DNA from: Mucilaginibacter pallidiroseus
GTDB taxonomy: Bacteria > Bacteroidota > Bacteroidia > Sphingobacteriales > Sphingobacteriaceae
Direction: 5' to 3'
Assembly (NCBI RefSeq): GCF_007846085.1
Contig: NZ_VOEJ01000009.1
Location: forward strand, 1-64,000
Length of the DNA stretch: 64,000 nucleotides
Positions 1-64,000 of the stretch are shown here, one piece after another (position 1 is the first letter of the stretch; each line of letters starts with the position of its first letter). The notes beneath the pieces were generated by a model that was not told the origin of the DNA, did not search any database, and saw only the letters and a program-made list of their open reading frames with translations. Position numbers and translations under genes: made by a program.

Positions 1-101
<101 letters not shown>

Positions 102-397
102 AAAATGTGTTTGTTTGTATCCAAGCCCTATTAAACTCATTCAATAGAAACTTGTAAAAAAAATATTCTCTTACAGTATCCTACCAAGTTCGTTTCTTAT
201 AACATACCTTTCGGTTGTTACGCTACATGATTTTCTATTTCTTAAAAGAACTTATTTGCTTCATCTCTCGAATCTGCTTTATGTTTTCAGTCATTGCGAC
301 TTAAACTTTCAATCTTAATATCAGACTGAGAATTGCTCTCTGTCTTAACGATTTTCAATCTCTGTTTCCAGATTTTGTTTCCCTCGTTTTGGGACTG

Positions 398-428
398 CAA
401 AGGTAGAAACCTTTTCTTTATTTCCAAA
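398..428 (-). promoter_or_regulatory. rRNA promoter, proximal (Bacteroidota type)
   Basis: On the minus strand TTTG (428-425) is followed after 19 bases by TACCTTTG (405-398), a full match to the Bacteroidota -33/-7 pattern TTTG-N19-TAnnTTTG. It points at the 16S gene about 300 bases downstream. It is the closest of three equally organised promoters. Confidence 0.88.
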
Positions 429-499
429 CTTTATTTTTTATTTTTTTAAAGTTTGTTTTCTTTGTTTTTTCGCTTCCGAGTTACCTCATTTGCGGGTTG

Positions 500-530
500 C
501 AAAGGTGCAAATTTTAAAGCTTCGTGTCAA
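500..530 (-). promoter_or_regulatory. rRNA promoter, middle
   Basis: Minus strand TTG (530-528), 20 bases, CACCTTTG (507-500). The first base of the -7 box differs from TAnnTTTG (C for T), but the downstream GCAAC context is shared with the two flanking copies (GCAG/GCAAC just after the box). Probably a somewhat weaker promoter of the same tandem array. Confidence 0.78.
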
Positions 531-613
531 GTAAAATTTTCATTTTATTTTAACGTCTTCTTAACTCGCTATCTCTTCAAAAAACAACCGCTCTATCGTT
601 CCTGAGCGGGCTG

Positions 614-644
614 CAAAGGTAGCCATAATTTACTTGTATACAAA
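614..644 (-). promoter_or_regulatory. rRNA promoter, distal
   Basis: Minus strand TTTG (644-641), 19 bases, TACCTTTG (621-614). Same spacing and same downstream GCAGCCCG context as the proximal copy. Together the three copies are about 110 bases apart and all read into the 16S gene. Confidence 0.87.
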
Positions 645-982
645 TAAAATTTCAACTATTTTGTAATATACTGTAATACAGTAACATAATTATCTGAACG
701 CCTTTTGTGCGGCATTTTAAGTAGGGAATTTGCAATAAACACATCATTAAGTTAAGCATTACTATGTATAAATACATAAGTATCGCAACTAATCAAAAGG
801 GGCAAGTTTCAATACATACGTATGATGAATTTGCTTTTCCCACCACAATTTTAGCTTCTGCCCCTACTTGTTAGCAGGCGTAGCGAACCGCATCCGGTAA
901 CTAATTTGCGACAATCATCATATCTGGGCCTTTAATCGCCAAACTTTATATTTTTGCCGGTCAACTATTACCAATCTCTTAA
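645..982. other. Intergenic region between the rRNA promoters and the M1 peptidase gene
   Basis: No gene is apparent in this AT-rich stretch. It holds a small palindrome TACTGT-AAT-ACAGTA at 669-683 and, near its end, a possible -7 box TATTTTTG at 949-956 on the plus strand, 26 bases before the peptidase ATG. No clear -33 TTG lies at the right distance from that box. Confidence 0.5.
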
Positions 983-3475
983 ATGAAAAAACTTTTACAT
1001 CCCTCCTGGTCACTTCTCGTAATACTAATGCTTCTATCCGGTTCTATAATGGCTCAGCCATATATAAATACAGGGAGCGGAAAAGGCTACCGGGAAACCC
1101 CCGTAAGTATAAATGATTTGGTTGATACCAAACTTGATGTACGATTTGATTATCAAAGATCATATTTATATGGAAAAGCATGGATAACGCTAAAACCCCA
1201 CTTTTATAATACCGACTCGCTCACCCTTGATGCAAAGGGAATGGATGTTCATAAAATAGCGATAGCAAAGGCTGGAAAACTATTGCCATTAAGGTATACA
1301 TATGAAGATAGCGCCTACCTGCATATAAAGCTTGACAAAAAATATGCTGGCGGAGAGCAATACACTGTATTTATAGATTACACCTCGAAACCAAACTTGT
1401 TACATGATAAACCCGGCCATAAGCTGGACGGCAAGGGGCTTTACTTTATAAACCCTAAAGGCACAGAAGCCGACAAACCCACCCAGGTATGGACGCAAGG
1501 CGAAGCGGAAGCATCATCCTGCTGGTTCCCCACTATTGACAGGCCCGGGCAAAAAACAACCCAGCAACTAAGCATGACAGTGCCTGCAAAATACACTACC
1601 TTGTCAAACGGGTTGCTCATTGGTCAAAAAAATAATGCTGATGGCACGCGTACCGACACCTGGAAACAGAAACTCCCCCACTCTCCTTATCTATTCATGA
1701 TGGCTATTGGCGATTTTAAGATTTATAAAGACAAGTGGCGCAATAAAGAGGTTAACTACTACCTGGAGCCAAAGTATTTCCCTTATGCAAAAGCCATTTT
1801 TGGTCAAACGCCTGAGATGATGGAATTTTATTCGAAAGCGCTTGGTGTTGATTTTCCCTGGGAAAAATATTCGCAAGTGGTTGTTAGGGACTACCCGTTA
1901 GGCGCTATGGAAAACTCGTCGGCCACGCTGCATGGCGATTATGTACAAAAAAGCCCATGGGACTTAGTTGATGACCCTAACGGGAGCGGCGGCAGCACAA
2001 TTGCGCACGAACTTTTTCACCAATGGTTTGGCGATTTGGTTACTTGCGAAAGCTGGAGCAACGAAACGCTAAATGAGTCGTTCGCCGTGTTCGGCGAGAA
2101 ATATTGGCAGGAAAAAAAGTATGGTAAGGACGATGGCGATGCCAAACGCTACGACGAACTGCAAGCATACTTAAACAACAAGACTGCTCTAAGCCAAAAC
2201 CTTGTTCCCTTTTACTATTCGGACGAGGAAGGCATTAATGGTTCTAATATATATGATAAAGGCGGCATCGTGCTAAACATGATGCGCACCTATCTTGGTG
2301 ATGCCGCGTTTTTTAAAGGCCTTGGCTTGTATTTAAAAACACATTCCTTTAAAAGTGCTGAGGTGCATGATCTTCGCCTGGCCATGGAAGAGGTATCTGG
2401 CAGGGATATGAATTGGTTTTTTAATCAATGGTATTACGGCGCCGGCCATCCTGTTCTGGACATTACCTACAAATGGGACGAATCCAGCAAAACCGAAAAA
2501 GTGTTTATCAGCCAAAATCAGCAAGGGCAGGTATTTATCCTTCCGATTGCAGTTGATATTTACACAGGCTCGAAAGTAGAACGACATAATGTTTGGCTAA
2601 GGAACGCCAAAGACACCCTTACTTTTAAATTGGCAGCCAAACCAAACCTTGTGAATGTTGATGCTGAAAAAATATTACTGGCCAAAAAAACAGATCATAA
2701 AACAATGGCCGAGTATGCTTTCCAGTATCAGCATGCAACACTATATATGGACAGGTTCGAGGCGTTCCAGGCAGCAACAGAGCAAGTCACAACTGCTGAA
2801 GGTAAACAAATCATGATTGCTGCATTGAGGGACAAATATTATGGGCTACGCATCAAAGCTATCCGGGCAATTAAAACAGATGATAAAGATTTGATGGCGG
2901 CGGCTTTACCTGTTATTGCTAGCCTTGCTAAGGCAGATGAGCCTTACCCTGTACGGGCAGCGGCAATATCATTTCTTGCGAAAACCGAAAAAGCTGCCGG
3001 TTTTAAAGACATTTACATCAGCTCGTTAAAAAGCCCGTCGTACAGTGTGCGCGCTGCTGCTTTAAATGCACTCAATGGCGTAGCACCTGCCGAAGCCTTT
3101 AAGACAGCCAAAGATTTGCAGCCACAAGCTGATGGACCTGTTGCATTAGCTATAGTTGGCATTTATGCTGCAAATGGATCGGATACGGAATGGCCATACG
3201 TTATTACGGCCTTTAAAAAGGCCCCTGTACAGGCAAAGGTGGACAATGCAATTAAAACGATGCCGAAAATTATTGGCAAAATGAATAACCGTACATATGT
3301 AGCCGAAGGTATTGATGCGATACGCGACTTAGCCGTCAATTACAAAAGGTATGGCATTGCCCCGCGACTGATTACCAGCCTTGAAGAGATAAGCAAGCAA
3401 CGCAAGCAACTGAATGATGATACATCAGCTAAACTTGCTGATGATGCGATCAGGCAGGTTAAAGATGCTAAATAG
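983..3475 (+). CDS. M1 family zinc aminopeptidase, secreted
   Basis: An 830-residue exopeptidase that should release N-terminal residues from peptides in the periplasm or at the cell surface. A signal peptide (about residues 1-25, ending MAQ) opens the protein. The substrate-anchoring GAMEN motif occurs in YPLGAMENSS, and the zinc site is HELFHQWFGD with H342, E343 and H346, followed by the third ligand near E365 in NESFAVFGE. After the catalytic and beta domains, roughly residues 570-830 look like a helical HEAT-type C-terminal domain (repeated alanine-rich helices such as RAAAISFLAK and SVRAAALNAL). The length is typical of bacterial M1 enzymes of this phylum. It stands alone with its own terminator. 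Natural substrates are not evident from the sequence. Confidence 0.94.
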   Translation: MKKLLHPSWSLLVILMLLSGSIMAQPYINTGSGKGYRETPVSINDLVDTKLDVRFDYQRSYLYGKAWITLKPHFYNTDSLTLDAKGMDVHKIAIAKAGKLLPLRYTYEDSAYLHIKLDKKYAGGEQYTVFIDYTSKPNLLHDKPGHKLDGKGLYFINPKGTEADKPTQVWTQGEAEASSCWFPTIDRPGQKTTQQLSMTVPAKYTTLSNGLLIGQKNNADGTRTDTWKQKLPHSPYLFMMAIGDFKIYKDKWRNKEVNYYLEPKYFPYAKAIFGQTPEMMEFYSKALGVDFPWEKYSQVVVRDYPLGAMENSSATLHGDYVQKSPWDLVDDPNGSGGSTIAHELFHQWFGDLVTCESWSNETLNESFAVFGEKYWQEKKYGKDDGDAKRYDELQAYLNNKTALSQNLVPFYYSDEEGINGSNIYDKGGIVLNMMRTYLGDAAFFKGLGLYLKTHSFKSAEVHDLRLAMEEVSGRDMNWFFNQWYYGAGHPVLDITYKWDESSKTEKVFISQNQQGQVFILPIAVDIYTGSKVERHNVWLRNAKDTLTFKLAAKPNLVNVDAEKILLAKKTDHKTMAEYAFQYQHATLYMDRFEAFQAATEQVTTAEGKQIMIAALRDKYYGLRIKAIRAIKTDDKDLMAAALPVIASLAKADEPYPVRAAAISFLAKTEKAAGFKDIYISSLKSPSYSVRAAALNALNGVAPAEAFKTAKDLQPQADGPVALAIVGIYAANGSDTEWPYVITAFKKAPVQAKVDNAIKTMPKIIGKMNNRTYVAEGIDAIRDLAVNYKRYGIAPRLITSLEEISKQRKQLNDDTSAKLADDAIRQVKDAK

Positions 3476-3507
3476 CAAGCTATTGTTTTGGACATATTAT
3501 AATACTC

Positions 3508-3531
3508 AAAGCCTGGCATTTGCCGGGCTTT
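3508..3531 (+). terminator. Intrinsic terminator after the M1 peptidase
   Basis: AAAGCCTGGC (3508-3517) pairs with GCCGGGCTTT (3522-3531), one U-G wobble, loop ATTT. It lies 33 bases after the stop codon. The U run is short. Confidence 0.6.
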
Positions 3532-3631
3532 ATGATATAATAAGCTTACATGATCAATACCCCAATCGCTACTATAAAACACAAAACAAATAATTTTATC
3601 CATAGTTAATATTTTACATCAATAGATAACT

Positions 3632-4723
3632 ATGGAAACTTTAACATCAGAAAAAATTGCCGCCAAAGGATACGGAGCCTCGGGCAACTTAATAGGAGGC
3701 GAAACCCTAAAACTTATGGAGTTTGAGCGCGATGCGCCTAAAGATAATGAGGTGCTTATAGAAGTGCTTTATTGTGGTGTGTGCCACTCGGATTTGCACC
3801 AGGTAGCAAACGACTGGAAAAACACACTTTACCCTTGCGTACCGGGTCATGAAGTGATAGGCCACATAACTTATGCAGGCAGCGCGGTTACCAAATTTAA
3901 AGTTGGCGATACCGTAGGGGTAGGTTGCATGATTAACAGCTGTAAAAGCTGCTCGGCTTGCCATGAAGGCGAAGAACAATTTTGTGAGCGGCCGCAGGGG
4001 CCAACCATGACCTACAATGGTTATTTTGTGGCTGATGGATCTGGCTACAACACATTTGGTGGTTACTCAAATAACTTAGTGGTACGTGAAGACTTTGTAT
4101 TGAACATCCCTCAAACGCTGGATGCAAGTAAAGCTGCACCTATCCTCTGCGCGGGCATTACCACATATTCGCCCCTTAAACATTGGAACGTAAAGGTCGG
4201 CGACAAAGTAGCCGTGGTAGGTATAGGTGGTTTGGGCCATATGGGCGTGATGATTGCTAAGGCTATGGGCGCCGAAGTAACAGCAATTACTACCAAGGAA
4301 GAAAAACGCGATGTTGCGCTGCAATTGGGTGCCGACAACGTGATCATTTCCGAAAACGAGGAGGAGATGAAACAGTATGAAAAGTACTTTAATTTTATAC
4401 TTGTAACCATTCCTGACCCGTTTGACGTTACACCTTATATTTCATTGATGCGCCGTCGCGGCTCATTGGTGACTGTTGGTTTACTGGCACCTTACAAAGA
4501 GCCATTAAATAATATGGAAATTGCAAGCCAGGCTCGCAGCGTGGGTGGCTCCCTTATTGGCGGCATTGCCGAAACACAAGAGGTTCTTGATTTTTGCGCT
4601 GAACACAATATACTTCCGCATGTGGAAATGATAAACATCGAAGAAATTAATGATGCTTATGAAAAAATGCAAGACGAGGATGTAAGATTTCGTTACGTAA
4701 TTGATATGCAATCCCTCAAATAA
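3632..4723 (+). CDS. Zinc-dependent NAD(P) alcohol dehydrogenase (CAD/YahK-like)
   Basis: A medium-chain dehydrogenase/reductase of 363 residues that should interconvert alcohols and aldehydes in the cytoplasm. Catalytic zinc ligands are C48 (in CGVCHSD) and H73 (in GHEVIG). The structural zinc is bound by C104, C107, C110 and C118. The Rossmann nucleotide-binding motif GIGGLGHMG is near residue 197. The whole pattern, including CHSDLHQ and the GCM-SCKSCSAC stretch, matches the cinnamyl-alcohol-dehydrogenase branch, usually NADPH-dependent and broad for aldehydes. The physiological substrate cannot be told from the sequence. It is a single gene, convergent with the short-chain dehydrogenase at 4789 and separated from it by a bidirectional terminator. 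Confidence 0.92.
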   Translation: METLTSEKIAAKGYGASGNLIGGETLKLMEFERDAPKDNEVLIEVLYCGVCHSDLHQVANDWKNTLYPCVPGHEVIGHITYAGSAVTKFKVGDTVGVGCMINSCKSCSACHEGEEQFCERPQGPTMTYNGYFVADGSGYNTFGGYSNNLVVREDFVLNIPQTLDASKAAPILCAGITTYSPLKHWNVKVGDKVAVVGIGGLGHMGVMIAKAMGAEVTAITTKEEKRDVALQLGADNVIISENEEEMKQYEKYFNFILVTIPDPFDVTPYISLMRRRGSLVTVGLLAPYKEPLNNMEIASQARSVGGSLIGGIAETQEVLDFCAEHNILPHVEMINIEEINDAYEKMQDEDVRFRYVIDMQSLK

Positions 4724-4724
4724 T

Positions 4725-4764
4725 AAATATAAGGGCCCTTCATTTTTGCAGGGCCTTTATATTT
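4725..4764. terminator. Bidirectional intrinsic terminator
   Basis: AAATATAAGGGCCCT (4725-4739) pairs with AGGGCCTTTATATTT (4750-4764) with one G-U wobble. It sits between two convergent genes and has A/T runs on both sides, so it can serve both. Confidence 0.8.
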
Positions 4765-4788
4765 ATATAGTATTCTATTTTAAGAAAC

Positions 4789-5649
4789 TTATCCGTTTAC
4801 AACTTCGCCGCCGTTTATGTGAATTACCTGGCCGGTGATAAAAGATGCATCGTCGGAAGCGAGGAAAACATAGGCCGGGCCTAGCTCCGACGGCTGACCT
4901 GCACGTTCCATAGCGGTTTCGCTGCCAAACTCTTTGATCTTTTCTTCGTCAAAAGTAGATACGATGAGCGGTGTCCAAACCGGGCCCGGCGCTACGGCGT
5001 TTACCCTGATATTCTTCTTAACAAGGTTAGTTGCCAGTGAACGGGTAAATGTAGTAATAGCACCTTTGGTAGACGAATAATCTATTAAGTTTGGAGACGA
5101 ACGATATGCTGTTACCGATGTGGTATTGATAATGGTATCGCCATCGCCTAAATGATCCATCGCGGCAGCAGCAAAATGGAAGTAGGCAAAAATATTGGTT
5201 TTAAAAGTTGTTTCGAGTTGTGCCTCGGTAATGTCAGTAAATTCTTTTTGCGGAACCTGCACGCCGGCATTGTTGACAAGGATATTGAGCTTTCCTAATT
5301 GGCTAACCGTTTGCTTAACCGCGTCAAAGCAAAAACTTCTGTCTTTAACGTCGCCACGTATCAACAGGCACCTTTTTCCTTCGGCTTCAACCAAAGCTTT
5401 GGTTTCGTTGGCATCCTCACTCTCTTCCAGGTAAATAATAGATACGTCTGCACCTTCGCGGGCATAATGTACCGCAACTGCACGGCCAATACCGCTGTCG
5501 CCACCGGTTATAAGGGCCACTTTGCCATCAAGTTTGCCAGCGGCCTTATAATCAGGTTTTATATACTCGGGCTTCGGGCTCATTTCACTTTCTACCCCTG
5601 GCTGATGATCCTGCTTGTCGGCTACTTCTATTCCGTCGTTATTTTTCAT
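4789..5649 (-). CDS. Short-chain dehydrogenase/reductase, YghA / general-stress-protein-39 type
   Basis: A 286-residue SDR oxidoreductase. The cofactor motif is TGGDSGIGRA, in which the Asp after GG is characteristic of the YghA/GSP39 subgroup. NNAG is present, the catalytic tyrosine-lysine pair is YSSTK, and the C-terminal GQVIHINGGEVVNG is typical of the family. The N-terminal extension of about 40 residues, rich in charged residues and Pro (DKQDHQPG, KPEYIKPDYKA), is also usual in this subgroup, whose members are often linked to general stress. The substrate is unknown. Transcribed alone on the minus strand, converging on the alcohol dehydrogenase. Confidence 0.92.
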   Translation of the reverse strand: MKNNDGIEVADKQDHQPGVESEMSPKPEYIKPDYKAAGKLDGKVALITGGDSGIGRAVAVHYAREGADVSIIYLEESEDANETKALVEAEGKRCLLIRGDVKDRSFCFDAVKQTVSQLGKLNILVNNAGVQVPQKEFTDITEAQLETTFKTNIFAYFHFAAAAMDHLGDGDTIINTTSVTAYRSSPNLIDYSSTKGAITTFTRSLATNLVKKNIRVNAVAPGPVWTPLIVSTFDEEKIKEFGSETAMERAGQPSELGPAYVFLASDDASFITGQVIHINGGEVVNG

Positions 5650-5738
5650 AATATGGTGGATTGATGTATTAAGTCAACAACCATATTGAAATTATAGTTT
5701 TAGGAAATATTTTTATACCAAGTTAAAAGCAAGTGCGG

Positions 5739-6626
5739 CTATAAACTTTTTATGCTGTTGCGATAATTAGCAAAATACTCACGCGGGGTGTAGCCCATTA
5801 TGGATTTAAATACGCGGTTGAAATTGTTAATACTTTTAAATCCGCAGCGGTATGCTATATCCGAAATATTTTCGGCCTTATGCTCGGTGAGCTTTTTACA
5901 GGCTTCATTAACCCTTATTTCATTTAAAAACGACACGAACGTGTGCCCGGTGTGTTTCTTAAAATAGCGGCAAAAAGACTCGGGCGTCATAAACGCTGTT
6001 CTGGCCACATCTTCGAGCTTAACAGTGCCGCTGTAGTTTTGCATAAGGTAATTATATATGTTACCTATCCTTATCCCTTCGTCTTCGGTAATTGCAGGCA
6101 TGTTACTGTAACCAGACAATGCATCGAGCCGGTTACTTATTTGCTGCAGTTGCTTAAGCAACTCCAAAAAACAAATTAGTTGATCCGTACCCTTAGCCTG
6201 TTCTGTGGCCTCCATCGCAGCAGAAATTAAAGACGAATATCTTGAGGGAATCTTAAAGCCTTGCGCATGCTGCCCGATAAAAGTCTTTATGGCTTTCATC
6301 TCCGGCAGGTTGAAGGTTGCCGATAGCAAGCCATCCGGGTTAAAAAATATACTGATAGCTTTTACGCGTAAAGTACTTTCGGGAAGGTAATACTCATCGT
6401 TACTTTTAAAAAGATGAGGCATGTTGGCACCTAATAAAAAGATATCGCCTGGGCCATAGCTGTGCATATGATTACCAGCAATGAGGGTGCCCTCTCCTTC
6501 CTGTATCCAGGTAATTTGGGTTTCCTTGTGCCTGTGCAAATACGGGTAATGATGTGGTAGGTCAACCTGCTCGGCAATCACACTCTTATCATCGGCTACC
6601 GGAATAGTAAATTGCAGAACCTTCAT
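5739..6626 (-). CDS. AraC-family transcriptional regulator with N-terminal cupin sensor
   Basis: A 295-residue DNA-binding regulator. The N-terminal part (about 1-110) looks like a cupin: HHYPYLHRHKETQ and the GEGTLIAGNH-YGPGDIFLL stretch supply the usual histidines and glycine turns of a ligand-sensing barrel. The C-terminal ~100 residues contain two helix-turn-helices, with the AraC signature ISDIAYRCGFKSINNFNRVFKSIMGYTPREY. It lies just downstream of, and on the same strand as, the hydroxyproline catabolic genes at 6735-11511, so it may control them; that link is inferred from position only. A 17-base inverted repeat separates it from the operon. Confidence 0.9.
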   Translation of the reverse strand: MKVLQFTIPVADDKSVIAEQVDLPHHYPYLHRHKETQITWIQEGEGTLIAGNHMHSYGPGDIFLLGANMPHLFKSNDEYYLPESTLRVKAISIFFNPDGLLSATFNLPEMKAIKTFIGQHAQGFKIPSRYSSLISAAMEATEQAKGTDQLICFLELLKQLQQISNRLDALSGYSNMPAITEDEGIRIGNIYNYLMQNYSGTVKLEDVARTAFMTPESFCRYFKKHTGHTFVSFLNEIRVNEACKKLTEHKAENISDIAYRCGFKSINNFNRVFKSIMGYTPREYFANYRNSIKSL

Positions 6627-6679
6627 CAGGTTTAAATTTACATTATTTAACCAATAAATCAGAAAGATGGATATTTAAG

Positions 6680-6727
6680 AGATAATATATGGATGACTAA
6701 GTGATAACCATCATCCATATATTATCT
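6680..6727. repeat. Perfect 17-base inverted repeat
   Basis: AGATAATATATGGATGA (6680-6696) is the exact reverse complement of 6711-6727, with a 14-base spacer. It lies between the stop of the hydroxyproline dehydrogenase gene (6735) and the AraC gene start (6626), so it is transcribed as a strong AU-rich hairpin at the operon end. It may be a terminator-like or mRNA-stabilising structure, or a binding site. No T run follows on the minus strand. Confidence 0.85.
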
Positions 6728-6734
6728 TATCATA

Positions 6735-7979
6735 TTAAAAACGGTTTGCCGAGAAAGCGTCTATCGGCATAGATAACGCTGCTTCGTCAACAATCTCGCT
6801 TACCAGCTTACCGGTAGCAGGGCCAAGCCCTAGACCCATCATTCCGTGGCCGGTAGCCAAAACCAGGTTACCGTATTTTTTATTTCGGCCGATATATGGA
6901 AGCCCATCCGGCGATGATGGACGAAAACCAAACCAGATATCTTTTTCGGCAGGTATTTCAGGCTTTAAATCGGGCAGATATTGCGGTATGGCCTCAACAA
7001 TCCCCTTTACCCTGTTCATGTTTATCCGGGTGTTGATACGGTCAAGCTCCATTGTACCGCCATAGCGAATGCTGCCATTCATGGGTGTGATAGCTACCCT
7101 GGCCTCGCATAATAAAGCCGGAATTTGCAGCCGCTGTTGTGGCTCCTTAACCATAAATGAGTATCCTTTACCAGGCATCAATGGTGCCTTAATACCGGCA
7201 AGTGCCGCCACAGCCGGCGACCATGAGCCCGTTGCAATTACATACTCATCGGCTTGCCATTGTTTATTACCTGCCTGCAAAGCGGTGATCTTGCTACCTG
7301 ATGTTTGCACAGCCGTAACCTCGTGGTTCCGCATGATCTTTACACCGGCTTTTTCCAGGTAAGCAATCAGGTCAGCTATCAGTTTATTAGGATAAAGGTG
7401 ACCGTCGCAACGGTAATGCACGGCACCCATAACGTTCAGCTTCAAATGTGGCTGCAACTGCCTGCACTCGTCGGCATTTAACACGGCCATATCAAGGCCA
7501 AGCTCAAGGCCTTTATGGGCAAGATGAGCTTCTTCTTCGGCAGCTTTATCCGTTTTGTAATACATTAGGATGCCTTTGTCGGATAGTCCAAAATCAAATC
7601 CCGGTTGCTGACTTAGTTCATTGTATAAAGATTTACTCAACAACGCCAGATCACGAAGCGGTTTGGCAGATCGCTCCACATGCCCCTCGTTGGCGTTCTT
7701 CATAAACTTCACTCCCCACGATATCAAGTCGGGGTTTAGCGACGGCCTTACATAAAACGGGCTTTTACTGTTAAACATCCACCTGATGCCCTGTTGTAAC
7801 ATGCCCGGTGCTGCCAAGGGCACAAAATGGCTCGGCACAATCATCCCGGCGTTACCGAACGAGCAATTATCGCCCAGGTCGCCTTTTTCAAGTATGGTTA
7901 CCTGGTGCCCTGCTTTGCTCAGGTAATACGCCGAGCTTAGCCCTACAATACCAGCCCCTATTATCAGTACGTTAGCCAT
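6735..7979 (-). CDS. FAD-dependent D-amino-acid-type dehydrogenase; probable cis-4-hydroxy-D-proline dehydrogenase
   Basis: A 414-residue DadA/DAO-family flavoenzyme. The N-terminal FAD motif is VLIIGAGIVGLSSAYYLSKAG, with the acidic end VTILEKG binding the ribose, and the C-terminal FAD-contacting stretch includes TGHGMMGLGLGPATGKL. On its own the sequence says only D-amino-acid oxidation. The adjacent genes supply the rest of the trans-4-hydroxyproline pathway, so the expected reaction is oxidation of cis-4-hydroxy-D-proline to 1-pyrroline-4-hydroxy-2-carboxylate, with electrons passed to the respiratory chain. It is the last gene of the tight operon, 7 bases after the epimerase stop. The assignment of substrate is by context. 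Confidence 0.88.
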   Translation of the reverse strand: MANVLIIGAGIVGLSSAYYLSKAGHQVTILEKGDLGDNCSFGNAGMIVPSHFVPLAAPGMLQQGIRWMFNSKSPFYVRPSLNPDLISWGVKFMKNANEGHVERSAKPLRDLALLSKSLYNELSQQPGFDFGLSDKGILMYYKTDKAAEEEAHLAHKGLELGLDMAVLNADECRQLQPHLKLNVMGAVHYRCDGHLYPNKLIADLIAYLEKAGVKIMRNHEVTAVQTSGSKITALQAGNKQWQADEYVIATGSWSPAVAALAGIKAPLMPGKGYSFMVKEPQQRLQIPALLCEARVAITPMNGSIRYGGTMELDRINTRINMNRVKGIVEAIPQYLPDLKPEIPAEKDIWFGFRPSSPDGLPYIGRNKKYGNLVLATGHGMMGLGLGPATGKLVSEIVDEAALSMPIDAFSANRF

Positions 7980-7986
7980 TGTTATA

Positions 7987-8991
7987 TTATATTACCTGGA
8001 AACCGTAAGCATACGGATCATCATCAGGGTCAATTTTAATTGTGTTGTAACCATAAATCTTTGCCCAGCCTTCCACACTTGGTACTATTGCATCAAATTG
8101 TTCAAGCTTTACAACGTCTTCAACTTTGCCGGTAAACTTACTGCCTATAATGCTTTCATGTATAAAAGGTTCGCCTTGTTTAAGCTTACCTTTTGCATGC
8201 CATTGCGCCATACGTGCCGATGTTCCTGTTCCGCATGGTGAGCGGTCAATCGCCTTATCGCCATAAAAAACAGCATTACGCGCGGTTGATTGTGCATCAA
8301 GCGTGGCACCTGTCCATAGCACATGGGTGCAGGTGTTAATGGTGGGGTTTTGCGGATGTACAAAGGTGTATTTATCATTGATGCGCGACCGTATGACCTG
8401 GCTCCAGCTTATAAGCTGTGAAGCTGTATATTTCTCAAGACCGGGAAAGTTCGGCTGCGGATCAACTATAGCATAGTAGTTACCCCCGTAAGCAACATCA
8501 AAAGTTAGCGTTCCAAGATCGGGGCACTCCACTTCCAGCCCCTCGGCCGCAAGGTACGATGGCACATTTACCAGCTTTACCGATGTTACTTTTTTGCCTT
8601 CTTGTTTGTACTCAATCAACACCAAACCAGCGGGTGCTTCCATACGTACCACGCCGGGTACTTTTGGTTGAATAAGCCCTTCCTCTATAGCAATAGTAAT
8701 GGTGCCGATGGTACCATGCCCGCACATAGGCAGGCAGCCGCTCGTCTCGATAAATAAAACGGCCACATCGTTCTCTGGGTCATGAGCCGGGTACAAAATA
8801 CTGCCCGACATCATATCATGCCCACGCGGCTCAAACATCAAGCCCTTGCGAATCCAGTCGTATTCTTTTAAAAAATGCTGGCGCTTTTCGCTCATGTTGG
8901 CCCCTTTTAAATTAGGGCCGCCGCCTGCTACAAGCCTTACCGGGTTACCGCAAGTATGGGCATCTATGCAAAAAAATGTTTTGCTATTCAT
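7987..8991 (-). CDS. 4-hydroxyproline 2-epimerase (proline racemase family)
   Basis: A 334-residue cofactor-independent epimerase that should invert C2 of trans-4-hydroxy-L-proline to give cis-4-hydroxy-D-proline. The family uses two active-site residues as acid and base. Both cysteines are present: C90 in PMCGHGT and C253 in SPCGTGT. The second being Cys rather than Thr separates epimerases/racemases from the trans-3-hydroxyproline dehydratases of the same fold. The start ATG is one base from the stop of the aldehyde dehydrogenase upstream, so the two are cotranscribed. Proline racemase activity cannot be excluded, but the three partner enzymes fit hydroxyproline. Confidence 0.93.
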   Translation of the reverse strand: MNSKTFFCIDAHTCGNPVRLVAGGGPNLKGANMSEKRQHFLKEYDWIRKGLMFEPRGHDMMSGSILYPAHDPENDVAVLFIETSGCLPMCGHGTIGTITIAIEEGLIQPKVPGVVRMEAPAGLVLIEYKQEGKKVTSVKLVNVPSYLAAEGLEVECPDLGTLTFDVAYGGNYYAIVDPQPNFPGLEKYTASQLISWSQVIRSRINDKYTFVHPQNPTINTCTHVLWTGATLDAQSTARNAVFYGDKAIDRSPCGTGTSARMAQWHAKGKLKQGEPFIHESIIGSKFTGKVEDVVKLEQFDAIVPSVEGWAKIYGYNTIKIDPDDDPYAYGFQVI

Positions 8992-10569
8992 TTAATCTTT
9001 TGTGTATGTATTATCAACCTTGCGCCAAATGTTTAGCGGATTGCCGTCTTTCAGCTCATCGGGCAAAAGGGCGTTCACCCAGTCCTGCCAGGCAAACGGC
9101 CTTACAAAACGGTATACAGCTGTGCTGCCCACAGATGTAAAGCGGCTGTCGTTAGTTGCCGGGAAAGGGCCGCCATGCTGCATTGCTGCACAAACCTCTA
9201 CGCCGGTTGGTACGCCGTTCAATATTATCCTGCCTGTAATATTTTGCAGTGCAGATAAAAGCTCAGTGTAACTTTCAAGCTCATTACCACCGGCCATAAG
9301 CGTAACGGTAAGTTGGCCTTCGAGCGATTTTACTACTTCAAGGCGTTGCTGCTCATCATCGGCAATCACTAACAACGAATACGGACCGAATATTTCTTCC
9401 TGCAATTTGGGGTTCGACAGGAATTTTGCAGCGCTTACCTCAACCACCTTTGCAGTAGATTGATTGGCAAGTTCGTTAGTCAGCTTTGATTCGGCCAAAA
9501 CAGATACGCCGTCTTCGTTAAGGACTTGGGTTGATAAATTATGATAGTTTTCGCAAATACCCTTGGTAAGCATAGTAGCAGGCGCTACCTGTTCAATCGC
9601 TGCAGCCAGCGCAGTTTTGAAAACATCAAGAGATGCTGATTTGACACCAATAAGCAAACCCGGATTTGTACAAAACTGACCCGCACCTAATGTGATTGAG
9701 ACTGCATATTTATTGGCAATTGCTTCGGCACTTTCATCAAGTGCTGCAGGCAACAGCAAAACAGGGTTAATGCTACCCATTTCTGCAAATACTGGGATGG
9801 GCTCGTGGCGCTCTTGCGCCAGCTTTACCAAAGCCATACCACCTTTGTATGAACCTGTAAAGGTTACCGCTTTTGTAAGCGCGTGCTTAACCAACGCCGA
9901 ACCAACAGCGTAGCTATCATCATACAAAAGTGAAAATATACCACCTGGCATACCTGTTGATTTTGCTGCATTTACTATGGCCTCACCCACCAGCGCACTT
10001 GTGCCGGGGTGTGCAGGGTGTGCCTTAACAACTACCGGGCAACCAGCTGCTAATGCTGATGCAGTATCGCCGCCGGCTACAGAAAAAGCCAGCGGAAAAT
10101 TACTCGCGCCAAATACCACTACCGGGCCTATCGGTATAAGCATACGGCGAATATCTGATTTTGGCAAAGGCTTACGATCCAGCTGGGCTGTGTCAATCAC
10201 TGCGTCCACCCATGAGCCTTCGGCAAGCAAATCGGCAAACATATTTAACTGGCCTGTTGTGCGGCCCAACTCACCCTGTATACGGCCAAGGGGCAAACCG
10301 CTCTCCTGCACAGCACGGTTAACAAGCTGTTCGCCTATGATATTTATTTGTTTGGCTATCTCTCTTAAAAACGTTGCCTTTTTGTGCCCGCTTATATTTT
10401 TATATGTACTAAAGGCGGTTGTAGCAGACGTTAAAGCGTTATCAACTTCGGCCTCGGTAGCTACAGTAAATACACCGTCAAGTTTATTGCCTGTTGCAGC
10501 CTCAACACCTTCAAAGCTCTTTGCATTACTGCTCACGTAGCTGCACGCTACAATATTTTCAACCCTCAT
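8992..10569 (-). CDS. Alpha-ketoglutaric semialdehyde dehydrogenase (aldehyde dehydrogenase superfamily)
   Basis: A 525-residue NAD(P)-dependent aldehyde dehydrogenase. The catalytic cysteine is in GAGQFCTNPGL and the general-base glutamate in FAEMGSINPV; the cofactor loop is near VTFTGSYKGG. The length and the MGSINPV/QFCTNPG motifs are those of the hydroxyproline/sugar-acid type of 2,5-dioxopentanoate dehydrogenase. It would complete the pathway by oxidising 2,5-dioxopentanoate to 2-oxoglutarate. It starts 3 bases after the stop of the deaminase and ends next to the epimerase start. Confidence 0.9.
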   Translation of the reverse strand: MRVENIVACSYVSSNAKSFEGVEAATGNKLDGVFTVATEAEVDNALTSATTAFSTYKNISGHKKATFLREIAKQINIIGEQLVNRAVQESGLPLGRIQGELGRTTGQLNMFADLLAEGSWVDAVIDTAQLDRKPLPKSDIRRMLIPIGPVVVFGASNFPLAFSVAGGDTASALAAGCPVVVKAHPAHPGTSALVGEAIVNAAKSTGMPGGIFSLLYDDSYAVGSALVKHALTKAVTFTGSYKGGMALVKLAQERHEPIPVFAEMGSINPVLLLPAALDESAEAIANKYAVSITLGAGQFCTNPGLLIGVKSASLDVFKTALAAAIEQVAPATMLTKGICENYHNLSTQVLNEDGVSVLAESKLTNELANQSTAKVVEVSAAKFLSNPKLQEEIFGPYSLLVIADDEQQRLEVVKSLEGQLTVTLMAGGNELESYTELLSALQNITGRIILNGVPTGVEVCAAMQHGGPFPATNDSRFTSVGSTAVYRFVRPFAWQDWVNALLPDELKDGNPLNIWRKVDNTYTKD

Positions 10570-10572
10570 ATT

Positions 10573-11511
10573 TTATGCTGTTAGTTCGCTAACGCGTCCC
10601 CAGCTGCCTTCAGGCAACGCAGGGCGTACTGCCAACGCATCATTTATAACTTTTAACACCTGCTCACGCTCGGCACCTATCAACGGCAGGCGTGGCGCGC
10701 GCACATTTTCGGTACCAATACCTGTAGCAACTTCGGCTAATTTAATGTATTGTACCAACTTTGGATGAATGTCAAGCTCCAGCACAGGCAAAAACCAACG
10801 GTAGATGGTCAACGCCTCCGCAATGCGGTTTTCCTTAACCAAACGATAAACGGCAACCGTTTCTTTAGGGAAGGCATCAACCAAACCGGCAATCCAGCCG
10901 TCGGCACCCATAACAAGGCTTTCCATAGCCAATGGGTCAACACCGGTCATAATTTTAAACCTGTCGCCAAAGCGGTTTATCATGCGCGTAACGTTTGATA
11001 CGTTACGTGTAGATTCTTTCACCGCCTGGATATTCTCATGGGCAGCAAGCTCCGCAAACATATCAAGCGTCACTTCAATTTTATAATCAACAGGGTTGTT
11101 GTAAATCATTATTGGCAGCGGCGTGCTCTCGGCTATCGCACTGAAGTAGGCAAGCGTTTCGCGGGCATCAGCGTTGTAACGCATTGGGGGCAACAGCATC
11201 AAGCCATCAGCACCAAGCTCAAGCGCTTTTTGTGCATTGGCTACAGCTGCTTTAGTAGTCGACTCGGCAATGTTCAATAAAACAGGGATGCGGCCTTCAA
11301 CTAATTTAACGGTATGCAATAACAGTGCAAACTTCTCGTCATCAGTCAACACACTTGCTTCACCAAGCGAGCCACCTAAAACTATACCATCAACACCTGC
11401 CTCTAACTGGGCATTAATATTTTTATCGAACGCGTTGAAATCAAGCTCGTCGTTATCAGTAAACTTGGTTGTTACAGCGGGGAATACACCCTTCCAGTCA
11501 AATTTAATCAT
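10573..11511 (-). CDS. Dihydrodipicolinate synthase-family lyase; probable 1-pyrroline-4-hydroxy-2-carboxylate deaminase
   Basis: A 312-residue TIM-barrel class I aldolase. Visible family marks are GGSLGEASVLTDDE near the N-terminus, the tyrosine stretch LPIMIYNNP and the Schiff-base lysine in IQAVKEST. The family contains DapA, N-acetylneuraminate lyase and several deaminases. Because the epimerase, FAD dehydrogenase and ketoglutaric semialdehyde dehydrogenase follow with gaps of 0-7 bases, the most likely reaction is the deaminating ring opening of 1-pyrroline-4-hydroxy-2-carboxylate to 2,5-dioxopentanoate. It is the first gene of the compact four-gene unit, 142 bases after the TonB-dependent receptor. 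Confidence 0.88.
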   Translation of the reverse strand: MIKFDWKGVFPAVTTKFTDNDELDFNAFDKNINAQLEAGVDGIVLGGSLGEASVLTDDEKFALLLHTVKLVEGRIPVLLNIAESTTKAAVANAQKALELGADGLMLLPPMRYNADARETLAYFSAIAESTPLPIMIYNNPVDYKIEVTLDMFAELAAHENIQAVKESTRNVSNVTRMINRFGDRFKIMTGVDPLAMESLVMGADGWIAGLVDAFPKETVAVYRLVKENRIAEALTIYRWFLPVLELDIHPKLVQYIKLAEVATGIGTENVRAPRLPLIGAEREQVLKVINDALAVRPALPEGSWGRVSELTA

Positions 11512-11653
11512 GCTAATATTGTTTTATCCAAAATTAGCATCGCGTATCACACTATTTAAGCCGTAAATTAGCCAATTGTAGCCATATTTTAACATCTGCA
11601 AACTTTAAGCTCAGCCAAATGGTTAAAATATGAAGGTTTTATATTTTAATGTG

Positions 11654-13999
11654 TCAAAAATCAGTACGTAAAGTAACGCCATAAACCCGCGGATTACCTA
11701 AGTGCGATGCGCCGAAGTCGTACGCGTAATCCAAATAACGCTTGTTGCCCAAATTGCTTCCCCATACAAATACGCTAACACGGTCCCAACTTGCGCCAAC
11801 GCGGGCATTGTAGGTGCTGTGAGCCTTTTGCTCTATCTGGTTTGCCAGGTCGAAATAATGGTCACCAAGGTAGCGCCATTCGCCGCGGGCAATTAAACGC
11901 GTTTTGCTGCCGATGGCACAAGCATATTGCAAGGCCAGCATAGATGTTACATCGGGCGTATAAACCTGGTGGTTGCCCGTTAAATTAACTGCCTCGCCAT
12001 TTGCAGCTACAACCAAACTTTTATAACGTGCATGTGTATAACCGAAGTTATACTGAATATCAAGACCGTTCAGTACGGTTGCAGCCAGCTCCAGCTCGGC
12101 ACCTTTACTGGTTAGTTTACCCGCGTTTCGGGTTAGCGTGATGGCGCTCGGCAAAATTAAGGTAGGCACCTGCGCATTGTTTACATTGGTGTAAAATAGC
12201 GATGCATTAACCCTTAACCGGTTATCAAATAGTTGGTTTTTTGACCCAATTTCAAAGTTATCGCTATACTCGGGTTTGAAGGCATATAATGGCGGTTGCG
12301 ACGGATCAGAGCCCAATTGACTTATACCCCCTGCCCTGAAACCCCTGCTATAACTTACATAAACGTTATTGCTGACCGACGGATGATAAGCCAGGCTTAG
12401 TTTTGGCGTGAATGCTTTAAAACCGGCTTTGGCTGCTGTGTCGTTTTGCGTAACTATTGCCGGCTCGCCATCGGGCTGGTATTCGCCTTTTATGATGTTC
12501 TTTTTGTGCTCGTAATCGTACCGTAAACCTGCAGTAACATCAAGCATTGGCGTAATGCTGTAAACCACTTGCCCAAATACTGCGGTGCCATAGTTGCGCT
12601 CGATGTTTGTATTGATACTGGTAATGTTGGTTACATCCAAGCCTAATAAGCCTGCATCTGCCCCGTAATACGTGCCCGTTTTTGTCGGTGCATATCTGTA
12701 AAAACCATAAAGGCCTGCGGTCCACCTCCAGTTGGTTGCCGAGGCTGGCGACGAAAACCTGAACTCCTGTGTGGTCACTTTTACCTTATTGAAATTCGGC
12801 CCGTAATTGTTGATTACGGATACCGCATCCGCAGGGGAAAAATCTCCGTCGATTGGTACGGTGTAGTAGCGGTAATTTTGTTGATAAGCAGTATTTGACG
12901 TAAAATTAAAATCACTCCCTGTGTAATTGGCCGACAATGAAGCGTTGAAGATGTTATCGATCATTTTGGTGGTGGCATTTTGGCTCACCTTAAAGGGATT
13001 TTCCAAAGCATCACTTGGCGATCCTGCCAGGGCGAACGGCCCGTTGTTGCGGTTGGCATAATGTTTTACATTCAATGTTAGTCCGAAAGTGTTAGATGCC
13101 AGGTATTTTAAGTAATAATTTCCTGTAAACGAGTGCTGCTTATCCAGCTTTGTGTTGTTAAATAAGTTGGTGTAAAAGCCATCCATACCTGTATATAAAC
13201 CTGCAGCACCTAAATACAACTTGTCTTTTATAAGCGGTGTGCGGTAACCCAGCGTATAACGCTGCTGGCCATAACTACCGTAGCTGGCCTCGGCAAAGCC
13301 GCCGGGTGTGTTGGTAGGTTGTTTGGTTATCACGTTGATAACCCCGCCCATGGCATTGCGACCGTACAGTGTTCCCTGCGGGCCGCGCAGTACCTCCACC
13401 CTTTCCACATCAAAAAGCTGTGTTATATAAGTATCAAGGCTAAATTGGTTTACGCCATCAATATAGGTAGCCACCGCCGGATCATAAGATGTTGTTGCAA
13501 TACCGCGAATGCCCGTAACATTGCGATTATCGCCGGGGTTGGCCGAATACAGGTTGGGCACAATTGCGGTAATATCTTTCAGGTTCCAAACACGGTAATC
13601 CTGTATTTGCCTGGCCGAAAGTGTTGAGATACTTGCCGGTACACTTTGCAGTTCCTCCTCGCGCTTTTGAGCGGTTACAACTACTTCATCAAGTTGCCGC
13701 GATGCATCGGTTAGTTGGATTTTCAGGGGCGGTGTATTAGCCTGAACTAATACGTTAATATTTACAGCCGCCATGCCGGGGCTGCTCACATGCACTACAT
13801 AATTTCCTGCCTGCACGGCGGGTAAAGTAAACACGCCTTGTTGATTTGTTGTTGTTGCGTAATTGGTGTTTAGTAAGGTTATTAAAGCACCATTTATTGG
13901 TTCGCCCTTACTGCCGGTAACCCGGCCAGTTATAGCAGATTGAGCGAAAGCAGTGCAGCACGCAGCCAGCATTAAAACTAATGCGCAGATTTTTTTCAT
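11654..13999 (-). CDS. TonB-dependent outer-membrane receptor
   Basis: A 781-residue outer-membrane transporter. It has a signal peptide (about 1-19, ending TAFAQ), a carboxypeptidase-regulatory-like beta-sandwich (about 20-100, ITGRVTGSKGEPINGALI), a TonB box-like segment LDEVVVTAQKREEE, a plug domain with VEVLRGPQGTLYGRNAMGGVINVIT, and a C-terminal 22-strand barrel ending in VTLRTDF with a terminal Phe. No SusD partner is next to it, so it is the stand-alone receptor type rather than a SusC glycan importer. It lies just upstream of the hydroxyproline genes on the same strand and may import the substrate or a peptide, but siderophore-type ligands are equally common for this architecture. Confidence 0.92.
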   Translation of the reverse strand: MKKICALVLMLAACCTAFAQSAITGRVTGSKGEPINGALITLLNTNYATTTNQQGVFTLPAVQAGNYVVHVSSPGMAAVNINVLVQANTPPLKIQLTDASRQLDEVVVTAQKREEELQSVPASISTLSARQIQDYRVWNLKDITAIVPNLYSANPGDNRNVTGIRGIATTSYDPAVATYIDGVNQFSLDTYITQLFDVERVEVLRGPQGTLYGRNAMGGVINVITKQPTNTPGGFAEASYGSYGQQRYTLGYRTPLIKDKLYLGAAGLYTGMDGFYTNLFNNTKLDKQHSFTGNYYLKYLASNTFGLTLNVKHYANRNNGPFALAGSPSDALENPFKVSQNATTKMIDNIFNASLSANYTGSDFNFTSNTAYQQNYRYYTVPIDGDFSPADAVSVINNYGPNFNKVKVTTQEFRFSSPASATNWRWTAGLYGFYRYAPTKTGTYYGADAGLLGLDVTNITSINTNIERNYGTAVFGQVVYSITPMLDVTAGLRYDYEHKKNIIKGEYQPDGEPAIVTQNDTAAKAGFKAFTPKLSLAYHPSVSNNVYVSYSRGFRAGGISQLGSDPSQPPLYAFKPEYSDNFEIGSKNQLFDNRLRVNASLFYTNVNNAQVPTLILPSAITLTRNAGKLTSKGAELELAATVLNGLDIQYNFGYTHARYKSLVVAANGEAVNLTGNHQVYTPDVTSMLALQYACAIGSKTRLIARGEWRYLGDHYFDLANQIEQKAHSTYNARVGASWDRVSVFVWGSNLGNKRYLDYAYDFGASHLGNPRVYGVTLRTDF

Positions 14000-14046
14000 A
14001 GATCGAGATAGATGTGTAAAACTTAAAAAGCGTTAATATTTACCGC

Positions 14047-15087
14047 TTAGGCACCTTCCTTCAACACAACATGTTTGATGTTCTTCCTGTCGAAGGTGTA
14101 AGTAATATGTATGAGCCCATCCTTAGTTTGAATGATGGCCGGGTAACTGTATTCTTCTTTATCGCCGTTCTCCAGCACGGCAACGTCGCGCCAGGTTTTG
14201 CCATCGGCAGAGCAGGCAACGCGAAGCTTGCCACGCCCGTTAAACCAATCTTTGCCGGGCACATCCGGGTTGTAAACAATCACCTGCTTGCCGCTTTTAA
14301 GCGTTACGGCATCGGTGCCCGAATTTGGATTAAGCAAAGTTGCTTTTGAAAGCTTGCCCCAGGTTAGGCCATTATCTGCCGACCATGCCTGCACCACCGC
14401 ACCTTGCTTGCTTCGGCAAAGCACCTGTAATTTTTTGCCGCCGTATTTAAGGATGCTCGGCTGTATCACATCAAACTTACCGGCAGTATCAATAGGGATG
14501 TATGCCCAGGTTTTGCCCTCATCAGCAGATCGTTCGATGTGTGCTATCCAGCGGTTCTCGTTAACTTCAACACTTGAGGGCGACAGGATAACGCCGTTAG
14601 CCAATTGTACAGGTTTGTTTTTTATCGGCCCTAAAATACCTCTGGGCAACTTTACCCCGGCGCTCCAGGTACGGCCATTATCGGCAGAGGTTTTTACCTT
14701 TCCCCACCACTCGCGCGGGTTGGGGCCAACTTTATAAAACAGGAAAAGCTTTCCCTTTTTGGTTTGAAACAGTACCGGGTTCCATGCAGGGTAGCGCAGG
14801 GTATCGTTCACAATGCCGTCGGCTACAATAATAGGGTTTGGCTTGCCGGCGTCCAGCTGGCTTAGCCAGATAGAAACATCGTTTTTACCTTCCTGCGAGC
14901 CGCCAAAGCAAGCCATTAAAAGCTCGCCGGTTTGTGTTTGCACCATTGTTGATGCATGGCACTGTTTAAACGGCGGCGCATCAAACACCAGTTCCTGTTT
15001 AACTTTTGTCCACTGGCTTTGGGCGAATGTAGCGGTACTTATTAAGATCAGCGAAGTAAAAAAAAGCAAATTCCTATATAAAAACAT
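14047..15087 (-). CDS. Secreted sialidase-family (BNR/Asp-box) glycosidase
   Basis: A protein of about 346 residues with a signal peptide (MFLYRNLLFF ... TFAQ). The start at 15087 is preferred over the longer frame because it places this signal at the N-terminus. At least four Asp-box repeats of the six-bladed sialidase propeller are visible: SADNGRTW, SADEGKTW, SADNGLTW and SADGKTW. The YPA/PAWNPVLF and KNKPVQL-NG segments also fit sialidase-like exo-alpha-sialidases of this phylum. Most Bacteroidota members of this group are uncharacterised and need not act on sialic acid; no sialic-acid catabolic genes accompany it. It sits between the aminotransferase and the TonB receptor, 47 bases from the latter. 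Confidence 0.85.
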   Translation of the reverse strand: MFLYRNLLFFTSLILISTATFAQSQWTKVKQELVFDAPPFKQCHASTMVQTQTGELLMACFGGSQEGKNDVSIWLSQLDAGKPNPIIVADGIVNDTLRYPAWNPVLFQTKKGKLFLFYKVGPNPREWWGKVKTSADNGRTWSAGVKLPRGILGPIKNKPVQLANGVILSPSSVEVNENRWIAHIERSADEGKTWAYIPIDTAGKFDVIQPSILKYGGKKLQVLCRSKQGAVVQAWSADNGLTWGKLSKATLLNPNSGTDAVTLKSGKQVIVYNPDVPGKDWFNGRGKLRVACSADGKTWRDVAVLENGDKEEYSYPAIIQTKDGLIHITYTFDRKNIKHVVLKEGA

Positions 15088-15179
15088 CGGCAGGTAAATG
15101 TCGGTGATTGATGGTTCAAAATTATAGATTAATTGGCTCGATGCCACGAATGACATTTCACATATTTAAGCCAAAAACA

Positions 15180-16433
15180 TTACGCAGATGCCTCATTTTG
15201 CACAAATTTTCTCACAACCTGCTCAATAATATCACAACACTCTTCCATCTGCGGGCGCGTAATTACCAGCGGTGGCGAAAACCTGATGGTATGCCCATGC
15301 GTAGGCTTTGCCAGCAAACCGGCATCCTTAAGCGCAATACACACGTCCCAGGCGGTAAATGGCACATCGGTAGCAATGTCAATAGCGTTGAGCAGCCCCT
15401 TGCCGCGAACGGCTTTCACAACCTCAAGGTATTTGTTTTGAATAGCCTCCATCCTATCCCGGAAAAACTGGCCCGCTTTAAAGGCATTTTCGGGCAGTTC
15501 CTGGTCGGTTATTACGTTCATGGCGGCAAGGCTCACCGCTGATGCCAGCGGGTTACCGCCGTAGGTTGACCCATGTTCGCCGGGGCGGATGCACAGCATG
15601 ATCTCGTCGCTGGCGAAAATGGCCGATACCGGGATAACCCCGCCAGACATGGCCTTACCAATAATCAAAACATCGCCACGCACACGCTCGTACTCACTGG
15701 CCAGCATGCGGCCCGTGCGACCAATACCTGTCTGGATCTCGTCGGTAAGTAGTAATACGTTATGCCTTTTGCACAGGGCATGCGCTGCCCATAAATATCC
15801 TTCGTCCGGTACAATTACGCCTGCTTCGCCCTGTATGGGTTCAACCAAGAACGCGCAGGTATCGGGGTTGGCTATCAAGGCGTTTTCGAGCGCCTGCAAA
15901 TCGTTATAAGGGATAGTAGTAAAGCCCGGTAAAAAGGGACCAAAACCCTCGGTAGACTCGGGGCTGTCCGAGAAAGAGATAATCCCCGTTGTGCGACCGT
16001 GGAAGTTTCCCGCAGCCACAATTATAGACGCACGGTTTTCGGCAATGCCCTTGTGCTGGTAGCCCCATTTACGTGCAACCTTTATGGCCGTTTCAACTGC
16101 CTCGGCACCCGAATTCATGAGCAGGGCCTTATCGTACCCAAACAAGCGGCAAAGATATTCTTCGATATTGCCCAGCTGATCATTATAAAATGCCCTGGAT
16201 GTAAGGGTAAGTTTTTTAGCCTGCTCGGTAAGCGCCTCGATAATGCGCGGATGGCAATGCCCCTGGTTAACAGCGCTATAGGCCGACAAAAAATCGTAAT
16301 AACGCACATTCTCCACATCCCAAAGGTACACACCCTCACCCCGGCTCAACACCACCGGCAGCGGATGGTAATTGTGAGCCCCATACTTATCCTCGGTATC
16401 AATAATTTGCTGTGTTTTTGATTTGGCAGCCAT
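15180..16433 (-). CDS. rocD: Ornithine--oxo-acid aminotransferase
   Basis: A class III PLP aminotransferase that moves the delta-amino group of ornithine to 2-oxoglutarate, giving glutamate-5-semialdehyde, the intermediate shared with proline breakdown. Recognisable family parts are KYGAHNYHPLPVVLSRGEG at the N-terminus, LLMNSGAEAVETAIKVARKWGY, NFHGRTTG, the cofactor Asp in LLTDEIQTGIGRTG, and the PLP-lysine in IIGKAMSGG. The start is set at 16433 (MAAKSKT); a longer frame adds ten residues of unlikely sequence. Its position beside hydroxyproline genes suggests a proline-family amino-acid utilisation locus. Confidence 0.94.
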   Translation of the reverse strand: MAAKSKTQQIIDTEDKYGAHNYHPLPVVLSRGEGVYLWDVENVRYYDFLSAYSAVNQGHCHPRIIEALTEQAKKLTLTSRAFYNDQLGNIEEYLCRLFGYDKALLMNSGAEAVETAIKVARKWGYQHKGIAENRASIIVAAGNFHGRTTGIISFSDSPESTEGFGPFLPGFTTIPYNDLQALENALIANPDTCAFLVEPIQGEAGVIVPDEGYLWAAHALCKRHNVLLLTDEIQTGIGRTGRMLASEYERVRGDVLIIGKAMSGGVIPVSAIFASDEIMLCIRPGEHGSTYGGNPLASAVSLAAMNVITDQELPENAFKAGQFFRDRMEAIQNKYLEVVKAVRGKGLLNAIDIATDVPFTAWDVCIALKDAGLLAKPTHGHTIRFSPPLVITRPQMEECCDIIEQVVRKFVQNEASA

Positions 16434-16588
16434 AACGTATACTGTTATTGATGAACAGTACATAGATATTAAAGAATTTTTGAATATGAGGAGGAAATGT
16501 TGAGAAAGGGGGGAGAAAAAAGACGTTATCTAATTAATTACTTAAATACATTTTTTTGTATAAATTGAAGGCCTTAAACTTTATATAA

Positions 16589-17917
16589 ATGATGGAAGCG
16601 ATAACAAACAGAACGATTAGAAAAATCGAGGTCGAACAACTGTTTGGATATTACAGGTATATTGTGGATCATTCTACGGAAGCTTCTGCCTCCAATCCTC
16701 TTTTGATTATCTATGGCGATAACGGCTCAGGAAAAACCACAATTCTCAAAATGATATTTTATTTACTATCCCCAGTTGATAAAAGTGGCCACAAGACCAA
16801 ATTATCAGAGATTAAGTTTAGTAAATTTGCAATAACCTTAAACGATGGTACAATAATATCTGCGGAAAGGAACAACAATCATGTTTCAGGTTCTTACACT
16901 CTTAACATTTCATATAAAGATTGGAAATTTTCAGTATTCCTAGAAGTGAATTTGGAAGGATCTATAAAAGTTAACAAAAATCCTTTTATCGAAGAACAGT
17001 ATCATACTTTTTTGAACCATATCAAAAACCTAAATATCACAATTAACTTTTTGTCAGACGACAGAAAAACGCTATCGTTCTCCAAAAAGAATTCCGAAAT
17101 CATTAAGCAAAGAAGAGAGGTTTCAAGGGCGCTCTTGTCTAATATCGAATTTAATGTCAATAAAATTATAGACGAAGAACAAGAGGACAGCATAGACTAT
17201 TCTATAAGAAAATTGGAGAATTGGATAAGAAACAATGTGTTAAAAGGGGCAAAAGCTGGAGAAGAAAATGCTAATACTATTTATGAAGCATTAATTAAAC
17301 AGATTTCTACGCCCCAAATAAATACGGTTAATAATAAACAAATCAAACAGCTATTAGAGAAAATTAGAAATATTAAATTAGAAAGCCTAAAGTATAATCA
17401 AAGCGGTTTAGTGTCCGAATTTGAACTAGACGGATTTGAAATAGCTTTAGCTAGTGCAAACGAATCTAATAATGTACTTATCTATAATATATTAGAGCCA
17501 TATATTGAAGGCTTACAAGGTAGGTTAAAATCGTTAAGTAATGTACAGGACATACTTTCAAAATTCCTAGAAAATATCAATACTTACTTTTCTAACAAAA
17601 CTATTTCTTATGACGTTGAAAGTGGGTTTAAACTATTTCATAACTATATAAATGAACAAATAGACTTTCATTCTTTATCTTCTGGAGAAAGACAATTGCT
17701 TCATCTGTTTAGTAACGTAATTACCTCAAGTGAGGAATCAACCATTTTTATTATCGACGAACCCGAAATTTCATTAAATATAAAGTGGCAACGAAAACTT
17801 ATTAACACCCTGTTAAGCTTTGCAGCAAACAGAAATGTTCAATTTATTTTCGCATCGCATTCAATTGAACTTTTGGGTGGGCATCGTAATTCAGTTCATA
17901 AATTAGTTAGTATCTAA
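16589..17917 (+). CDS. AAA (ABC-type) ATPase, probable AriA-like subunit of a PARIS-type defence system
   Basis: A 442-residue ATPase of the OLD/AAA_15 type. Walker A is GDNGSGKTT at residues 43-51, the ABC signature LSSGERQ starts at 363, Walker B is IFIIDEPEIS with D390-E391, and the H-loop histidine is H424 in FASHS. Between Walker A and the signature is a long helical insertion. There is no TOPRIM nuclease domain in this protein; the downstream gene supplies one, 3 bases after this stop. In PARIS, AriA forms the ATPase scaffold that senses phage anti-restriction proteins and holds AriB. Both genes are visibly more AT-rich than flanking DNA, suggesting transfer. OLD/Septu-like ATPases are alternatives for this subunit alone; the pair favours PARIS. 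Confidence 0.75.
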   Translation: MMEAITNRTIRKIEVEQLFGYYRYIVDHSTEASASNPLLIIYGDNGSGKTTILKMIFYLLSPVDKSGHKTKLSEIKFSKFAITLNDGTIISAERNNNHVSGSYTLNISYKDWKFSVFLEVNLEGSIKVNKNPFIEEQYHTFLNHIKNLNITINFLSDDRKTLSFSKKNSEIIKQRREVSRALLSNIEFNVNKIIDEEQEDSIDYSIRKLENWIRNNVLKGAKAGEENANTIYEALIKQISTPQINTVNNKQIKQLLEKIRNIKLESLKYNQSGLVSEFELDGFEIALASANESNNVLIYNILEPYIEGLQGRLKSLSNVQDILSKFLENINTYFSNKTISYDVESGFKLFHNYINEQIDFHSLSSGERQLLHLFSNVITSSEESTIFIIDEPEISLNIKWQRKLINTLLSFAANRNVQFIFASHSIELLGGHRNSVHKLVSI

Positions 17918-17920
17918 ACT

Positions 17921-18802
17921 ATGAATGAATTGCAAAGAACTCTTGACGAAATAATTTTACTTTATCAGCTTGAGCCTAATACCAAAGATATATTCGTAGA
18001 AGGCATAAGCGATAAACTTATTTTAGAAAGGTTTATTGAAAAAAATGGACTAGATGATATCAAAGTATTACAGGTTCATGAAATAAATTTTAGTTCGCTC
18101 TATACTCAAAACCCCAAAATAAAATCCAACAACAGAGCAAAACTGATCGAGTTAAATACTTTGCTAGAAAGTAATTTCTCAGAGAAACTAATTGGAATAA
18201 GCATTATTATAGATAGGGATTTCGATGAAGTTTTAAATAGATTGCCGCTTGGACGTTACTTATATGTAACCGATTATAATAGTTTAGAACTTTATTTGTT
18301 TAATCCGCATACGCTCGACATTTTTTACAAAAATATTATTAGGTCATTTCCTATTAATGGAGCAGAAACCATTAGACTTCTCACCCCAATACTGATTGAT
18401 AATTTTTTCGTTCGTCTGGCTCTTAAAAAAGATGGGCATATACCTGACGACAAGTTTACACCCTTTAATAAGACTTTCCTTATCGATAAATCTAAATTGA
18501 AAGTGACCTTTGACCCTCATAAACACATACAAAAAGTCTTAAATAATGTAAGAAAAACATCTGAATTGCAAGACTTTATATATCACTTTAATGAAGCAAA
18601 GGAAAAAGCTTCATTTGGACACAAGAATATAATAAGAGGCCACGATTTTATAGCTCTATTGTACGAACTAATCAACAAAGTAAATAATTCAATTGGGTTA
18701 ACCATCGACACATTGGAAAGATCAATGTTTCAGTGTATCGATTACAGTAAACTTAAAACTGAACCTCTTTTTTCAAACCTTTTAAAAAAATATCAAGTTT
18801 AA
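17921..18802 (+). CDS. DUF4435 TOPRIM-like nuclease, probable AriB-like effector
   Basis: A 293-residue protein with TOPRIM features: the acidic start motif IFVEGISDK (E27, D31) and the DxD motif IIIDRDFDE (D98, D100). The following TDYNSLELYLF (118-127 region) is a typical DUF4435 feature. In characterised PARIS systems AriB is released from the AriA ATPase when a phage anti-restriction trigger is sensed, dimerises and cuts tRNA, stopping growth. The size (about 300 residues), the order ATPase-then-DUF4435 and the 3-base gap all fit. The exact target in this organism is unknown. Codon use is AT-rich like the ATPase and unlike the neighbouring metabolic genes. Confidence 0.72.
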   Translation: MNELQRTLDEIILLYQLEPNTKDIFVEGISDKLILERFIEKNGLDDIKVLQVHEINFSSLYTQNPKIKSNNRAKLIELNTLLESNFSEKLIGISIIIDRDFDEVLNRLPLGRYLYVTDYNSLELYLFNPHTLDIFYKNIIRSFPINGAETIRLLTPILIDNFFVRLALKKDGHIPDDKFTPFNKTFLIDKSKLKVTFDPHKHIQKVLNNVRKTSELQDFIYHFNEAKEKASFGHKNIIRGHDFIALLYELINKVNNSIGLTIDTLERSMFQCIDYSKLKTEPLFSNLLKKYQV

Positions 18803-19045
18803 AAAATGGGATAATATCAAGTTGCTCATATACATCACCTGAACTCTCATTCAAGACATTACAATATATCTGCATCTCGAAGTCACAAATCGTTATAATC
18901 CAACAAACTTTCTTAAACAGTATTTTTTTAATCTTTAAACAAAAACAGAGTAGTGGTGGTTATAACTATCTTACCTGTCTGTACCGGCGACACTTAAGGC
19001 GATCACGCTGATCATTTCTTACACCCGGTAACAAATCTTGTAATT

Positions 19046-19393
19046 ATGAATTTGGAGCTAACACCAAAGCTGCTGAACTTCTTAAAAGCACAGGGGTTTC
19101 GTTACTGCTTATCTAAAACTACATTTAGTGGCAGCGATGAAGAACAAGTTAAGATTGAGTTAAAGCCCACTAAGTACAAGCCCAACACCAGGTGCCTTCC
19201 CGGCAATTTCGACACGCATTTTGCCATAGGCCGCGAGCCCACCCAAATGGCCAAAGGCGTAAACGATTTACTTATTATGGTAGGTTTGGATATCGAGACC
19301 AGTGCACTGTACATCCTGTCGGTACTGCATGAGTTAAAGAAGTCCAAAAAACCGAACGCCGAGGAAGTAAAAAATCTTTTGAAAATTATTTAA
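19046..19393 (+). CDS. Hypothetical protein, 115 residues
   Basis: I do not recognise this gene. It encodes a small soluble basic protein with an alpha-helical start (LTPKLLNFLKAQGFRYC), a central segment with KPTKYKPNTRCLPG and FDTHFAIGREPTQMAKGVNDLL, and a C-terminal helix rich in lysine. No signal peptide or membrane segment is seen. It follows the AT-rich ATPase/TOPRIM pair by 243 bases but its base composition is closer to the core genes, so it probably belongs to the resident chromosome. It is followed by a strong terminator. Two cysteines (C21, C53 region) are present without a recognisable metal motif. Confidence 0.72.
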   Translation: MNLELTPKLLNFLKAQGFRYCLSKTTFSGSDEEQVKIELKPTKYKPNTRCLPGNFDTHFAIGREPTQMAKGVNDLLIMVGLDIETSALYILSVLHELKKSKKPNAEEVKNLLKII

Positions 19394-19454
19394 ATATGGA
19401 ACGCTATTTGCCTGACTTTCAACCTTAGCCGTTCCCTCGAATCAAGCCGATCAA

Positions 19455-19482
19455 AGGCCCGTTACAGTTTTGTAACGGGCCT
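19455..19482. terminator. Strong intrinsic terminator
   Basis: AGGCCCGTTACA (19455-19466) pairs perfectly with TGTAACGGGCCT (19471-19482), loop GTTT, followed by ATATTTTTT on the plus strand. It ends the 115-residue gene and lies between it and the convergent phosphatase gene. Confidence 0.9.
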
Positions 19483-19515
19483 ATATTTTTTGCATAGCCG
19501 TTGTTAATCTTCAGG

Positions 19516-20067
19516 TTAAAATGCGCAGCTGTCGCCTACCTTAATGCCTTCTTTTGTTTTAACCAAAGCAGCTTTGCCGTTGTGGATTGTTATAATCCAT
19601 ATACTGTCGTAGTCGTTGCCGGGCCATTTAGGTTTGCCGCTCACGCCAAGCTTGGTTGCAATCTTTTCGATGGCATCATGTTCCCAAACCAACAACGCCG
19701 TGCCTGTTTTTTTGGTCAGGTTATTTACCAGGCCGGTTGTATCGTCGACATCGTATTTCGTATTAACGGGCAGATTAAATTTAATAGCCATTGGAGATAT
19801 GGTTTGCAGCATCCTTACGCTTTTAGTAGCCTTGCCTGTTGACGGCGAGGGCACATAAACATAATCGGGCACCCCAAAGCGTTTGGTAATCACGGCAGGC
19901 AGGGCCATTGCACGGTTCAATCCCCGGCAAGACAGGTTATCACCCTCGGCCGGCTTTTCAGCATGGCGAATGATGATAACGCGCAGATCTCCCGGAGCGG
20001 CTTTGCTTTGGGCTATGGCAATATTTGCAGTAGCAAAAAGCAGGAGGATTACAAAAAGGTTCTTCAT
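19516..20067 (-). CDS. Histidine phosphatase-superfamily protein, exported
   Basis: About 183 residues with a signal peptide (MKNLFVILLLFATANIAIAQ). The start at 20067 is chosen because it begins exactly at this signal; an in-frame upstream ATG would add 18 residues overlapping the next gene. The phosphohistidine motif of the family is RHAEKP (xRHxE), and the second histidine is probably in LLVWEHDAIEKIA. Members remove phosphate from diverse small molecules or proteins. It is exported, so an extracytoplasmic substrate is expected. The gene is 11 bases downstream of the DUF1634 gene and may belong to the exporter operon, although a functional link is unclear. Confidence 0.82.
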   Translation of the reverse strand: MKNLFVILLLFATANIAIAQSKAAPGDLRVIIIRHAEKPAEGDNLSCRGLNRAMALPAVITKRFGVPDYVYVPSPSTGKATKSVRMLQTISPMAIKFNLPVNTKYDVDDTTGLVNNLTKKTGTALLVWEHDAIEKIATKLGVSGKPKWPGNDYDSIWIITIHNGKAALVKTKEGIKVGDSCAF

Positions 20068-20078
20068 GATTAGTAGGG

Positions 20079-20477
20079 TTAAACTTTTAGGCCGCCAAAA
20101 ATGCTGGTCATGATAACGCACAATACAATAAGTGTTATAAACACATAAAGTTTGTCTTTCTCTACCGCAAAAGCCACTAACGACATGGCAATGCGCAGTA
20201 TAGGTGTGGCAATAAGTACCAACACGCCTAATTGAATTACTTCCGTAGCGTTAAATGCAAGTGCCCCCTTAAATATCCCGCTGAAGGTGGTATAGCCGGC
20301 ACCCTCGCCCTTAAAATCATGGTAGTTTGGTATTGGAGCTTGCCCAAAATGCAGCAAATAAATTACACCGCCAACAAAGGCCACTATACTGGCAGTGATG
20401 ACCCCGTACCTAAGCATCTGGCCAACCAGTTGCTCTACATCCTTATCATTAAATATTCCTGATATTGTCTTTTTCAT
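20079..20477 (-). CDS. DUF1634 family membrane protein
   Basis: A 132-residue integral membrane protein with about three hydrophobic segments (YGVITASIVAFVGGVIYLL; VIQLGVLVLIATPILRIAMSL; YVFITLIVLCVIMTSIFGG). DUF1634 proteins are regularly found directly after TauE/SafE exporters, as here (11-base gap), and are thought to act with them. No catalytic motif is visible. The N-terminal DKDVEQLVGQMLRYGV is the conserved start of the family. Confidence 0.85.
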   Translation of the reverse strand: MKKTISGIFNDKDVEQLVGQMLRYGVITASIVAFVGGVIYLLHFGQAPIPNYHDFKGEGAGYTTFSGIFKGALAFNATEVIQLGVLVLIATPILRIAMSLVAFAVEKDKLYVFITLIVLCVIMTSIFGGLKV

Positions 20478-20488
20478 ACTACGGGCAA

Positions 20489-21322
20489 TTAAAATTTGTG
20501 CTGAACACCGTTATAGATCATTTGGAGCGCCACGAACGTTATAGCTGCGCAGAAGATATAGCGCAGTACCTGCGGGTTCATACGGGTAAGCAGTTTGGAG
20601 CCTGTAAATGCCCCACCCAACACACCTAAAATTACCGGGAATGCCAGGCCGGGGTCCATATAACCGCGTTGCAGGTAAACCACTGCGCTGGCAGCAGCCG
20701 TAACACCTATCATAAAATTACTGGTGGTGGTACTTACCTTAAACGGAATGCGCATGGCAGTATCCATAGCCAAAACCTTCAGCGCGCCCGAGCCTATACC
20801 CAGCAACCCGGATATGATACCGGCAACAGTCATCATAGAAAAGCCTGCGCCTACATTTTTGAGCTTGTAGGCTACCTCGCCATCTTTTGTGGGGTAGCTG
20901 CTGTTAAGTTTAAGCAGGTATGATAGCTTGCTGCCCTCGGTAAGCGCCTCCTGATTTTTTTTTCGCAAGGTCATGGCGGCAGAGAAAATAAGCACGGCAC
21001 CAAACAATATGGCAATAGTGTTGGTGGGCGTGTAAACGGCTATTAATGCACCTATAACGGCCCCAATGGTTGTTGCAATTTCCAGGAACATGCCCAGGCG
21101 TATGTTAGTAATCCCCTCTTTTACATAAGCACTTGCCGAGCCTGATGATGTAGCGATAGATGCAAGCAGTGCGGCCCCTATGGCATAACGGATATCCACC
21201 CCAAAAACAAGTGTAAGCAATGGTATAACAACCACGCCGCCACCAAGGCCGGTTAATGAGCCCAATAGGCCCGCCAGGTACGAGCCGAGCAATAATATGA
21301 TGCTGAATGTTAAAATTGTCAT
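20489..21322 (-). CDS. TauE/SafE family anion exporter
   Basis: A 277-residue inner-membrane transporter. The duplicated four-helix organisation of the family is visible: a first half starting with LLGSYLAGLLGSLTGLGGGVVVIPLL and a second half with MMTVAGIISGLLGIGSGALKVLAMD, each carrying the glycine-rich G-x-GGG/GIGSG loop. Family members export sulfite, sulfonates or related organic anions. It is cotranscribed with the GntR regulator upstream (11 bases) and DUF1634 downstream (11 bases). The actual substrate is not deducible here; sulfur-containing or carboxylate anions are possible. Confidence 0.9.
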   Translation of the reverse strand: MTILTFSIILLLGSYLAGLLGSLTGLGGGVVVIPLLTLVFGVDIRYAIGAALLASIATSSGSASAYVKEGITNIRLGMFLEIATTIGAVIGALIAVYTPTNTIAILFGAVLIFSAAMTLRKKNQEALTEGSKLSYLLKLNSSYPTKDGEVAYKLKNVGAGFSMMTVAGIISGLLGIGSGALKVLAMDTAMRIPFKVSTTTSNFMIGVTAAASAVVYLQRGYMDPGLAFPVILGVLGGAFTGSKLLTRMNPQVLRYIFCAAITFVALQMIYNGVQHKF

Positions 21323-21333
21323 GATATGTTGTA

Positions 21334-21981
21334 TTAATAATTATTGTCTAAAATTTGCTGGAGTACCTGCTGCGCCTGTTTTTCCTTTTTGCTTTTAATG
21401 GCATCGAACAATTGCTGGTGCAGGTGATGACTCATGGCAAAGTGACTGATGCCCTGCGGTTCGCGGCTGGCAAAAAAATCGCGGATAATAAGCGTGAAGC
21501 TTTGGTACAGATCTACCAATACTGAATTGCCCCCTGCCCTGGCAATGGCCATGTGGAAAGCAATATCGGCATCCATACAGGCCTGCCTGTTTTCGTGTTG
21601 TATAGCTTCCTTACGCTCGTTAAGGTACTGCTGCATGGCCTGCAGATTTGTGGCATTGTGGTTTGTGACGGCCAACTTTACCAGTTCTTTTTCGAGCAGT
21701 TGGCGTACGGCGTTTATCTCATCAAAATCAGCACGTTTTAAGCGTGTGTCTATCGGTTCTACATCAAAATGAGCGTTAACAGTTGTGCCTCTGCCCTGCT
21801 GCACACTAAGCACACCGGCCATGGCAAGCGCTTTAATGGCTTCGCGTATGCTGGACCGGCCAACATTGTAAATCTTCATCAACTCGGGCTCGGCCGGGAT
21901 GATTTGCCCCGGCTTGAATTTGCCGCTGCTGATATCAGCACGAATCTGGCTGCTAATTTTATCGCTTAACTTATCCTTCAT
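21334..21981 (-). CDS. FadR-type GntR transcriptional regulator
   Basis: A 215-residue repressor-type regulator. The N-terminal winged helix-turn-helix includes KPGQIIPAEPELMKIYNVGRSSIREAIKAL, the GntR signature, and the C-terminal all-helical FCD ligand-binding domain includes DADIAFHMAIARAGGNSVL and FAMSHHLHQQLFDAI, whose Asp and His residues usually bind a metal and a carboxylate ligand. It is the first gene of the unit with the TauE/SafE exporter, so it likely senses the exported anion and controls its own operon. A carboxylic-acid ligand is an inference from the FCD family. Confidence 0.9.
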   Translation of the reverse strand: MKDKLSDKISSQIRADISSGKFKPGQIIPAEPELMKIYNVGRSSIREAIKALAMAGVLSVQQGRGTTVNAHFDVEPIDTRLKRADFDEINAVRQLLEKELVKLAVTNHNATNLQAMQQYLNERKEAIQHENRQACMDADIAFHMAIARAGGNSVLVDLYQSFTLIIRDFFASREPQGISHFAMSHHLHQQLFDAIKSKKEKQAQQVLQQILDNNY

Positions 21982-22136
21982 GTACTCAATTCAACAAGAC
22001 AAACATACGATGTTTTATTTAAACATCAGATGTTTTAGACAGAATTAATACTATCCTGACATTTACATTGGAATTACGGCTCTTTAAGAATGTTTTAGGT
22101 ACGATATATTAACGGGAAGCAGCTCGGGGAAAATCG

Positions 22137-22721
22137 TTAGTTATCATTCTGTGGGAATACCCTAACAGTTTTAACATAGCGCCCTATGTAGTAGCTGTTC
22201 AGCGGCGTTTCGGTAACACCATTCTGCCTTCCGGATGTTGCATGTAAAAACTTAACTTCCTCGCCCGGCTTTGATGTGACGATACCCATATGCCCTACTT
22301 CTCTGATGGTGCTGTCTGTTCCTGTGAATAATATCAGGTCGCCGGGCTTAGCATCTTTTATGGACACCTCCTTATTTACATTTGTAAAATCTACCGAGCG
22401 GCGGGGAACCGCGATTTGAAAATGATTAAAGACGTAGGTTATAAAGCCCGAGCAGTCGAACCCGCTGTTTGGGTCGGCCGAGGCGTATTTATATTTGATG
22501 CCGTACAGCGTGGTAGCAAATGATACCAGTTGATCGGGCGTGGTAGCGCCTGTGTATATAGACGGTATTTGCCCGTCGGCCCCCGGCTTTGGCGGCGGCA
22601 GCGCATTTTGCTCGGTTTTGGTTACCGTATCGCCCTTATTGGTTATTACATAAGTAGGCTTACGCGCCTCACCACATGCAAGCAGCAGTGCCACCATTAC
22701 ACCGTACAAATATTTATGCAT
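22137..22721 (-). CDS. NlpC/P60 (C40) peptidoglycan endopeptidase, lipoprotein
   Basis: A 194-residue envelope hydrolase. The N-terminus has a lipoprotein signal (VMVALLLACGEAR, lipid-attachment Cys in LLAC). The catalytic triad of the C40 family is visible: Cys in NSGFDCSGFITYVF, His in VGHMGIVTS and the third polar residue, His, in FLHATSG. Such enzymes cut the D-gamma-glutamyl-diaminopimelate bond in peptidoglycan stems. A proline-rich linker (ALPPPKPGADGQIP) separates the anchor from the domain. It stands alone on the minus strand, upstream of the GntR gene. Confidence 0.9.
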   Translation of the reverse strand: MHKYLYGVMVALLLACGEARKPTYVITNKGDTVTKTEQNALPPPKPGADGQIPSIYTGATTPDQLVSFATTLYGIKYKYASADPNSGFDCSGFITYVFNHFQIAVPRRSVDFTNVNKEVSIKDAKPGDLILFTGTDSTIREVGHMGIVTSKPGEEVKFLHATSGRQNGVTETPLNSYYIGRYVKTVRVFPQNDN

Positions 22722-22777
22722 GCCTTCGTAACAAACATTGGCACAAATAGTTGGCTGTATTAAACCTTAAAGGTAAC

Positions 22778-23866
22778 TTACTTAAGTATCAATTTACGAA
22801 TGGTGTAATGAGCGTAATCGGTGAAGTAAATGGTGTTTTCATCTTTGGATAAAGCCATGTGATGTACCCTTACATCGGCTTTGGTACCAACGCCATCGCT
22901 GCCATCGTAAGGCGCGTGCGGGCCAACCAAATATTGTACTTTATTATTAGAGATCGACAATATCCGCCCGCCGTCTGCAACATACAGGGTGCGGCTATCT
23001 TTATTTGCTATAACACTATATATCAACTCAAAATTGTAGTTTTTAAACAGTTGCACAAACTCGCCGCTTTTTGTTAATTTATAGATGTGCTTTTGATTAA
23101 CAACCAAATATTTAACGCCATTATATCCGCAAAATATTCCTGTTATAGCCGGGTATTCCTGGTCATAAAACTGGGCCAGTTTGTTTTTATCAGGAACGTA
23201 AGGACTGGTTCCAAGACTGTCTTTTGCATCAAGCAAAAATTTTGCTATCAGGCCCTGCGGCCCACCGTTTGTACCCGAGTGGTCAATTATACCTCCACTT
23301 AGCCAGTAATAATCATTGTAAGGATCTTTGGCCAGATCATAAAAAAACTCATTGCTCCTGATTTCAGGGTTAAACAGCGTACCATCCGGCCGCACTATCC
23401 AAACCTTGTACTTAAAAGTATGAGTGTACTCTAAAGCCAGTATATTTTTAGTGCCATCCTTAGCTATCTTGATGATTATTGGATTACGTAGTGAGGTACG
23501 GTCGGGCTGTAGCGGAATCTTAACGGTCGTTACTACACCCTCCTGCGTTATCTTGCGAATTTTGTTTGTGAAAACCTCGGCCACATACATGTCGCCATTG
23601 TCTGTAAGTTCAATACCCCAGGCACCGTTAAATCTGGCCTGGTTACCAGTTCCGTCCTGATAGCCTTTTACATTCGGTGTACCCGCTATTGTTTTTACCA
23701 TAAAAGGCTGATATTCGGTGCTTACGGAAGCAACCATCAACTGATCATCAGCGCCTGTTACCGGCTGATTTGCAACGCCCTCCTTTGACAGGGTGTTATC
23801 TTTTTTACACGCGGTTATTGCCACCAAAAATCCGCACAAGAGCATTTTGTAGACATTTGTTTTCAT
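22778..23866 (-). CDS. NHL-repeat beta-propeller lipoprotein
   Basis: A 362-residue exported protein. It has a lipoprotein signal with lipobox ITAC followed by KKDN, typical of Bacteroidota surface or periplasmic lipoproteins. The rest reads as propeller blades: TIAGTPNVKGYQDGTGNQARF followed by GIELTDNGDMYVAEVFTNKIRKI is a classic NHL-repeat pair, and later blades include SRTLYVADGGRILSI and NTIYFTDYAHYTIRKL. NHL proteins are binding or scaffold proteins, seldom enzymes. It is a single gene and its ligand is unknown. Confidence 0.85.
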   Translation of the reverse strand: MKTNVYKMLLCGFLVAITACKKDNTLSKEGVANQPVTGADDQLMVASVSTEYQPFMVKTIAGTPNVKGYQDGTGNQARFNGAWGIELTDNGDMYVAEVFTNKIRKITQEGVVTTVKIPLQPDRTSLRNPIIIKIAKDGTKNILALEYTHTFKYKVWIVRPDGTLFNPEIRSNEFFYDLAKDPYNDYYWLSGGIIDHSGTNGGPQGLIAKFLLDAKDSLGTSPYVPDKNKLAQFYDQEYPAITGIFCGYNGVKYLVVNQKHIYKLTKSGEFVQLFKNYNFELIYSVIANKDSRTLYVADGGRILSISNNKVQYLVGPHAPYDGSDGVGTKADVRVHHMALSKDENTIYFTDYAHYTIRKLILK

Positions 23867-24017
23867 AGCAAAAATGGTTTACATATTCAAAGTGAGGTAT
23901 AATTATTGACTATAGCCAGCCGCCGAAAACGAATGTATAACAGGTGGCCCGATTATGAGAAGTAAAATCGATGGGTCACATTTTGCGCAATGCCAATTAT
24001 TTGCACATATTTACCAT

Positions 24018-24650
24018 ATGCAAAATATTAAAAACATCATATTCGACTACGGAAACGTAATTTTTACTATTAATTTCCGCAAGGCGCAAGCGGCTTTCAA
24101 GGAGCTAGGAATTGCTGACCCTGATGCATTTTTTGGTCATCGCCAGCAGGACCAGATCTTTGACAAATTTGACCGGGGCGAAGTTACCGAGAATGAGTTT
24201 ACGGCCTATGTTCGCGAAAAGATAGGTAATGAAGCTATAACCGACCAGCAAATAACCGATGCATGGAACAGCCTTTTAATTGGCATTGCGCCCGGTAGCC
24301 ACGAAATATTGTTAAAACTAAAAAGCAAGTACCGCACGTTTCTGCTAAGCAACATCAACGCGATACATTATACATACATCATGAATTACCTTAAAACCGA
24401 TTTTGGCTTTGATGATAATGAGCATTTGTTCGAGAAAACATATTACTCGCACCTTATAGGCAAGCGCAAACCGCAGCCCGATATTTTTGAACAGGTTTTA
24501 CAGGAAAATAATCTGAAGCCCGAAGAAACGCTATTTATTGATGACAGTCCGCAGCACCTTGAAGCTGCCGCCAAATTAGGCATACAAACCTATTTGATGA
24601 CCGCCCCGGATACACTTGCAAAGTTTGTTGAGCGTGAACATTTAGCTTAA
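24018..24650 (+). CDS. HAD-superfamily hydrolase (sugar-phosphatase-like)
   Basis: A protein of 210 residues beginning MQNIKNIIFDYGNVIFTIN; the start at 24018 is preferred over an in-frame upstream ATG because the HAD motif I normally lies within the first 12 residues. Motif I is FDYGNV, motif II FLLSNINA, the motif III lysine is in GKRKPQPDIF and motif IV is LFIDDSPQHLEAA. This arrangement is the YihX/HAD-IA type, usually phosphatases on sugar phosphates or epoxide-hydrolase-like enzymes. Note that motif I has Asp-Tyr-Gly-Asn rather than DxDGT; this is normal for the subgroup. Substrate unknown. Confidence 0.88.
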   Translation: MQNIKNIIFDYGNVIFTINFRKAQAAFKELGIADPDAFFGHRQQDQIFDKFDRGEVTENEFTAYVREKIGNEAITDQQITDAWNSLLIGIAPGSHEILLKLKSKYRTFLLSNINAIHYTYIMNYLKTDFGFDDNEHLFEKTYYSHLIGKRKPQPDIFEQVLQENNLKPEETLFIDDSPQHLEAAAKLGIQTYLMTAPDTLAKFVEREHLA

Positions 24651-24707
24651 TTGCATTGCGGGTAACAAACCAATTCATAAACATATTGTTGCCTCAAATA
24701 AACGCCT

Positions 24708-25187
24708 ATGTACACAGCACTGCTACACCAATATCAATTTGTAAAAGGATCAAGAGAGGCCCTGCTTAATTATTGCGTAACGCTTAGCCCCGAGCATTTA
24801 AACCAGCCCGTGGCCGAGTTTAATAACCGCAGCATAGGTTTTTTGCTTACCCACGTTGCAAATGTGTATCTGCATTGGATAGATGCCATTGCCCAAAACA
24901 AGCAGCCGCATTATTTTGATGATAATGCAGTACATAGCGTAGCAAGCTTGAAGCAATCACTTGACCTTGCCGATGTAAGCGTTAATGATTTTTTGCAATA
25001 TCATAAAGACAACCTGGAAACGCCTGCACAATACACCATACCCGCCCGTAACCAAACGCATGAGCTGTCTCCGCTGCAAATATTTACGCATGTTACTACG
25101 CACGAATTTCACCACAAAGGGCAAATCCTAAGCATGAGCAGGATACTCGGCTATACCCCGGTTGATACAGATATTATCCGCACTTAA
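24708..25187 (+). CDS. DinB-family protein
   Basis: A 159-residue four-helix protein of the DinB/YfiT metal-binding superfamily. Three histidines expected to bind a metal are visible: His in LLTHVANVYLHW and the pair in THVTTHEFHHKGQI. Family members are thiol-dependent transferases or damage-induced proteins of uncertain role. It follows the HAD gene by 57 bases and its stop codon overlaps by 4 bases the end of the convergent proline dehydrogenase. Confidence 0.85.
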   Translation: MYTALLHQYQFVKGSREALLNYCVTLSPEHLNQPVAEFNNRSIGFLLTHVANVYLHWIDAIAQNKQPHYFDDNAVHSVASLKQSLDLADVSVNDFLQYHKDNLETPAQYTIPARNQTHELSPLQIFTHVTTHEFHHKGQILSMSRILGYTPVDTDIIRT

Positions 25188-26368
25188 CGTTTTGCTGCGC
25201 GGCGTTTCCTTTCTTTAACAATCAGGCTTAGTTCGCGGCTCATTTGGCCGGCAATAGCGGTATTTTCCTGCGCCCGGCGAAACAGGTAAGGTAGTACAGC
25301 TTTTATTGGTCCATAAGGCACGTATTTGGCTACGTTATACTTGGCATCGGCCAGGTTAAAGCTCAGGTTATCGCTCATACCCAGCAATTGCGAAAAATAA
25401 ATGTGCGGATGGTTGTGCGGTATATTCTTCTCGTTCAGCAAATCGGCCAGCAGGCGGCAGCTGTCTTCGTTGTGCGTACCGGCAACCAACGCCAGGGTCT
25501 CATAATTGTCTGCGCAATAAATTAAAGCATCGTTATAGTCGCGGTCGCTTGAGGCTTTATCAGGTTGTATTGGTGATGGGTAACCCTTTTCCTGGGCACG
25601 TTTACGTTCTTTTTCCATATATGCACCGCGTACAATCTTGGCACCTAAAATAAAGCCTTCCTGCTCGGCAATGGCGTGGTCGGCCACTAATGATGCAAGT
25701 TTATCGTGGCGGTATAGCTGGTAGGTATTATATACAATGGCTTTTTCCTTATTAAAAAAGCGCATCATATTAAGCGCAAGGTTATCTATCGTTTTTTGGA
25801 TCCAGCTTTCTTCAGCATCAATCATAACCGGCACGCCTTCAGAATGGGCCATTTCACAGATTGCCAACACGCGATCCTGAACCGTTTGCCATTCTACCTG
25901 CTCGTCAACACTCAGCTTAATGCCCGCATCCAGTTTTTCGAGCAAACCGAAACGTCCTACACCGGTAATTTTAAATACGGTGATGGGCACCGCATTATCC
26001 TTGGTAGCTCTTATGATGGTTTGGATGATCTCGTCGCGCGTGGCGTCGAAAACAGATTCGTCCTCCTCTCCTTCTACCGAATAATCCAATATGGTGCCTA
26101 CCCCACCATTGCTTAGGTTTCGAATAGTGTCGTTACATTCGGCAATGGTTTCCCCGCCGCAAAAATGCTTAAAAATGGTAGCCTTTATCAAACCCTTAAT
26201 TGGCAGGCCGATGTTGATAGCAAAGTTTGTAATAGGCGGGCCTATTTTAACCAGGAAGTTTACGTTTATTGCCTTAAACAGCCAATAAGCACGATTAAGA
26301 TCTTTATCTGATGAGTGGCGAAAAGCGATTTCGGTATTTTCGAATGATAGTTTGCTGTTAGGGCTCAT
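25184..26368 (-). CDS. Proline dehydrogenase (FAD-dependent)
   Basis: A 394-residue mono-functional PRODH that oxidises proline to 1-pyrroline-5-carboxylate, passing electrons to the quinone pool. It lacks the P5C-dehydrogenase half of PutA. Family marks are PVMIDAEESWIQKTID, KIVRGAYMEKERKRAQEKGY with the Arg-Gly-Ala-Tyr FAD/substrate motif, LALVAGTHNEDSC, and FSQLLGMSDNLSF with the YVPYGPIKAVLPYLFRR end in which two arginines bind the carboxylate. Together with the hydroxyproline and ornithine aminotransferase genes, it shows a capacity to burn proline-family amino acids. It is convergent with the DinB gene. Confidence 0.95.
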   Translation of the reverse strand: MSPNSKLSFENTEIAFRHSSDKDLNRAYWLFKAINVNFLVKIGPPITNFAINIGLPIKGLIKATIFKHFCGGETIAECNDTIRNLSNGGVGTILDYSVEGEEDESVFDATRDEIIQTIIRATKDNAVPITVFKITGVGRFGLLEKLDAGIKLSVDEQVEWQTVQDRVLAICEMAHSEGVPVMIDAEESWIQKTIDNLALNMMRFFNKEKAIVYNTYQLYRHDKLASLVADHAIAEQEGFILGAKIVRGAYMEKERKRAQEKGYPSPIQPDKASSDRDYNDALIYCADNYETLALVAGTHNEDSCRLLADLLNEKNIPHNHPHIYFSQLLGMSDNLSFNLADAKYNVAKYVPYGPIKAVLPYLFRRAQENTAIAGQMSRELSLIVKERKRRAAKR

Positions 26369-26500
26369 TTATGTGTTAGTTCATGGATCATAGTTTGCAG
26401 CCAATCATGGGCAGCCATGACCTGTAAACCTTTAACTACAATCCCCTACAATGTATTGTGCAAAATTATAAAATGATAACTCATTATTCCATGAATAGTT

Positions 26501-26508
26501 TAATTTTG
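26501..26508 (+). promoter_or_regulatory. -7 box TAATTTTG just before the S4 gene
   Basis: TAATTTTG matches the Bacteroidota -7 consensus TAnnTTTG and ends six bases before the ATG at 26515. No -33 TTG is found at 18-21 bases, so the promoter is not certain. If used, the transcript would be leaderless or nearly so. Confidence 0.5.
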
Positions 26509-26514
26509 CCAGCC

Positions 26515-26721
26515 ATGACCGAATTTAAACTCGAAGGCGACTATATCCCAATGATACAACTACTTAAGGCCCTTAACCTGGTACAAACCGGTGGCGAGGC
26601 GCAAATTGTGGTTGAAGACGGCGAAGTAAAATACAATGGCCAGGTAGATTACCGCAAAAGGCTGAAGGTGAAACAAGGCGATATTGTTGAGTTTAGAGGT
26701 ACCACCATCAAGGCTATTTAA
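26515..26721 (+). CDS. Small S4-domain RNA-binding protein (YbcJ-like)
   Basis: A protein of 68 residues made almost entirely of an S4 RNA-binding domain: IQLLKALNLVQTGGEAQIVVEDGEVKYNGQ and the basic RKRLKVKQGDIVEF. The start at 26515 (MTEFKLEG) is chosen because upstream in-frame Met codons add a stretch that overlaps the promoter box and is not seen in the family. Family members (YbcJ/YaaA-type) bind RNA, perhaps ribosomal or tRNA. The stop is 1 base before the aroB start, so the two genes are one transcript. Confidence 0.85.
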   Translation: MTEFKLEGDYIPMIQLLKALNLVQTGGEAQIVVEDGEVKYNGQVDYRKRLKVKQGDIVEFRGTTIKAI

Positions 26722-26722
26722 C

Positions 26723-27781
26723 ATGGACACTATTCAGAGCGACGGCTATTCAATTTTCTTTGATGATAGCATAACCGAACTATTTAAATTTGTTGAACAA
26801 GGCAATTACTCAAAGGTGTTTGTACTTACCGACGACAATACCGGCATACATTGTTTGCCCTTACTGCAGCCGCATCTTGTTAAGCTTAACAGTTACGACC
26901 TGATAGAAATTACCGCCGGCGAAGAAAATAAAACCATTGATTTTTGCATTGGCGTTTGGAAAATGCTGATTGATTTTGGTGCCGACCGCAAGGCGCTGAT
27001 GATAAACCTGGGTGGTGGCGTAGTAACCGACTTAGGTGGATTTGTAGCTTCGACCTATAAACGCGGGATCGACTTTGTGCAGGTACCCACTACCCTGCTT
27101 TCGCAGGTTGATGCATCTGTAGGTGGCAAAACAGGTGTTGATGTTGATGGTATAAAAAACATCATAGGTACATTTACCCAGCCAAAAGCCGTTTTTATGA
27201 ACGATGGCTTTTTAAGCACGCTGCCTCAAAGGCAACTACTATCGGGCCTGGCCGAAATGCTGAAACATGGCCTGATATGCGATGCCGATTATTGGGATGA
27301 GTTGAAAGAAAGCGACCTGAGCTTACCTTCTGCCGAATTGATCTATCGTTCGGTTGAGATTAAGAATGCGGTGGTGTTGGAAGACCCGCATGAAAAAAAT
27401 ATCCGCAAGGCCTTAAACTTTGGACATACCGTTGGCCACGCGGTTGAAACCTATTCGCTTTTAAATGATGATGACCCGCTTACACACGGCGAAGCTATTG
27501 CTATTGGCATGATATGCGAAGCGTGGCTATCAAATAAAAAAGCTGGTTTAAGCACCAATCAGTTAGACGAAGTAGCATCTGTAATTACCAGGTTGTATCC
27601 TAAATACGAAGTAAAGGCCGACAGCCAGGCAGAGTTGTTTAAGTTGATGCTGAACGACAAAAAGAATTTTGACGGGCAGATCAACTGCACTTTGTTAAAA
27701 CGTATAGGCGATTTTAGTATCGATAACCTGTGCACGGAAGTGGAGCTTTATGACAGCCTTAACTACTACGCCGGTTTGTAA
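26723..27781 (+). CDS. aroB: 3-dehydroquinate synthase
   Basis: A 352-residue NAD- and zinc-dependent enzyme turning DAHP into 3-dehydroquinate, step two of the shikimate pathway. The signature region LGGGVVTDLGGFVASTYKRG-D and QVPTTLLSQVDASVGGKTGV is intact, as are the metal-ligand motifs (Glu in GLAEMLKHG, His in LNFGHTVGHAVE and LTHGEAIAIG). The start at 26723 follows the upstream stop by one base; the longer frame that overlaps the S4 gene is unlikely. The rest of the aromatic genes are at 31205-36016, about 3.4 kb away. Confidence 0.96.
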   Translation: MDTIQSDGYSIFFDDSITELFKFVEQGNYSKVFVLTDDNTGIHCLPLLQPHLVKLNSYDLIEITAGEENKTIDFCIGVWKMLIDFGADRKALMINLGGGVVTDLGGFVASTYKRGIDFVQVPTTLLSQVDASVGGKTGVDVDGIKNIIGTFTQPKAVFMNDGFLSTLPQRQLLSGLAEMLKHGLICDADYWDELKESDLSLPSAELIYRSVEIKNAVVLEDPHEKNIRKALNFGHTVGHAVETYSLLNDDDPLTHGEAIAIGMICEAWLSNKKAGLSTNQLDEVASVITRLYPKYEVKADSQAELFKLMLNDKKNFDGQINCTLLKRIGDFSIDNLCTEVELYDSLNYYAGL

Positions 27782-27786
27782 TACAA

Positions 27787-27814
27787 CTGTTTGTTTTAAG
27801 CTTTAAACAAACAG
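27787..27814. repeat. Near-perfect palindrome after aroB
   Basis: CTGTTTGTTTTAAG (27787-27800) and CTTTAAACAAACAG (27801-27814) are inverted copies with one mismatch and no spacer. It may form a cruciform or an RNA hairpin ending the aroB transcript. No following T run is present. Confidence 0.55.
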
Positions 27815-27873
27815 CCCGCTTAATGCTATGTTAAAGTGCTTAGATCATTTATTGATCGCAAAGCTATTTTAAC

Positions 27874-28764
27874 ATGCCCAAATTAGATCTGCGCAGCGAA
27901 GCCGTTATTGTACTAATCAGTTTGCTGGTAGTGCTTACACTTGTGGAGATGTGGTTTAGCTATCGCGAAAACCGCCATTACTACGAAAAGCGGGATACGC
28001 TTACCAATGTCTATTTAACATCGCTTGCATTTATATTCAACCTGGCTGTAAACGCCTCATCGTTATTACTTTTAAACTGGGCTTACCAGTTCAAGCTATT
28101 TCAAATTCATAACATGTTTTTGTATTGGATGGTGCTCATAGTAGTGCAGGATTTTTTGTACTGGGTGCTGCATTACACCGGCCACTATTGCCGAATGTTT
28201 TGGGCCATGCACGTAACCCACCACTCGTCCGAGCATTTCAATATTACAACCGGGTTTAGGTCTACCGTTTTCGAGCCGCTTTACCGTACGTTCTTTTACA
28301 TGCCCTTAGCATTAATGGGCTTCAACGCTATAGATATTTTATACTCATACTTGATAACCCAGATGTATGGTAACATTGTGCACACGCAGTACAAGGTAAA
28401 CCTGCCCAATTGGTATGCTTTTATATTTGTAACGCCTGCTCATCACAGGGTGCATCATGCATCAAACATCCCCTATCTGGACAAAAATATGGGGATGCTT
28501 TTTATTATGTGGGACAGGCTTTTTGGTACCTTTAAAGATGAGGATGAAACTGAGCCTGTAAAGTACGGTCTGACGCATCAACCCGAAGACACAGGCCCGG
28601 TAAACATTATTTTTCATGAATGGAAAGCATTAATTGCTGATGTACGCAGGGCGCCCGGCTTTAAAAATAAAGCGGCATACCTGTTTAATCCACCTGGTTG
28701 GAGCCATGATGGCAGCACACAGACCGCAAAGGTATTACAGCGTGAATACAAAAAAATCGCTTAA
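27874..28764 (+). CDS. Sterol desaturase / fatty-acid hydroxylase family membrane protein
   Basis: A 296-residue membrane-bound di-iron oxygenase. It has about four membrane segments in its first 190 residues and the eight-histidine pattern of the superfamily: HYTGH, HVTHHSSEHFN and HHRVHHASN. The protein is of the bacterial type that hydroxylates lipids or carotenoid-like molecules. Its short cytosolic end carries the NPPGWSHDGST segment common in this group. The true lipid substrate is unknown. It is followed directly by a convergent hypothetical gene. Confidence 0.88.
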   Translation: MPKLDLRSEAVIVLISLLVVLTLVEMWFSYRENRHYYEKRDTLTNVYLTSLAFIFNLAVNASSLLLLNWAYQFKLFQIHNMFLYWMVLIVVQDFLYWVLHYTGHYCRMFWAMHVTHHSSEHFNITTGFRSTVFEPLYRTFFYMPLALMGFNAIDILYSYLITQMYGNIVHTQYKVNLPNWYAFIFVTPAHHRVHHASNIPYLDKNMGMLFIMWDRLFGTFKDEDETEPVKYGLTHQPEDTGPVNIIFHEWKALIADVRRAPGFKNKAAYLFNPPGWSHDGSTQTAKVLQREYKKIA

Positions 28765-28770
28765 ATACTG

Positions 28771-29865
28771 CTATTTACCTTTAAATAGTGCGGATACATA
28801 GCCAGGCAAACTCTTTACCTTCACATACAGGTAAAGCACGAGTGAGCTTTTGATAGTGTAAGGAATACTTTTAACAATATCACTGGAGTTGTCTTTATGC
28901 ATTAAACGGTGCAAATAATACAGCGCTTCTAACGAGGAGTAAAAGTTTTTATCTATCAGTTTTATATCGTAGATGGCCTTGCTATCGTTACGAAGCACAG
29001 GCATCTCATCACCTTTTTGCCTGCCAAGCCAATCCTCGTAGTAGTATCGGTTATCTGTTAAAACAGGTTCTTCGCAATTTGAAAGATATTTGCCGGTAGC
29101 GTACCAGAAGTTGTACCAAATGTATCCGCCGTGCCCGCCAAATTTTCCGAATGGATTTTCATCGCCAATAGCAGGGAATAAGCCTACCTTTTCAACCCCA
29201 TCCTTTCCTAAAAACTGCATGTTTTTTCGCCAGTGCGAAAACGTCCGCTCTAATAGCGTTGTATCTGTTAACGACCTTGTGAATAAGCCGTGCGACATTC
29301 CCTTTGAATGGAAGTAAATATAATTCCTCTCAGGATCGGCGGTTGCTAATTCGTAAACAAGCTTAATCCCGGGATATTCAAATTCATTCACCGTTGACGA
29401 ACTGATTATAGCATCCGGCACAATTGTTTTAATAATGGCCTTAGCACTCTCGGTAAGTCCATTGTTATCAGTGATATGAACATACAAATCGGCTTCTGTA
29501 AAAATGCCATAACTTTTCATTTGCAAAAGCTGGCCGGCAATTATGCCTTGCCAATTTGCCAATGGCGATATAAAAACGTTATAAACAATGGCAATGCTGC
29601 GCTTTGTGGCCGCTAAATCTATACTTACATCATTTTCATATTTGTCTTCCAAAACATTAAATACTCTTCCATCAGTTATGATTTGTAAATATCTCCTATG
29701 CCCTGCAATGGAATATTTGCGTTTTAACTCGTAGTTTTTAGGAATAGTGAGTACGCCCCCGCTAATCATTTTAATAAGATCCGCGGAAATATCAACCGTA
29801 TCAAGGGGCGACATATCTGCATTGAACGTTCCGTATAAAGCTATGATTTGATGTAGAGGTTGCAA
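28771..29865 (-). CDS. Hypothetical protein, possibly glycosyltransferase-related
   Basis: A 364-residue soluble protein I do not recognise firmly. No signal peptide is seen. Segments such as YIYFHSKGMSHGLFTRSL, DENPFGKFGGHGGYIWYNFWYATGKYL and NRYYYEDWLG are rich in aromatic and acidic residues and resemble the acceptor-binding parts of polysaccharide glycosyltransferases, but no DxD nucleotide-sugar motif stands out clearly. The central region with IAIVYNVFISPLANWQGIIAGQLLQM and LYVHITDN is beta/alpha-like, compatible with a Rossmann half. It lies alone between the lipid hydroxylase and an unknown membrane protein. Confidence 0.75.
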   Translation of the reverse strand: MQPLHQIIALYGTFNADMSPLDTVDISADLIKMISGGVLTIPKNYELKRKYSIAGHRRYLQIITDGRVFNVLEDKYENDVSIDLAATKRSIAIVYNVFISPLANWQGIIAGQLLQMKSYGIFTEADLYVHITDNNGLTESAKAIIKTIVPDAIISSSTVNEFEYPGIKLVYELATADPERNYIYFHSKGMSHGLFTRSLTDTTLLERTFSHWRKNMQFLGKDGVEKVGLFPAIGDENPFGKFGGHGGYIWYNFWYATGKYLSNCEEPVLTDNRYYYEDWLGRQKGDEMPVLRNDSKAIYDIKLIDKNFYSSLEALYYLHRLMHKDNSSDIVKSIPYTIKSSLVLYLYVKVKSLPGYVSALFKGK

Positions 29866-30073
29866 ACTGGTAGAAATAGGTGTTTTAGTAAATGCTTAAC
29901 CCGGGCAAATTTAATTATTACAAGCAGTGCATAAAACGTAAAGCGAATTATTGCTTGTTAATAGAGGGGTGTAGACAAAGACAAATTGAATACAGATACT
30001 ATTAACCAATCAATTTTACACAGTCTTATACTTTTATAATAGAATTCGAAATAGTATTTTCGGAAGCATAAAT

Positions 30074-30937
30074 ATGACCCACTTTGTCTCCAAAATACAA
30101 TTTAAACATTACGAAAAAGGAGAATTTACTGATGAGCAGAAAAGAACGCTACAGGAAACGTTAAATTTAGTAGCCGATTTTCCGTGGGCTGATCAAAATC
30201 ATTTTACATCTATTGAAGAAACCGGCCCATCTGTAACCATTGAGAATAATCAGTCAGAATATATAAAAATAGGCTTGTATTACAGCGGAACGTATGGCGT
30301 TTACTACCGCGATAAATTTGCGCTTGTTTCAAAGTCGTACGCAGCCGATCTAACGGAACTTACAAAAATCATAACGGCCTTTTTTGAGAATCGGTTAAAC
30401 GCCAATGACTTTAAAAAAGATTTTTTTTTGTGGATAAGCAGATATCATTTTGTATCAAAAAGTTTCGTTTATAATGTTAAGCCCTTTAAAACATTGCTTC
30501 TGAGCATCTTTTATATTATATATTTTATAGTACTGCTATGCTTTGTGCGCTCGATAAATTCGGCTGCTAAATTTGAAAAGTCATCAACAATCTTTTTGGT
30601 GCTATTTATTTTATTATGTTATTGCCTATGCAAAATTGCAGCTGTTCACTGTCGATATAAAAAACACTTCATAAAAGTATCAAAAGCTTCCGCAACATTT
30701 ACATATGGCAATGGCGTTAACATTAAAGAGTATAATAAAGCTGATATAGAAAGCATTACAACTTTCAGCCCAAAAAATAACCGCAGTCCAAATATGTTTT
30801 TTGTTTTTATAATCAATTTCGTTAACGGCGATAAAATCAAGTTTAACAATATGATGATCTCTGAAAGTATTGTAACAACAAAATTCCCTAACACAAAATT
30901 TACTATCAGCAAAGGTAGTTCATTTTGGAAGCTCTAA
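30074..30937 (+). CDS. Hypothetical membrane protein
   Basis: A 287-residue protein without a recognisable family. The first ~140 residues are soluble and acidic-basic mixed, then two adjacent membrane helices follow (TLLLSIFYIIYFIVLLCFV and SSTIFLVLFILLCYCLCKIAAV), and the last ~90 residues form a beta-rich cytoplasmic tail (FTYGNGVNIKEY, ESITTFSPKN, INFVNGDKIKFNNMM) resembling PH-like (bPH) domains. The gene is AT-richer than the neighbouring pathway genes. It stands alone before the phe attenuator. Confidence 0.75.
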   Translation: MTHFVSKIQFKHYEKGEFTDEQKRTLQETLNLVADFPWADQNHFTSIEETGPSVTIENNQSEYIKIGLYYSGTYGVYYRDKFALVSKSYAADLTELTKIITAFFENRLNANDFKKDFFLWISRYHFVSKSFVYNVKPFKTLLLSIFYIIYFIVLLCFVRSINSAAKFEKSSTIFLVLFILLCYCLCKIAAVHCRYKKHFIKVSKASATFTYGNGVNIKEYNKADIESITTFSPKNNRSPNMFFVFIINFVNGDKIKFNNMMISESIVTTKFPNTKFTISKGSSFWKL

Positions 30938-31019
30938 TCTGTTTTAAGAAGCTATATGAAGTTTTAACCAAATAAAATTCTGTTCGACTAAATTATTTTA
31001 AGAAAAATAAAATTATCTA

Positions 31020-31049
31020 TTGACAAAATGTTTTTTACTTGTACATTTA
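31020..31049 (+). promoter_or_regulatory. Promoter of the phe/aro operon
   Basis: TTG (31020-31022), 19 bases, TACATTTA (31042-31049); seven of eight positions fit TAnnTTTG. The expected transcription start is near 31055, just upstream of the leader-peptide ATG at 31066. Confidence 0.75.
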
Positions 31050-31065
31050 CGGCATAACAAAAACA

Positions 31066-31131
31066 ATGATCACATTACGCGCATACTTTTATGGTTTCTT
31101 CTTTTACTTTAGCAGTAAGAGCCGGGCCTGA
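31066..31131 (+). CDS. Phenylalanine-rich leader peptide of the pheA attenuator
   Basis: A 21-codon frame (ATG at 31066, TGA at 31129-31131) begins MITLRAYFYGFFFYFSSKS; residues 7-15, YFYGFFFYF, hold eight Phe/Tyr in nine codons. This is the hallmark of a ribosome-sensing leader peptide for aromatic amino acids, as in the E. coli pheL gene. It starts about 11 bases after the predicted transcription start and ends inside the first arm of the antiterminator. It is too short to be called by gene finders. The evidence is composition, position and the RNA structures that follow. Confidence 0.85.
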   Translation: MITLRAYFYGFFFYFSSKSRA

Positions 31132-31190
31132 TATGTGCAAACAGAACATAAAAAATCAGAAAGTCCCGGCCTAAAAGCCGGGACTTTCTT
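31121..31190 (+). promoter_or_regulatory. Transcription attenuator of pheA
   Basis: The terminator is a perfect 13-base stem: AGAAAGTCCCGGC (31158-31170) with GCCGGGACTTTCT (31177-31189), loop CTAAAA, then a T-rich run. GCCGGG at 31121-31126, within the last codons of the leader peptide, is a second copy of the 3' arm core and can pair with CCCGGC (31165-31170) to block the terminator. A ribosome that finishes the peptide covers 31121-31131 and permits termination; a ribosome stalled at Phe/Tyr codons leaves it free and allows readthrough into pheA at 31205. Confidence 0.85.
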
Positions 31191-31204
31191 GCTTTACATA
31201 CATT

Positions 31205-32113
31205 ATGAAAACCGAAAGACCGAGAGTTGCAATACAGGGTATCCGCGCTTCCTTCCACGAGGAAGCCGCATTAAGATACTTTGGCGAAAACATTGAAACC
31301 GTTGAGTGCAATTCATTCAAGCAAACGTTTGAGGCCCTGCAAAACAAGGAGGCTGATTATGTTGTAATGGCTATCGAGAACAGCATAGCCGGCAGCATAT
31401 TGCCAAACTACTCGCTTATGATGAGCTATAGCTTCCCGGTGGTTGGCGAGGTGTATGTACCTATACAATTGCACTTAATGGCTTTGCCGGGTGTACGGTT
31501 TGATGATGTTAAGTATGTAACATCCCACCCTATTGCTATACGCCAGTGCATTGATTTTTTTGACGAGTATCCGCGCTTACAAATTGTTGAAAGCAATGAT
31601 ACAGCCGCATGTGCCAAACGCATTCGCGATGAGCAGCTTACAGATACCGTTGCCATTGCCAACGCCCTGGCGGCACAATTATACGGCCTGGATGTATTAG
31701 AGCGCCGCATCGAATCTAACAAACTAAACTTTACCCGTTTCCTGATCCTTACCACGCATGAAAATGCACGTAAAAAAACAGGTGCAAATAAAGCATCATT
31801 GTGTTTCCAGGTTAATAACGAGGTGGGCGCACTGGCTAAAGTGTTAAATATTTTCGCGCATGAAAACGTGAACATGAGCAAAATCCAAAGCATGCCGGTT
31901 TTAGGTAAGCGTAATGAGTATAATTTTTACGTGGACATTGAGTGGGGAGAAACGCGCCAGTTTGATAACGCCATAAAACAGATCCTTAAATACACCCATA
32001 ACTTTAACATACTGGGCGAGTATTTAAAATACGAGGAAGACACCCAGGCGCCAAAACCCGCCCCGAGCCCCGAGAGCACAAAACGCTACATTACGGTAAG
32101 GAAGATAGAATAG
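31205..32113 (+). CDS. pheA: Prephenate dehydratase
   Basis: A 302-residue monofunctional enzyme converting prephenate to phenylpyruvate, the phenylalanine branch. The N-terminal catalytic domain shows IQGIRASFHEEAALRYFGE, YVVMAIENSIAGSILPNY and the catalytic TRF in LNFTRFLIL; the C-terminal ACT domain, about 195-280, includes ASLCFQVNNEVGALAKVLNIFA and the phenylalanine-binding region NMSKIQSMPV. The protein has no chorismate mutase part; that activity is in the next gene. Expression is governed by the upstream attenuator and activity probably by Phe binding to the ACT domain. Confidence 0.95.
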   Translation: MKTERPRVAIQGIRASFHEEAALRYFGENIETVECNSFKQTFEALQNKEADYVVMAIENSIAGSILPNYSLMMSYSFPVVGEVYVPIQLHLMALPGVRFDDVKYVTSHPIAIRQCIDFFDEYPRLQIVESNDTAACAKRIRDEQLTDTVAIANALAAQLYGLDVLERRIESNKLNFTRFLILTTHENARKKTGANKASLCFQVNNEVGALAKVLNIFAHENVNMSKIQSMPVLGKRNEYNFYVDIEWGETRQFDNAIKQILKYTHNFNILGEYLKYEEDTQAPKPAPSPESTKRYITVRKIE

Positions 32114-32120
32114 TATTTGG

Positions 32121-32238
32121 AGTCGAAAAGTTCCGATGTCGGTAAGTCCGAAAGATTAAAGGAAATAAAATCAGATAATTAACAAAAAATAAACATAACA
32201 TACTACCGGACTTAACGACTTATCGTACTTCCGGACTA
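32121..32238. repeat. Imperfect inverted repeat between pheA and aroF
   Basis: The segment 32121-32154 and the reverse complement of 32201-32238 share the unit AGTCCG...AAGTC; the core GTCGGTAAGTCCG versus GTCGTTAAGTCCG matches at 12 of 13 bases. The two arms are separated by an AT-rich spacer of about 46 bases. It looks like an intergenic repeat element of the type dispersed in genomes of this family. Confidence 0.6.
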
Positions 32239-32249
32239 ATAAAATCGAT

Positions 32250-33377
32250 ATGAAACACAATTTAAACATACAGCCGCTTAACACCTGGATCAATCAGGCA
32301 GGCAAACAACCTTTGGTGATATCTGGCCCGTGCAGCGCCGAAACTGAAGAACAATTGGTAGCAACAGCACACCTACTTGCCCAAACAGGTAAAATAAGCG
32401 CCCTACGCGCAGGTATCTGGAAACCACGTACCCGCCCGGGCGAGTTTGAAGGTATTGGCAGCATTGGTTTGGAATGGTTAAAACGCGCTAAAGCAGAAAC
32501 AGGCTTGCCTACAGCTGTTGAAGTAGCTACCGCAAAACACGTTGAAGAAGCTTTGGCTGCAGGTGTAGATATCCTTTGGGTAGGTGCACGCTCAACAGCC
32601 AACCCATTCACCGTGCAGGAAATTGCCGATGCTTTACGTGGTGTTGATGTACCTGTAATGGTTAAAAACCCTGTAAACCCCGATCTATCATTATGGGTGG
32701 GTGCATTGGAGCGTATCAACAACGCTGGTATTACCAAATTAGCGGCCATACACCGCGGCTTTTCATCATACGAGAAATCAGCTTTCCGTAACGAACCGAT
32801 GTGGGATGTAGCCATCGCGTTAAAAACCCTTGTACCTGACCTGCCTATCATTAACGACCCAAGCCACATTACCGGCGCACGTGATTTAATTGCTTACGTA
32901 TCACAAAAAGCATTGGATTTGGACATGCAAGGTTTAATGATCGAGTCGCACATCGACCCTTCAGTAGCATGGACGGATGCCAAACAACAAGTTACCCCTG
33001 CTGCCCTTTCAGATATTATTGATCACCTTGCATTACGTAAGCCCGAAGTGCGCAACACCGAGGTTAACGATAAACTGCATGAATTACGCAACCAGATAGA
33101 TAAGATTGATGATTTGCTGATCCAGAAAATTGCTGAGCGTATGCAAATTGTTGAGAAGATTGGTAACTACAAAAAAGATAACAACATTACTATTTTACAG
33201 GTTAACCGTTGGGATGAGATTCTGCAAAAACGTGTTGGCTATGGTAAAGCTTTAAAACTTAGCGGCGAATTCACCGAAAAACTATTAGAGTTATTGCATA
33301 GTGAGTCTATCCGTAAGCAAACCGAGATCATGAACGACGAAGCCGGGCAAGCAAAAGAAAAGCTTACCCACGCATAA
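32250..33377 (+). CDS. Bifunctional DAHP synthase / chorismate mutase
   Basis: A 375-residue fusion. Residues about 1-255 form a DAHP synthase of the KDO8P-synthase-like class: VISGPCSAETEEQLV, RAGIWKPRTRPGEFEGIG, AIHRGFSSY, NDPSHITGARDL and GLMIESHIDPSVAWTDAKQQ. It makes the first shikimate-pathway compound from PEP and erythrose-4-phosphate. Residues about 268-355 form a type II chorismate mutase (LHELRNQIDKIDDLLIQKIAERMQIVEKIGNYKKDN), so feedback sensing by prephenate may act across the fusion, as known for related enzymes. It follows pheA by 136 bases containing a repeat element. Confidence 0.94.
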   Translation: MKHNLNIQPLNTWINQAGKQPLVISGPCSAETEEQLVATAHLLAQTGKISALRAGIWKPRTRPGEFEGIGSIGLEWLKRAKAETGLPTAVEVATAKHVEEALAAGVDILWVGARSTANPFTVQEIADALRGVDVPVMVKNPVNPDLSLWVGALERINNAGITKLAAIHRGFSSYEKSAFRNEPMWDVAIALKTLVPDLPIINDPSHITGARDLIAYVSQKALDLDMQGLMIESHIDPSVAWTDAKQQVTPAALSDIIDHLALRKPEVRNTEVNDKLHELRNQIDKIDDLLIQKIAERMQIVEKIGNYKKDNNITILQVNRWDEILQKRVGYGKALKLSGEFTEKLLELLHSESIRKQTEIMNDEAGQAKEKLTHA

Positions 33378-33427
33378 GCGAGCCCGTTGTTAGCAAAATA
33401 TTGGTTTCATATTATACCCCGGCTGTG

Positions 33428-33435
33428 TAGCTTTG
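33428..33435 (+). promoter_or_regulatory. Possible -7 box upstream of aroA
   Basis: TAGCTTTG fits TAnnTTTG; it lies 42 bases before the aroA ATG at 33478. The nearest TTG (33401) is 24 bases away, longer than usual, so the promoter is only a possibility and aroA may also be read from upstream. Confidence 0.45.
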
Positions 33436-33477
33436 CCATGCAGCCGGGATATTAGTACCCTGTTACAAAATCTATTA

Positions 33478-34776
33478 ATGAAACATAACATTACACTTAC
33501 CAAGCAAGGCAAATCGGCAAACGGCACCATACAACTTACCGGTTCAAAAAGCGAGTGTAACCGTGCCCTTCTTATTGAGGCCCTTAGCGACGGTAAAGTA
33601 AAGGTTGAGAATATATCTGACGCTGCCGACACTGTTACGTTGGCGGGAATACTAAAGCCAGAGATTAATGACCAAAGATCAGAGATTAGTTCTGATAGGA
33701 GCCTCACCTCTAATCTCCAATCTCAAACCTCTGAAGTAAACATTGGCCCGGCTGGTACGGCAATGCGCTTTTTAACAGCTTACTATGCCATAGGCAACCA
33801 AGGAGTTGTGCTTACCGGGAGCGAGCGCATGAAACAAAGGCCCATTGGTATTTTAGTTGATGCCTTACGCACCCTCGGTGCGGAAATATCTTATGAGGAA
33901 AAAGACGGCTACCCCCCTATCAGGCTGAGCGGAAATTTCACTCAAAAAACGGATAAGATTAGCATCAAAGGGAACATAAGCAGCCAGTATATCACTGCAT
34001 TACTGCTTATAGCACCTAAATTGCCGCAAGGACTTGAAGTACATATAGAAGGCGACCTTACATCGCGCCCGTATGTAGAAATGACATTGGCCATGCTTAA
34101 GCAAGCGGGCATACAGTACAATTGGAATGATAATGTCATAGCCATTGCACATCAGCCTTATCAGGAAACTACGTTACTTGTAGAACCCGATTGGAGCGCT
34201 GCAAGTTATTGGTATTCCATAGCGGCATTAAGCGACGAGGCGGAATTATTTTTACCCGGCCTAACATCATACAGTCTTCAGGGCGATAGCGTGATAACCG
34301 AAATTATGGCCAGCTTTGGCATTACATCGGTATTTAAGGATGGTGGCGTACATCTTAAAAAAGAAACGAAGCCGCTGCTACGTACTGAGTTTGATATGAT
34401 TAAATGTCCGGATTTGGCGCAAACTGTAATTGTTATTTGTGCAGCGCTTGGCCACGAGGCTACCTTTACCGGTCTGGAAACATTGAAGATCAAGGAAACC
34501 GACCGCGTGCTGGCATTACAAACCGAGCTGGCGAAAATGGGCGTGAAGTTGATAGAAGAAAACGAAGTTTATAGGCTTGATTGCAGCGGCCGTTTTATAC
34601 CGCAGCAAATGTTTGTAGGCACGTACGATGATCACCGCATGGCCATGGCTTTTGCACCGTTGGCTATCATCATCCCCGAGTTGGAGATTGAAGATGCCGA
34701 TGTTGTAGAAAAATCATACCCTGCATTTTGGACAGACCTTGAAAAAGTGGGATTCTTTTCAAAGGCGAAAGTGTAA
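33478..34776 (+). CDS. aroA: 3-phosphoshikimate 1-carboxyvinyltransferase (EPSP synthase)
   Basis: A 432-residue enzyme joining shikimate-3-phosphate and PEP. The start at 33478 (MKHNITLTKQ) is chosen because the longer frame crosses the promoter box. Family marks are LTGSKSECNRALLIEAL, GPAGTAMRFLTAYYA, SSQYITALLLIAPKL, the LEVDWSAASYWYS-like region VEPDWSAASYWYSI, IKETDRVLALQTELAKMG and TYDDHRMAMAFAPLA. Between residues about 60 and 87 there is an unusual insertion, encoded by an imperfect palindrome (33659-33733), just before the GPAGTAMR loop. The rest of the active site is intact, so the enzyme should work. Confidence 0.94.
   Translation: MKHNITLTKQGKSANGTIQLTGSKSECNRALLIEALSDGKVKVENISDAADTVTLAGILKPEINDQRSEISSDRSLTSNLQSQTSEVNIGPAGTAMRFLTAYYAIGNQGVVLTGSERMKQRPIGILVDALRTLGAEISYEEKDGYPPIRLSGNFTQKTDKISIKGNISSQYITALLLIAPKLPQGLEVHIEGDLTSRPYVEMTLAMLKQAGIQYNWNDNVIAIAHQPYQETTLLVEPDWSAASYWYSIAALSDEAELFLPGLTSYSLQGDSVITEIMASFGITSVFKDGGVHLKKETKPLLRTEFDMIKCPDLAQTVIVICAALGHEATFTGLETLKIKETDRVLALQTELAKMGVKLIEENEVYRLDCSGRFIPQQMFVGTYDDHRMAMAFAPLAIIIPELEIEDADVVEKSYPAFWTDLEKVGFFSKAKV
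33659..33733. repeat. Palindromic repeat element inserted in the aroA reading frame
   Basis: CAGAGATTA occurs at 33659-33667 and 33680-33688; GAGATTAG (33682-33689) is inverted as CTAATCTC (33710-33717); CAGAG (33659-33663) is inverted as CTCTG (33729-33733). About 75 bases (25 codons) thus form an imperfect hairpin of low-complexity GA/TC sequence. The inserted peptide (NDQRSEISSDRSL-type, hydrophilic) lies in a surface loop position and keeps the frame. Confidence 0.7.
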
Positions 34777-34817
34777 TTAAGGTTAAGGTTAAAAGTAGAA
34801 AGCTCTAAAACCAACGC

Positions 34818-34841
34818 GTCATTGCGAGGTACGAGGCAATC
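34818..34841. repeat. Dispersed intergenic repeat (GTCATTGCGAGG type)
   Basis: GTCATTGCGAGG-TACGAGGCAATC contains inverted ends ATTGC (34821-34825) and GCAAT (34836-34840); GCAATCGCAAGCGACTGG follows at 34851. From memory, near-identical units recur between genes in Mucilaginibacter-type genomes. It lies between aroA and aroC. Confidence 0.55.
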
Positions 34842-34924
34842 TTAAACTTTGCAATCGCAAGCGACTGGTAGAAATTTAGTAAAAAACAGTGTAATCAGCA
34901 CCTAATCAGTGTAATCAAATCTAT

Positions 34925-36016
34925 ATGGCAGGCAACTCATTCGGGCAACTATTCAGGATAACAACATTTGGCGAATCGCATGGCGAAGCTATCGGTGTAA
35001 TTATAGACGGTTGCCCTGCAGGCTTACCTGTCGACCTTGATTACATTCAGGGCGAGTTGGATAAGCGTAAACCCGGACAGTCGAAGATAACAACACAGCG
35101 TAAAGAGGCCGACACCGTAAAAATACTTTCGGGCACGTTCGAAGGAAAAACAACGGGCACTCCCATCGCCATGGTGATACCTAATGAAGATCAGCGCTCA
35201 AAAGACTATGGTCATAACGTAGATGTGTTTCGCCCATCGCACGCCGATTATACCTATCAAACTAAATATGGCATCCGCGACCACCGCGGTGGCGGCCGCT
35301 CTTCGGCCCGTGAAACTGCCGCGCGCGTAGCTGCAGGTGCTTTGGCTAAATTGCTGCTAAAAACACAAGGCATTGAGATTATTGCCCATGTAAGCAGCGT
35401 TGGTAAGATTGAGGCACCCAATGTATCCATCAACAATGCAGACGAGTTTATTGCCGAACGCGAAAAAAACATCGTGCGTTGTGCCGACCCGGCTACAGCT
35501 ACCGAGATGATTGATTTTATTGACAGCGTACGCAAAAACGGCGATACTGTTGGCGGTAAAGTTAGCTGCTACGTAAAAAACTGCCCCGTTGGCCTTGGCG
35601 AACCAGTTTTTGACAAGCTACACGCCGATTTGGGCAAGGCAATGCTCAGCATAAATGCTGTACATGGTTTTGAATTTGGCTCGGGCTTTAGCGGCAGTGG
35701 AATGCTCGGCTCGGAACATAATGATGTATTCATAAAAAATGCCGACGGTTCGGTAACTACACGTACCAATTACTCTGGCGGTATACAGGGCGGCATCAGC
35801 AATGGTATGCCTATCGAATTTAAGGTGGCATTTAAACCCGTAGCCACCATTATGCATAATCAACAGACGATAGACAGCCAGGGTAACGAAGCGGAAATTT
35901 CTGGCAAGGGCCGCCACGACCCTTGTGTTGTACCACGTGCAGTACCTATTGTTGAAGCAATGGCGGCCCTGGTATTGGCCGACCATTGGTTGCGCAACCG
36001 CAATGCTAAATTGTAG
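34925..36016 (+). CDS. aroC: Chorismate synthase
   Basis: A 363-residue FMN-dependent enzyme that removes phosphate from EPSP to form chorismate. All three signature stretches are present: [18 protein letters not shown] at the N-terminus, [21 protein letters not shown] in the middle and [20 protein letters not shown] at the C-terminus. It is the last aromatic gene of the cluster, 148 bases after aroA, with a repeat between, so it could be cotranscribed or have its own start. Confidence 0.97.
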
Positions 36017-36090
36017 CATATTATCGTTCGCCTTAAAGGTCAAACACTTTTTAATTAGTAATTAAGCCACAAATTGGTTTACTTAGCCAA

Positions 36091-36723
36091 ATGAAACGTG
36101 TTTTGATACTCGACCTTGATAATACTATCTATCCGGTTAAATCTGTTGCCAATGATATGTTCGATTTCCTTTTCGAACTGATTGATGAGGAGCTGGGTGC
36201 AACGGACCCTCAAAAAGCCGAGGAAGCCAAGCACGAACTTACACGACGTCCCTTCCAGCAAATTGCCGACGATTTTGGTTTTAGCGACGAATTAAAAAGT
36301 AAAGGTATTGAGGTGTTGCGCAGTTGCGAGTATAATAAACCCATGCAACCTTATGACGTTTACAGCCAGTTGCAAAAACTCGACATCGATAAATATTTAG
36401 TAACAACCGGCTTTACCAAGCTTCAATTAAGTAAAGTGAAGATGTTGGGCGTTGCTGAAGACTTTAAAAAGGTTTACGTGGTTGACCCCGAGGAGTCATC
36501 AAAAACAAAAGGTGATGTTTTCCAAAAAATAATGGTGGAGGGCGGATACAAAGCCGAAGAAGTATTGGTAATCGGCGACGACCCTAAATCTGAAATAAAG
36601 TTTGCTAAACAACTGGGAATAGACACCTATCTCTTCGATCCGGAGAATAAATATAGCGACAATGAGGCAACCTATCGTCAACCTGATTATCGTGAGGTCT
36701 CCGGCATCATTAATCAAAATTAA
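36091..36723 (+). CDS. HAD-superfamily hydrolase, pyrimidine-5'-nucleotidase-like
   Basis: A 210-residue phosphatase. Motif I is LDLDNTIYP, motif II is LVTTGFTKLQ, the motif III lysine lies in KTKGDVFQK and motif IV is VLVIGDDPKSEIKFAKQLG. The DLDNTIYP motif is typical of the SDT1/pyrimidine nucleotidase-like subgroup. Substrate unknown. It follows aroC by 74 bases and ends 4 bases inside the convergent DinB gene. Confidence 0.88.
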   Translation: MKRVLILDLDNTIYPVKSVANDMFDFLFELIDEELGATDPQKAEEAKHELTRRPFQQIADDFGFSDELKSKGIEVLRSCEYNKPMQPYDVYSQLQKLDIDKYLVTTGFTKLQLSKVKMLGVAEDFKKVYVVDPEESSKTKGDVFQKIMVEGGYKAEEVLVIGDDPKSEIKFAKQLGIDTYLFDPENKYSDNEATYRQPDYREVSGIINQN

Positions 36724-37256
36724 TTAGTACGTTTTTCGTCTAATTGTTGTATCAACACCTTCACGGTAACTAGTAGTTGTCCCAAATGCCTCATGGTGTG
36801 TTCGGCGCTGTGCACATATAAGCCGAGTGCTGAGGATGGTAACTTACCGCGACCTACCGCACGATAATCCGTTATTTGTGATTCATCTTCTGCAGCCAAT
36901 TGGGCTAAAGCGTTATCTACCTCAGCATTAAAAGCAGCTACCAAAGCGGCCGTGCTGTATATTTTTGTGGTCGGTTTTCCTTCTTCGGCAAGGTAAGCAA
37001 GCTGTTGGGTACTTAAAACTTCCTTTCGCGCATAGGTAAATAGCCTGTTAAGCACCCCTGTAAGGTGCTGCAAATGAAACGCAGGCGACGCCATTCCTGC
37101 AACTTGTTGCCATAATAAGCTATCCGGAAAATCTTGCATTAATACGTTCAGCTCTTCACGGGCCTGCAATAAGGCATGTGCAACCGGCTGTATAACAGGC
37201 GGTACATTATCAAGCGGGCCCCGAAGCCATACCTCGGGTAAAGTAGCCTTTTCCAT
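36720..37256 (-). CDS. DinB-family protein (second copy type)
   Basis: A 178-residue four-helix protein of the DinB/DUF664 superfamily. Possible metal-binding histidines are in FHLQHLTGVLNRL and in LYVHSAEHTMRHLGQLLVTVKVL. It differs substantially from the family member at 24708. Role uncertain; such proteins may use bacillithiol or similar thiols. It is transcribed alone, ending 4 bases inside the upstream HAD gene. Confidence 0.8.
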   Translation of the reverse strand: MEKATLPEVWLRGPLDNVPPVIQPVAHALLQAREELNVLMQDFPDSLLWQQVAGMASPAFHLQHLTGVLNRLFTYARKEVLSTQQLAYLAEEGKPTTKIYSTAALVAAFNAEVDNALAQLAAEDESQITDYRAVGRGKLPSSALGLYVHSAEHTMRHLGQLLVTVKVLIQQLDEKRTN

Positions 37257-37343
37257 ATGCCAAAGTTAAAATAAATGTTTAAGCATCAATTGTGGTATAA
37301 CGATTGTATACCGTAAGCAAAACAACACTAGCATATTAAGAAA

Positions 37344-38906
37344 ATGATATTAGCCCTTACTAAAAAAACAAGCAAAATAGCACCAGCTATTATAGGCTTA
37401 TGTTTATTGGCATTCGGCCTGCAAAGCTGTAAAAAGAAAAGCCGCTCGGACATGGGCCAACAGCTTTACAAAAAAACCAATAATAAAATATTTAAAGACG
37501 CTACGCCAGAAGGTTTGGAAGTAGTATTTAAAGAAGAACTGGCGAAGAAAAAAGGCAGTCTTACCAACCCAAAAGTTATTGCTGCTTATTACGAAAGCAC
37601 CGATTATGATCCACACTTTGTGATGGATAACATTTTTAACGGCGACGTAGATTTAACCGCCAATTATTTCCAGAAAGCAAGCGAGCACGGTCTTGACCCA
37701 AGGATGTTTAAAGCTGAAGAGATTAAACAGCTTGTGGCTAAGTTTAAAGATAAAAAAGCTTTTAAAAACATTAATGAGGCTTATGCAGCAATTGCCGACC
37801 TGGAAATCATGATGGCTAATTCATTGATCAACTACTCAAACGCTCTTGAGTATGGTATGATAAGCCCTCGTAAAATATATGCCCGCTATTATACCGACAC
37901 TAAACGCCCGGACAGCACTTCAATGACGAAGATATTTGCTATCCAAAACATGAAAGGCTTTCTCGATAGCATCCAGCCTAAAAGCCGGCAATACTTAGCC
38001 CTGCAAAAAGCTTTGATAGCCGGTGGTACGGCTCAAGGTATGAGCAAAGAGGAAACCATGCGTTACCTGGTGGTAAACATGGAGCGCCTTCGTTGGAAAA
38101 ATAAACCGACTCAGGAAAAATATGTAATTGTAAACATTCCCGACTACCGCTTGGACGTAATGGAAAACGGCAAATCAAAAATGAATATGAAAGTTTGCGT
38201 TGGTGAAGGCCGTAACGTGGATAATACCGTCAGCCTGGTTGAATATGATGAGAGCGCCAAGATCGATCGTCCGTTTAGCCGTGAGACGCCGCAGTTAAAT
38301 AGCATGATCCATAGTGTACAGGTTAATCCGGTATGGAATATTCCACAGAGTATTGCAAGTAAAGAAATCATGGTTGAGGCCGCCCAAGATCCATACTACC
38401 TGGAAAACAAAGGTATTGACGTATATAAAAACGGTAAAAAGGTTGATGACCCGGAAACAATAGATTGGAACAGCGCCGGAAAAGGTGAGTATGAATTTAA
38501 ACAACGCCCTGGTGAAGATAACTCATTGGGCCAAATAAAGTTCCTGTTCAAAAACAATAGCAGCGTTTATCTTCACGATACACCTGCACAACTTGCCTTC
38601 AATAAAGACGTAAGAGCTGTGAGTCATGGGTGCGTACGTGTGCAAGATCCCAAAGGTTTGGCCCGCGAGCTCTTCGGCGACGGCGCTACCTACGACAAAA
38701 TTGCAGACTTAATGTCGACTCCAAAAGATCACCCTACAGATATTGGCTTATCTAAAAAAGTGCCTGTATATCTAACATATGTTACCTGTTGGGTTGACGA
38801 TGCAAACACCCTACAGTACCGCCCGGACGTTTACGGCCTTGATGTTGTACTATATCTGCATCTGCAAAAATTCCTGGCAAGTCATGATCAATTAGCAACA
38901 CTATAA
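37344..38906 (+). CDS. L,D-transpeptidase (YkuD domain), YcbB-like, lipoprotein
   Basis: A 520-residue envelope enzyme that makes 3-3 cross-links in peptidoglycan or attaches proteins. The N-terminus has a lipoprotein-like signal (LCLLAFGLQSCKKKSR, Cys at about 29). The middle region about 60-240 corresponds to the scaffold domain found in YcbB-like LdtD proteins. The YkuD catalytic domain, about 260-470, contains YVIVNIPDYRLDV, HDTPAQLAFNKDVRAVSHGCVRVQDP with the catalytic SHGC-R motif. The gene is convergent with a second L,D-transpeptidase-like gene. Confidence 0.92.
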   Translation: MILALTKKTSKIAPAIIGLCLLAFGLQSCKKKSRSDMGQQLYKKTNNKIFKDATPEGLEVVFKEELAKKKGSLTNPKVIAAYYESTDYDPHFVMDNIFNGDVDLTANYFQKASEHGLDPRMFKAEEIKQLVAKFKDKKAFKNINEAYAAIADLEIMMANSLINYSNALEYGMISPRKIYARYYTDTKRPDSTSMTKIFAIQNMKGFLDSIQPKSRQYLALQKALIAGGTAQGMSKEETMRYLVVNMERLRWKNKPTQEKYVIVNIPDYRLDVMENGKSKMNMKVCVGEGRNVDNTVSLVEYDESAKIDRPFSRETPQLNSMIHSVQVNPVWNIPQSIASKEIMVEAAQDPYYLENKGIDVYKNGKKVDDPETIDWNSAGKGEYEFKQRPGEDNSLGQIKFLFKNNSSVYLHDTPAQLAFNKDVRAVSHGCVRVQDPKGLARELFGDGATYDKIADLMSTPKDHPTDIGLSKKVPVYLTYVTCWVDDANTLQYRPDVYGLDVVLYLHLQKFLASHDQLATL

Positions 38907-38927
38907 TTGTAATAGCCGTCTAAATAA

Positions 38928-38960
38928 AAACGCCTGTTTACGGAATGTAAACAGGCGTTT
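38928..38960. terminator. Bidirectional intrinsic terminator
   Basis: AAACGCCTGTTTAC (38928-38941) pairs perfectly with GTAAACAGGCGTTT (38947-38960), loop GGAAT; A and T runs flank both sides. It separates the two convergent L,D-transpeptidase genes. Confidence 0.9.
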
Positions 38961-38980
38961 ATTGTATGTGCTGGACTTAA

Positions 38981-39790
38981 TTACAATTTTGCGACATGCG
39001 CCACAATTGCGCTATCGGCTATAACAGGGCTGGTTACCGGAGTAACTAAATTAGCCGGCGCTGTTTCATCAAGCAGGTTAGATACATAATGTGTATCGTT
39101 ACCGTTTATAAAAAATACCGAGCGACCTTTAATGGTATTAATAACTATATCGCGTACCTCATTTGACACGGCCGGGCAACCAAAACTCCTGCCAAGGCGG
39201 CCAAGCTGATTAATGGTGTTTTGGCACACATAGTCGGCAGCGTGTACAACAATACCGCGCGCACGTGCTGCATTGTTAACGCCGGGCTCTAAACCATCTA
39301 AACGTAATGAGCGGCCGTGTTTACCCATATAAACATCGTCTGTAAGGTAAAAACCCAAACTACTTTGGTGCGACTCGTTATTGTTAGAAAATTTATCGGC
39401 CATATCGTTACCACTACCCTGCCCGTGAGCTACCCATGTGTTGAGCAACATTTTGTTATTAACCATATCAATTATCCACATGCGTTTTTCACGGCTGGAT
39501 TTATTGAAATCTACCACAGTTAACACGTTGCTGTTTTGCGGGAGCTTATTTGCAATTTTCAGGTTCAAATAACCTGTTACTGCTTTTTGGAACACAGCTG
39601 CGTCCATACCGGCCTGTTGCAAATTAGCAGTTTGATAAATGTTGTTTACGTATTGAGCGAAAAGCTCCTTAGCAGTAAGAATCTTAGCAGCATTAGCCGC
39701 TTTAGACTTTGTGGCTACAGGTTTCCAACTGATAACAGTGATCGAAACCACAAACAGCGCACCAATAATCCATAACAAGTATTTTCTCAT
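38981..39790 (-). CDS. Murein L,D-transpeptidase catalytic domain family protein
   Basis: A 269-residue exported protein with an N-terminal membrane/signal segment (LLWIIGALFVVSITVISW). The conserved block LGFYLTDDVYMGKHGRSLRLDGLEPG, RGIVVHAADYV, and the Cys-containing LGRLGRSFGCPAVSNEV with the catalytic SFGCPAV are those of the YkuD-related family found in Bacteroidota, where SHGC is replaced by SxGCPA. It likely acts on periplasmic peptidoglycan. Transcribed singly toward the transpeptidase at 37344. Confidence 0.88.
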   Translation of the reverse strand: MRKYLLWIIGALFVVSITVISWKPVATKSKAANAAKILTAKELFAQYVNNIYQTANLQQAGMDAAVFQKAVTGYLNLKIANKLPQNSNVLTVVDFNKSSREKRMWIIDMVNNKMLLNTWVAHGQGSGNDMADKFSNNNESHQSSLGFYLTDDVYMGKHGRSLRLDGLEPGVNNAARARGIVVHAADYVCQNTINQLGRLGRSFGCPAVSNEVRDIVINTIKGRSVFFINGNDTHYVSNLLDETAPANLVTPVTSPVIADSAIVAHVAKL

Positions 39791-39987
39791 AGTTTCCGGT
39801 TTAATCTAAATAGTTTAATTCAAAAAGGGAACGCACAAGATCTTAGGCTATCTTATATATCGTTTGTTAATACAAATATACGCTAAAAACAAAAAGTTAT
39901 TGTCATAATAGTCTAAGATAACTATTAAAACAATAACTTTCTGTAAAGTTAATTAAAATTATGCTACTACCTTAGCATATATATCAC

Positions 39988-40569
39988 CTATTTATTCCAA
40001 ACGATTTTTTCTTCTAAAGGTATCTTACGTGCACCACCTTCCGGATAGCTGTCGGTATAACCTAAAAACAGCACGCCCAACACAGCATCCTCCTCACCAA
40101 GACCGAAATGTTCCGCGAAAGCCGGCTTTAAAACCATACCACCGGTGCTCCAAAATGCACCAATATTGAGTGCTGTTGCACCCAAAAGCAGGTTTTGAAC
40201 AGCACATGATGCCGCTATAGTTTCCTCAAAAACAGGTATTTTTGGCAAGTCGCCACGTTTGCGATAAGCTATCACTATGTGCGATGCCGCATTTGCCTGG
40301 TTGCTTAGGTTGGTGTAAACAGTTGGATTAAAGCTTTCGCCCGGGTTAGCTGCTTTATAAAGCTCTGCATGCTGCGCTGTATACTGGGTAGGATCTTCAA
40401 ATACTATAAAGCGCCAGGGCTCGGTGTTACCGTGATTAGGTGCCCAATCGGCCAGTTCTAAAATTGACGCAACATGGCCGTTAGGTATTTTGTTGCCGTT
40501 CATTTGTGAAGGCTTAACCGTACGGCGTTTTTTTATATTTTCGGCAATGGCCGTGAAAGTATTTTCCAT
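39988..40569 (-). CDS. Nitroreductase-family flavoprotein
   Basis: A 193-residue FMN-dependent reductase. The family shows here as KKRRTVKPSQMNGNKIP with the FMN-phosphate arginine, LELADWAPNHGNTEPWRFIVFE, and AVQNLLLGATALNIGAFWSTGG. It most resembles the YdjA-like minimal nitroreductases. Typical reactions are NAD(P)H reduction of nitro compounds or quinones. Located alone on the minus strand. Confidence 0.9.
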   Translation of the reverse strand: MENTFTAIAENIKKRRTVKPSQMNGNKIPNGHVASILELADWAPNHGNTEPWRFIVFEDPTQYTAQHAELYKAANPGESFNPTVYTNLSNQANAASHIVIAYRKRGDLPKIPVFEETIAASCAVQNLLLGATALNIGAFWSTGGMVLKPAFAEHFGLGEEDAVLGVLFLGYTDSYPEGGARKIPLEEKIVWNK

Positions 40570-40708
40570 AATTACAGTGTTTTTTGCGACGGCGAAATTA
40601 GGGAAATAAGCTTAATTGCATCGTGCAAATTTAACAAAGGCATTAAATTTATCTTTATCGATGTAAAGTAGATGGCTATGTAGACAAATAGATGGTCTAC
40701 CGATATTC

Positions 40709-41092
40709 CTAATCCTTTTTAGCTATTCCAATAACATCCACATTAATTAGCTCCAACGATTTTACCATCTTCTCAACTGTGGCCTTGTATTTTTTAAAGT
40801 GAGGCGTTTGTATGTGCGATTGGTACGCCGCTTCATTAGCATAAATTTCAAGGATGGTAATATTAGCGGGGTTATCTTTATCTGCAACCGCATAATAGGT
40901 TAGTACACCCGGCTCCAGTTTTACGGCAATTGTCATTTGCTCCGTTAAAGCAGCATTGTAAGCCTCGAGTTGAACTGGGTCAACAGTAATTTTAGCAATA
41001 CGTACCATCTGGCCTTTATCTTGTGCCGTAGCTTTCCCAACTGAAAATGACATCAATATAAGTGCGAGAGCTGAAAAGAGCTTTGCTTTCAT
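40709..41092 (-). CDS. Antibiotic biosynthesis monooxygenase (ABM)-domain protein, exported
   Basis: A 127-residue protein with a signal peptide (MKAKLFSALALILMSFSVGKATA). The single ferredoxin-like ABM domain, about 30-115, shows RIAKITVDPVQLEAYNAAL, EPGVLTYYAVADKDNP, TILEIYANEAAYQSHIQTPHFKKYKA. Members with one domain act as quinol monooxygenases or heme-binding proteins. The signal peptide suggests periplasmic action. It is 10 bases downstream of the E1 gene and probably cotranscribed. Confidence 0.85.
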   Translation of the reverse strand: MKAKLFSALALILMSFSVGKATAQDKGQMVRIAKITVDPVQLEAYNAALTEQMTIAVKLEPGVLTYYAVADKDNPANITILEIYANEAAYQSHIQTPHFKKYKATVEKMVKSLELINVDVIGIAKKD

Positions 41093-41102
41093 CTGATTGG
41101 TT

Positions 41103-43535
41103 TTAGAACAGCTTAGGATATTTGCCGGGATTAGCTTCGTGCATAATATTATAAACCGCCTCTATCACATCATCAATAGATGGCTTGCTAAAATAATCGC
41201 CGTCTGATCCGTATGGTGGCCTGTGCTCGGCACCGCTTAACGTTTTTGGCTGCGCATCAAGGTAATAGTAACCATTTTGTGCTTCAATCACTTTTTGGAG
41301 GATATAAGCTGATCCGCCACCCGGCAGGTCTTCATCAACAACCAGCAGTTTATTGGTTTTTTGCAGGGACGTTCCGCATAAATTATCTGTATCAAACGGA
41401 TACAACGTTTGCGGATCTATAACCTCTATATTGATGCCCATGTTTGCTAATTCATTCGCTGCATCGGTAACAATACGCAGGGTAGAACCGTAGCTTACCA
41501 CCGTAACATCAGTACCTTCCCTAATGATTTCAGCTTTACCCAACGGTACAGTAAACTCACCTACGTTTGCAGGTAACTTTTCTTTTAACCGATATCCGTT
41601 AAGGCTCTCGATAACCAAGGCAGGCTCATCGCCACGCAGCAAAGTGTTGTACATACCTGCGGCCTGTGTCATGTTACGTGGTACGCAAATGTGCAGGCCA
41701 CGCATAGAGTTAAGAATCATACCCAGCGGAGAACCCGAATGCCATATCCCTTCCAGCCTGTGGCCACGTGTGCGCACAATTACCGGGGCTTTTTGTCCGC
41801 CAAAGGTGCGGTAACTTAAACTGGCCAAATCGTCACTCAATACGGTAATGGCCCATATCAGGTAATCCAGATATTGAATTTCGGCAATGGGGCGTAAGCC
41901 ACGCATGGCAAGGCCCATGCCCTGCCCTACAATTGTCGCTTCGCGAATACCTGTATCGGTAATGCGTAAGTCGCCGTATTTGGCTTGCAAACCGGCAAAT
42001 CCCTGGTTAACATCGCCAATGGCACCTAAATCTTCCCCAAAGGCAACAATACTTTTATCGCGCTCGAAATTGGCATCGAAGCAAGCGTTTAACACTTCTC
42101 TGCCGTCAATCATTCGGGCATCGTCGGTGTAATCCGGTTTAATTATCGGTACCAACAATGGCGATTGCGGTGTGTTCGAGAACAAGCGGGTATTATAACG
42201 CTCAACATTTTTAGCTTTTTCGCTTTCCAGCCAGCTAACAAGCGCCTGCCTTGCAGCGTTATCTTCCTTAACCGTTATGCGTAATGTTTTACGCACCCTG
42301 CTAATGGCATCGTGCCTGCCCGGATCTACCGCAGATTGCAGTGCCGACACAAGCCCGGTAATTTCATCCTTATAAGCCGATTGATCGGCCACTTTAGTCA
42401 GTAAATGTACAGCTTCGCCAATCTCCGTTTTAATGTCGGCCTCAAGTTCGGCCCATGCCTCGCGCTGGCAGTTGCGCACATGCTTTTTCGAATCACTTTC
42501 AAGCTTTTCAATATCTTCGGCCGTTATAATTGCCGATTCAATCATCCATTTACGCATCTGCGCAAGGCAATCGTATTCCTCTTCCCAGGCCAAACGCTCT
42601 TTTGATTTGTAGCGCTCGTGCGAGCCAGATGTTGAGTGCCCCTGCGGTTGGGTCATCTCGATCACGTGGATCATTACCGGTACGTGCTGCTCACGGCAAA
42701 TCCGTATAGCACGTTCATAAGTTTCGCAAAGGGCAACGTAATCCCATCCGCGAACCTTAAATATCTCGTATCCGTTGCGCCCGTTATCGCGCTGAAAACC
42801 TTTAAGTACTTCTGATATATCTTCCTTGGTAGTTTGCAGCCTGGCCGGTACAGATATGGCGTAGGCATCATCCCAAATAGATATAGCCATTGGCACCTGC
42901 AGCACCCCGGCAGCATTAAAAGTTTCAAAAAACACCCCCTCGGATGTTGCACCGTTACCAATGGTACCAAACGCAACCTCGTTTCCGTTTACCGAAAACT
43001 GCTTTAAATATGCTAACTCTTTATTTTGACGATATAATTTTGATGCGTAAGCCAATCCCAGCAAACGTGGCATGTGGCCGCCGGTAGTTGATATGTCCGA
43101 TCCGCTGTTCATTCCCTCAACCTGGTTAACAAATGAACCATCCGGGTTTACAAAACGCGTTGCATAATGGCAATTCATTTGCCGGCCGGCCGATGCAGGT
43201 TCTTTATCAACATCGGGCGTAGCATATAATTGAGCAAAGAAATCTTTAAGATTACTCATACCAGTGGCAAACATAAAAGTTTGGTCACGGTAGTAGCCGG
43301 AACGCCAATCGCCGGCTTTAAAAGCCTTGGCCATAGCCAACTGGGCAACCTCTTTTCCGTCGCCGAAAATTCCAAACTTGGCTTTACCGGTTAGCACCTC
43401 GCGGCGGCCTATAATACTGGCCTGACGGCTCTCAAATCCAACACGATAATCACTGATCACAATTTCCCTGAAATCGTCAAAACTGAGTTCGGCAGGGATG
43501 TTTCCGTAGCCTTTATGTATTGCAGTTTCGGGCAT
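41103..43535 (-). CDS. Fused alpha/beta E1 of a branched-chain-type 2-oxoacid dehydrogenase
   Basis: An 810-residue TPP-dependent decarboxylase. The first half (about 1-420) is the alpha subunit with GDGKEVAQLAMAKAFKAGDW, the TPP-binding region GNGATSEGVFFETFNAAG and the phosphorylation-loop-like HSTSGSHERYK. The second half (about 470-810) is the beta subunit with GEDLGAIGDVNQGFAGLQ, GIREATIVGQGMGLAMRGLRPI and PKTLSGAEHRPPYGSDGDYFSKP. It decarboxylates 2-oxo acids and transfers the acyl group to an E2 lipoyl protein, which is not in this window. The fusion is usual in Sphingobacteria. The branched-chain acid specificity is probable but not proven. Confidence 0.92.
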   Translation of the reverse strand: MPETAIHKGYGNIPAELSFDDFREIVISDYRVGFESRQASIIGRREVLTGKAKFGIFGDGKEVAQLAMAKAFKAGDWRSGYYRDQTFMFATGMSNLKDFFAQLYATPDVDKEPASAGRQMNCHYATRFVNPDGSFVNQVEGMNSGSDISTTGGHMPRLLGLAYASKLYRQNKELAYLKQFSVNGNEVAFGTIGNGATSEGVFFETFNAAGVLQVPMAISIWDDAYAISVPARLQTTKEDISEVLKGFQRDNGRNGYEIFKVRGWDYVALCETYERAIRICREQHVPVMIHVIEMTQPQGHSTSGSHERYKSKERLAWEEEYDCLAQMRKWMIESAIITAEDIEKLESDSKKHVRNCQREAWAELEADIKTEIGEAVHLLTKVADQSAYKDEITGLVSALQSAVDPGRHDAISRVRKTLRITVKEDNAARQALVSWLESEKAKNVERYNTRLFSNTPQSPLLVPIIKPDYTDDARMIDGREVLNACFDANFERDKSIVAFGEDLGAIGDVNQGFAGLQAKYGDLRITDTGIREATIVGQGMGLAMRGLRPIAEIQYLDYLIWAITVLSDDLASLSYRTFGGQKAPVIVRTRGHRLEGIWHSGSPLGMILNSMRGLHICVPRNMTQAAGMYNTLLRGDEPALVIESLNGYRLKEKLPANVGEFTVPLGKAEIIREGTDVTVVSYGSTLRIVTDAANELANMGINIEVIDPQTLYPFDTDNLCGTSLQKTNKLLVVDEDLPGGGSAYILQKVIEAQNGYYYLDAQPKTLSGAEHRPPYGSDGDYFSKPSIDDVIEAVYNIMHEANPGKYPKLF

Positions 43536-43624
43536 ATAATATTCCGTTTAAGCGGTAAAAGTAAAAAATTCTGTTTGGGTTTATACTATATACAGGTATA
43601 AAACAGTTAGTTTTTACATAAGTT

Positions 43625-43653
43625 TTGATTGTACATTAAACCTTTTATATTTG
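43625..43653 (+). promoter_or_regulatory. Promoter of the DUF1573 gene
   Basis: TTG (43625-43627), 18 bases, TATATTTG (43646-43653). A full match to the Bacteroidota -7 box, 20 bases before the ATG at 43674, giving a short 5' leader. Confidence 0.8.
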
Positions 43654-43673
43654 TAATAATCAAACAAGCAACC

Positions 43674-44075
43674 ATGAAAAAATTGATACTCATATGTGCA
43701 GTTATATTAGGCTTCGCCTTTACTGCATCAGCTCAGGATAGCCAAAAAGCCGACTTCAAATTCAATGAAGAAAAGCACGATTTTGGTAAAATTCCGCAAG
43801 GCACACCGGTAACTACCATATTTGAATTTACCAACATTGGCCAGGAGCCGTTGATACTTACCGATGTAAGGCCAACTTGCGGCTGTACCATTGCCGACTA
43901 CACCAAAACTCCTGTACAAAAAGGCGCGAAAGGCACTATCAAAATTACTTACAATGCTGCTGTAGCGCAACCGTTTAACAAGCCAATTGTTGTAACATCA
44001 AACGCTAAAACACCTACAAAGTATTTAAGCATAGTTGGCGAAGTAGTTGCTAAATCGGCACCTGCAAGCAGATAA
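43674..44075 (+). CDS. DUF1573 family exported protein
   Basis: A 133-residue periplasmic or surface protein. The start at 43674 puts a signal peptide (MKKLILICAVILGFAFTASA) at the N-terminus, and a longer upstream frame would cross the promoter box. The DUF1573 immunoglobulin-like region follows: FKFNEEKHDFGKIPQG, TTIFEFTNIGQEPLIL, DVRPTCGCTIADYTKTPV with two cysteines, and TIKITYNAAVAQPFNKPIVV. Function unknown, very widespread in the phylum. It has its own promoter and terminator, so it is a single-gene transcript. Confidence 0.9.
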   Translation: MKKLILICAVILGFAFTASAQDSQKADFKFNEEKHDFGKIPQGTPVTTIFEFTNIGQEPLILTDVRPTCGCTIADYTKTPVQKGAKGTIKITYNAAVAQPFNKPIVVTSNAKTPTKYLSIVGEVVAKSAPASR

Positions 44076-44099
44076 GCGCAAAAAAATATTTATTTAAAG

Positions 44100-44126
44100 G
44101 GCCGCTGTATACAGTGGCCTTTTTTT
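44100..44126 (+). terminator. Intrinsic terminator of the DUF1573 gene
   Basis: GGCCGCTGT (44100-44108) pairs with ACAGTGGCC (44111-44119) with one G-U wobble, then a run of seven T at 44120-44126. Confidence 0.85.
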
Positions 44127-44162
44127 GTGCCCTATGATTTTTAAACTCGTTTGTGGCAGCTA

Positions 44163-44191
44163 TTGTACTTTAAAAGCTTTTGCTAATTTTG
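44163..44191 (+). promoter_or_regulatory. Promoter abutting the aminotransferase ATG
   Basis: TTG (44163-44165), 18 bases, TAATTTTG (44184-44191). The box ends three bases before the ATG at 44195, so the transcript may be leaderless. Confidence 0.7.
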
Positions 44192-44194
44192 CAC

Positions 44195-45394
44195 ATGCCA
44201 AAAATTTCGCAAAAAGGGCAGCGCATGCCCGCCTCACCAATTCGTAAACTTACTCCTTTTGCAGACAAAGCCAAACTGGAAGGCAAAAAGGTATATCACT
44301 TAAATATAGGCCAGCCGGATATAGAGACGCCGGAAGGTATGCTTAATGCTATTAAGGATATTGATTTTAAGGTTTGGGCCTACACCCCATCTGAAGGCAC
44401 ATTAAGTTATAGAAAAAAGCTTACTGAATATTACAACAAACTTGGCTATGGCATTACGCCCGAAAATATAATTGTAACTACCGGCGGATCTGAAGCGATT
44501 ACCATTGCAATGATGGCCTGCCTTGACGAAGGTGATGAGGTTATCATTCCCGAGCCTTTTTATGCCAATTACAATGGTTTTGCCAACCAAACAGATGTAG
44601 TTGTAAAACCTATCCTGTCATACATCGACAATGGTTTTGCACTGCCGCCGATAAGCGAGTTTGAAAAGCTAATTACGGACAAAACAAAGGCAATCATAAT
44701 TTGCAACCCAAGCAACCCGACAGGATATTTATACTCAAAAGAAGAACTGGAGGCATTAAAAGAACTTGCGCTTAAGTACGACTTATACTTATTTAGTGAT
44801 GAAGCCTACCGCGAGTTTTGCTATGATGGACGTACCTTCATCTCCCCTATGCACCTGGACGGACTGGACGAGAACGTGCTTGTGATGGATACCGTAAGCA
44901 AACGCTACAGCGCATGCGGTGCACGACTGGGATGCTTGATAACAAAAAACAAAGCTGTATTAGCTGCCGGTTTAAAATTTGCACAAGCCCGCCTGTCTGC
45001 CGGGATGGTGGAGCAGATTGCCGGAGAGGCAGCTGTAGATACGCCAGATGCTTACTTTGAAGCGGTAAATATTGAGTACACCAAACGCCGCGATACGTTG
45101 GTGAGCGCTTTAAATAAAATTGAGGGCGTTTACTGCCCAAATCCTGGCGGCGCATTTTACGTGGTTGCCCGCTTCCCGATTGACAATGCCGACAAATTTT
45201 GCCAATGGATGCTTGAAAGCTTTAGCTACGACAACCAAACCGTTATGATGGCACCTGCAACCGGCTTTTACAGCACGCCCGGCGCAGGAGTTAACGAGGT
45301 GCGAATGGCTTACGTTTTGAACAACGATGACCTAACTAAAGCTATGACCTGCCTTGCCGAAGGTTTAAAACAGTATCCTGGACGGGTGTTGTAG
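44195..45394 (+). CDS. Class I/II PLP-dependent aminotransferase (aspartate aminotransferase type)
   Basis: A 399-residue fold-type I aminotransferase starting MPKISQKGQRMPASPIRKL; a Met five residues upstream is less likely because it falls inside the promoter. The N-terminal QPDIETPEGM, NPSNPTGYLYS, and the PLP-lysine in DTVSKRYSACGARLG are visible. The protein belongs to the aspartate/aromatic aminotransferase clade of Bacteroidota; it may serve aspartate or aromatic amino acids. The shikimate genes lie about 8 kb upstream, so no operon link. Alternative start at 44225 (MPASPIRK) would give a normal 5' leader. Confidence 0.9.
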   Translation: MPKISQKGQRMPASPIRKLTPFADKAKLEGKKVYHLNIGQPDIETPEGMLNAIKDIDFKVWAYTPSEGTLSYRKKLTEYYNKLGYGITPENIIVTTGGSEAITIAMMACLDEGDEVIIPEPFYANYNGFANQTDVVVKPILSYIDNGFALPPISEFEKLITDKTKAIIICNPSNPTGYLYSKEELEALKELALKYDLYLFSDEAYREFCYDGRTFISPMHLDGLDENVLVMDTVSKRYSACGARLGCLITKNKAVLAAGLKFAQARLSAGMVEQIAGEAAVDTPDAYFEAVNIEYTKRRDTLVSALNKIEGVYCPNPGGAFYVVARFPIDNADKFCQWMLESFSYDNQTVMMAPATGFYSTPGAGVNEVRMAYVLNNDDLTKAMTCLAEGLKQYPGRVL

Positions 45395-45407
45395 TCAGCA
45401 GTTTAGA

Positions 45408-45457
45408 GTTTACAGTTGGCAGAATAGCCATGTTTTGACATTTTACCAACTGTAAAC
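45408..45457. repeat. Inverted repeat upstream of ssrA
   Basis: GTTTACAGTTGG (45408-45419) is perfectly inverted as CCAACTGTAAAC (45446-45457), spacer 26 bases. The same motif family (AACTGCAAACTG) recurs just downstream at about 45500. It may end the aminotransferase transcript or be a dispersed intergenic repeat. Confidence 0.7.
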
Positions 45458-45481
45458 GACTTACAGCAAACTAAAAAGCAG

Positions 45482-45489
45482 TATATTTG
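45482..45489 (+). promoter_or_regulatory. -7 box for ssrA
   Basis: TATATTTG fits the Bacteroidota -7 consensus and lies about 50 bases before the mature tmRNA 5' end. A TTG at the usual -33 distance is not evident. Confidence 0.55.
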
Positions 45490-45539
45490 TAGTTCATTTA
45501 ACTGCAAACTGCCCACCGGGCGTTGCGAACTCAAAAAAT

Positions 45540-45904
45540 GGGGTCGACCGGAATTGACAGGATGGAGATAAATAGGTAAGCATGCAGCGCGTTGTATGAT
45601 TAGCGCTTAAATCTGAACATTCAAACTTACAAATGGCGAAAATAACTACGCCTTAGCTGCCTAATTTAGAATTAGAATAGCTTTTGTCCCGCCGGTTTTC
45701 CGTTCTGTTGAATCGGCAATCGGGGCATCGAAAAACGGAACTGGCCAGCTTAAGGTGTGCTAAGCAGGCGAGATAAAGCACCTACGGAAGACGGTACAGG
45801 CAAGCAACTGGCCTTCCCCTTCCCGACAATTAAACAGAAGCTAAGCATGTAGAAAGCTTATCTTATACCATGTTTGGACGAGGGTTCGAATCCCTCCGGC
45901 TCCA
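45540..45904 (+). ncRNA. ssrA: tmRNA (ssrA)
   Basis: The 5' end GGGGTCG (45540-45546) pairs with the 3' CGGCTCC (45897-45903, two wobbles) to form the tRNA-like acceptor stem; the T-arm contains GGTTCGAATCC. The tag frame starts at GGC 45635 and reads GENNYALAA with stop TAA at 45662-45664; an Ala normally precedes. The RNA is about 365 bases. The CCA end is not encoded (ACT follows CGGCTCC), so it must be added after transcription. It rescues stalled ribosomes with SmpB and marks the product for proteolysis. A strong terminator follows. Confidence 0.95.
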
Positions 45905-45918
45905 CTAAACAATTATTT

Positions 45919-45957
45919 AATCGCCTGTAAATTAATAACTTACAGGCGATTTTTTGT
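45919..45957 (+). terminator. Intrinsic terminator of ssrA
   Basis: AATCGCCTGTAA (45919-45930) pairs perfectly with TTACAGGCGATT (45940-45951), followed by TTTTTG. Confidence 0.92.
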
Positions 45958-46215
45958 TTTTAGGTGTCATTGTTTCTGGAAATCAAAATAGCAGAAAGCC
46001 ATCAGATAATATGTGCATGATGGCTTTGTTGTTGCAATTGTAACCTTTTGCAACGTCAGCGCTTAGCTAACATTACACATAGGGTAGTCGATGCGACCTC
46101 ACAGGGTATCGAATTTAAACATCTTTGATAGTATCCGAGAAAAGTATAAACACTTCAGTAATATGTACAATTCAGGCCATCGTTTTTTTTGAAATTTTGT
46201 TTCAAAAAATAAGAC
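45958..46215. other. Intergenic region after ssrA
   Basis: No gene is seen. The stretch contains one more hairpin: AAAGCCATCA (45995-46004) and TGATGGCTTT (46018-46027), and TTGCAA-type repeats near 46033-46051. It may be remnant sequence. Confidence 0.5.
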
Positions 46216-46983
46216 ATGGCAAATATGAATGAACCATCAAAAATTGTAATAGTAACCGGCGGTAGCCGCGGAATTGGTAAAAGCATTGCTATTAATGCAG
46301 GTAAACGGGGCCTTGGTGTTATATTAACTTATAATAGCCAGGCCGAAAGCGGAAACGCTGTTGCCGAAGAGATAAATAAATCAGGAGGCAAAGCTGTTGC
46401 CCTGCGGTTAGATACAGGAATCTCGGCCTCGTTCGACGACTTTGTAAAGCAAGTTACAGCAATATTGAACGAAAAGTGGAACCGCAATACCTTTGATTAT
46501 TTGGTGAACAACGCGGGAATTGCACAACGGTCGCTAATTAAAGACACCACCGAAGAGATATTTGACCAATTAGTAAACGTTAATTTAAAAGGTGTTTTCT
46601 TTCTTTCACAAAAGTTACTTCCGCTAATTGTCGACGGCGGGCAAATCATCAATATATCATCCGGACTTGCCAGGTTCGCCTTCCCGGGCTCTGCAGTTTA
46701 TGGCGCACTAAAGGCAGGCCTTGAGGGGTTAACAAGATATTTTGCCAAAGAATATGGGCAACGTAAAATCCGGGTTAACAGCGTGGCCCCGGGCGCTATC
46801 GACACAGAGTTTGGCGGCGGCAAGGGCGACGAGGAACATCGCCGGCAAATTGCCACGGCGGCGGCACTTGGCCGGCTTGGTGAAGCTGATGATGTTGGCT
46901 TGTTTGTAGCCTCAATGCTGTCTGACGATAGCAGATTTGTAAATGCCCAACGCATTGAAGTTGGTGGCGGTATTATGATATAA
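46216..46983 (+). CDS. Short-chain dehydrogenase/reductase
   Basis: A 255-residue SDR. The cofactor motif is VTGGSRGIGKS, then NNAG, catalytic Ser in INISSGLARFA and the Tyr-Lys pair in YGALKAG; the end GGGIMI is typical. The NxxQ/QRIEVGGG C-terminus fits the classical group using NADP(H). Substrate unknown. The AraC-type gene at 47061 follows in the same direction after a hairpin, so it may be its regulator. Confidence 0.9.
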   Translation: MANMNEPSKIVIVTGGSRGIGKSIAINAGKRGLGVILTYNSQAESGNAVAEEINKSGGKAVALRLDTGISASFDDFVKQVTAILNEKWNRNTFDYLVNNAGIAQRSLIKDTTEEIFDQLVNVNLKGVFFLSQKLLPLIVDGGQIINISSGLARFAFPGSAVYGALKAGLEGLTRYFAKEYGQRKIRVNSVAPGAIDTEFGGGKGDEEHRRQIATAAALGRLGEADDVGLFVASMLSDDSRFVNAQRIEVGGGIMI

Positions 46984-46993
46984 GAAGCCTTTC

Positions 46994-47027
46994 GAGCACC
47001 GGGTTAGTTGATACCGGTGCTCATTTT
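46994..47027 (+). terminator. Intrinsic terminator of the SDR gene
   Basis: GAGCACCGG (46994-47002) pairs with CCGGTGCTC (47014-47022), then ATTTTG. Confidence 0.75.
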
Positions 47028-47060
47028 GCTTATCTTTAAACGTTCCGACGCTGCATTGCA

Positions 47061-47954
47061 ATGAAACATCATCATATCAAATCTATATCTAACCTTCATG
47101 AATTTTTTCGATACGCTAAGCCCCTCCATCCGCTAATCAGCATCGTCGACATGGGAAAGGTTGACCGCTCGCGCCGCGAACGTGATGTGGCTTACCGCCT
47201 GGATCTATACGCTATAACCTTAAAAAAGGTAGACGGTACCTTTAAATATGGCCGGACCGATATCGATTTTACTGAAGGTACATTGCTTTTTACGGCACCT
47301 GACCAAGTGATAACTTCTGATCCGTCTAACAAGGTAGAAGGCTGGGGATTATTCATACATCCCGATTTTTTTAATGTAACAACCAAAGGTTACGAACTTA
47401 CAACATATTCGTTCTTTGGTTACAACTTCAATGAAGGACTTCACGTTTCTGATGCAGAAAAAGTAATTATAGAAAACTTACTGCAAAACATTGAAAAAGA
47501 AATTGCAAGTAATCTGGATAATCATTCGCACCATTTAATCCTCACAAATCTGGAATTAATGTTATCCTATGCTGCGCGGTTTTATGACCGTCAGTTTATT
47601 ACGCGGGCCAAACCAGCAAATGATTTGGTTATCGAATTTGAATTACTGCTTAATGAGTATTTTAAACAGGAATCGCTGATAAATAGTGGCTTGCCCCATG
47701 TTAAATATTTTGCTGAACGCTTGAATAAATCGCCTAACTATTTGTCAGATCTGTTGGTAAAATACACAGGCATGTCAACACAAATGCACATCCATGGCAA
47801 ATTGATTGATAAGGCAAAGCATTTGTTGTGGGGAACCAATCAAGCAATAAATGAAATTGCCTTTAACCTTGGGTTTGAGCATCCTTCTCACTTTACCAAA
47901 TTATTTAAAAATAAAACCGGGCAATCCCCCAAGGAGTATAGAATGTTGAATTAA
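47061..47954 (+). CDS. AraC-family transcriptional regulator
   Basis: A 297-residue regulator. The N-terminal part (about 1-190) is a ligand-sensing domain without a clear cupin signature; the C-terminal pair of helix-turn-helices includes YFAERLNKSPNYLSDLLVKYTG and INEIAFNLGFEHPSHFTKLFKNKTGQSPKEYR. This group in Bacteroidota typically activates a nearby short-chain dehydrogenase gene; the SDR at 46216 is immediately upstream. Confidence 0.9.
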   Translation: MKHHHIKSISNLHEFFRYAKPLHPLISIVDMGKVDRSRRERDVAYRLDLYAITLKKVDGTFKYGRTDIDFTEGTLLFTAPDQVITSDPSNKVEGWGLFIHPDFFNVTTKGYELTTYSFFGYNFNEGLHVSDAEKVIIENLLQNIEKEIASNLDNHSHHLILTNLELMLSYAARFYDRQFITRAKPANDLVIEFELLLNEYFKQESLINSGLPHVKYFAERLNKSPNYLSDLLVKYTGMSTQMHIHGKLIDKAKHLLWGTNQAINEIAFNLGFEHPSHFTKLFKNKTGQSPKEYRMLN

Positions 47955-48024
47955 CCGGACTTACCAAATTAAATAAATTCTAATCCTTTGCTTATTACTA
48001 AGCATTTAATGTAAGCTGCGATAA

Positions 48025-48876
48025 TTACAACTGCATTGCGAAGTGCATTCCTACTACTCCGTTTTGATACGAAGGCATCAGAATAGTACTGCTGCCGGCT
48101 TTTTGCTTTTTGGTTTCGTCTGGTATATTTCTATTCTCCTCTTTTTCGCGGCCGGCTTTGAATAGACGGTTGCGTATATATGGATATATCAGGTAGGCTG
48201 CTTTGGTTGATATAATGCCAATGCCCGCGCCGGCAATTACATCGCTAAACCAGTGATCGCGGTTAAACATTCGGAGTATACCGGTAGCAGTGGCAAACGA
48301 ATAGCCTGCTGCACTGTATCCTATGGATTTATCGCCTAACTCCTGTGCCATAAATTCGGCACCAACAAAAGCATTGCCTGTATGACCGGAAGGAAAAGAT
48401 AAACGATCTGACCCGTCGGGGCGCAACCGACTTGTGGTTTTCTTTAACGTAAACGTGGTGGCCGAAAAAATACCTTCTGCCATTATGAATATCAGCGTCC
48501 TGTCTATAAAAGTATTTTTACCGTGTATACCTACCAGGTTTAAGCCATAAGTAAGTGCCACAGGTGCGTACTGGAAAAAATCCTCGGGGTGGTGCCTAAA
48601 ATTAGGATAACCTTTATTAATACCATTGTAAATGCTTACATCTAAGTTACGCACAGGTTTAAAGAAGAAATTACTCGTGCCGTAAACAATAAGCGCAGCC
48701 GGCGGTACAAGCGTCCAGGCCTTGCTGCGCAGGTGCTTAACGGTATCGGGCGCTGTAAACAAATCCTTTTTCAGGGTGTCTACAATACTTACTTTTTTTG
48801 CGGTGTCCGTTTGTTGCGCCTGGGCATTTAAAAAAATAAAGCAAAATGCAATCAGTAATAGATTTTTCAAATGCAA
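48025..48876 (-). CDS. PAP2-family phosphatase, exported
   Basis: A 283-residue membrane-associated phosphatase. It has a signal peptide (LLLIAFCFIFLNAQA) and the three PAP2 motifs: KKTTSRLRPDG, SFPSGHTGNAF and the RMFNRDHWFSDVIAGAGIG block whose His is catalytic. Substrates may be undecaprenyl pyrophosphate, phosphatidic acid or other lipid phosphates. Single gene. Confidence 0.9.
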   Translation of the reverse strand: MHLKNLLLIAFCFIFLNAQAQQTDTAKKVSIVDTLKKDLFTAPDTVKHLRSKAWTLVPPAALIVYGTSNFFFKPVRNLDVSIYNGINKGYPNFRHHPEDFFQYAPVALTYGLNLVGIHGKNTFIDRTLIFIMAEGIFSATTFTLKKTTSRLRPDGSDRLSFPSGHTGNAFVGAEFMAQELGDKSIGYSAAGYSFATATGILRMFNRDHWFSDVIAGAGIGIISTKAAYLIYPYIRNRLFKAGREKEENRNIPDETKKQKAGSSTILMPSYQNGVVGMHFAMQL

Positions 48877-49231
48877 AAGGTTGTTAAAATTAAATTGACT
48901 TAATGTTAATTAAAGGAAAGTAACATAATTTGAACTCCAAAAGTTTTGGCCGGTTACGTTCATTTTTTACAACTAAAAAGCACGTGCATTCACATTTTGA
49001 TAAACGGTTGACCCATAACTTTAGTGGGGACAATAATATTCGCTTCACCTGCGAGACGTATTTTGCACCGTACGAATGTCAATCCAAAAATCAACAGGCT
49101 ATAAAGCTATTCTGATTTGGGGTAAGGTTTGCAGTTAGTCTTTCCCTATTAAATCTCAGAATGAAAATTTTAATATAGTAAAATGATTTAAATAATTTCA
49201 TTAACTTTGAATAACAAAGTACTTTTAATAA
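48877..49231. other. Intergenic region between PAP2 and DoxX-like genes
   Basis: No convincing gene. A short plus-strand frame (48930-49115) has basic, unstructured sequence and no family. Near the right end TAACTTTG (49202-49209) fits a -7 box 22 bases upstream of the DoxX-like start, without a matching -33. Confidence 0.5.
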
Positions 49232-49942
49232 ATGAAAATTTTAGTAAAATTGGATGAGTTACACGCTCATGTGAGAGCCAATAAATGGATGCGTTATTTC
49301 ACAACGTTTATAAGGCTGGCACTTGTTGCCGGTTTTTTGCCGGCCGGATATGTAAAAATCATCGGCGAGCGATTTACCGATCTGCACAATAATCAACCTA
49401 TGGGTCATTACCTCGAAGCTTTGCATCACACAGGCTACTACTATACGTTTATTGGCTACGCGCAAATCTTAGCGGCATTGTTGCTACTTATTCCGCGCAC
49501 TGTGGTATTAGGTGTGCTACTTTATTTACCTATCATCCTTAATATTTGCATCCTATCGTTTGCCGTGAGGTTCGAGGGATCGTTGCTTACAGCGCCGTTG
49601 ATGGTTATTGCATGCATTTATTTGCTTTGCTGGCACTACGACCGCATTAAATACATTTTCCCTTTTACCCAACCACTGGTCAGTCCATTACCACAAAACA
49701 ATAAGTTCCCGATACGCTTTTTTGCCTTAGTATTTGCAATCTTTTTGGCTGTTGGATTCACCGTTATGAATATGTATAAGATAGTGCCGAGAAATACCCT
49801 TAGCGACTGCGAGACGCAATGCGATGACAGCGATAACCCCGAAGCTTGCAAAGTATTTTGCGAATCGATACACAACAACGGTCAGGATCTAGATAAATCA
49901 TTAAAGATTTATGAACAGGCGTTAAAAAATAAACGAAGATGA
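49232..49942 (+). CDS. DoxX-like integral membrane protein with Cys-rich tail
   Basis: A 236-residue membrane protein. Four to five hydrophobic segments, e.g. YFTTFIRLALVAGFLPAGYVK, YTFIGYAQILAALLLLIP, VLGVLLYLPIILNICIL and RFFALVFAIFLAVGFTVMNM, resemble the DoxX/DoxD group. A soluble C-terminal tail has four closely set cysteines: CETQCDD-N-EACKVFCES, looking like a small disulfide or metal-binding module that is not part of DoxX proteins I know. Role unknown; DoxX relatives act with thiosulfate or redox partners. Confidence 0.78.
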   Translation: MKILVKLDELHAHVRANKWMRYFTTFIRLALVAGFLPAGYVKIIGERFTDLHNNQPMGHYLEALHHTGYYYTFIGYAQILAALLLLIPRTVVLGVLLYLPIILNICILSFAVRFEGSLLTAPLMVIACIYLLCWHYDRIKYIFPFTQPLVSPLPQNNKFPIRFFALVFAIFLAVGFTVMNMYKIVPRNTLSDCETQCDDSDNPEACKVFCESIHNNGQDLDKSLKIYEQALKNKRR

Positions 49943-50125
49943 CGCTATGCTGAGCAAAAGCGGATTCAGGTTAATTTGATCTGATCAAGCTTATTACTCT
50001 ACTTGATGAAAGATTGTTAATCTATAATCAACTTACTCTTTCAGGCTCTATAAAATACTAACATTTTTAGCAAAATTAAAAGTCGTTTCATAACTTTGCT
50101 TTCAATTAATACAAGCGATACAGGT

Positions 50126-50560
50126 ATGTTAAGGTTGAAAAAGCATCGTGCAAAAAGGGACGTACTTGGGTTTAGGTTACCCATGCTTACACATGAGGAA
50201 CCCGAACTGGATGTGTCAGAAATAATTGTGATGGATCCGGATAATACCTTTTACATGCGCATGGGCAGCGATGCCATGAGCAGCTACCATATACTGGCTA
50301 ACCATGTGCTGGTTATCGATCGCTCCCTTAAGCCGGTGCCCGGCAGCATAGTTGTATTTTTTCATGAGGGTAGTTTTTATACCCGCGAATATTTGCCCCG
50401 GCCCGACAACCTGATGCTTAAGGCTGATTTGCCCCAAGACGACGTGATAATTAGCAACACCGACCAATGGCACTGTTGGGGAGTGGTAATGCTTACCCTT
50501 AACCCGGTATTACAACCACAACACCGTATGGGGAGGTATGCCCGTGTTTGCGCATGTTGA
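50126..50560 (+). CDS. UmuD-like S24 protein with lost protease residues
   Basis: A 144-residue LexA/UmuD-family protein. The start at 50126 (MLRLKKHRAK) is chosen because a -7 box TAACTTTG at 50091-50098 lies just upstream and an alternative TTG start falls inside it. The fold aligns with UmuD: L14-G15 at the C-G cleavage position, then A50 (in GSDAMSS) where the catalytic serine S60 should be, and R87 (in FYTREYL) where K97 should be. Spacings are identical (35 residues from Gly to A50; 37 from A50 to R87). So self-cleavage should be impossible; it may act like pre-cut UmuD' or as a structural partner. The end overlaps umuC by 23 bases. Confidence 0.85.
   Translation: MLRLKKHRAKRDVLGFRLPMLTHEEPELDVSEIIVMDPDNTFYMRMGSDAMSSYHILANHVLVIDRSLKPVPGSIVVFFHEGSFYTREYLPRPDNLMLKADLPQDDVIISNTDQWHCWGVVMLTLNPVLQPQHRMGRYARVCAC
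50530..50536 (+). promoter_or_regulatory. Strong Shine-Dalgarno before umuC
   Basis: GGGGAGG lies 1 base before ATG 50538 but 7 bases before GTG 50544. The latter spacing is ideal and GTG would give the usual family start (V/M)FAHVDINN. The umuC start may therefore be 50544. Confidence 0.6.
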
Positions 50561-51797
50561 TATAAATAATTGTTATGTAAGCTGCGAAAGGCTTTTCAGG
50601 CCCGAGTTGGAAGGCCGCGTAATTGTAGTACTGAGCAACAACGATGGCTGCGTAATTGCCCGTAGTAACGAAGCTAAGGCGCTGGGCATAAAAATGGCCG
50701 ATGCCGAATTTATGGTGCGCGAAAATTTGAAAGCTCATGATGCGGTTATCTTCAGCAGCAATTACCCTTTATATGCAGACATGAGTGCACGGCTGATGAA
50801 TAATTTGAGCCGCTATACTTATACGTTAATGGTTTACAGTATTGATGAAGCTTTTATGGCGCTGGGCAACATAGCAGGCCTTGATCTTGACCAACATACC
50901 GCCGCCATTAGCAATAATGTGATGCATGATACAGGACTACCCATTACCGTTGGCGTAGGCCCTACCCTATCCTTAGCTAAGCTGGCCAACAAGGCCGCAA
51001 AAAAACTAAGGAAACAGTATTTGGTACTTGATACTGATGCGAAAATAGCAGACACTATCAAGAACTTCCCGATAGAAGATGTTTGGGGTGTTGGCCATCA
51101 ATACTATCATAAATTAACAGAACACGGCATTAAAACAGCCGATGATTTCCGCAATCTTAAGGCAGATTTTGTGCGCCAGGAAATGACCGTACAAGGCTGG
51201 CGACTGCACCAGGAGCTATGGGGCAAGCCATGCAATGTAATTAAAGATGTTGCCGAACGCTCCAAAGGCATTGAAAGCAGCCAGAGTTTTAATACTTACC
51301 AAACCGAACTTGCTCCCATAGAAGAAGCAATAGCGATGCACGCAGCAACCGTAGCTATTAAATTACGCCAGCAACAAAGCATGGCCACGCAGCTAACCAT
51401 TTACCTGCGCACCAATAAGCATAACGTAAAGCATGATCAGCATTATCCAAGCATTACGGTAAAAGTTCCATTTGCTGCAAATACCACGCATCAGCTAACA
51501 AAGGTGGCGGTGCAGGCCATCCGTGCTATTTGGCAACCCGGCTATAATTATCTAAAAACAGGGCTTAGGGCTACAGGCATTATTCCGGCCGGCGAAGTGC
51601 AGTATAACCTGTTTGCAGGTTACGACCATAAACGCGAGCAAAAACTATCAGGCTTGCTCGACGAAATAAATGACAGGTACGGGCGCGGCACGCTTAGGCT
51701 GGCGGCAGATAGTTTTGATCGCAAATGGGCTATGAAGCAGGAATTTTTAAGTAAGCAGTACACCACAAAGTGGCAGGATATCATTGTGACCCGCTAA
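50538..51797 (+). CDS. umuC: Y-family DNA polymerase (UmuC-like, Pol V catalytic subunit)
   Basis: A 419-residue translesion polymerase. Catalytic acidic residues are in HVDINNCYVSCE and YSIDEAFMAL; the palm/finger part shows PVGVGPTLSLAKLANKAAKK-like sequence and GIKTADDFRNL. The little-finger domain and the C-terminal UmuC tail (NLFAGYDHKREQKLSGLLDEINDRYGRGTL) are intact. It copies damaged DNA with a UmuD partner. It overlaps umuD-like by 23 bases and is followed by the SRAP gene, so these form a DNA-damage cassette. Confidence 0.95.
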   Translation: MPVFAHVDINNCYVSCERLFRPELEGRVIVVLSNNDGCVIARSNEAKALGIKMADAEFMVRENLKAHDAVIFSSNYPLYADMSARLMNNLSRYTYTLMVYSIDEAFMALGNIAGLDLDQHTAAISNNVMHDTGLPITVGVGPTLSLAKLANKAAKKLRKQYLVLDTDAKIADTIKNFPIEDVWGVGHQYYHKLTEHGIKTADDFRNLKADFVRQEMTVQGWRLHQELWGKPCNVIKDVAERSKGIESSQSFNTYQTELAPIEEAIAMHAATVAIKLRQQQSMATQLTIYLRTNKHNVKHDQHYPSITVKVPFAANTTHQLTKVAVQAIRAIWQPGYNYLKTGLRATGIIPAGEVQYNLFAGYDHKREQKLSGLLDEINDRYGRGTLRLAADSFDRKWAMKQEFLSKQYTTKWQDIIVTR

Positions 51798-51872
51798 ATC
51801 ACTTGCAAGTATAACTTTAAAGAAAAATTATATATTACTAAAATAATTAGTAAATTTATGCGTTAGTATATC

Positions 51873-52484
51873 ATGTGCGGACACGTAGAAATAGGCGAAC
51901 AAAAAGACATTAACATCGTCAAGCGAGATGGCGGGTCTTATACTGCTAAAAAAACGAGCGGTAATCCCGGCTCTATGCTTCCGGTGGTTACCGATGCCTC
52001 GCCTGATAAGGTGCAGCAATACCGCTGGGGTTTGCTTACCATGGATGACGATAAGATACATAGCAAGAACAAGCACGCGCGTATCGAATCGTTATTTTTG
52101 GTGCCACTGTGGCGCGAATTAGTTGGGCGTAAACATTGTGTTGTGCGTATCCAGGCTTTTTTTGAATACAATAAGGAACACGAAAAAACCTATCGCATAG
52201 AAAGGGCAGACGGGCAACCGTTTTACATTGCCGGCCTTTGGGACGTATGGTTCGATATCAAGACTGGCGTTTTGCTGCCAACCTTCACCATCATTACCAT
52301 GCCGCCCAACCAGGTTATTGGGGAAGTACACGACCGTATGCCTGCCATACTGGAGCGAAATAATGTAAAAAACTGGATTAACGCTAACTATACCGGCGAG
52401 CAGCGCGTGGCCTGGCTGCGCAACAATCCCTGTGCTTCAGAAAACCTCAACATTACCGTTGCCAAGGATCACAAAAAGGAATAA
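51873..52484 (+). CDS. SOS-response-associated peptidase (SRAP/YedK/HMCES family)
   Basis: A 203-residue protein that crosslinks through Cys2 to abasic sites in single-stranded DNA, shielding them. The start MCG places C2 as required. Other family residues visible are the Asn/Arg stretch KHARIESLF, EFY-like FEYN, and IGEVHDRMPAIL with the catalytic His. It lies 75 bases after umuC and likely acts in the same damage response. Confidence 0.92.
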   Translation: MCGHVEIGEQKDINIVKRDGGSYTAKKTSGNPGSMLPVVTDASPDKVQQYRWGLLTMDDDKIHSKNKHARIESLFLVPLWRELVGRKHCVVRIQAFFEYNKEHEKTYRIERADGQPFYIAGLWDVWFDIKTGVLLPTFTIITMPPNQVIGEVHDRMPAILERNNVKNWINANYTGEQRVAWLRNNPCASENLNITVAKDHKKE

Positions 52485-52554
52485 CTAAGCATTACTGCTA
52501 AGCTTGTTTAAGATGAGAAGTGATAGGAGCCACTTATTTTACTCGTGTAAATTG

Positions 52555-52626
52555 AGGTGTGAGGACGGATTCGAACCGTCGTATGGGGTTTTGCAGACCC
52601 CTGCCTAACCACTCGGCCACTCCACC
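52555..52626 (-). tRNA. tRNA-Cys (anticodon GCA), acceptor stem with a bulged A
   Basis: The minus strand folds to GGTGGAG acceptor, D-arm GCC/GGC, anticodon stem GGGGT/ACCCC with loop CTGCAAA (anticodon GCA, Cys), T-arm GACGG-TTCGAAT-CCGTC, and 3' CTCACACC plus discriminator T. The 3' acceptor strand has one extra A (CTC-A-CACC) that must bulge for the seven pairs to form; position 52560 on the plus strand. U73 is the normal Cys discriminator. CCA is not encoded. Confidence 0.9.
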
Positions 52627-52634
52627 TTGTGTTT

Positions 52635-54173
52635 TTAGTTATTTGCTATCAATCTATTATACGCTTTGCCGGCGTCAGGGCTTAAAGCCCTTTGATAAAA
52701 TGCTTGACTATTTTCTTTAAATGCGACATTAACACTCGCACTTGTGTAGATCATGTGCCCGGCTTCATAATAACTCTGTGTGATGTTTTTGCGCAATTGT
52801 TTACTCAAACCCAAGTGGTTTATAACGTATTTGGTGCTGCCAATCGGCGTAGCCAAATCGTAATAACCCCCAACAATGTTAACTTGGAAAGCCGGGTTAT
52901 TTTGAATAAGGCTTTTCAAAGCCACAGAGGCATCTGCATAACTGTTATTTGCTTGCGGACCGTAGTTCCAGCCACCCGTTGCATTAGTGGCCAAATAAGG
53001 CAAATTGTTAGTATACTTGAGCTGCTGCTTTACATATTTATTAAACGCATGAGTGTATCTATTCTTTACTTGCGCAATGCTGGGGTCGGCATTTTCTGTT
53101 TCGCCTGTAACGCGGCCATCAAAAGTACCCGTTACATTGCCGGTGCCGTTAAGCAGCAACTTGGTAAACTGCCTGTCGGTTATGCGTCCGTTTAGTGAGT
53201 CGACAGTGGCTTTACTCAAGCCTGTGAAATAGCTTAACGAGTCTATAATTTTTGATCTGAATTCAGTCGTGACATCATCGCCCTGGCTTAAAAATTTCTG
53301 ATAGCTGCCTTGTGCAAAGCAGGTTGCTTTGTCAATCAGTTGCGCTGGCGTAATACTTTCTAGGTCAGAAGGTAGCCTGCCATGATACCGGGCCGTTACA
53401 GCGAAGGTTGGCAGGTAATAAGCATAAGCTGTTTCGTTGCCCGGTTTAAAGCTGATAAGCTGGTAATTGATCGCCGGCGATATTAGCGTGATGCCGCTTA
53501 CCTTGATGTGCTTTTTGTTTATCAATTGCTGCGCTAAACCAATAGCGCGCAGGCCACCATAGCTTTCGCCCGCTAAAAATTTAGGGCTTTGCTGCCGGTT
53601 ATTTTTGGAAAGATAATCTTTAATAAATGCAGCTATTGATGCAATATCATCTTCGTAGTTAAAGAATAGTTTGGCTTCAACGCCATCTGCCGGGCGGCTG
53701 TAGCCCGTACCTACCGGGTCAATAAACACCAGATCGGTAAAGCCAAGCCACGATGCGGAGTTGTTCCCAATTGATCCCCTTTCATCGACCCTTACCGGGC
53801 CAAACGCACCCATGTGCAGCCATATTGATGCAGACCCAGGCCCACCATTAAATAAAAAGGTAATCGGGCGGTTTGCAGCGGTGTTGTCTTTTAAGGTGTA
53901 AGCTGTGTAAAAAATATTGGCTGTAACATTATCGGCTTTATATTTTATGGGCAAATACCCGGTGGTTGCATTATAGTTGATGTTTTTGTTATCCAGCGTT
54001 ATGCTGTGGCTTGTTGTTACCTGTGTAAAAGCTGCATACCCTGCTCTTACAAGTAATGTGTTTTTATCGGCAACCTTGGCCCATGAGCCAAATAGTACCG
54101 CTACAACAGCTGTAACAAAGGCGATAGCAACAAAACGAATATTAATGGTAAACAAAACGGTTGAACGGATCAT
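52635..54173 (-). CDS. S10 family serine carboxypeptidase-like peptidase
   Basis: A 512-residue exported peptidase with an N-terminal hydrophobic signal (FVAIAFVTAVVAVLFGSW). The oxyanion and catalytic motifs are LFNGGPGSASIWLHMG, and FLAGESYGGLRAIGLA with the nucleophile serine in GESYGG; a probable catalytic Asp lies in GGYYDLATP and the His in YEAGHMIY. Serine carboxypeptidases remove C-terminal residues; the bacterial branch is little studied. It lies 8 bases from the tRNA-Cys gene in the same direction. Confidence 0.9.
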   Translation of the reverse strand: MIRSTVLFTINIRFVAIAFVTAVVAVLFGSWAKVADKNTLLVRAGYAAFTQVTTSHSITLDNKNINYNATTGYLPIKYKADNVTANIFYTAYTLKDNTAANRPITFLFNGGPGSASIWLHMGAFGPVRVDERGSIGNNSASWLGFTDLVFIDPVGTGYSRPADGVEAKLFFNYEDDIASIAAFIKDYLSKNNRQQSPKFLAGESYGGLRAIGLAQQLINKKHIKVSGITLISPAINYQLISFKPGNETAYAYYLPTFAVTARYHGRLPSDLESITPAQLIDKATCFAQGSYQKFLSQGDDVTTEFRSKIIDSLSYFTGLSKATVDSLNGRITDRQFTKLLLNGTGNVTGTFDGRVTGETENADPSIAQVKNRYTHAFNKYVKQQLKYTNNLPYLATNATGGWNYGPQANNSYADASVALKSLIQNNPAFQVNIVGGYYDLATPIGSTKYVINHLGLSKQLRKNITQSYYEAGHMIYTSASVNVAFKENSQAFYQRALSPDAGKAYNRLIANN

Positions 54174-54424
54174 GAGATAAACAGGACAAAATAATTTTTT
54201 AATGGACGGCGCTTATGGCTTGCTGGGGGAATTAGCAACAACAGCTGCACATACCCATCATAGCCATGGGCATTCGCATTAAAAATTGATTATTTGAACC
54301 TTTATTTATCATTATTGATAGTGTGCCTGCCTTAGCAGACAAAGCAAAAGTATAGAAATATTTCATTGCTGCAAATTATTTCTATAAAAAAGGTAGACAT
54401 TGTAGAATATAATACCTTTTAAAC

Positions 54425-54919
54425 TCATTTACGTGGACTACTTTTCAGCTTTCTATGCCGTCTTACCTTGCGCAGCCGCCTATGGCGATATATGATTTTT
54501 ATCAACTGATCGTAACCTGTAGTGAATCTTCCTTTTACGCTGGCAACCGGCAGGCCAAGCACCGCAAGCAGGGCAATGGAGGCCGATGTGCCTAATGCAC
54601 CACCATAGCCATTAAAAAACTTACTGGTATTTAAATAGATGATGCAAAATATAAATGCAGCTAACGAAAGCTTAAAATAGCTGGATAGTAACCTTGAAGA
54701 TACCATGCCTATAAAAGAGCAGCCTATAAATACAACCGGGATATTTTTAACAAGGTAGGCGTTTAAAATGTGCGGAAAGACGTAGAATAAACCGGCTACC
54801 AGTAGTGACAATGCTGTTGATGCCCTTACCGGCCCTTGCTTTAAACGCTCGCTTACAAAAAATGTGAGGCATGATGAAACTGCGCCAACTGCAATTAAAA
54901 CTATTGCGTTATAATCCAT
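54425..54919 (-). CDS. Hypothetical membrane protein, paralogue of the upstream gene
   Basis: A 164-residue protein with about five hydrophobic segments. GAVSSCLTFFVSERLKQGPV, FIGMVSSRLLSSYF and SKFFNGYGGALGT align closely with segments of the gene at 54909, showing a duplication. The C-terminus is strongly basic (YRHRRLRKVRRHRKL). No known family recognised. It overlaps the upstream gene by 11 bases, so translation is coupled. Confidence 0.8.
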   Translation of the reverse strand: MDYNAIVLIAVGAVSSCLTFFVSERLKQGPVRASTALSLLVAGLFYVFPHILNAYLVKNIPVVFIGCSFIGMVSSRLLSSYFKLSLAAFIFCIIYLNTSKFFNGYGGALGTSASIALLAVLGLPVASVKGRFTTGYDQLIKIIYRHRRLRKVRRHRKLKSSPRK

Positions 54920-55484
54920 AGCTCGACATGATGAATAAACAAAGCGATGCCATTACCACACCCGCAAATGCCAGCAGGCCAAGTTTGCCACCCATGCCCT
55001 GGAACAGGCTTTTTGAAAGCACCAGCAAGATGCCGGCAAAAAAGCTGGCCGCAAATACAAACAAAAAGCCGTTGGCCACCTTTACGCCCGACATGCCTAT
55101 AAAAGCCCCGCAGTAAACTGCAGGTGGCAAATGCTTTAAATAGGCCGACTTTTGATTTAGCGCGGGCAAAAAAGATGCAATCAACCCTACAGTTGCGGCG
55201 CCAATTACCGGCCCCAGGCCCAATTTATTGTTAATGTAATAAGAACTTACTGCCCCAACAGGTATCCAGAGCGCTACAAGTATGTGCTCATACAAATGAT
55301 CGTCATAGTGCAGGGGTTGTTTTACATGGGCAACAAGCATTAGTGCAGACAGCACGATAACCACCGCACAAACTATATTCGATTGCAGGTTTTCCCTGAC
55401 TATCATAAAAAGAAAAAGCACCTGTATGGCAACCATCAGCCAAATGGTTATCCATCTGTTTACTTTACGCCTGCTTAAATTCAC
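54909..55484 (-). CDS. Hypothetical membrane protein, paralogue of the downstream gene
   Basis: A 191-residue protein with about six hydrophobic segments. VGAVSSYYINNKLGLGPVIGAATVGLIA, YCGAFIGMSGVKVANGF and SKSLFQGMGGKLGLLAFAGV are the counterparts of those in the next gene. N-terminal segment is longer by one helix pair. No function is apparent; the two may form a hetero-oligomer. First gene of the pair. Confidence 0.8.
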   Translation of the reverse strand: MNLSRRKVNRWITIWLMVAIQVLFLFMIVRENLQSNIVCAVVIVLSALMLVAHVKQPLHYDDHLYEHILVALWIPVGAVSSYYINNKLGLGPVIGAATVGLIASFLPALNQKSAYLKHLPPAVYCGAFIGMSGVKVANGFLFVFAASFFAGILLVLSKSLFQGMGGKLGLLAFAGVVMASLCLFIMSSYGL

Positions 55485-55549
55485 TTAATTGCATTTTTTG
55501 GCAAAGCTAATTAAGCTGGAGAAAATCGGGTAAATTTTTAACAAATAGC

Positions 55550-55579
55550 AAAAGCGCCCCGGCAAAACGGGGCGCTTTT
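55550..55579. terminator. Strong intrinsic terminator
   Basis: AAAAGCGCCCCG (55550-55561) pairs perfectly with CGGGGCGCTTTT (55568-55579). It ends the SDR gene on the minus strand and may also act on opposite transcription. Confidence 0.9.
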
Positions 55580-55581
55580 AT

Positions 55582-56469
55582 TTAAAAATATGATTGTTCC
55601 ATATCCTGTATCAGCCCTATACCCGTAGGTTTCCAGCCCAGGGTATCACACGTTATCTGGTTGGATGAAGGACTATTGAACGATGCAAAGTGAGCAAACC
55701 AGGTAAAATGTTCTTTAGCTTTATCGGGATTAAGGCTTACCAGCGGCAAATGCAGGTGCTTACTGATGGCTTGGGCAATTTCCCGAAATGCAATTCCCTC
55801 TTCGCCAACGGCATGGAAAACCCTTTGCGCGGGTTGCTGCTCAATTACCAGGCGGTAAACTTTGGCTGCATCACTACGGTGTACCGCAGGCCATTTATTC
55901 AGTCCGTCGTTTATATAACCCGATTTACCCTTTTCCTTACTTATACCAATAACCATCGGCACAAAACCATGGTCGCCGGCATCATGCACCGATGAGGGCA
56001 GGCGAACAATGTAGGCATTAACGCCATTTGCTGCAGCCGCTATAGCTGCCTCTTCAGATGCTGCTCTTGGAATCTCTTCTGAGTTTGCAGGCAAGGCATC
56101 GTTTTCGTTAACTACCCTACCAAGTTGAAGCAGGCCCACACCCGAAGTAATAACCAAAGGTTTATCAGTGCCTTTCAGCGCTTCGGCAAAAGCCGTTATC
56201 ACACGTCGGTCGTCTTCACAATTTTGCTTATATTTCGAAAAGTCATGATTAAAATCCGTGTGGATAACCGCATCGCACTCTGCTGCACATTTGGTGATCA
56301 CCTCAATGTCGTTCACATCTCCCTGATAGGCCTCCGCCCCAGCCTGCTGCAGTTTTTGAACTGCGCTATCACTCCTTACTAAACCAAGCACTGTATGGCC
56401 TGCTGATAATAATTCATTCACAACTGCCGAACCTACAAAACCCGAGGCTCCTGTAACAAATACTCGCAT
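55582..56469 (-). CDS. NAD-dependent epimerase/dehydratase-family (extended SDR) protein
   Basis: A 295-residue protein starting MRVFVTGASGFVGSAVV, with the start set at 56469; a longer frame adds eight unlikely residues. The Rossmann motif GASGFVGS is of the atypical/extended SDR type. The usual YxxxK catalytic pair is not evident (HTDFNHDFSKYKQN and PRAASEEAA occupy the region), so it may be a reductase of the NmrA-like kind. It may be controlled by the Crp-type regulator gene upstream (74 bases). Confidence 0.86.
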   Translation of the reverse strand: MRVFVTGASGFVGSAVVNELLSAGHTVLGLVRSDSAVQKLQQAGAEAYQGDVNDIEVITKCAAECDAVIHTDFNHDFSKYKQNCEDDRRVITAFAEALKGTDKPLVITSGVGLLQLGRVVNENDALPANSEEIPRAASEEAAIAAAANGVNAYIVRLPSSVHDAGDHGFVPMVIGISKEKGKSGYINDGLNKWPAVHRSDAAKVYRLVIEQQPAQRVFHAVGEEGIAFREIAQAISKHLHLPLVSLNPDKAKEHFTWFAHFASFNSPSSNQITCDTLGWKPTGIGLIQDMEQSYF

Positions 56470-56543
56470 AATTTCTATTTTTGTTAAGCACAAAAAACGG
56501 TAACGGCGGGCTCAAAAACGTGGTCATTTGACCAATGTTTACA

Positions 56544-57122
56544 TCAGCGCAAAAGCTGCGCGTGGCGCAGGCGTGTTAATGTTTTCAAGGAGATACCCAG
56601 GTACGATGCTATCATGTGCAGCGGCAGTCGCCCCAGTAATTTAGGGAAGCTGCGTACAAATTCCTCATATTTTTCCTCGGGAGATGCGCTCAGTGCCGTC
56701 ATTACACGCCTGCGGTTATAGTATATATTTCGTGATATAACTTGCTGCGAAAAATGCTTTAGCAATGGATATTCCTGCAGCATACTATCAAAGTCGGCTT
56801 TGGCCCAAAGCAGTACCTCACTTGGCTCAACTGCCCCAATGTTTGATATCGCGGGCGTGCCGTTATCATAGCTTTCCACATCAAGTGTCCAGCTAAGCTC
56901 GGGCGCAAATTGCAGTACATGCTCACTACCGTTTGCGGCAACACCATAATTGCGCAGCAAGCCGCTTACTACAAATATTTTGTTGCGGCAAACCTCTCCT
57001 GCTCTTACCAGCAATTCGTTGCGCTTAAGCGTTTTGGCACATGCCAGGCTACTGATATGCTCCACGCTTGCAGCAGGCATACCTGTTTGGCTTATGATGT
57101 ATTCTTCAAATTTGTCGCGCAT
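56544..57122 (-). CDS. Crp/Fnr-family transcriptional regulator
   Basis: A 192-residue regulator. The cyclic-nucleotide-binding-like domain (about 10-120) has FVVSGLLRNYGVAANGSEHVLQF and the C-terminal helix-turn-helix LPLHMIASYLGISLKTLTRLRHAQLLR is of the usual Bacteroidota Crp type. No Fnr-type iron-sulfur cysteine set is visible. The gene is upstream of an SDR gene on the same strand and divergent from the histidine kinase at 57347. Confidence 0.88.
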   Translation of the reverse strand: MRDKFEEYIISQTGMPAASVEHISSLACAKTLKRNELLVRAGEVCRNKIFVVSGLLRNYGVAANGSEHVLQFAPELSWTLDVESYDNGTPAISNIGAVEPSEVLLWAKADFDSMLQEYPLLKHFSQQVISRNIYYNRRRVMTALSASPEEKYEEFVRSFPKLLGRLPLHMIASYLGISLKTLTRLRHAQLLR

Positions 57123-57346
57123 AATGCTAAGCTACAAAATTACATAGTTTTTGGTTATAGATAAACTTTGGGCATCCGTCTATATAATTACTGAAATCAT
57201 CTATTACGGCATTTTATTAAGAAAAAAGTTAGCTGTTTTGTAGCATCCCTTTGAGATGGGATTTAGTTGATTACTGTTTTGAAACGGTAAGGTGCGTTTT
57301 GCCTGAGAAACAAAACGCACTATTTTTATCTCCAATTAACCAAGCA

Positions 57347-58396
57347 ATGATCCTTTCAAGTATAAAAAAGGTTTTTCTTTCGGCCCATTTGTACGTTGCT
57401 ATTGCTTTAATTGCGTTTGCTTGTTTCCCGCTTGCCTGGCCGGTTAAATTGCCACGGGAGTTTTGGACAATGCAAGTACTGATTCACATTTTTTGGGCCG
57501 GGCTTTTCTATTTAAATTATTTGCTGCTTGCTCCGCTGCTGCTTTACAAGAACAGGGTGATTCCTTTTTTGCTGATTATGCTGTTTGCGTTGGTTGGCGT
57601 GTTGTATTTTAATACCTGGCTGGATGATGTAACCGGCTCAAGAGAAGCAATTCTTAAAGCTTTCAACAAAAAAAACAACGACGAGAATTGGAACGAAGAT
57701 TACTGGGCAATTATATCGGCACTGGTAATATTGGGTGTAAGCTCTATCCTGGCCATCTCCAAAAAAATAAAAATGGATCAGGATGCCTTTCAGGCAACCG
57801 AGCAGGAAAACATATCTACCGAACTGTCTTTCTTAAAAGCACAGATAAATCCACACTTCTTTTTCAATACCCTGCATACCATATACGCCCTTACCGACAC
57901 CAACACGGCGGCGGCAAAAGATGCCGTTTATACGCTGTCGCACATGATGCGGTATGTGATATATGACACCAAAAATGATCTTACTACCCTGGAAAAGGAA
58001 ATTAAGTTTATTGATGACTTTATAAAACTGATGAAGCTGCGCCTCTCAAACAACGTTCAAATTATATTTGAGCGGCCAGATAATTTAAAAAATTACGAAG
58101 TAGCGCCGATGCTGCTCTTACCTTTTGTTGAGAACGCTTTTAAACATGGCCTAAGCGATGTACAGCCCAGCTATATTTATATTGACATAAGCGAGCAGCA
58201 AAACGCGTTGGTATTTGAAATAAAAAACTCCACATTTGAAGAAAAATCAAAGTATCTGGAAGAAAGCAACGGCATCGGTATTGCCAATACCAAACGCAGG
58301 CTCGACCTGCTGTATACGGGCCGTTATACCCTGGCAATCGATAACGACACTCATTCCCACGAGTTTACTGTTAAGCTTACTTTTAACCTCAAATGA
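57347..58396 (+). CDS. LytS/YehU-type sensor histidine kinase
   Basis: A protein of about 349 residues. The start at 57347 places the first of four membrane segments at the N-terminus; a longer frame adds 32 residues without family support. The cytoplasmic part has the His_kinase signature LKAQINPHFFFNTLHTIYAL with the phosphorylated His, and the ATPase part with PMLLLPFVENAFKHGL and GIGIANTKRRLDLLY. Such kinases phosphorylate LytTR regulators. Its end overlaps the next gene by 4 bases. Confidence 0.93.
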   Translation: MILSSIKKVFLSAHLYVAIALIAFACFPLAWPVKLPREFWTMQVLIHIFWAGLFYLNYLLLAPLLLYKNRVIPFLLIMLFALVGVLYFNTWLDDVTGSREAILKAFNKKNNDENWNEDYWAIISALVILGVSSILAISKKIKMDQDAFQATEQENISTELSFLKAQINPHFFFNTLHTIYALTDTNTAAAKDAVYTLSHMMRYVIYDTKNDLTTLEKEIKFIDDFIKLMKLRLSNNVQIIFERPDNLKNYEVAPMLLLPFVENAFKHGLSDVQPSYIYIDISEQQNALVFEIKNSTFEEKSKYLEESNGIGIANTKRRLDLLYTGRYTLAIDNDTHSHEFTVKLTFNLK

Positions 58397-59145
58397 CCAT
58401 TAATTGCATAGCGGTAGATGACGAGCCGATTGCGCTTAAACACATCACCTCCTACATCGAGCAAACCTCTTTTTTAAAATTGAACAACTCGTTCGGTAAT
58501 GGGATTGATGCGCTCAAATGGGTACAAAGCCACCCGGAGCTTCAGCTGATTTTTCTTGATATAAGAATGGCCGACCTGAGCGGTATTGAAATGGCAAAAA
58601 TAATTGAACAAACCAGCCGCAAAAAGAACTTGCGCATTGTGTTTACAACGGCCTATGATCATTACGCATTAGAAGGCTTCAGGGTGGATGCGCTCGACTA
58701 CCTGCTTAAACCGTTTAGCTTTGTTGATTTTAGCAAGGCAGCAGCAAAGGCTTATGATTATTTTATGCTATTGGCCAGCAGCGGAAATAGCCAGGCACAG
58801 CCAACAGCGATAAGTCCGCCTCAAAAAAACTACATCTATCTTAAAATTGATTTTCAGCTGGTAAAAATTGATACAGGGGAGATACTATACATAGAAGGGC
58901 TTAAAGATTATGTAAAGCTTTATCTAAAAAACCTCGATAAACCTATGCTTACGCTTACCAGCCTTAAAAATTTGGAAGAAAAGCTTTCTCCACTAGGTTT
59001 TCTGCGTTTGCACCGCTCGTTTATTGTATCGAAAGGAGCAATACGATCGGTAACCAAAAACTCCGTACAAATTGGCGAAACCGTAATACACGTATCCGAG
59101 CAGTATAAAGAAACGTTCGCTGATTTCTTGAAGGAGTGGAACTAA
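58393..59145 (+). CDS. LytTR-family response regulator
   Basis: A 250-residue regulator. The receiver domain shows VDDEPIALKHITSYIE, the phospho-acceptor Asp in LIFLDIRMADLSG and the Lys in YLLKPFSF; the C-terminal LytTR DNA-binding domain shows ILYIEGLKDYVKLYL, LEEKLSPLGFLRLHRSFIVS and KNSVQIGETVIHVSEQYKE. It is the partner of the overlapping kinase. Target genes unknown. Confidence 0.94.
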   Translation: MTINCIAVDDEPIALKHITSYIEQTSFLKLNNSFGNGIDALKWVQSHPELQLIFLDIRMADLSGIEMAKIIEQTSRKKNLRIVFTTAYDHYALEGFRVDALDYLLKPFSFVDFSKAAAKAYDYFMLLASSGNSQAQPTAISPPQKNYIYLKIDFQLVKIDTGEILYIEGLKDYVKLYLKNLDKPMLTLTSLKNLEEKLSPLGFLRLHRSFIVSKGAIRSVTKNSVQIGETVIHVSEQYKETFADFLKEWN

Positions 59146-59425
59146 AAGGCAATCAAGTAAAACAGAGCAATAAATTAAATCACTCTCATATTGAATTTTA
59201 AAGCGTTGCTTTACTTAAGCAAAAACCGAATACTTTAAATTGATTGTGTCGCAGGTAACTTATAAGCTATTTGATAACAGCGGTTTAACGCTTTCTGCAT
59301 ACTTCATTTACATCGCCGTTAATTTTTAACAGTTCCAATATGAAAGTAAAGTAATTGTGCATTTATGTGTTAACATGTCCATTTGCTTAACAAAATGGTA
59401 ATATTAATTACATTTGTCCGTAACC

Positions 59426-59433
59426 TATTTTTG
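59426..59433 (+). promoter_or_regulatory. -7 box abutting the 59438 start codon
   Basis: TATTTTTG fits TAnnTTTG and ends four bases before ATG 59438. No -33 TTG at the usual distance was found. Likely leaderless transcript if used. Confidence 0.45.
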
Positions 59434-59437
59434 TGCC

Positions 59438-59680
59438 ATGCAAAACCGTGACTTACCCATTTACGCTATTGTAGAGCTTTTATTACGAATTGCAACCGAG
59501 CGGAAAGACGTGGGGGATTACAAAAACCATCACTTTGACGACAATGGTGTAACTGTTACGACAACCTTTGGCAGAATAATTTTCTCGACAGAATTAATTG
59601 CGAGGCAGTTTTTGGTACCCGAGCAAGTGAGCTATATCGAAATTAAGGAAGCACAGGCTACATTCGAGCCTATGCTGTAA
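59438..59680 (+). CDS. Small hypothetical protein
   Basis: An 80-residue soluble, slightly acidic protein starting MQNRDLPIYAIVELLL. A Met eight residues upstream lies before the promoter box and is unlikely. The middle contains KDVGDYKNHHFDDNGVTVTT. No family recognised. Single gene, between the LytTR regulator and the convergent oxidoreductase. Confidence 0.7.
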   Translation: MQNRDLPIYAIVELLLRIATERKDVGDYKNHHFDDNGVTVTTTFGRIIFSTELIARQFLVPEQVSYIEIKEAQATFEPML

Positions 59681-59722
59681 CCTCTACTTTATTATAGTTA
59701 CGTTTTGGTGCTATGGTTATTG

Positions 59723-61069
59723 TTAATACCCGCTATCATCGAGCGCGAAAGTGTTTTTGCGTTGCTTCCATTTCCCTGCGGTAAAATCAGGAAACGCCAG
59801 CGTTTTATTTCCCTCTTTTATAGATTGGGTTGATAAAGGTGCAATAACACTCATGGTAACTGAATCATAAACATCTATCGGCGTTTGCTTCCTTTCCTTA
59901 ACGGCCAGAATAAAGGCGTTAAATACAAACCAGTCCATACCACCATGCCCCGCGCCTGCAGCTTCGGCCGAGTATCGCTTCCAAAGTGGATGGTCGTATT
60001 TTTCAAACCATTCTTGCGCAGGATCCCAAACGTCATCTTTTTTGGATTGATGATCGATATAAATACTTCTATTAACATCCATCCATATACCCTTTGTGCC
60101 GTCGATACGAAAGCCTAATGAGTACGGCCTTGGCAAGTGCACATCATGCGTTAGTAATACTGTTTCGCCATTGGCACAATTGATCATGGTTTGGGTAATG
60201 TCGCCGTTCTTATAATTGATCTTTGCATTTTTGTTACCAGGCGCCATTTCTTCTACATAAGCTGCCAGTCCCCTCGCCTTTGAGCTAAAGGAAACAATAC
60301 TGGTAAACCGGTTACCTGCGTTGATATCAATATAATGCATACAAGGGCCGGCACCATGTGTAGGATATAAATCGCCATCCTGGTCTATGTTAAATTGCGT
60401 ACGCCACTGTGCTTCGCTTAGCGCATTTGGGCCGTATTCAACACCGCCGCCGTAGTAACGCTTACCATCATTAAACAGTACGTTACGCAAATTATGCTGA
60501 TAGCCCCCTTCAACATGTACCACCTCGCCAAATAACCCCTGGCGTGTCATGTTCAAAGCAGCCATCACATCACGGCGATAGCAAACATTCTCAAGCGTCA
60601 TGTAAGGCATTTTGGTTCTCTCGGACGTGCGTACAATATCCCAGTGCTCATCAACCGTTAAGCCGGCAATAACTTCGCAGCCCACATATTTACCCGCCTT
60701 CATCGCATCAACAGATTGCGAATGGTGGAACTGCCATGGCGTGGCAATAATTACAGCATCAATATCTTTCCGTTCCAACAGTTCTTTATAAGCATCTACA
60801 CCGCCTGTGTATTCTGTAGCCTTAGGTCTACCCTTTTTTGCAATGTATTCGCGGCAAATTTTTAGCGAACTTTCCTGCGTATCGCAAATAGCAACAATTT
60901 CAACATCATCGCGCAGACAGCCTTCGCCAATGTGGCTCATGCCACGTGCACCAACGCCAATGTAGCCCAAGCGCACTTTATCTTTTACGCCGGCAAACAA
61001 AGTGCCTGCGGGTAAAATAGTAACTCCAGCAGCTACAGCACCTGTCTTTATAAAATCTCTTCTTTCCAT
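59723..61069 (-). CDS. Gfo/Idh/MocA-family oxidoreductase, Tat-exported
   Basis: A 448-residue NAD-dependent oxidoreductase with a Tat-type signal (RRDFIKTGAVAAGVTILP). The Rossmann part has GYIGVGARGMSHIGEG and the family EKP-like region is replaced by AGKYVGCEVI, while YRRDVMAALNMTRQG and the C-terminal half with GGVEYGPNAL, GIWMDVNRSIYIDH follow. Tat export means it carries its cofactor to the periplasm; related proteins of the phylum act on glycans, some as NAD-dependent glycosidases (GH109-like). The sequence does not decide between these roles. 33 bases after galM, same strand. Confidence 0.88.
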   Translation of the reverse strand: MERRDFIKTGAVAAGVTILPAGTLFAGVKDKVRLGYIGVGARGMSHIGEGCLRDDVEIVAICDTQESSLKICREYIAKKGRPKATEYTGGVDAYKELLERKDIDAVIIATPWQFHHSQSVDAMKAGKYVGCEVIAGLTVDEHWDIVRTSERTKMPYMTLENVCYRRDVMAALNMTRQGLFGEVVHVEGGYQHNLRNVLFNDGKRYYGGGVEYGPNALSEAQWRTQFNIDQDGDLYPTHGAGPCMHYIDINAGNRFTSIVSFSSKARGLAAYVEEMAPGNKNAKINYKNGDITQTMINCANGETVLLTHDVHLPRPYSLGFRIDGTKGIWMDVNRSIYIDHQSKKDDVWDPAQEWFEKYDHPLWKRYSAEAAGAGHGGMDWFVFNAFILAVKERKQTPIDVYDSVTMSVIAPLSTQSIKEGNKTLAFPDFTAGKWKQRKNTFALDDSGY

Positions 61070-61102
61070 ATTTTAATGATATCTTTTTGTTTATTTATAC
61101 CG

Positions 61103-62182
61103 CTATCCAATCGCATCGAGCCTAAACTCATAAATGGTGCGGCTTTTATAAAATTGCCCGGGTTGCAAGATAGTGCTTGGAAAATGGGGTTTGTTCGGTG
61201 CATCCGGGTATTGCTGTGTTTCCAGGCAAAAACCGTGGCGCGGCCCATAGTATGCATTATCCTTACCTGCTACAACGTTTAAAAAATTGCCTGTGTATAA
61301 ATGAACAGCGGGCTCCGTAGTGTACACGGCCAATGTTCGCCCCGACTCCATATGCGCTGCACGGGCAGCTAACTTCAGTTCATTTGAATTTTTGTTTTTT
61401 ATAACCCAACTATGGTCGTAACCATGCCCCAATGCAAGTTGCTCATCTACAGCATTTATTTGGGCGCCTATTTTTTTACCCGCTGTAAAATCAAAGGGCG
61501 TACCGCCGGTTTCTGCAATACTGCCGTTAGGCACTTGCGTTGCATTAACTGGCAGGTAATGTGTGTGCGGCATAAAAAGGTAATGCCCCTCAATACAACC
61601 GCTGTTATGGCCGGCTAAATTAAAGTAAGTATGCTGTGTTAAGTTAATTAAAGTTGTTGCATCGGTAAAGGCTGTGGTATCGATAATAAGCTGGTTATCA
61701 TCATTAAGCGTATAAATAATCTTAACAGATAAGTTTCCGGGGAAACCTTCTTCGCCGTGTGGGCTCAGGTATTCGGTTTGTATAGCTGGCAAACCAACAT
61801 TATCGACAAACGCCGCCTTCCAAACCCTTTTATTAAATCCAACTTTACCACCATGATGGTGGTAACCGCCATCAGTCACATTAAGCTGATGTTGTTGCCC
61901 GTTCAGTTTAACCTGCCCGCCCGCTATGCGATTGGCAAAACGGCCAACCATACCGCCCATGTAATACTTATCGTTAATATAATCGTCCAGGTGATCGTAG
62001 CCAAGTACTATATCCTCAACGTTGCCCCGGCGATCTGCGGTTTGTATACCAATGATAGTCGACCCAAAATTACTGAGCGTTACAGTTGTGTTTTGGCGGT
62101 TAGTTAGGCTGTATTGATATACCTCCATCCCATCGGCCTCACCCCAGTATTTTTTGTCGCTTTTATTTTGTGTCATCATCAA
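61103..62182 (-). CDS. galM: Aldose 1-epimerase
   Basis: A 359-residue mutarotase interconverting alpha and beta forms of aldoses such as glucose and galactose. Family marks are LSNFGSTIIGIQT, GRFANRIAGGQVKLNG, DGGYHHHGGKVGFNKRVW, LTQHTYFNLAGH with the catalytic His, and FCLETQQYPDAPN with the catalytic Glu. No signal peptide. Likely cotranscribed with the Gfo/Idh/MocA gene downstream. Divergent from the LacI-type gene. Confidence 0.94.
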   Translation of the reverse strand: MMMTQNKSDKKYWGEADGMEVYQYSLTNRQNTTVTLSNFGSTIIGIQTADRRGNVEDIVLGYDHLDDYINDKYYMGGMVGRFANRIAGGQVKLNGQQHQLNVTDGGYHHHGGKVGFNKRVWKAAFVDNVGLPAIQTEYLSPHGEEGFPGNLSVKIIYTLNDDNQLIIDTTAFTDATTLINLTQHTYFNLAGHNSGCIEGHYLFMPHTHYLPVNATQVPNGSIAETGGTPFDFTAGKKIGAQINAVDEQLALGHGYDHSWVIKNKNSNELKLAARAAHMESGRTLAVYTTEPAVHLYTGNFLNVVAGKDNAYYGPRHGFCLETQQYPDAPNKPHFPSTILQPGQFYKSRTIYEFRLDAIG

Positions 62183-62276
62183 GATAGTGGCAAAGCTCCC
62201 TAACGGCGGCTCGTGACCCTTTGATATTGTTTTTTGAAGTTATTGAATTGAGTTGGCGCACACATTATTTAATATT

Positions 62277-62292
62277 GCGCAAACGTTTGATA
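62277..62292. promoter_or_regulatory. LacI-type operator upstream of the lacI-family gene
   Basis: GCGCAAACGTTTGATA contains the palindrome CAAACGTTTG (62280-62289). It lies in the divergent intergenic region between galM and the LacI-family gene, 72 bases before the latter's start. A second copy is at 63407. Confidence 0.75.
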
Positions 62293-62361
62293 AATAGGTT
62301 TCAATAGCCCTATCTTTACTATTATTACTCTTAAGATATCACTAAGCTTATTTAAATTCAA

Positions 62362-63402
62362 TTGCGTAGTAAACCAGCCACTATAAAAGACATTGCACGA
62401 AAACTCAATTTGTCAGTTTCTACAGTATCGCGCGGGTTGCATGATCACCCAAGCATAGGGCTTACAACGCGCCAAAAAATAAAGGCTACTGCCGCCGAGC
62501 TGCATTACGAGCCTAACCAAACCGCGATATTCTTGCAAAAAGGCACTACCCAAACCATTGGTGTAATTGTACCTGAACTTAGTGAAGCTTTTTTTTCGAC
62601 GGCTGTAAGCGCAATTGAAGAGATAGCCAATAAACGTAACTACACGGTTTTACTTGCACAATCGCATGATGACGAGCATTTGGAAAAGCACCTTGTAGAA
62701 AAAATGAAAAACCACCGTGTTGATGGTTTGCTCGTATCGGTAGGTAAAAACACCTCATCATACGAGCATTTTGAAAAACTGAAGCAGTACGATATCCCAT
62801 TGGTTTTCTTCGACAGGATACCCATTATGCCTAACATACATTACGTTGGCTGCAATATGGAAACAGGCACCATTGAGGCTTTAAACTATCTTTTAAAAAA
62901 AGGGCATCGAAGCATAGGGCTTATTAACGGCCCGTCTACCCTGTTAGCCAGCAGCGAAAGGAAGGAAGGCTACATAAAGGCCCTTACTAAAAATCGCTTA
63001 AAGTTTGACCCATCGCTTGTGGTATCGTGCGACCTGACGGAAGATGGGACCCAAAAAGCTTTGCAGGAGTTGCTTGCAAATAAAAGGAAACCCACGGCAG
63101 TTGTAACCTTTAATGATTATGTTGCGCTTTATGCAATTAAGTATGCACGGGAGCTGTCACTCTGCATAAATAAAGATATTGAGTTTGTAAGCTATGCCAA
63201 CCTACCGCTTGCTAACTACATGCAATACGCGCCGGTGGCATCGGTAGAACAATTTCCATTTCTGCAGGGTCATAAGGCAGCAGACATTTTACTTGATTTG
63301 CTTTCCCAGAAAATGCGCAATCAAAACCAGCAAACAGCCTATTACAAGATCATCATCGAGTCGCAATTAATAGAACGTGCCGGTACGAACGACCAAGATT
63401 AA
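62362..63402 (+). CDS. LacI-family transcriptional regulator (TTG start)
   Basis: A 346-residue regulator. The N-terminal helix-turn-helix is TIKDIARKLNLSVSTVSRGLHDHPSIG, followed by a periplasmic-binding-protein-like ligand domain (TIGVIVPELSEAFFSTAVSAIEE, DGLLVSVGKN, VVFFDRIP). The start codon is TTG at 62362: the frame has a stop at 62353 upstream and no ATG or GTG before the helix-turn-helix, and the N-terminus MRSKPATIKDIA is the normal family start. It probably senses a sugar and controls galM, the oxidoreductase and the downstream kinase through the two palindromes. Confidence 0.93.
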   Translation: MRSKPATIKDIARKLNLSVSTVSRGLHDHPSIGLTTRQKIKATAAELHYEPNQTAIFLQKGTTQTIGVIVPELSEAFFSTAVSAIEEIANKRNYTVLLAQSHDDEHLEKHLVEKMKNHRVDGLLVSVGKNTSSYEHFEKLKQYDIPLVFFDRIPIMPNIHYVGCNMETGTIEALNYLLKKGHRSIGLINGPSTLLASSERKEGYIKALTKNRLKFDPSLVVSCDLTEDGTQKALQELLANKRKPTAVVTFNDYVALYAIKYARELSLCINKDIEFVSYANLPLANYMQYAPVASVEQFPFLQGHKAADILLDLLSQKMRNQNQQTAYYKIIIESQLIERAGTNDQD

Positions 63403-63406
63403 ATTA

Positions 63407-63420
63407 CGCAAACGTTTGCG
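63407..63420. promoter_or_regulatory. LacI-type operator downstream of the lacI-family gene
   Basis: CGCAAACGTTTGCG is a perfect 14-base palindrome, five bases after the regulator's stop codon and 51 bases before the start of the phosphotransferase gene. The core CAAACGTTTG is identical to the site at 62280-62289. Confidence 0.8.
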
Positions 63421-63471
63421 CGAGGCATTGCTACACGCATTGGTTATGTTTGATATAAATAAGTACAACAA

Positions 63472-64000
63472 ATGCTGCAACCAGTTTTAAAAGCGTATGG
63501 GCTCGATGCAAAAGCATACCATATACAGGCGTTCGGCTCAGGTTTAATTAACCATACCTGGAAAGTAACAGGACCGGGCAAACCCTTTATTTTGCAACGT
63601 ATCAATACAGACGTTTTTGAAAATCCGGAAGCTATTGCAAGCAACTTACAAGCACTAGCAGCATACGTTAGAAAAAATCATCCGTCTTACCTTTTTGCTG
63701 CACCGCTACAGGCTACCAGCGGCAAATACATGGTTGTGCATGAGGGCCACTACTACCGGCTTACAAATTTTATAGAAGCATCGCACACAGTTGATTTTTT
63801 AACGCAAAGCGGGCAGGCTTATGAAGCGGCAAGGCAGTTTGGCAAGTTCACATACATCTTTAATAGGTTTGACACGACGACCCTTAAACCTACTTTGACT
63901 GATTTTCATAACCTCACACTGCGTTTACAGCAGTTTGAGCAAGCGGTTGAAAAAGCCGATAATAGCCGGATAGAACTAGCCGCAACGGAAATTGATAAAG
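63472..64000 (+). CDS. Phosphotransferase (APH/choline-kinase fold), probable N-acetylhexosamine kinase-like, partial
   Basis: An open frame from ATG 63472 runs off the right edge (176 residues seen). The N-terminus includes FGSGLINHTWKV, FILQRIN and TNFIEASHTVDF, characteristic of the aminoglycoside-phosphotransferase-fold group that contains N-acetylhexosamine 1-kinase (NahK); the catalytic HxD and DFG-like region lies beyond the window. It follows the operator palindrome and the LacI-family gene, so it is probably part of the sugar regulon. Confidence 0.85.
   Translation, partial: MLQPVLKAYGLDAKAYHIQAFGSGLINHTWKVTGPGKPFILQRINTDVFENPEAIASNLQALAAYVRKNHPSYLFAAPLQATSGKYMVVHEGHYYRLTNFIEASHTVDFLTQSGQAYEAARQFGKFTYIFNRFDTTTLKPTLTDFHNLTLRLQQFEQAVEKADNSRIELAATEIDK

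Follow-up and report, generated by a model that had tools for sequence, protein, structure and literature searches.

The trpL and pheL leaders work by the same mechanism as is proposed below for a pheA leader, the locus treated here. The E. coli pheL leader peptide is rich in Phe and free of Tyr, and E. coli thrL is the Thr/Ile leader of thrA. According to excerpts of a 2010 account, leader-peptide systems had at that time been shown, to its authors' knowledge, only in Proteobacteria and Actinobacteria (PMC2965389); a study of attenuation across bacteria, Lopatovskaya 2010, is cited in an excerpt of PMC4833913. For the Bacteroidetes, excerpted sources describe Bacteroid-trp (RF01692) as a catalogued cis-regulatory RNA motif (PMC2864571), leader-like short frames in the 5' UTRs of B. 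thetaiotaomicron (PMC7366714), and, from a Flavobacterium transcriptome, hints of leader-peptide attenuation at amino-acid operons together with a structured 5' element that precedes pheA in Flavobacterium psychrophilum, is kept in other Flavobacteriaceae and has no Rfam match (PMC9723704). A preliminary description of the present locus called such control less often described in Bacteroidota, a fair wording as far as these excerpts go, with the Flavobacterium pheA element (PMC9723704) and Bacteroid-trp (PMC2864571) already in print. Among the matches listed in the open-licence literature, no treatment of a Sphingobacteriaceae pheA element was found.

The window, the whole 64,000-nucleotide stretch of Mucilaginibacter pallidiroseus DNA that was analysed, holds in front of pheA what is very probably a ribosome-mediated transcription attenuator of the trp/phe type (Table 1). 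The promoter, 21-codon leader, 13-bp terminator and GCCGGG copy of the terminator arm named in the preliminary description were all confirmed in place. Codons 7-15 of the leader read Y F Y G F F F Y F, aromatic in eight of nine positions. The terminator (AGAAAGTCCCGGC-CTAAAA-GCCGGGACTTTCT, 31158-31189) is a perfect 13-bp stem with a 6-nt loop and ends 15 nt before the pheA start (31205); the GCCGGG in the leader (31121-31126) is complementary to CCCGGC in its 5' arm (31165-31170), providing an antiterminator pairing of region 2 with region 3. Folding of the 150-nt leader RNA yields -42.5 kcal/mol versus a shuffled mean of -24.2 (z -5.3; 0 of 200 shuffles equal). The U-tract after the window terminator (TTTCTTGCTTT) is interrupted; in many aligned relatives outside Mucilaginibacter, eight or nine T follow the terminator arm directly. 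The element TTG-N19-TACATTTA is presumably of the Bacteroidota promoter type, and 85 of 90 Mucilaginibacter sequences (2.0% in shuffles) and 37 of 40 from other Sphingobacteriaceae (3.3% in shuffles) have the pattern TTG-N17-22-TAnnTT[TG][GA] no more than 70 nt 5' of the leader start.

Table 1. Features of the pheA leader and of the genes that follow it, with positions in the window.
Feature	Position	Strand	Basis or detail
Putative promoter TTG-N19-TACATTTA	31020..31049	+	TTG 31020-31022, 19 nt, TACATTTA 31042-31049
Leader frame MITLRAYFYGFFFYFSSKSRA*	31066..31131	+	21 codons; ATG 31066-31068, TGA 31129-31131
Region 1, outer 5' arm GCGCATA	31079..31085	+	pairs with 31132-31138; predicted fold
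Region 1, inner 5' arm CTTTTACT, within Phe-Tyr codons	31101..31108	+	pairs with 31114-31121
Inner 3' arm AGTAAGAG of the 1:2 hairpin	31114..31121	+	alignment of relatives
Region 2 core GCCGGG	31121..31126	+	copy of terminator 3' arm, in last leader codons
Region 2 extension	31128..31138	+	31132-31138 upstream (outer 1:2), or 31128-31136 downstream (predicted)
Region 3, terminator 5' arm AGAAAGTCCCGGC	31158..31170	+	read in sequence; 3:4 covariation
Region 4, terminator 3' arm GCCGGGACTTTCT, then TGCTTT	31177..31189	+	read in sequence
pheA, prephenate dehydratase	31205..32113	+	PRK11898 205.1 bits versus cut-off 219; PF00800 above cut-off
DAHP synthase-chorismate mutase fusion	32250..33377	+	both domains matched; scores under curated cut-offs
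aroA, EPSP synthase	33433..34776	+	longest frame, start provisional; TIGR01356 306.5 bits, above cut-off
aroC, chorismate synthase	34925..36016	+	NCBIfam match above cut-off

An aromatic leader precedes pheA in 90 of 93 Mucilaginibacter upstream sequences, in all 40 from 19 other Sphingobacteriaceae genera, and in 20 of 33 prephenate dehydratase upstreams from 21 other families of the class, where class means the assignment used in the genome search. The positives of this last set fall in 13 families, and in its other 13 upstreams no aromatic leader was found by the criterion used. Dinucleotide shuffles pass the same test at rates of 0.9%, 1.9% and 1.7%, respectively, and zero shuffles of the relatives' upstream regions contain at least eight aromatic residues in nine codons. 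The class set derives from a prephenate dehydratase match in 39 of 139 genomes, 34 of them outside the family; 33 were taken, and one with a partial match (G325) was left out. Among its 20 leaders is one (L178) for which the search used found no terminator. Two of the three Mucilaginibacter misses are contigs that start inside the leader (L041, L055), and the third (L008) is a real absence. This last sequence belongs to Mucilaginibacter aurantiaciroseus, whose pheA has neither leader nor terminator in front of it; this one species seems to have lost them. Duplicate removal took out 17 loci; L080 and L100 remain as one place and the 90 leaders comprise 82 distinct sequences, so the counts are of sequences, not of independent events.

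Within the family sets, and without L148, which has no hairpin motif, the leader start is in frame with the hairpin motif in 129 of 129 sequences, at distances of 26, 29, 32, 35 or 38 nt, whose differences are all multiples of three. This constancy of frame over five spacings argues that the leader is probably translated. The preliminary description had proposed looking through other Sphingobacteriaceae for the leader and its two hairpins; upstream regions, alignment and covariance model all find them conserved there, so that the lack of conservation it named as a refutation was not observed. That the stem is an ordinary terminator of the upstream gene (30074-30937), lying beside an aromatic frame that arose by chance in AT-rich DNA, is accordingly hardly credible: a simple scan did list the window stem as a terminator on the minus strand only, yet leader, frame, promoter and alternative pairings are conserved across the family and beyond, which contradicts that account.

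The alternative pairings were followed in an RNA alignment of 60 sequences, made up of 20 of the 93 from Mucilaginibacter and all 40 from the other genera. The 1:2 and 3:4 pairs are formed in 95.7% of cells (slid controls, 32-51%), with both-sided changes in 10 of 24 pairs, a result that 0 of 500 shuffles equalled. The inner helix of the 1:2 hairpin, CTTTTACT/AGTAAGAG, joins Phe-Tyr codons to Ser-Lys-Ser codons and has both-sided changes in three of its eight pairs; the outer helix, GCATA/TATGC, shows G-C, A-U and G-U alternatives among relatives. RNAalifold, run unaided, recovered the inner 1:2 helix and the terminator; the outer 1:2 helix was not recovered in that run and is seen only in the structure supplied. 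In the 2:3 antiterminator core, 93.9% of cells are paired (slid controls, 18-59%), mostly with one-sided changes. Double changes amount to five cells in three pairs, three pairs being reached by 24 of 500 shuffles, and four of six slid 2:3 versions have more such cells (6-9), so that covariation as such is unsupported for the 2:3 pairing. In 10 of 130 leaders the stop codon comes before region 2 begins. Region 2 is kept in full in seven of these ten (L042, L044, L057, both sequences of genus g30 and both of g33), and so is preserved there as RNA rather than as peptide, and in part in the other three (L143 and two of g41).

The 1:2 hairpin and an extension of the antiterminator are parts beyond those in the preliminary description. 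In the extension, 31128-31136 are predicted to pair with 31146-31150 and 31156-31159. A helix inside the 2:3 spacer is predicted by a mean spacer z of -1.54 over 51 sequences, with z at or below -1 in 29 of the 40 sequences from other genera and in the window, where the forced 2:3 fold reaches -15.5 kcal/mol versus a spacer-shuffle mean of -11.9 (z -1.78). In ten other Mucilaginibacter the extension is unsupported (spacer z -0.8 to +0.7). Where it forms, the TATGC strand can, in these predicted structures, pair either upstream in the 1:2 hairpin or downstream in the 2:3 form, which would constitute a second mutually exclusive choice.

In the mechanism proposed, transcription would start near 31055, and a ribosome would translate the 21-codon leader close behind RNA polymerase. 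Given an ample supply of charged tRNA(Phe) and tRNA(Tyr), the ribosome would reach the stop codon and cover region 2, leaving region 3 to pair with region 4 and ending transcription before pheA. A shortage of charged aromatic tRNA would stall the ribosome within codons 7-15, which themselves build the 1:2 hairpin, and that hairpin would be broken; region 2, now free, would pair with region 3 ahead of region 4 synthesis, no terminator would form, and pheA, the DAHP synthase-chorismate mutase gene, aroA and aroC would be transcribed. An untranslated leader would form both 1:2 and 3:4, and transcription would stop. Termination in the cell and a response to Phe and Tyr, with Trp in other genera, would be the expected behavior of such an element. 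The ribosome-mediated reading given in the preliminary description is thus supported by the conserved leader, its frame and the mutually exclusive pairings.

The predicted energetics bear on how the switch would operate. In all five stalled-ribosome folds (codons 7 to 15) with region 4 included, the minimum-energy structure is the terminator, and in the window folds the 2:3 form prevails only on an RNA that stops short of region 4. Its energy for a ribosome at codon 9, 13 or 15 is -17.9, -17.6 or -10.1 kcal/mol, respectively, versus -24.4 for the terminator. The terminator is thus the stabler form, and switching must be kinetic; a stall at codon 15 would, by these folds, be the least helpful to it. 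In predicted folds the antiterminator forms before region 4 is made, and its complementarity to region 3 is kept in relatives. The window copy departs from those of its congeners in region 2, which reads GCCGGGCCT in the window versus GCCGGGACT in 88 of 90 Mucilaginibacter leaders, GCCGGG being followed by CCT instead of ACT. This replacement leaves a 2:3 core of 6 bp, not 9, and hence a weaker pairing than in relatives; a few spacer pairs are gained beside it. With the short core and the broken U-tract, control in the window may be leaky, and this strain may regulate the genes less strongly than its relatives do.

A stem that ends so close to pheA might also act by blocking ribosome loading rather than by ending transcription. 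No more than 35 nt separate the stem end from the PheA match in 87 of 90 Mucilaginibacter leaders and 29 of 36 others (distances measured to the match start, possibly a few codons inside the gene), near enough to touch an initiating ribosome. The distance is larger in 10 of 126 sequences, L080 and L100 being one place, and reaches about 100 nt, and the aligned sequences carry a T-rich tract after the stem that would be superfluous for occlusion. Occlusion is therefore very unlikely, and transcription attenuation is the reading retained below.

The genes under this proposed control were named in a row by NCBIfam as pheA, DAHP synthase-chorismate mutase, aroA and aroC, the set given in the preliminary description, and PheA matches named Mucilaginibacter records at up to 89%. 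The same order is found in eight of eight Sphingobacteriaceae genomes examined, no two of one genus and one a further Mucilaginibacter, and the four genes are likely carried on one transcript, to judge from their order and common strand. Outside the family, seven genomes differ in what follows pheA. An aminotransferase frame, a TyrA-type frame and DAHP synthase-chorismate mutase follow it in families f36, f53 (twice) and f15, an aminotransferase frame only in f33, DAHP synthase-chorismate mutase and proC in f43, and DAHP synthase-chorismate mutase at the contig end in f6. Checks against NCBIfam and Pfam gave matches for all five frames submitted, two aminotransferase frames and three TyrA frames of the four, the TyrA frames above the curated cut-off of PRK08507; the remaining frames were named by eye. 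Two gaps within the row of the window are long, 136 nt between pheA and the fusion gene (32114-32249), in which CCGGACT stretches are repeated, and 148 nt between aroA and aroC (34777-34924). A further gene of the pathway, aroB (26684-27781), lies about 3.4 kb 5' of pheA on the same strand, apart from the pheA row.

A covariance model built from the alignment places the element in 54 of 61 family genomes, directly before PheA in 53 of the 54 genomes that bear PheA (PheA coordinates are lacking for G062), and the seven genomes without the element are all among those without a PheA match. The model was trained on many of the same sequences, and these figures therefore speak to position and co-loss, not to independent discovery. 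Weak class-wide matches (129 of 247 genomes, E<=0.01) were excluded from the presence counts, the model being too weak at that range. Of eleven places inspected (42-56 bits), three are leaders of pheA (L242-L244) and three are leaders of thrA (L235-L237), while the other five (L238-L241, L245) by eye resemble plain terminators. A search for GTCCCGGC-stem elements elsewhere in the genome was set aside, having given one other exact-pattern stem, without an adjoining aromatic leader by eye (L245).

The preliminary description named the element a phenylalanine attenuator; the attenuator stands, and the name is too narrow, as the leaders mix Phe with Tyr and in places Trp. Both Phe and Tyr are present in every passing leader (90, 40 and 20 in the three sets). 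Trp occurs in 4 of 90 Mucilaginibacter leaders, 20 of 40 from the other genera and 3 of 20 from the class, and in at least one sequence of 11 of the 19 other genera. Codons that lie between the helix arms, and so are free of pairing, are aromatic in 271 of 362 cases over the 90 Mucilaginibacter leaders (152 Tyr, 115 Phe, 4 Trp), the other 91 being Gly, and in 85 of 128 cases over 36 other leaders (53 Phe, 16 Tyr, 16 Trp), four sequences having been excluded. Such a make-up speaks for selection on aromatic codons as such. The helix arms contain some of the Tyr codons, which pairing could be keeping in place, so that mixed sensing is a likely reading, and RNA pairing alone can account for some of the Tyr and Phe codons.

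The narrower account, that Phe alone is sensed and that the Tyr (and Trp) codons are due to RNA helices or codon drift, draws on this point: Tyr codons 7 and 14 fall within conserved helix arms (GCATA and CTTTTACT), TTT and TAT are one base apart, and the free codons of other genera favor Phe over Tyr by 53 to 16. It is nevertheless rather unlikely, since Tyr is as common as Phe outside the arms in Mucilaginibacter, Trp takes up one-eighth of the free codons in other genera, and DAHP synthase, aroA and aroC feed all three aromatic amino acids. Mixed sensing of Phe and Tyr, as suggested in the preliminary description and extendable to Trp in other genera, is plausible. Tentatively, the element may be an old, class-wide pheA attenuator that acts as a pan-aromatic sensor, reading tRNA charging for Phe, Tyr and, in those 11 other genera, Trp, with codons tuned by lineage, and setting entry into the shikimate pathway. 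A leader that mixes three aromatic amino acids would, if this is true, be a clean system for learning how one ribosome-read switch weighs several signals.

Two further explanations of the codon mix were rejected. A tie between Trp codons and gene content is unsupported, Mucilaginibacter having the same genes with Trp in so few leaders, and so is a missing tyrA as the cause of the Tyr codons, one PF02153 match being present in the genome (26.3 bits at a cut-off of 26.5). The matched frame, of 418 aa, scores 24.0 bits alone, and its best NCBIfam matches are prephenate dehydrogenases, all under their cut-offs (91.6 bits at best). This frame (L186, C15:96346-96585, minus strand) is the sole candidate for a prephenate dehydrogenase, has no linkage to the pheA genes, and by eye resembles the yeast TYR1 type. 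The genome also has a frame for a biopterin-dependent hydroxylase elsewhere.

Other leaders of similar design are found in the same genome. The Trp leader MMNKLNNNWWWLNENS stands before trpD (L187, C1:570180-570297, minus strand) and matches Bacteroid-trp at 44.5 bits against a gathering score of 49. The Thr/Ile leader MTFNNTTIITIITTGINPGGR, with a terminator-like hairpin, lies upstream of the match at 355971-358163 on C11 (L246, minus strand); the gene after it encodes a bifunctional aspartate kinase/homoserine dehydrogenase (thrA), and similar thrA leaders occur in three genomes of genus g35. With Phe/Tyr, Trp and Thr/Ile leaders in one genome, classical attenuation looks like a standing theme here, and these leaders indicate that leader-peptide attenuation is an established mode of regulation in a phylum with few descriptions of it. 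The pheA element itself adds an RNA family to which the Rfam searches gave no match: scores at the element stay below the gathering threshold of every Rfam family, both in the window and in 10 relatives.

Comparison with the known systems sets the element apart from each of them. The genes downstream of the E. coli pheL attenuator differ from the row found here. Enterobacterial pheL-pheA, catalogued as Phe_leader (RF01859), shares with the present locus an aromatic leader peptide, alternative hairpins and a terminator before pheA. Membership in that family is rejected at 21.2 bits versus a gathering score of 55, the match being one of 26 weak Rfam matches, several of them to unrelated families, and the likeness is probably one of function, reached by convergence. 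The Thr/Ile leader of thrA shares the use of codons for more than one amino acid and differs in the amino acids and the genes. Bacteroid-trp concerns another gene and another amino acid, and RF01692 gave no match at the pheA leader in the window scan, nor is it listed for the region when matches are taken up to E 5. The Flavobacterium element involves the same gene in the same phylum and is likened here by its description in the excerpted source, which is without sequence, codons or hairpins (PMC9723704). The kind of mechanism is therefore known, and the Sphingobacteriaceae pheA element is new to it, joining a structured 5' element of Flavobacterium pheA that is already in print.
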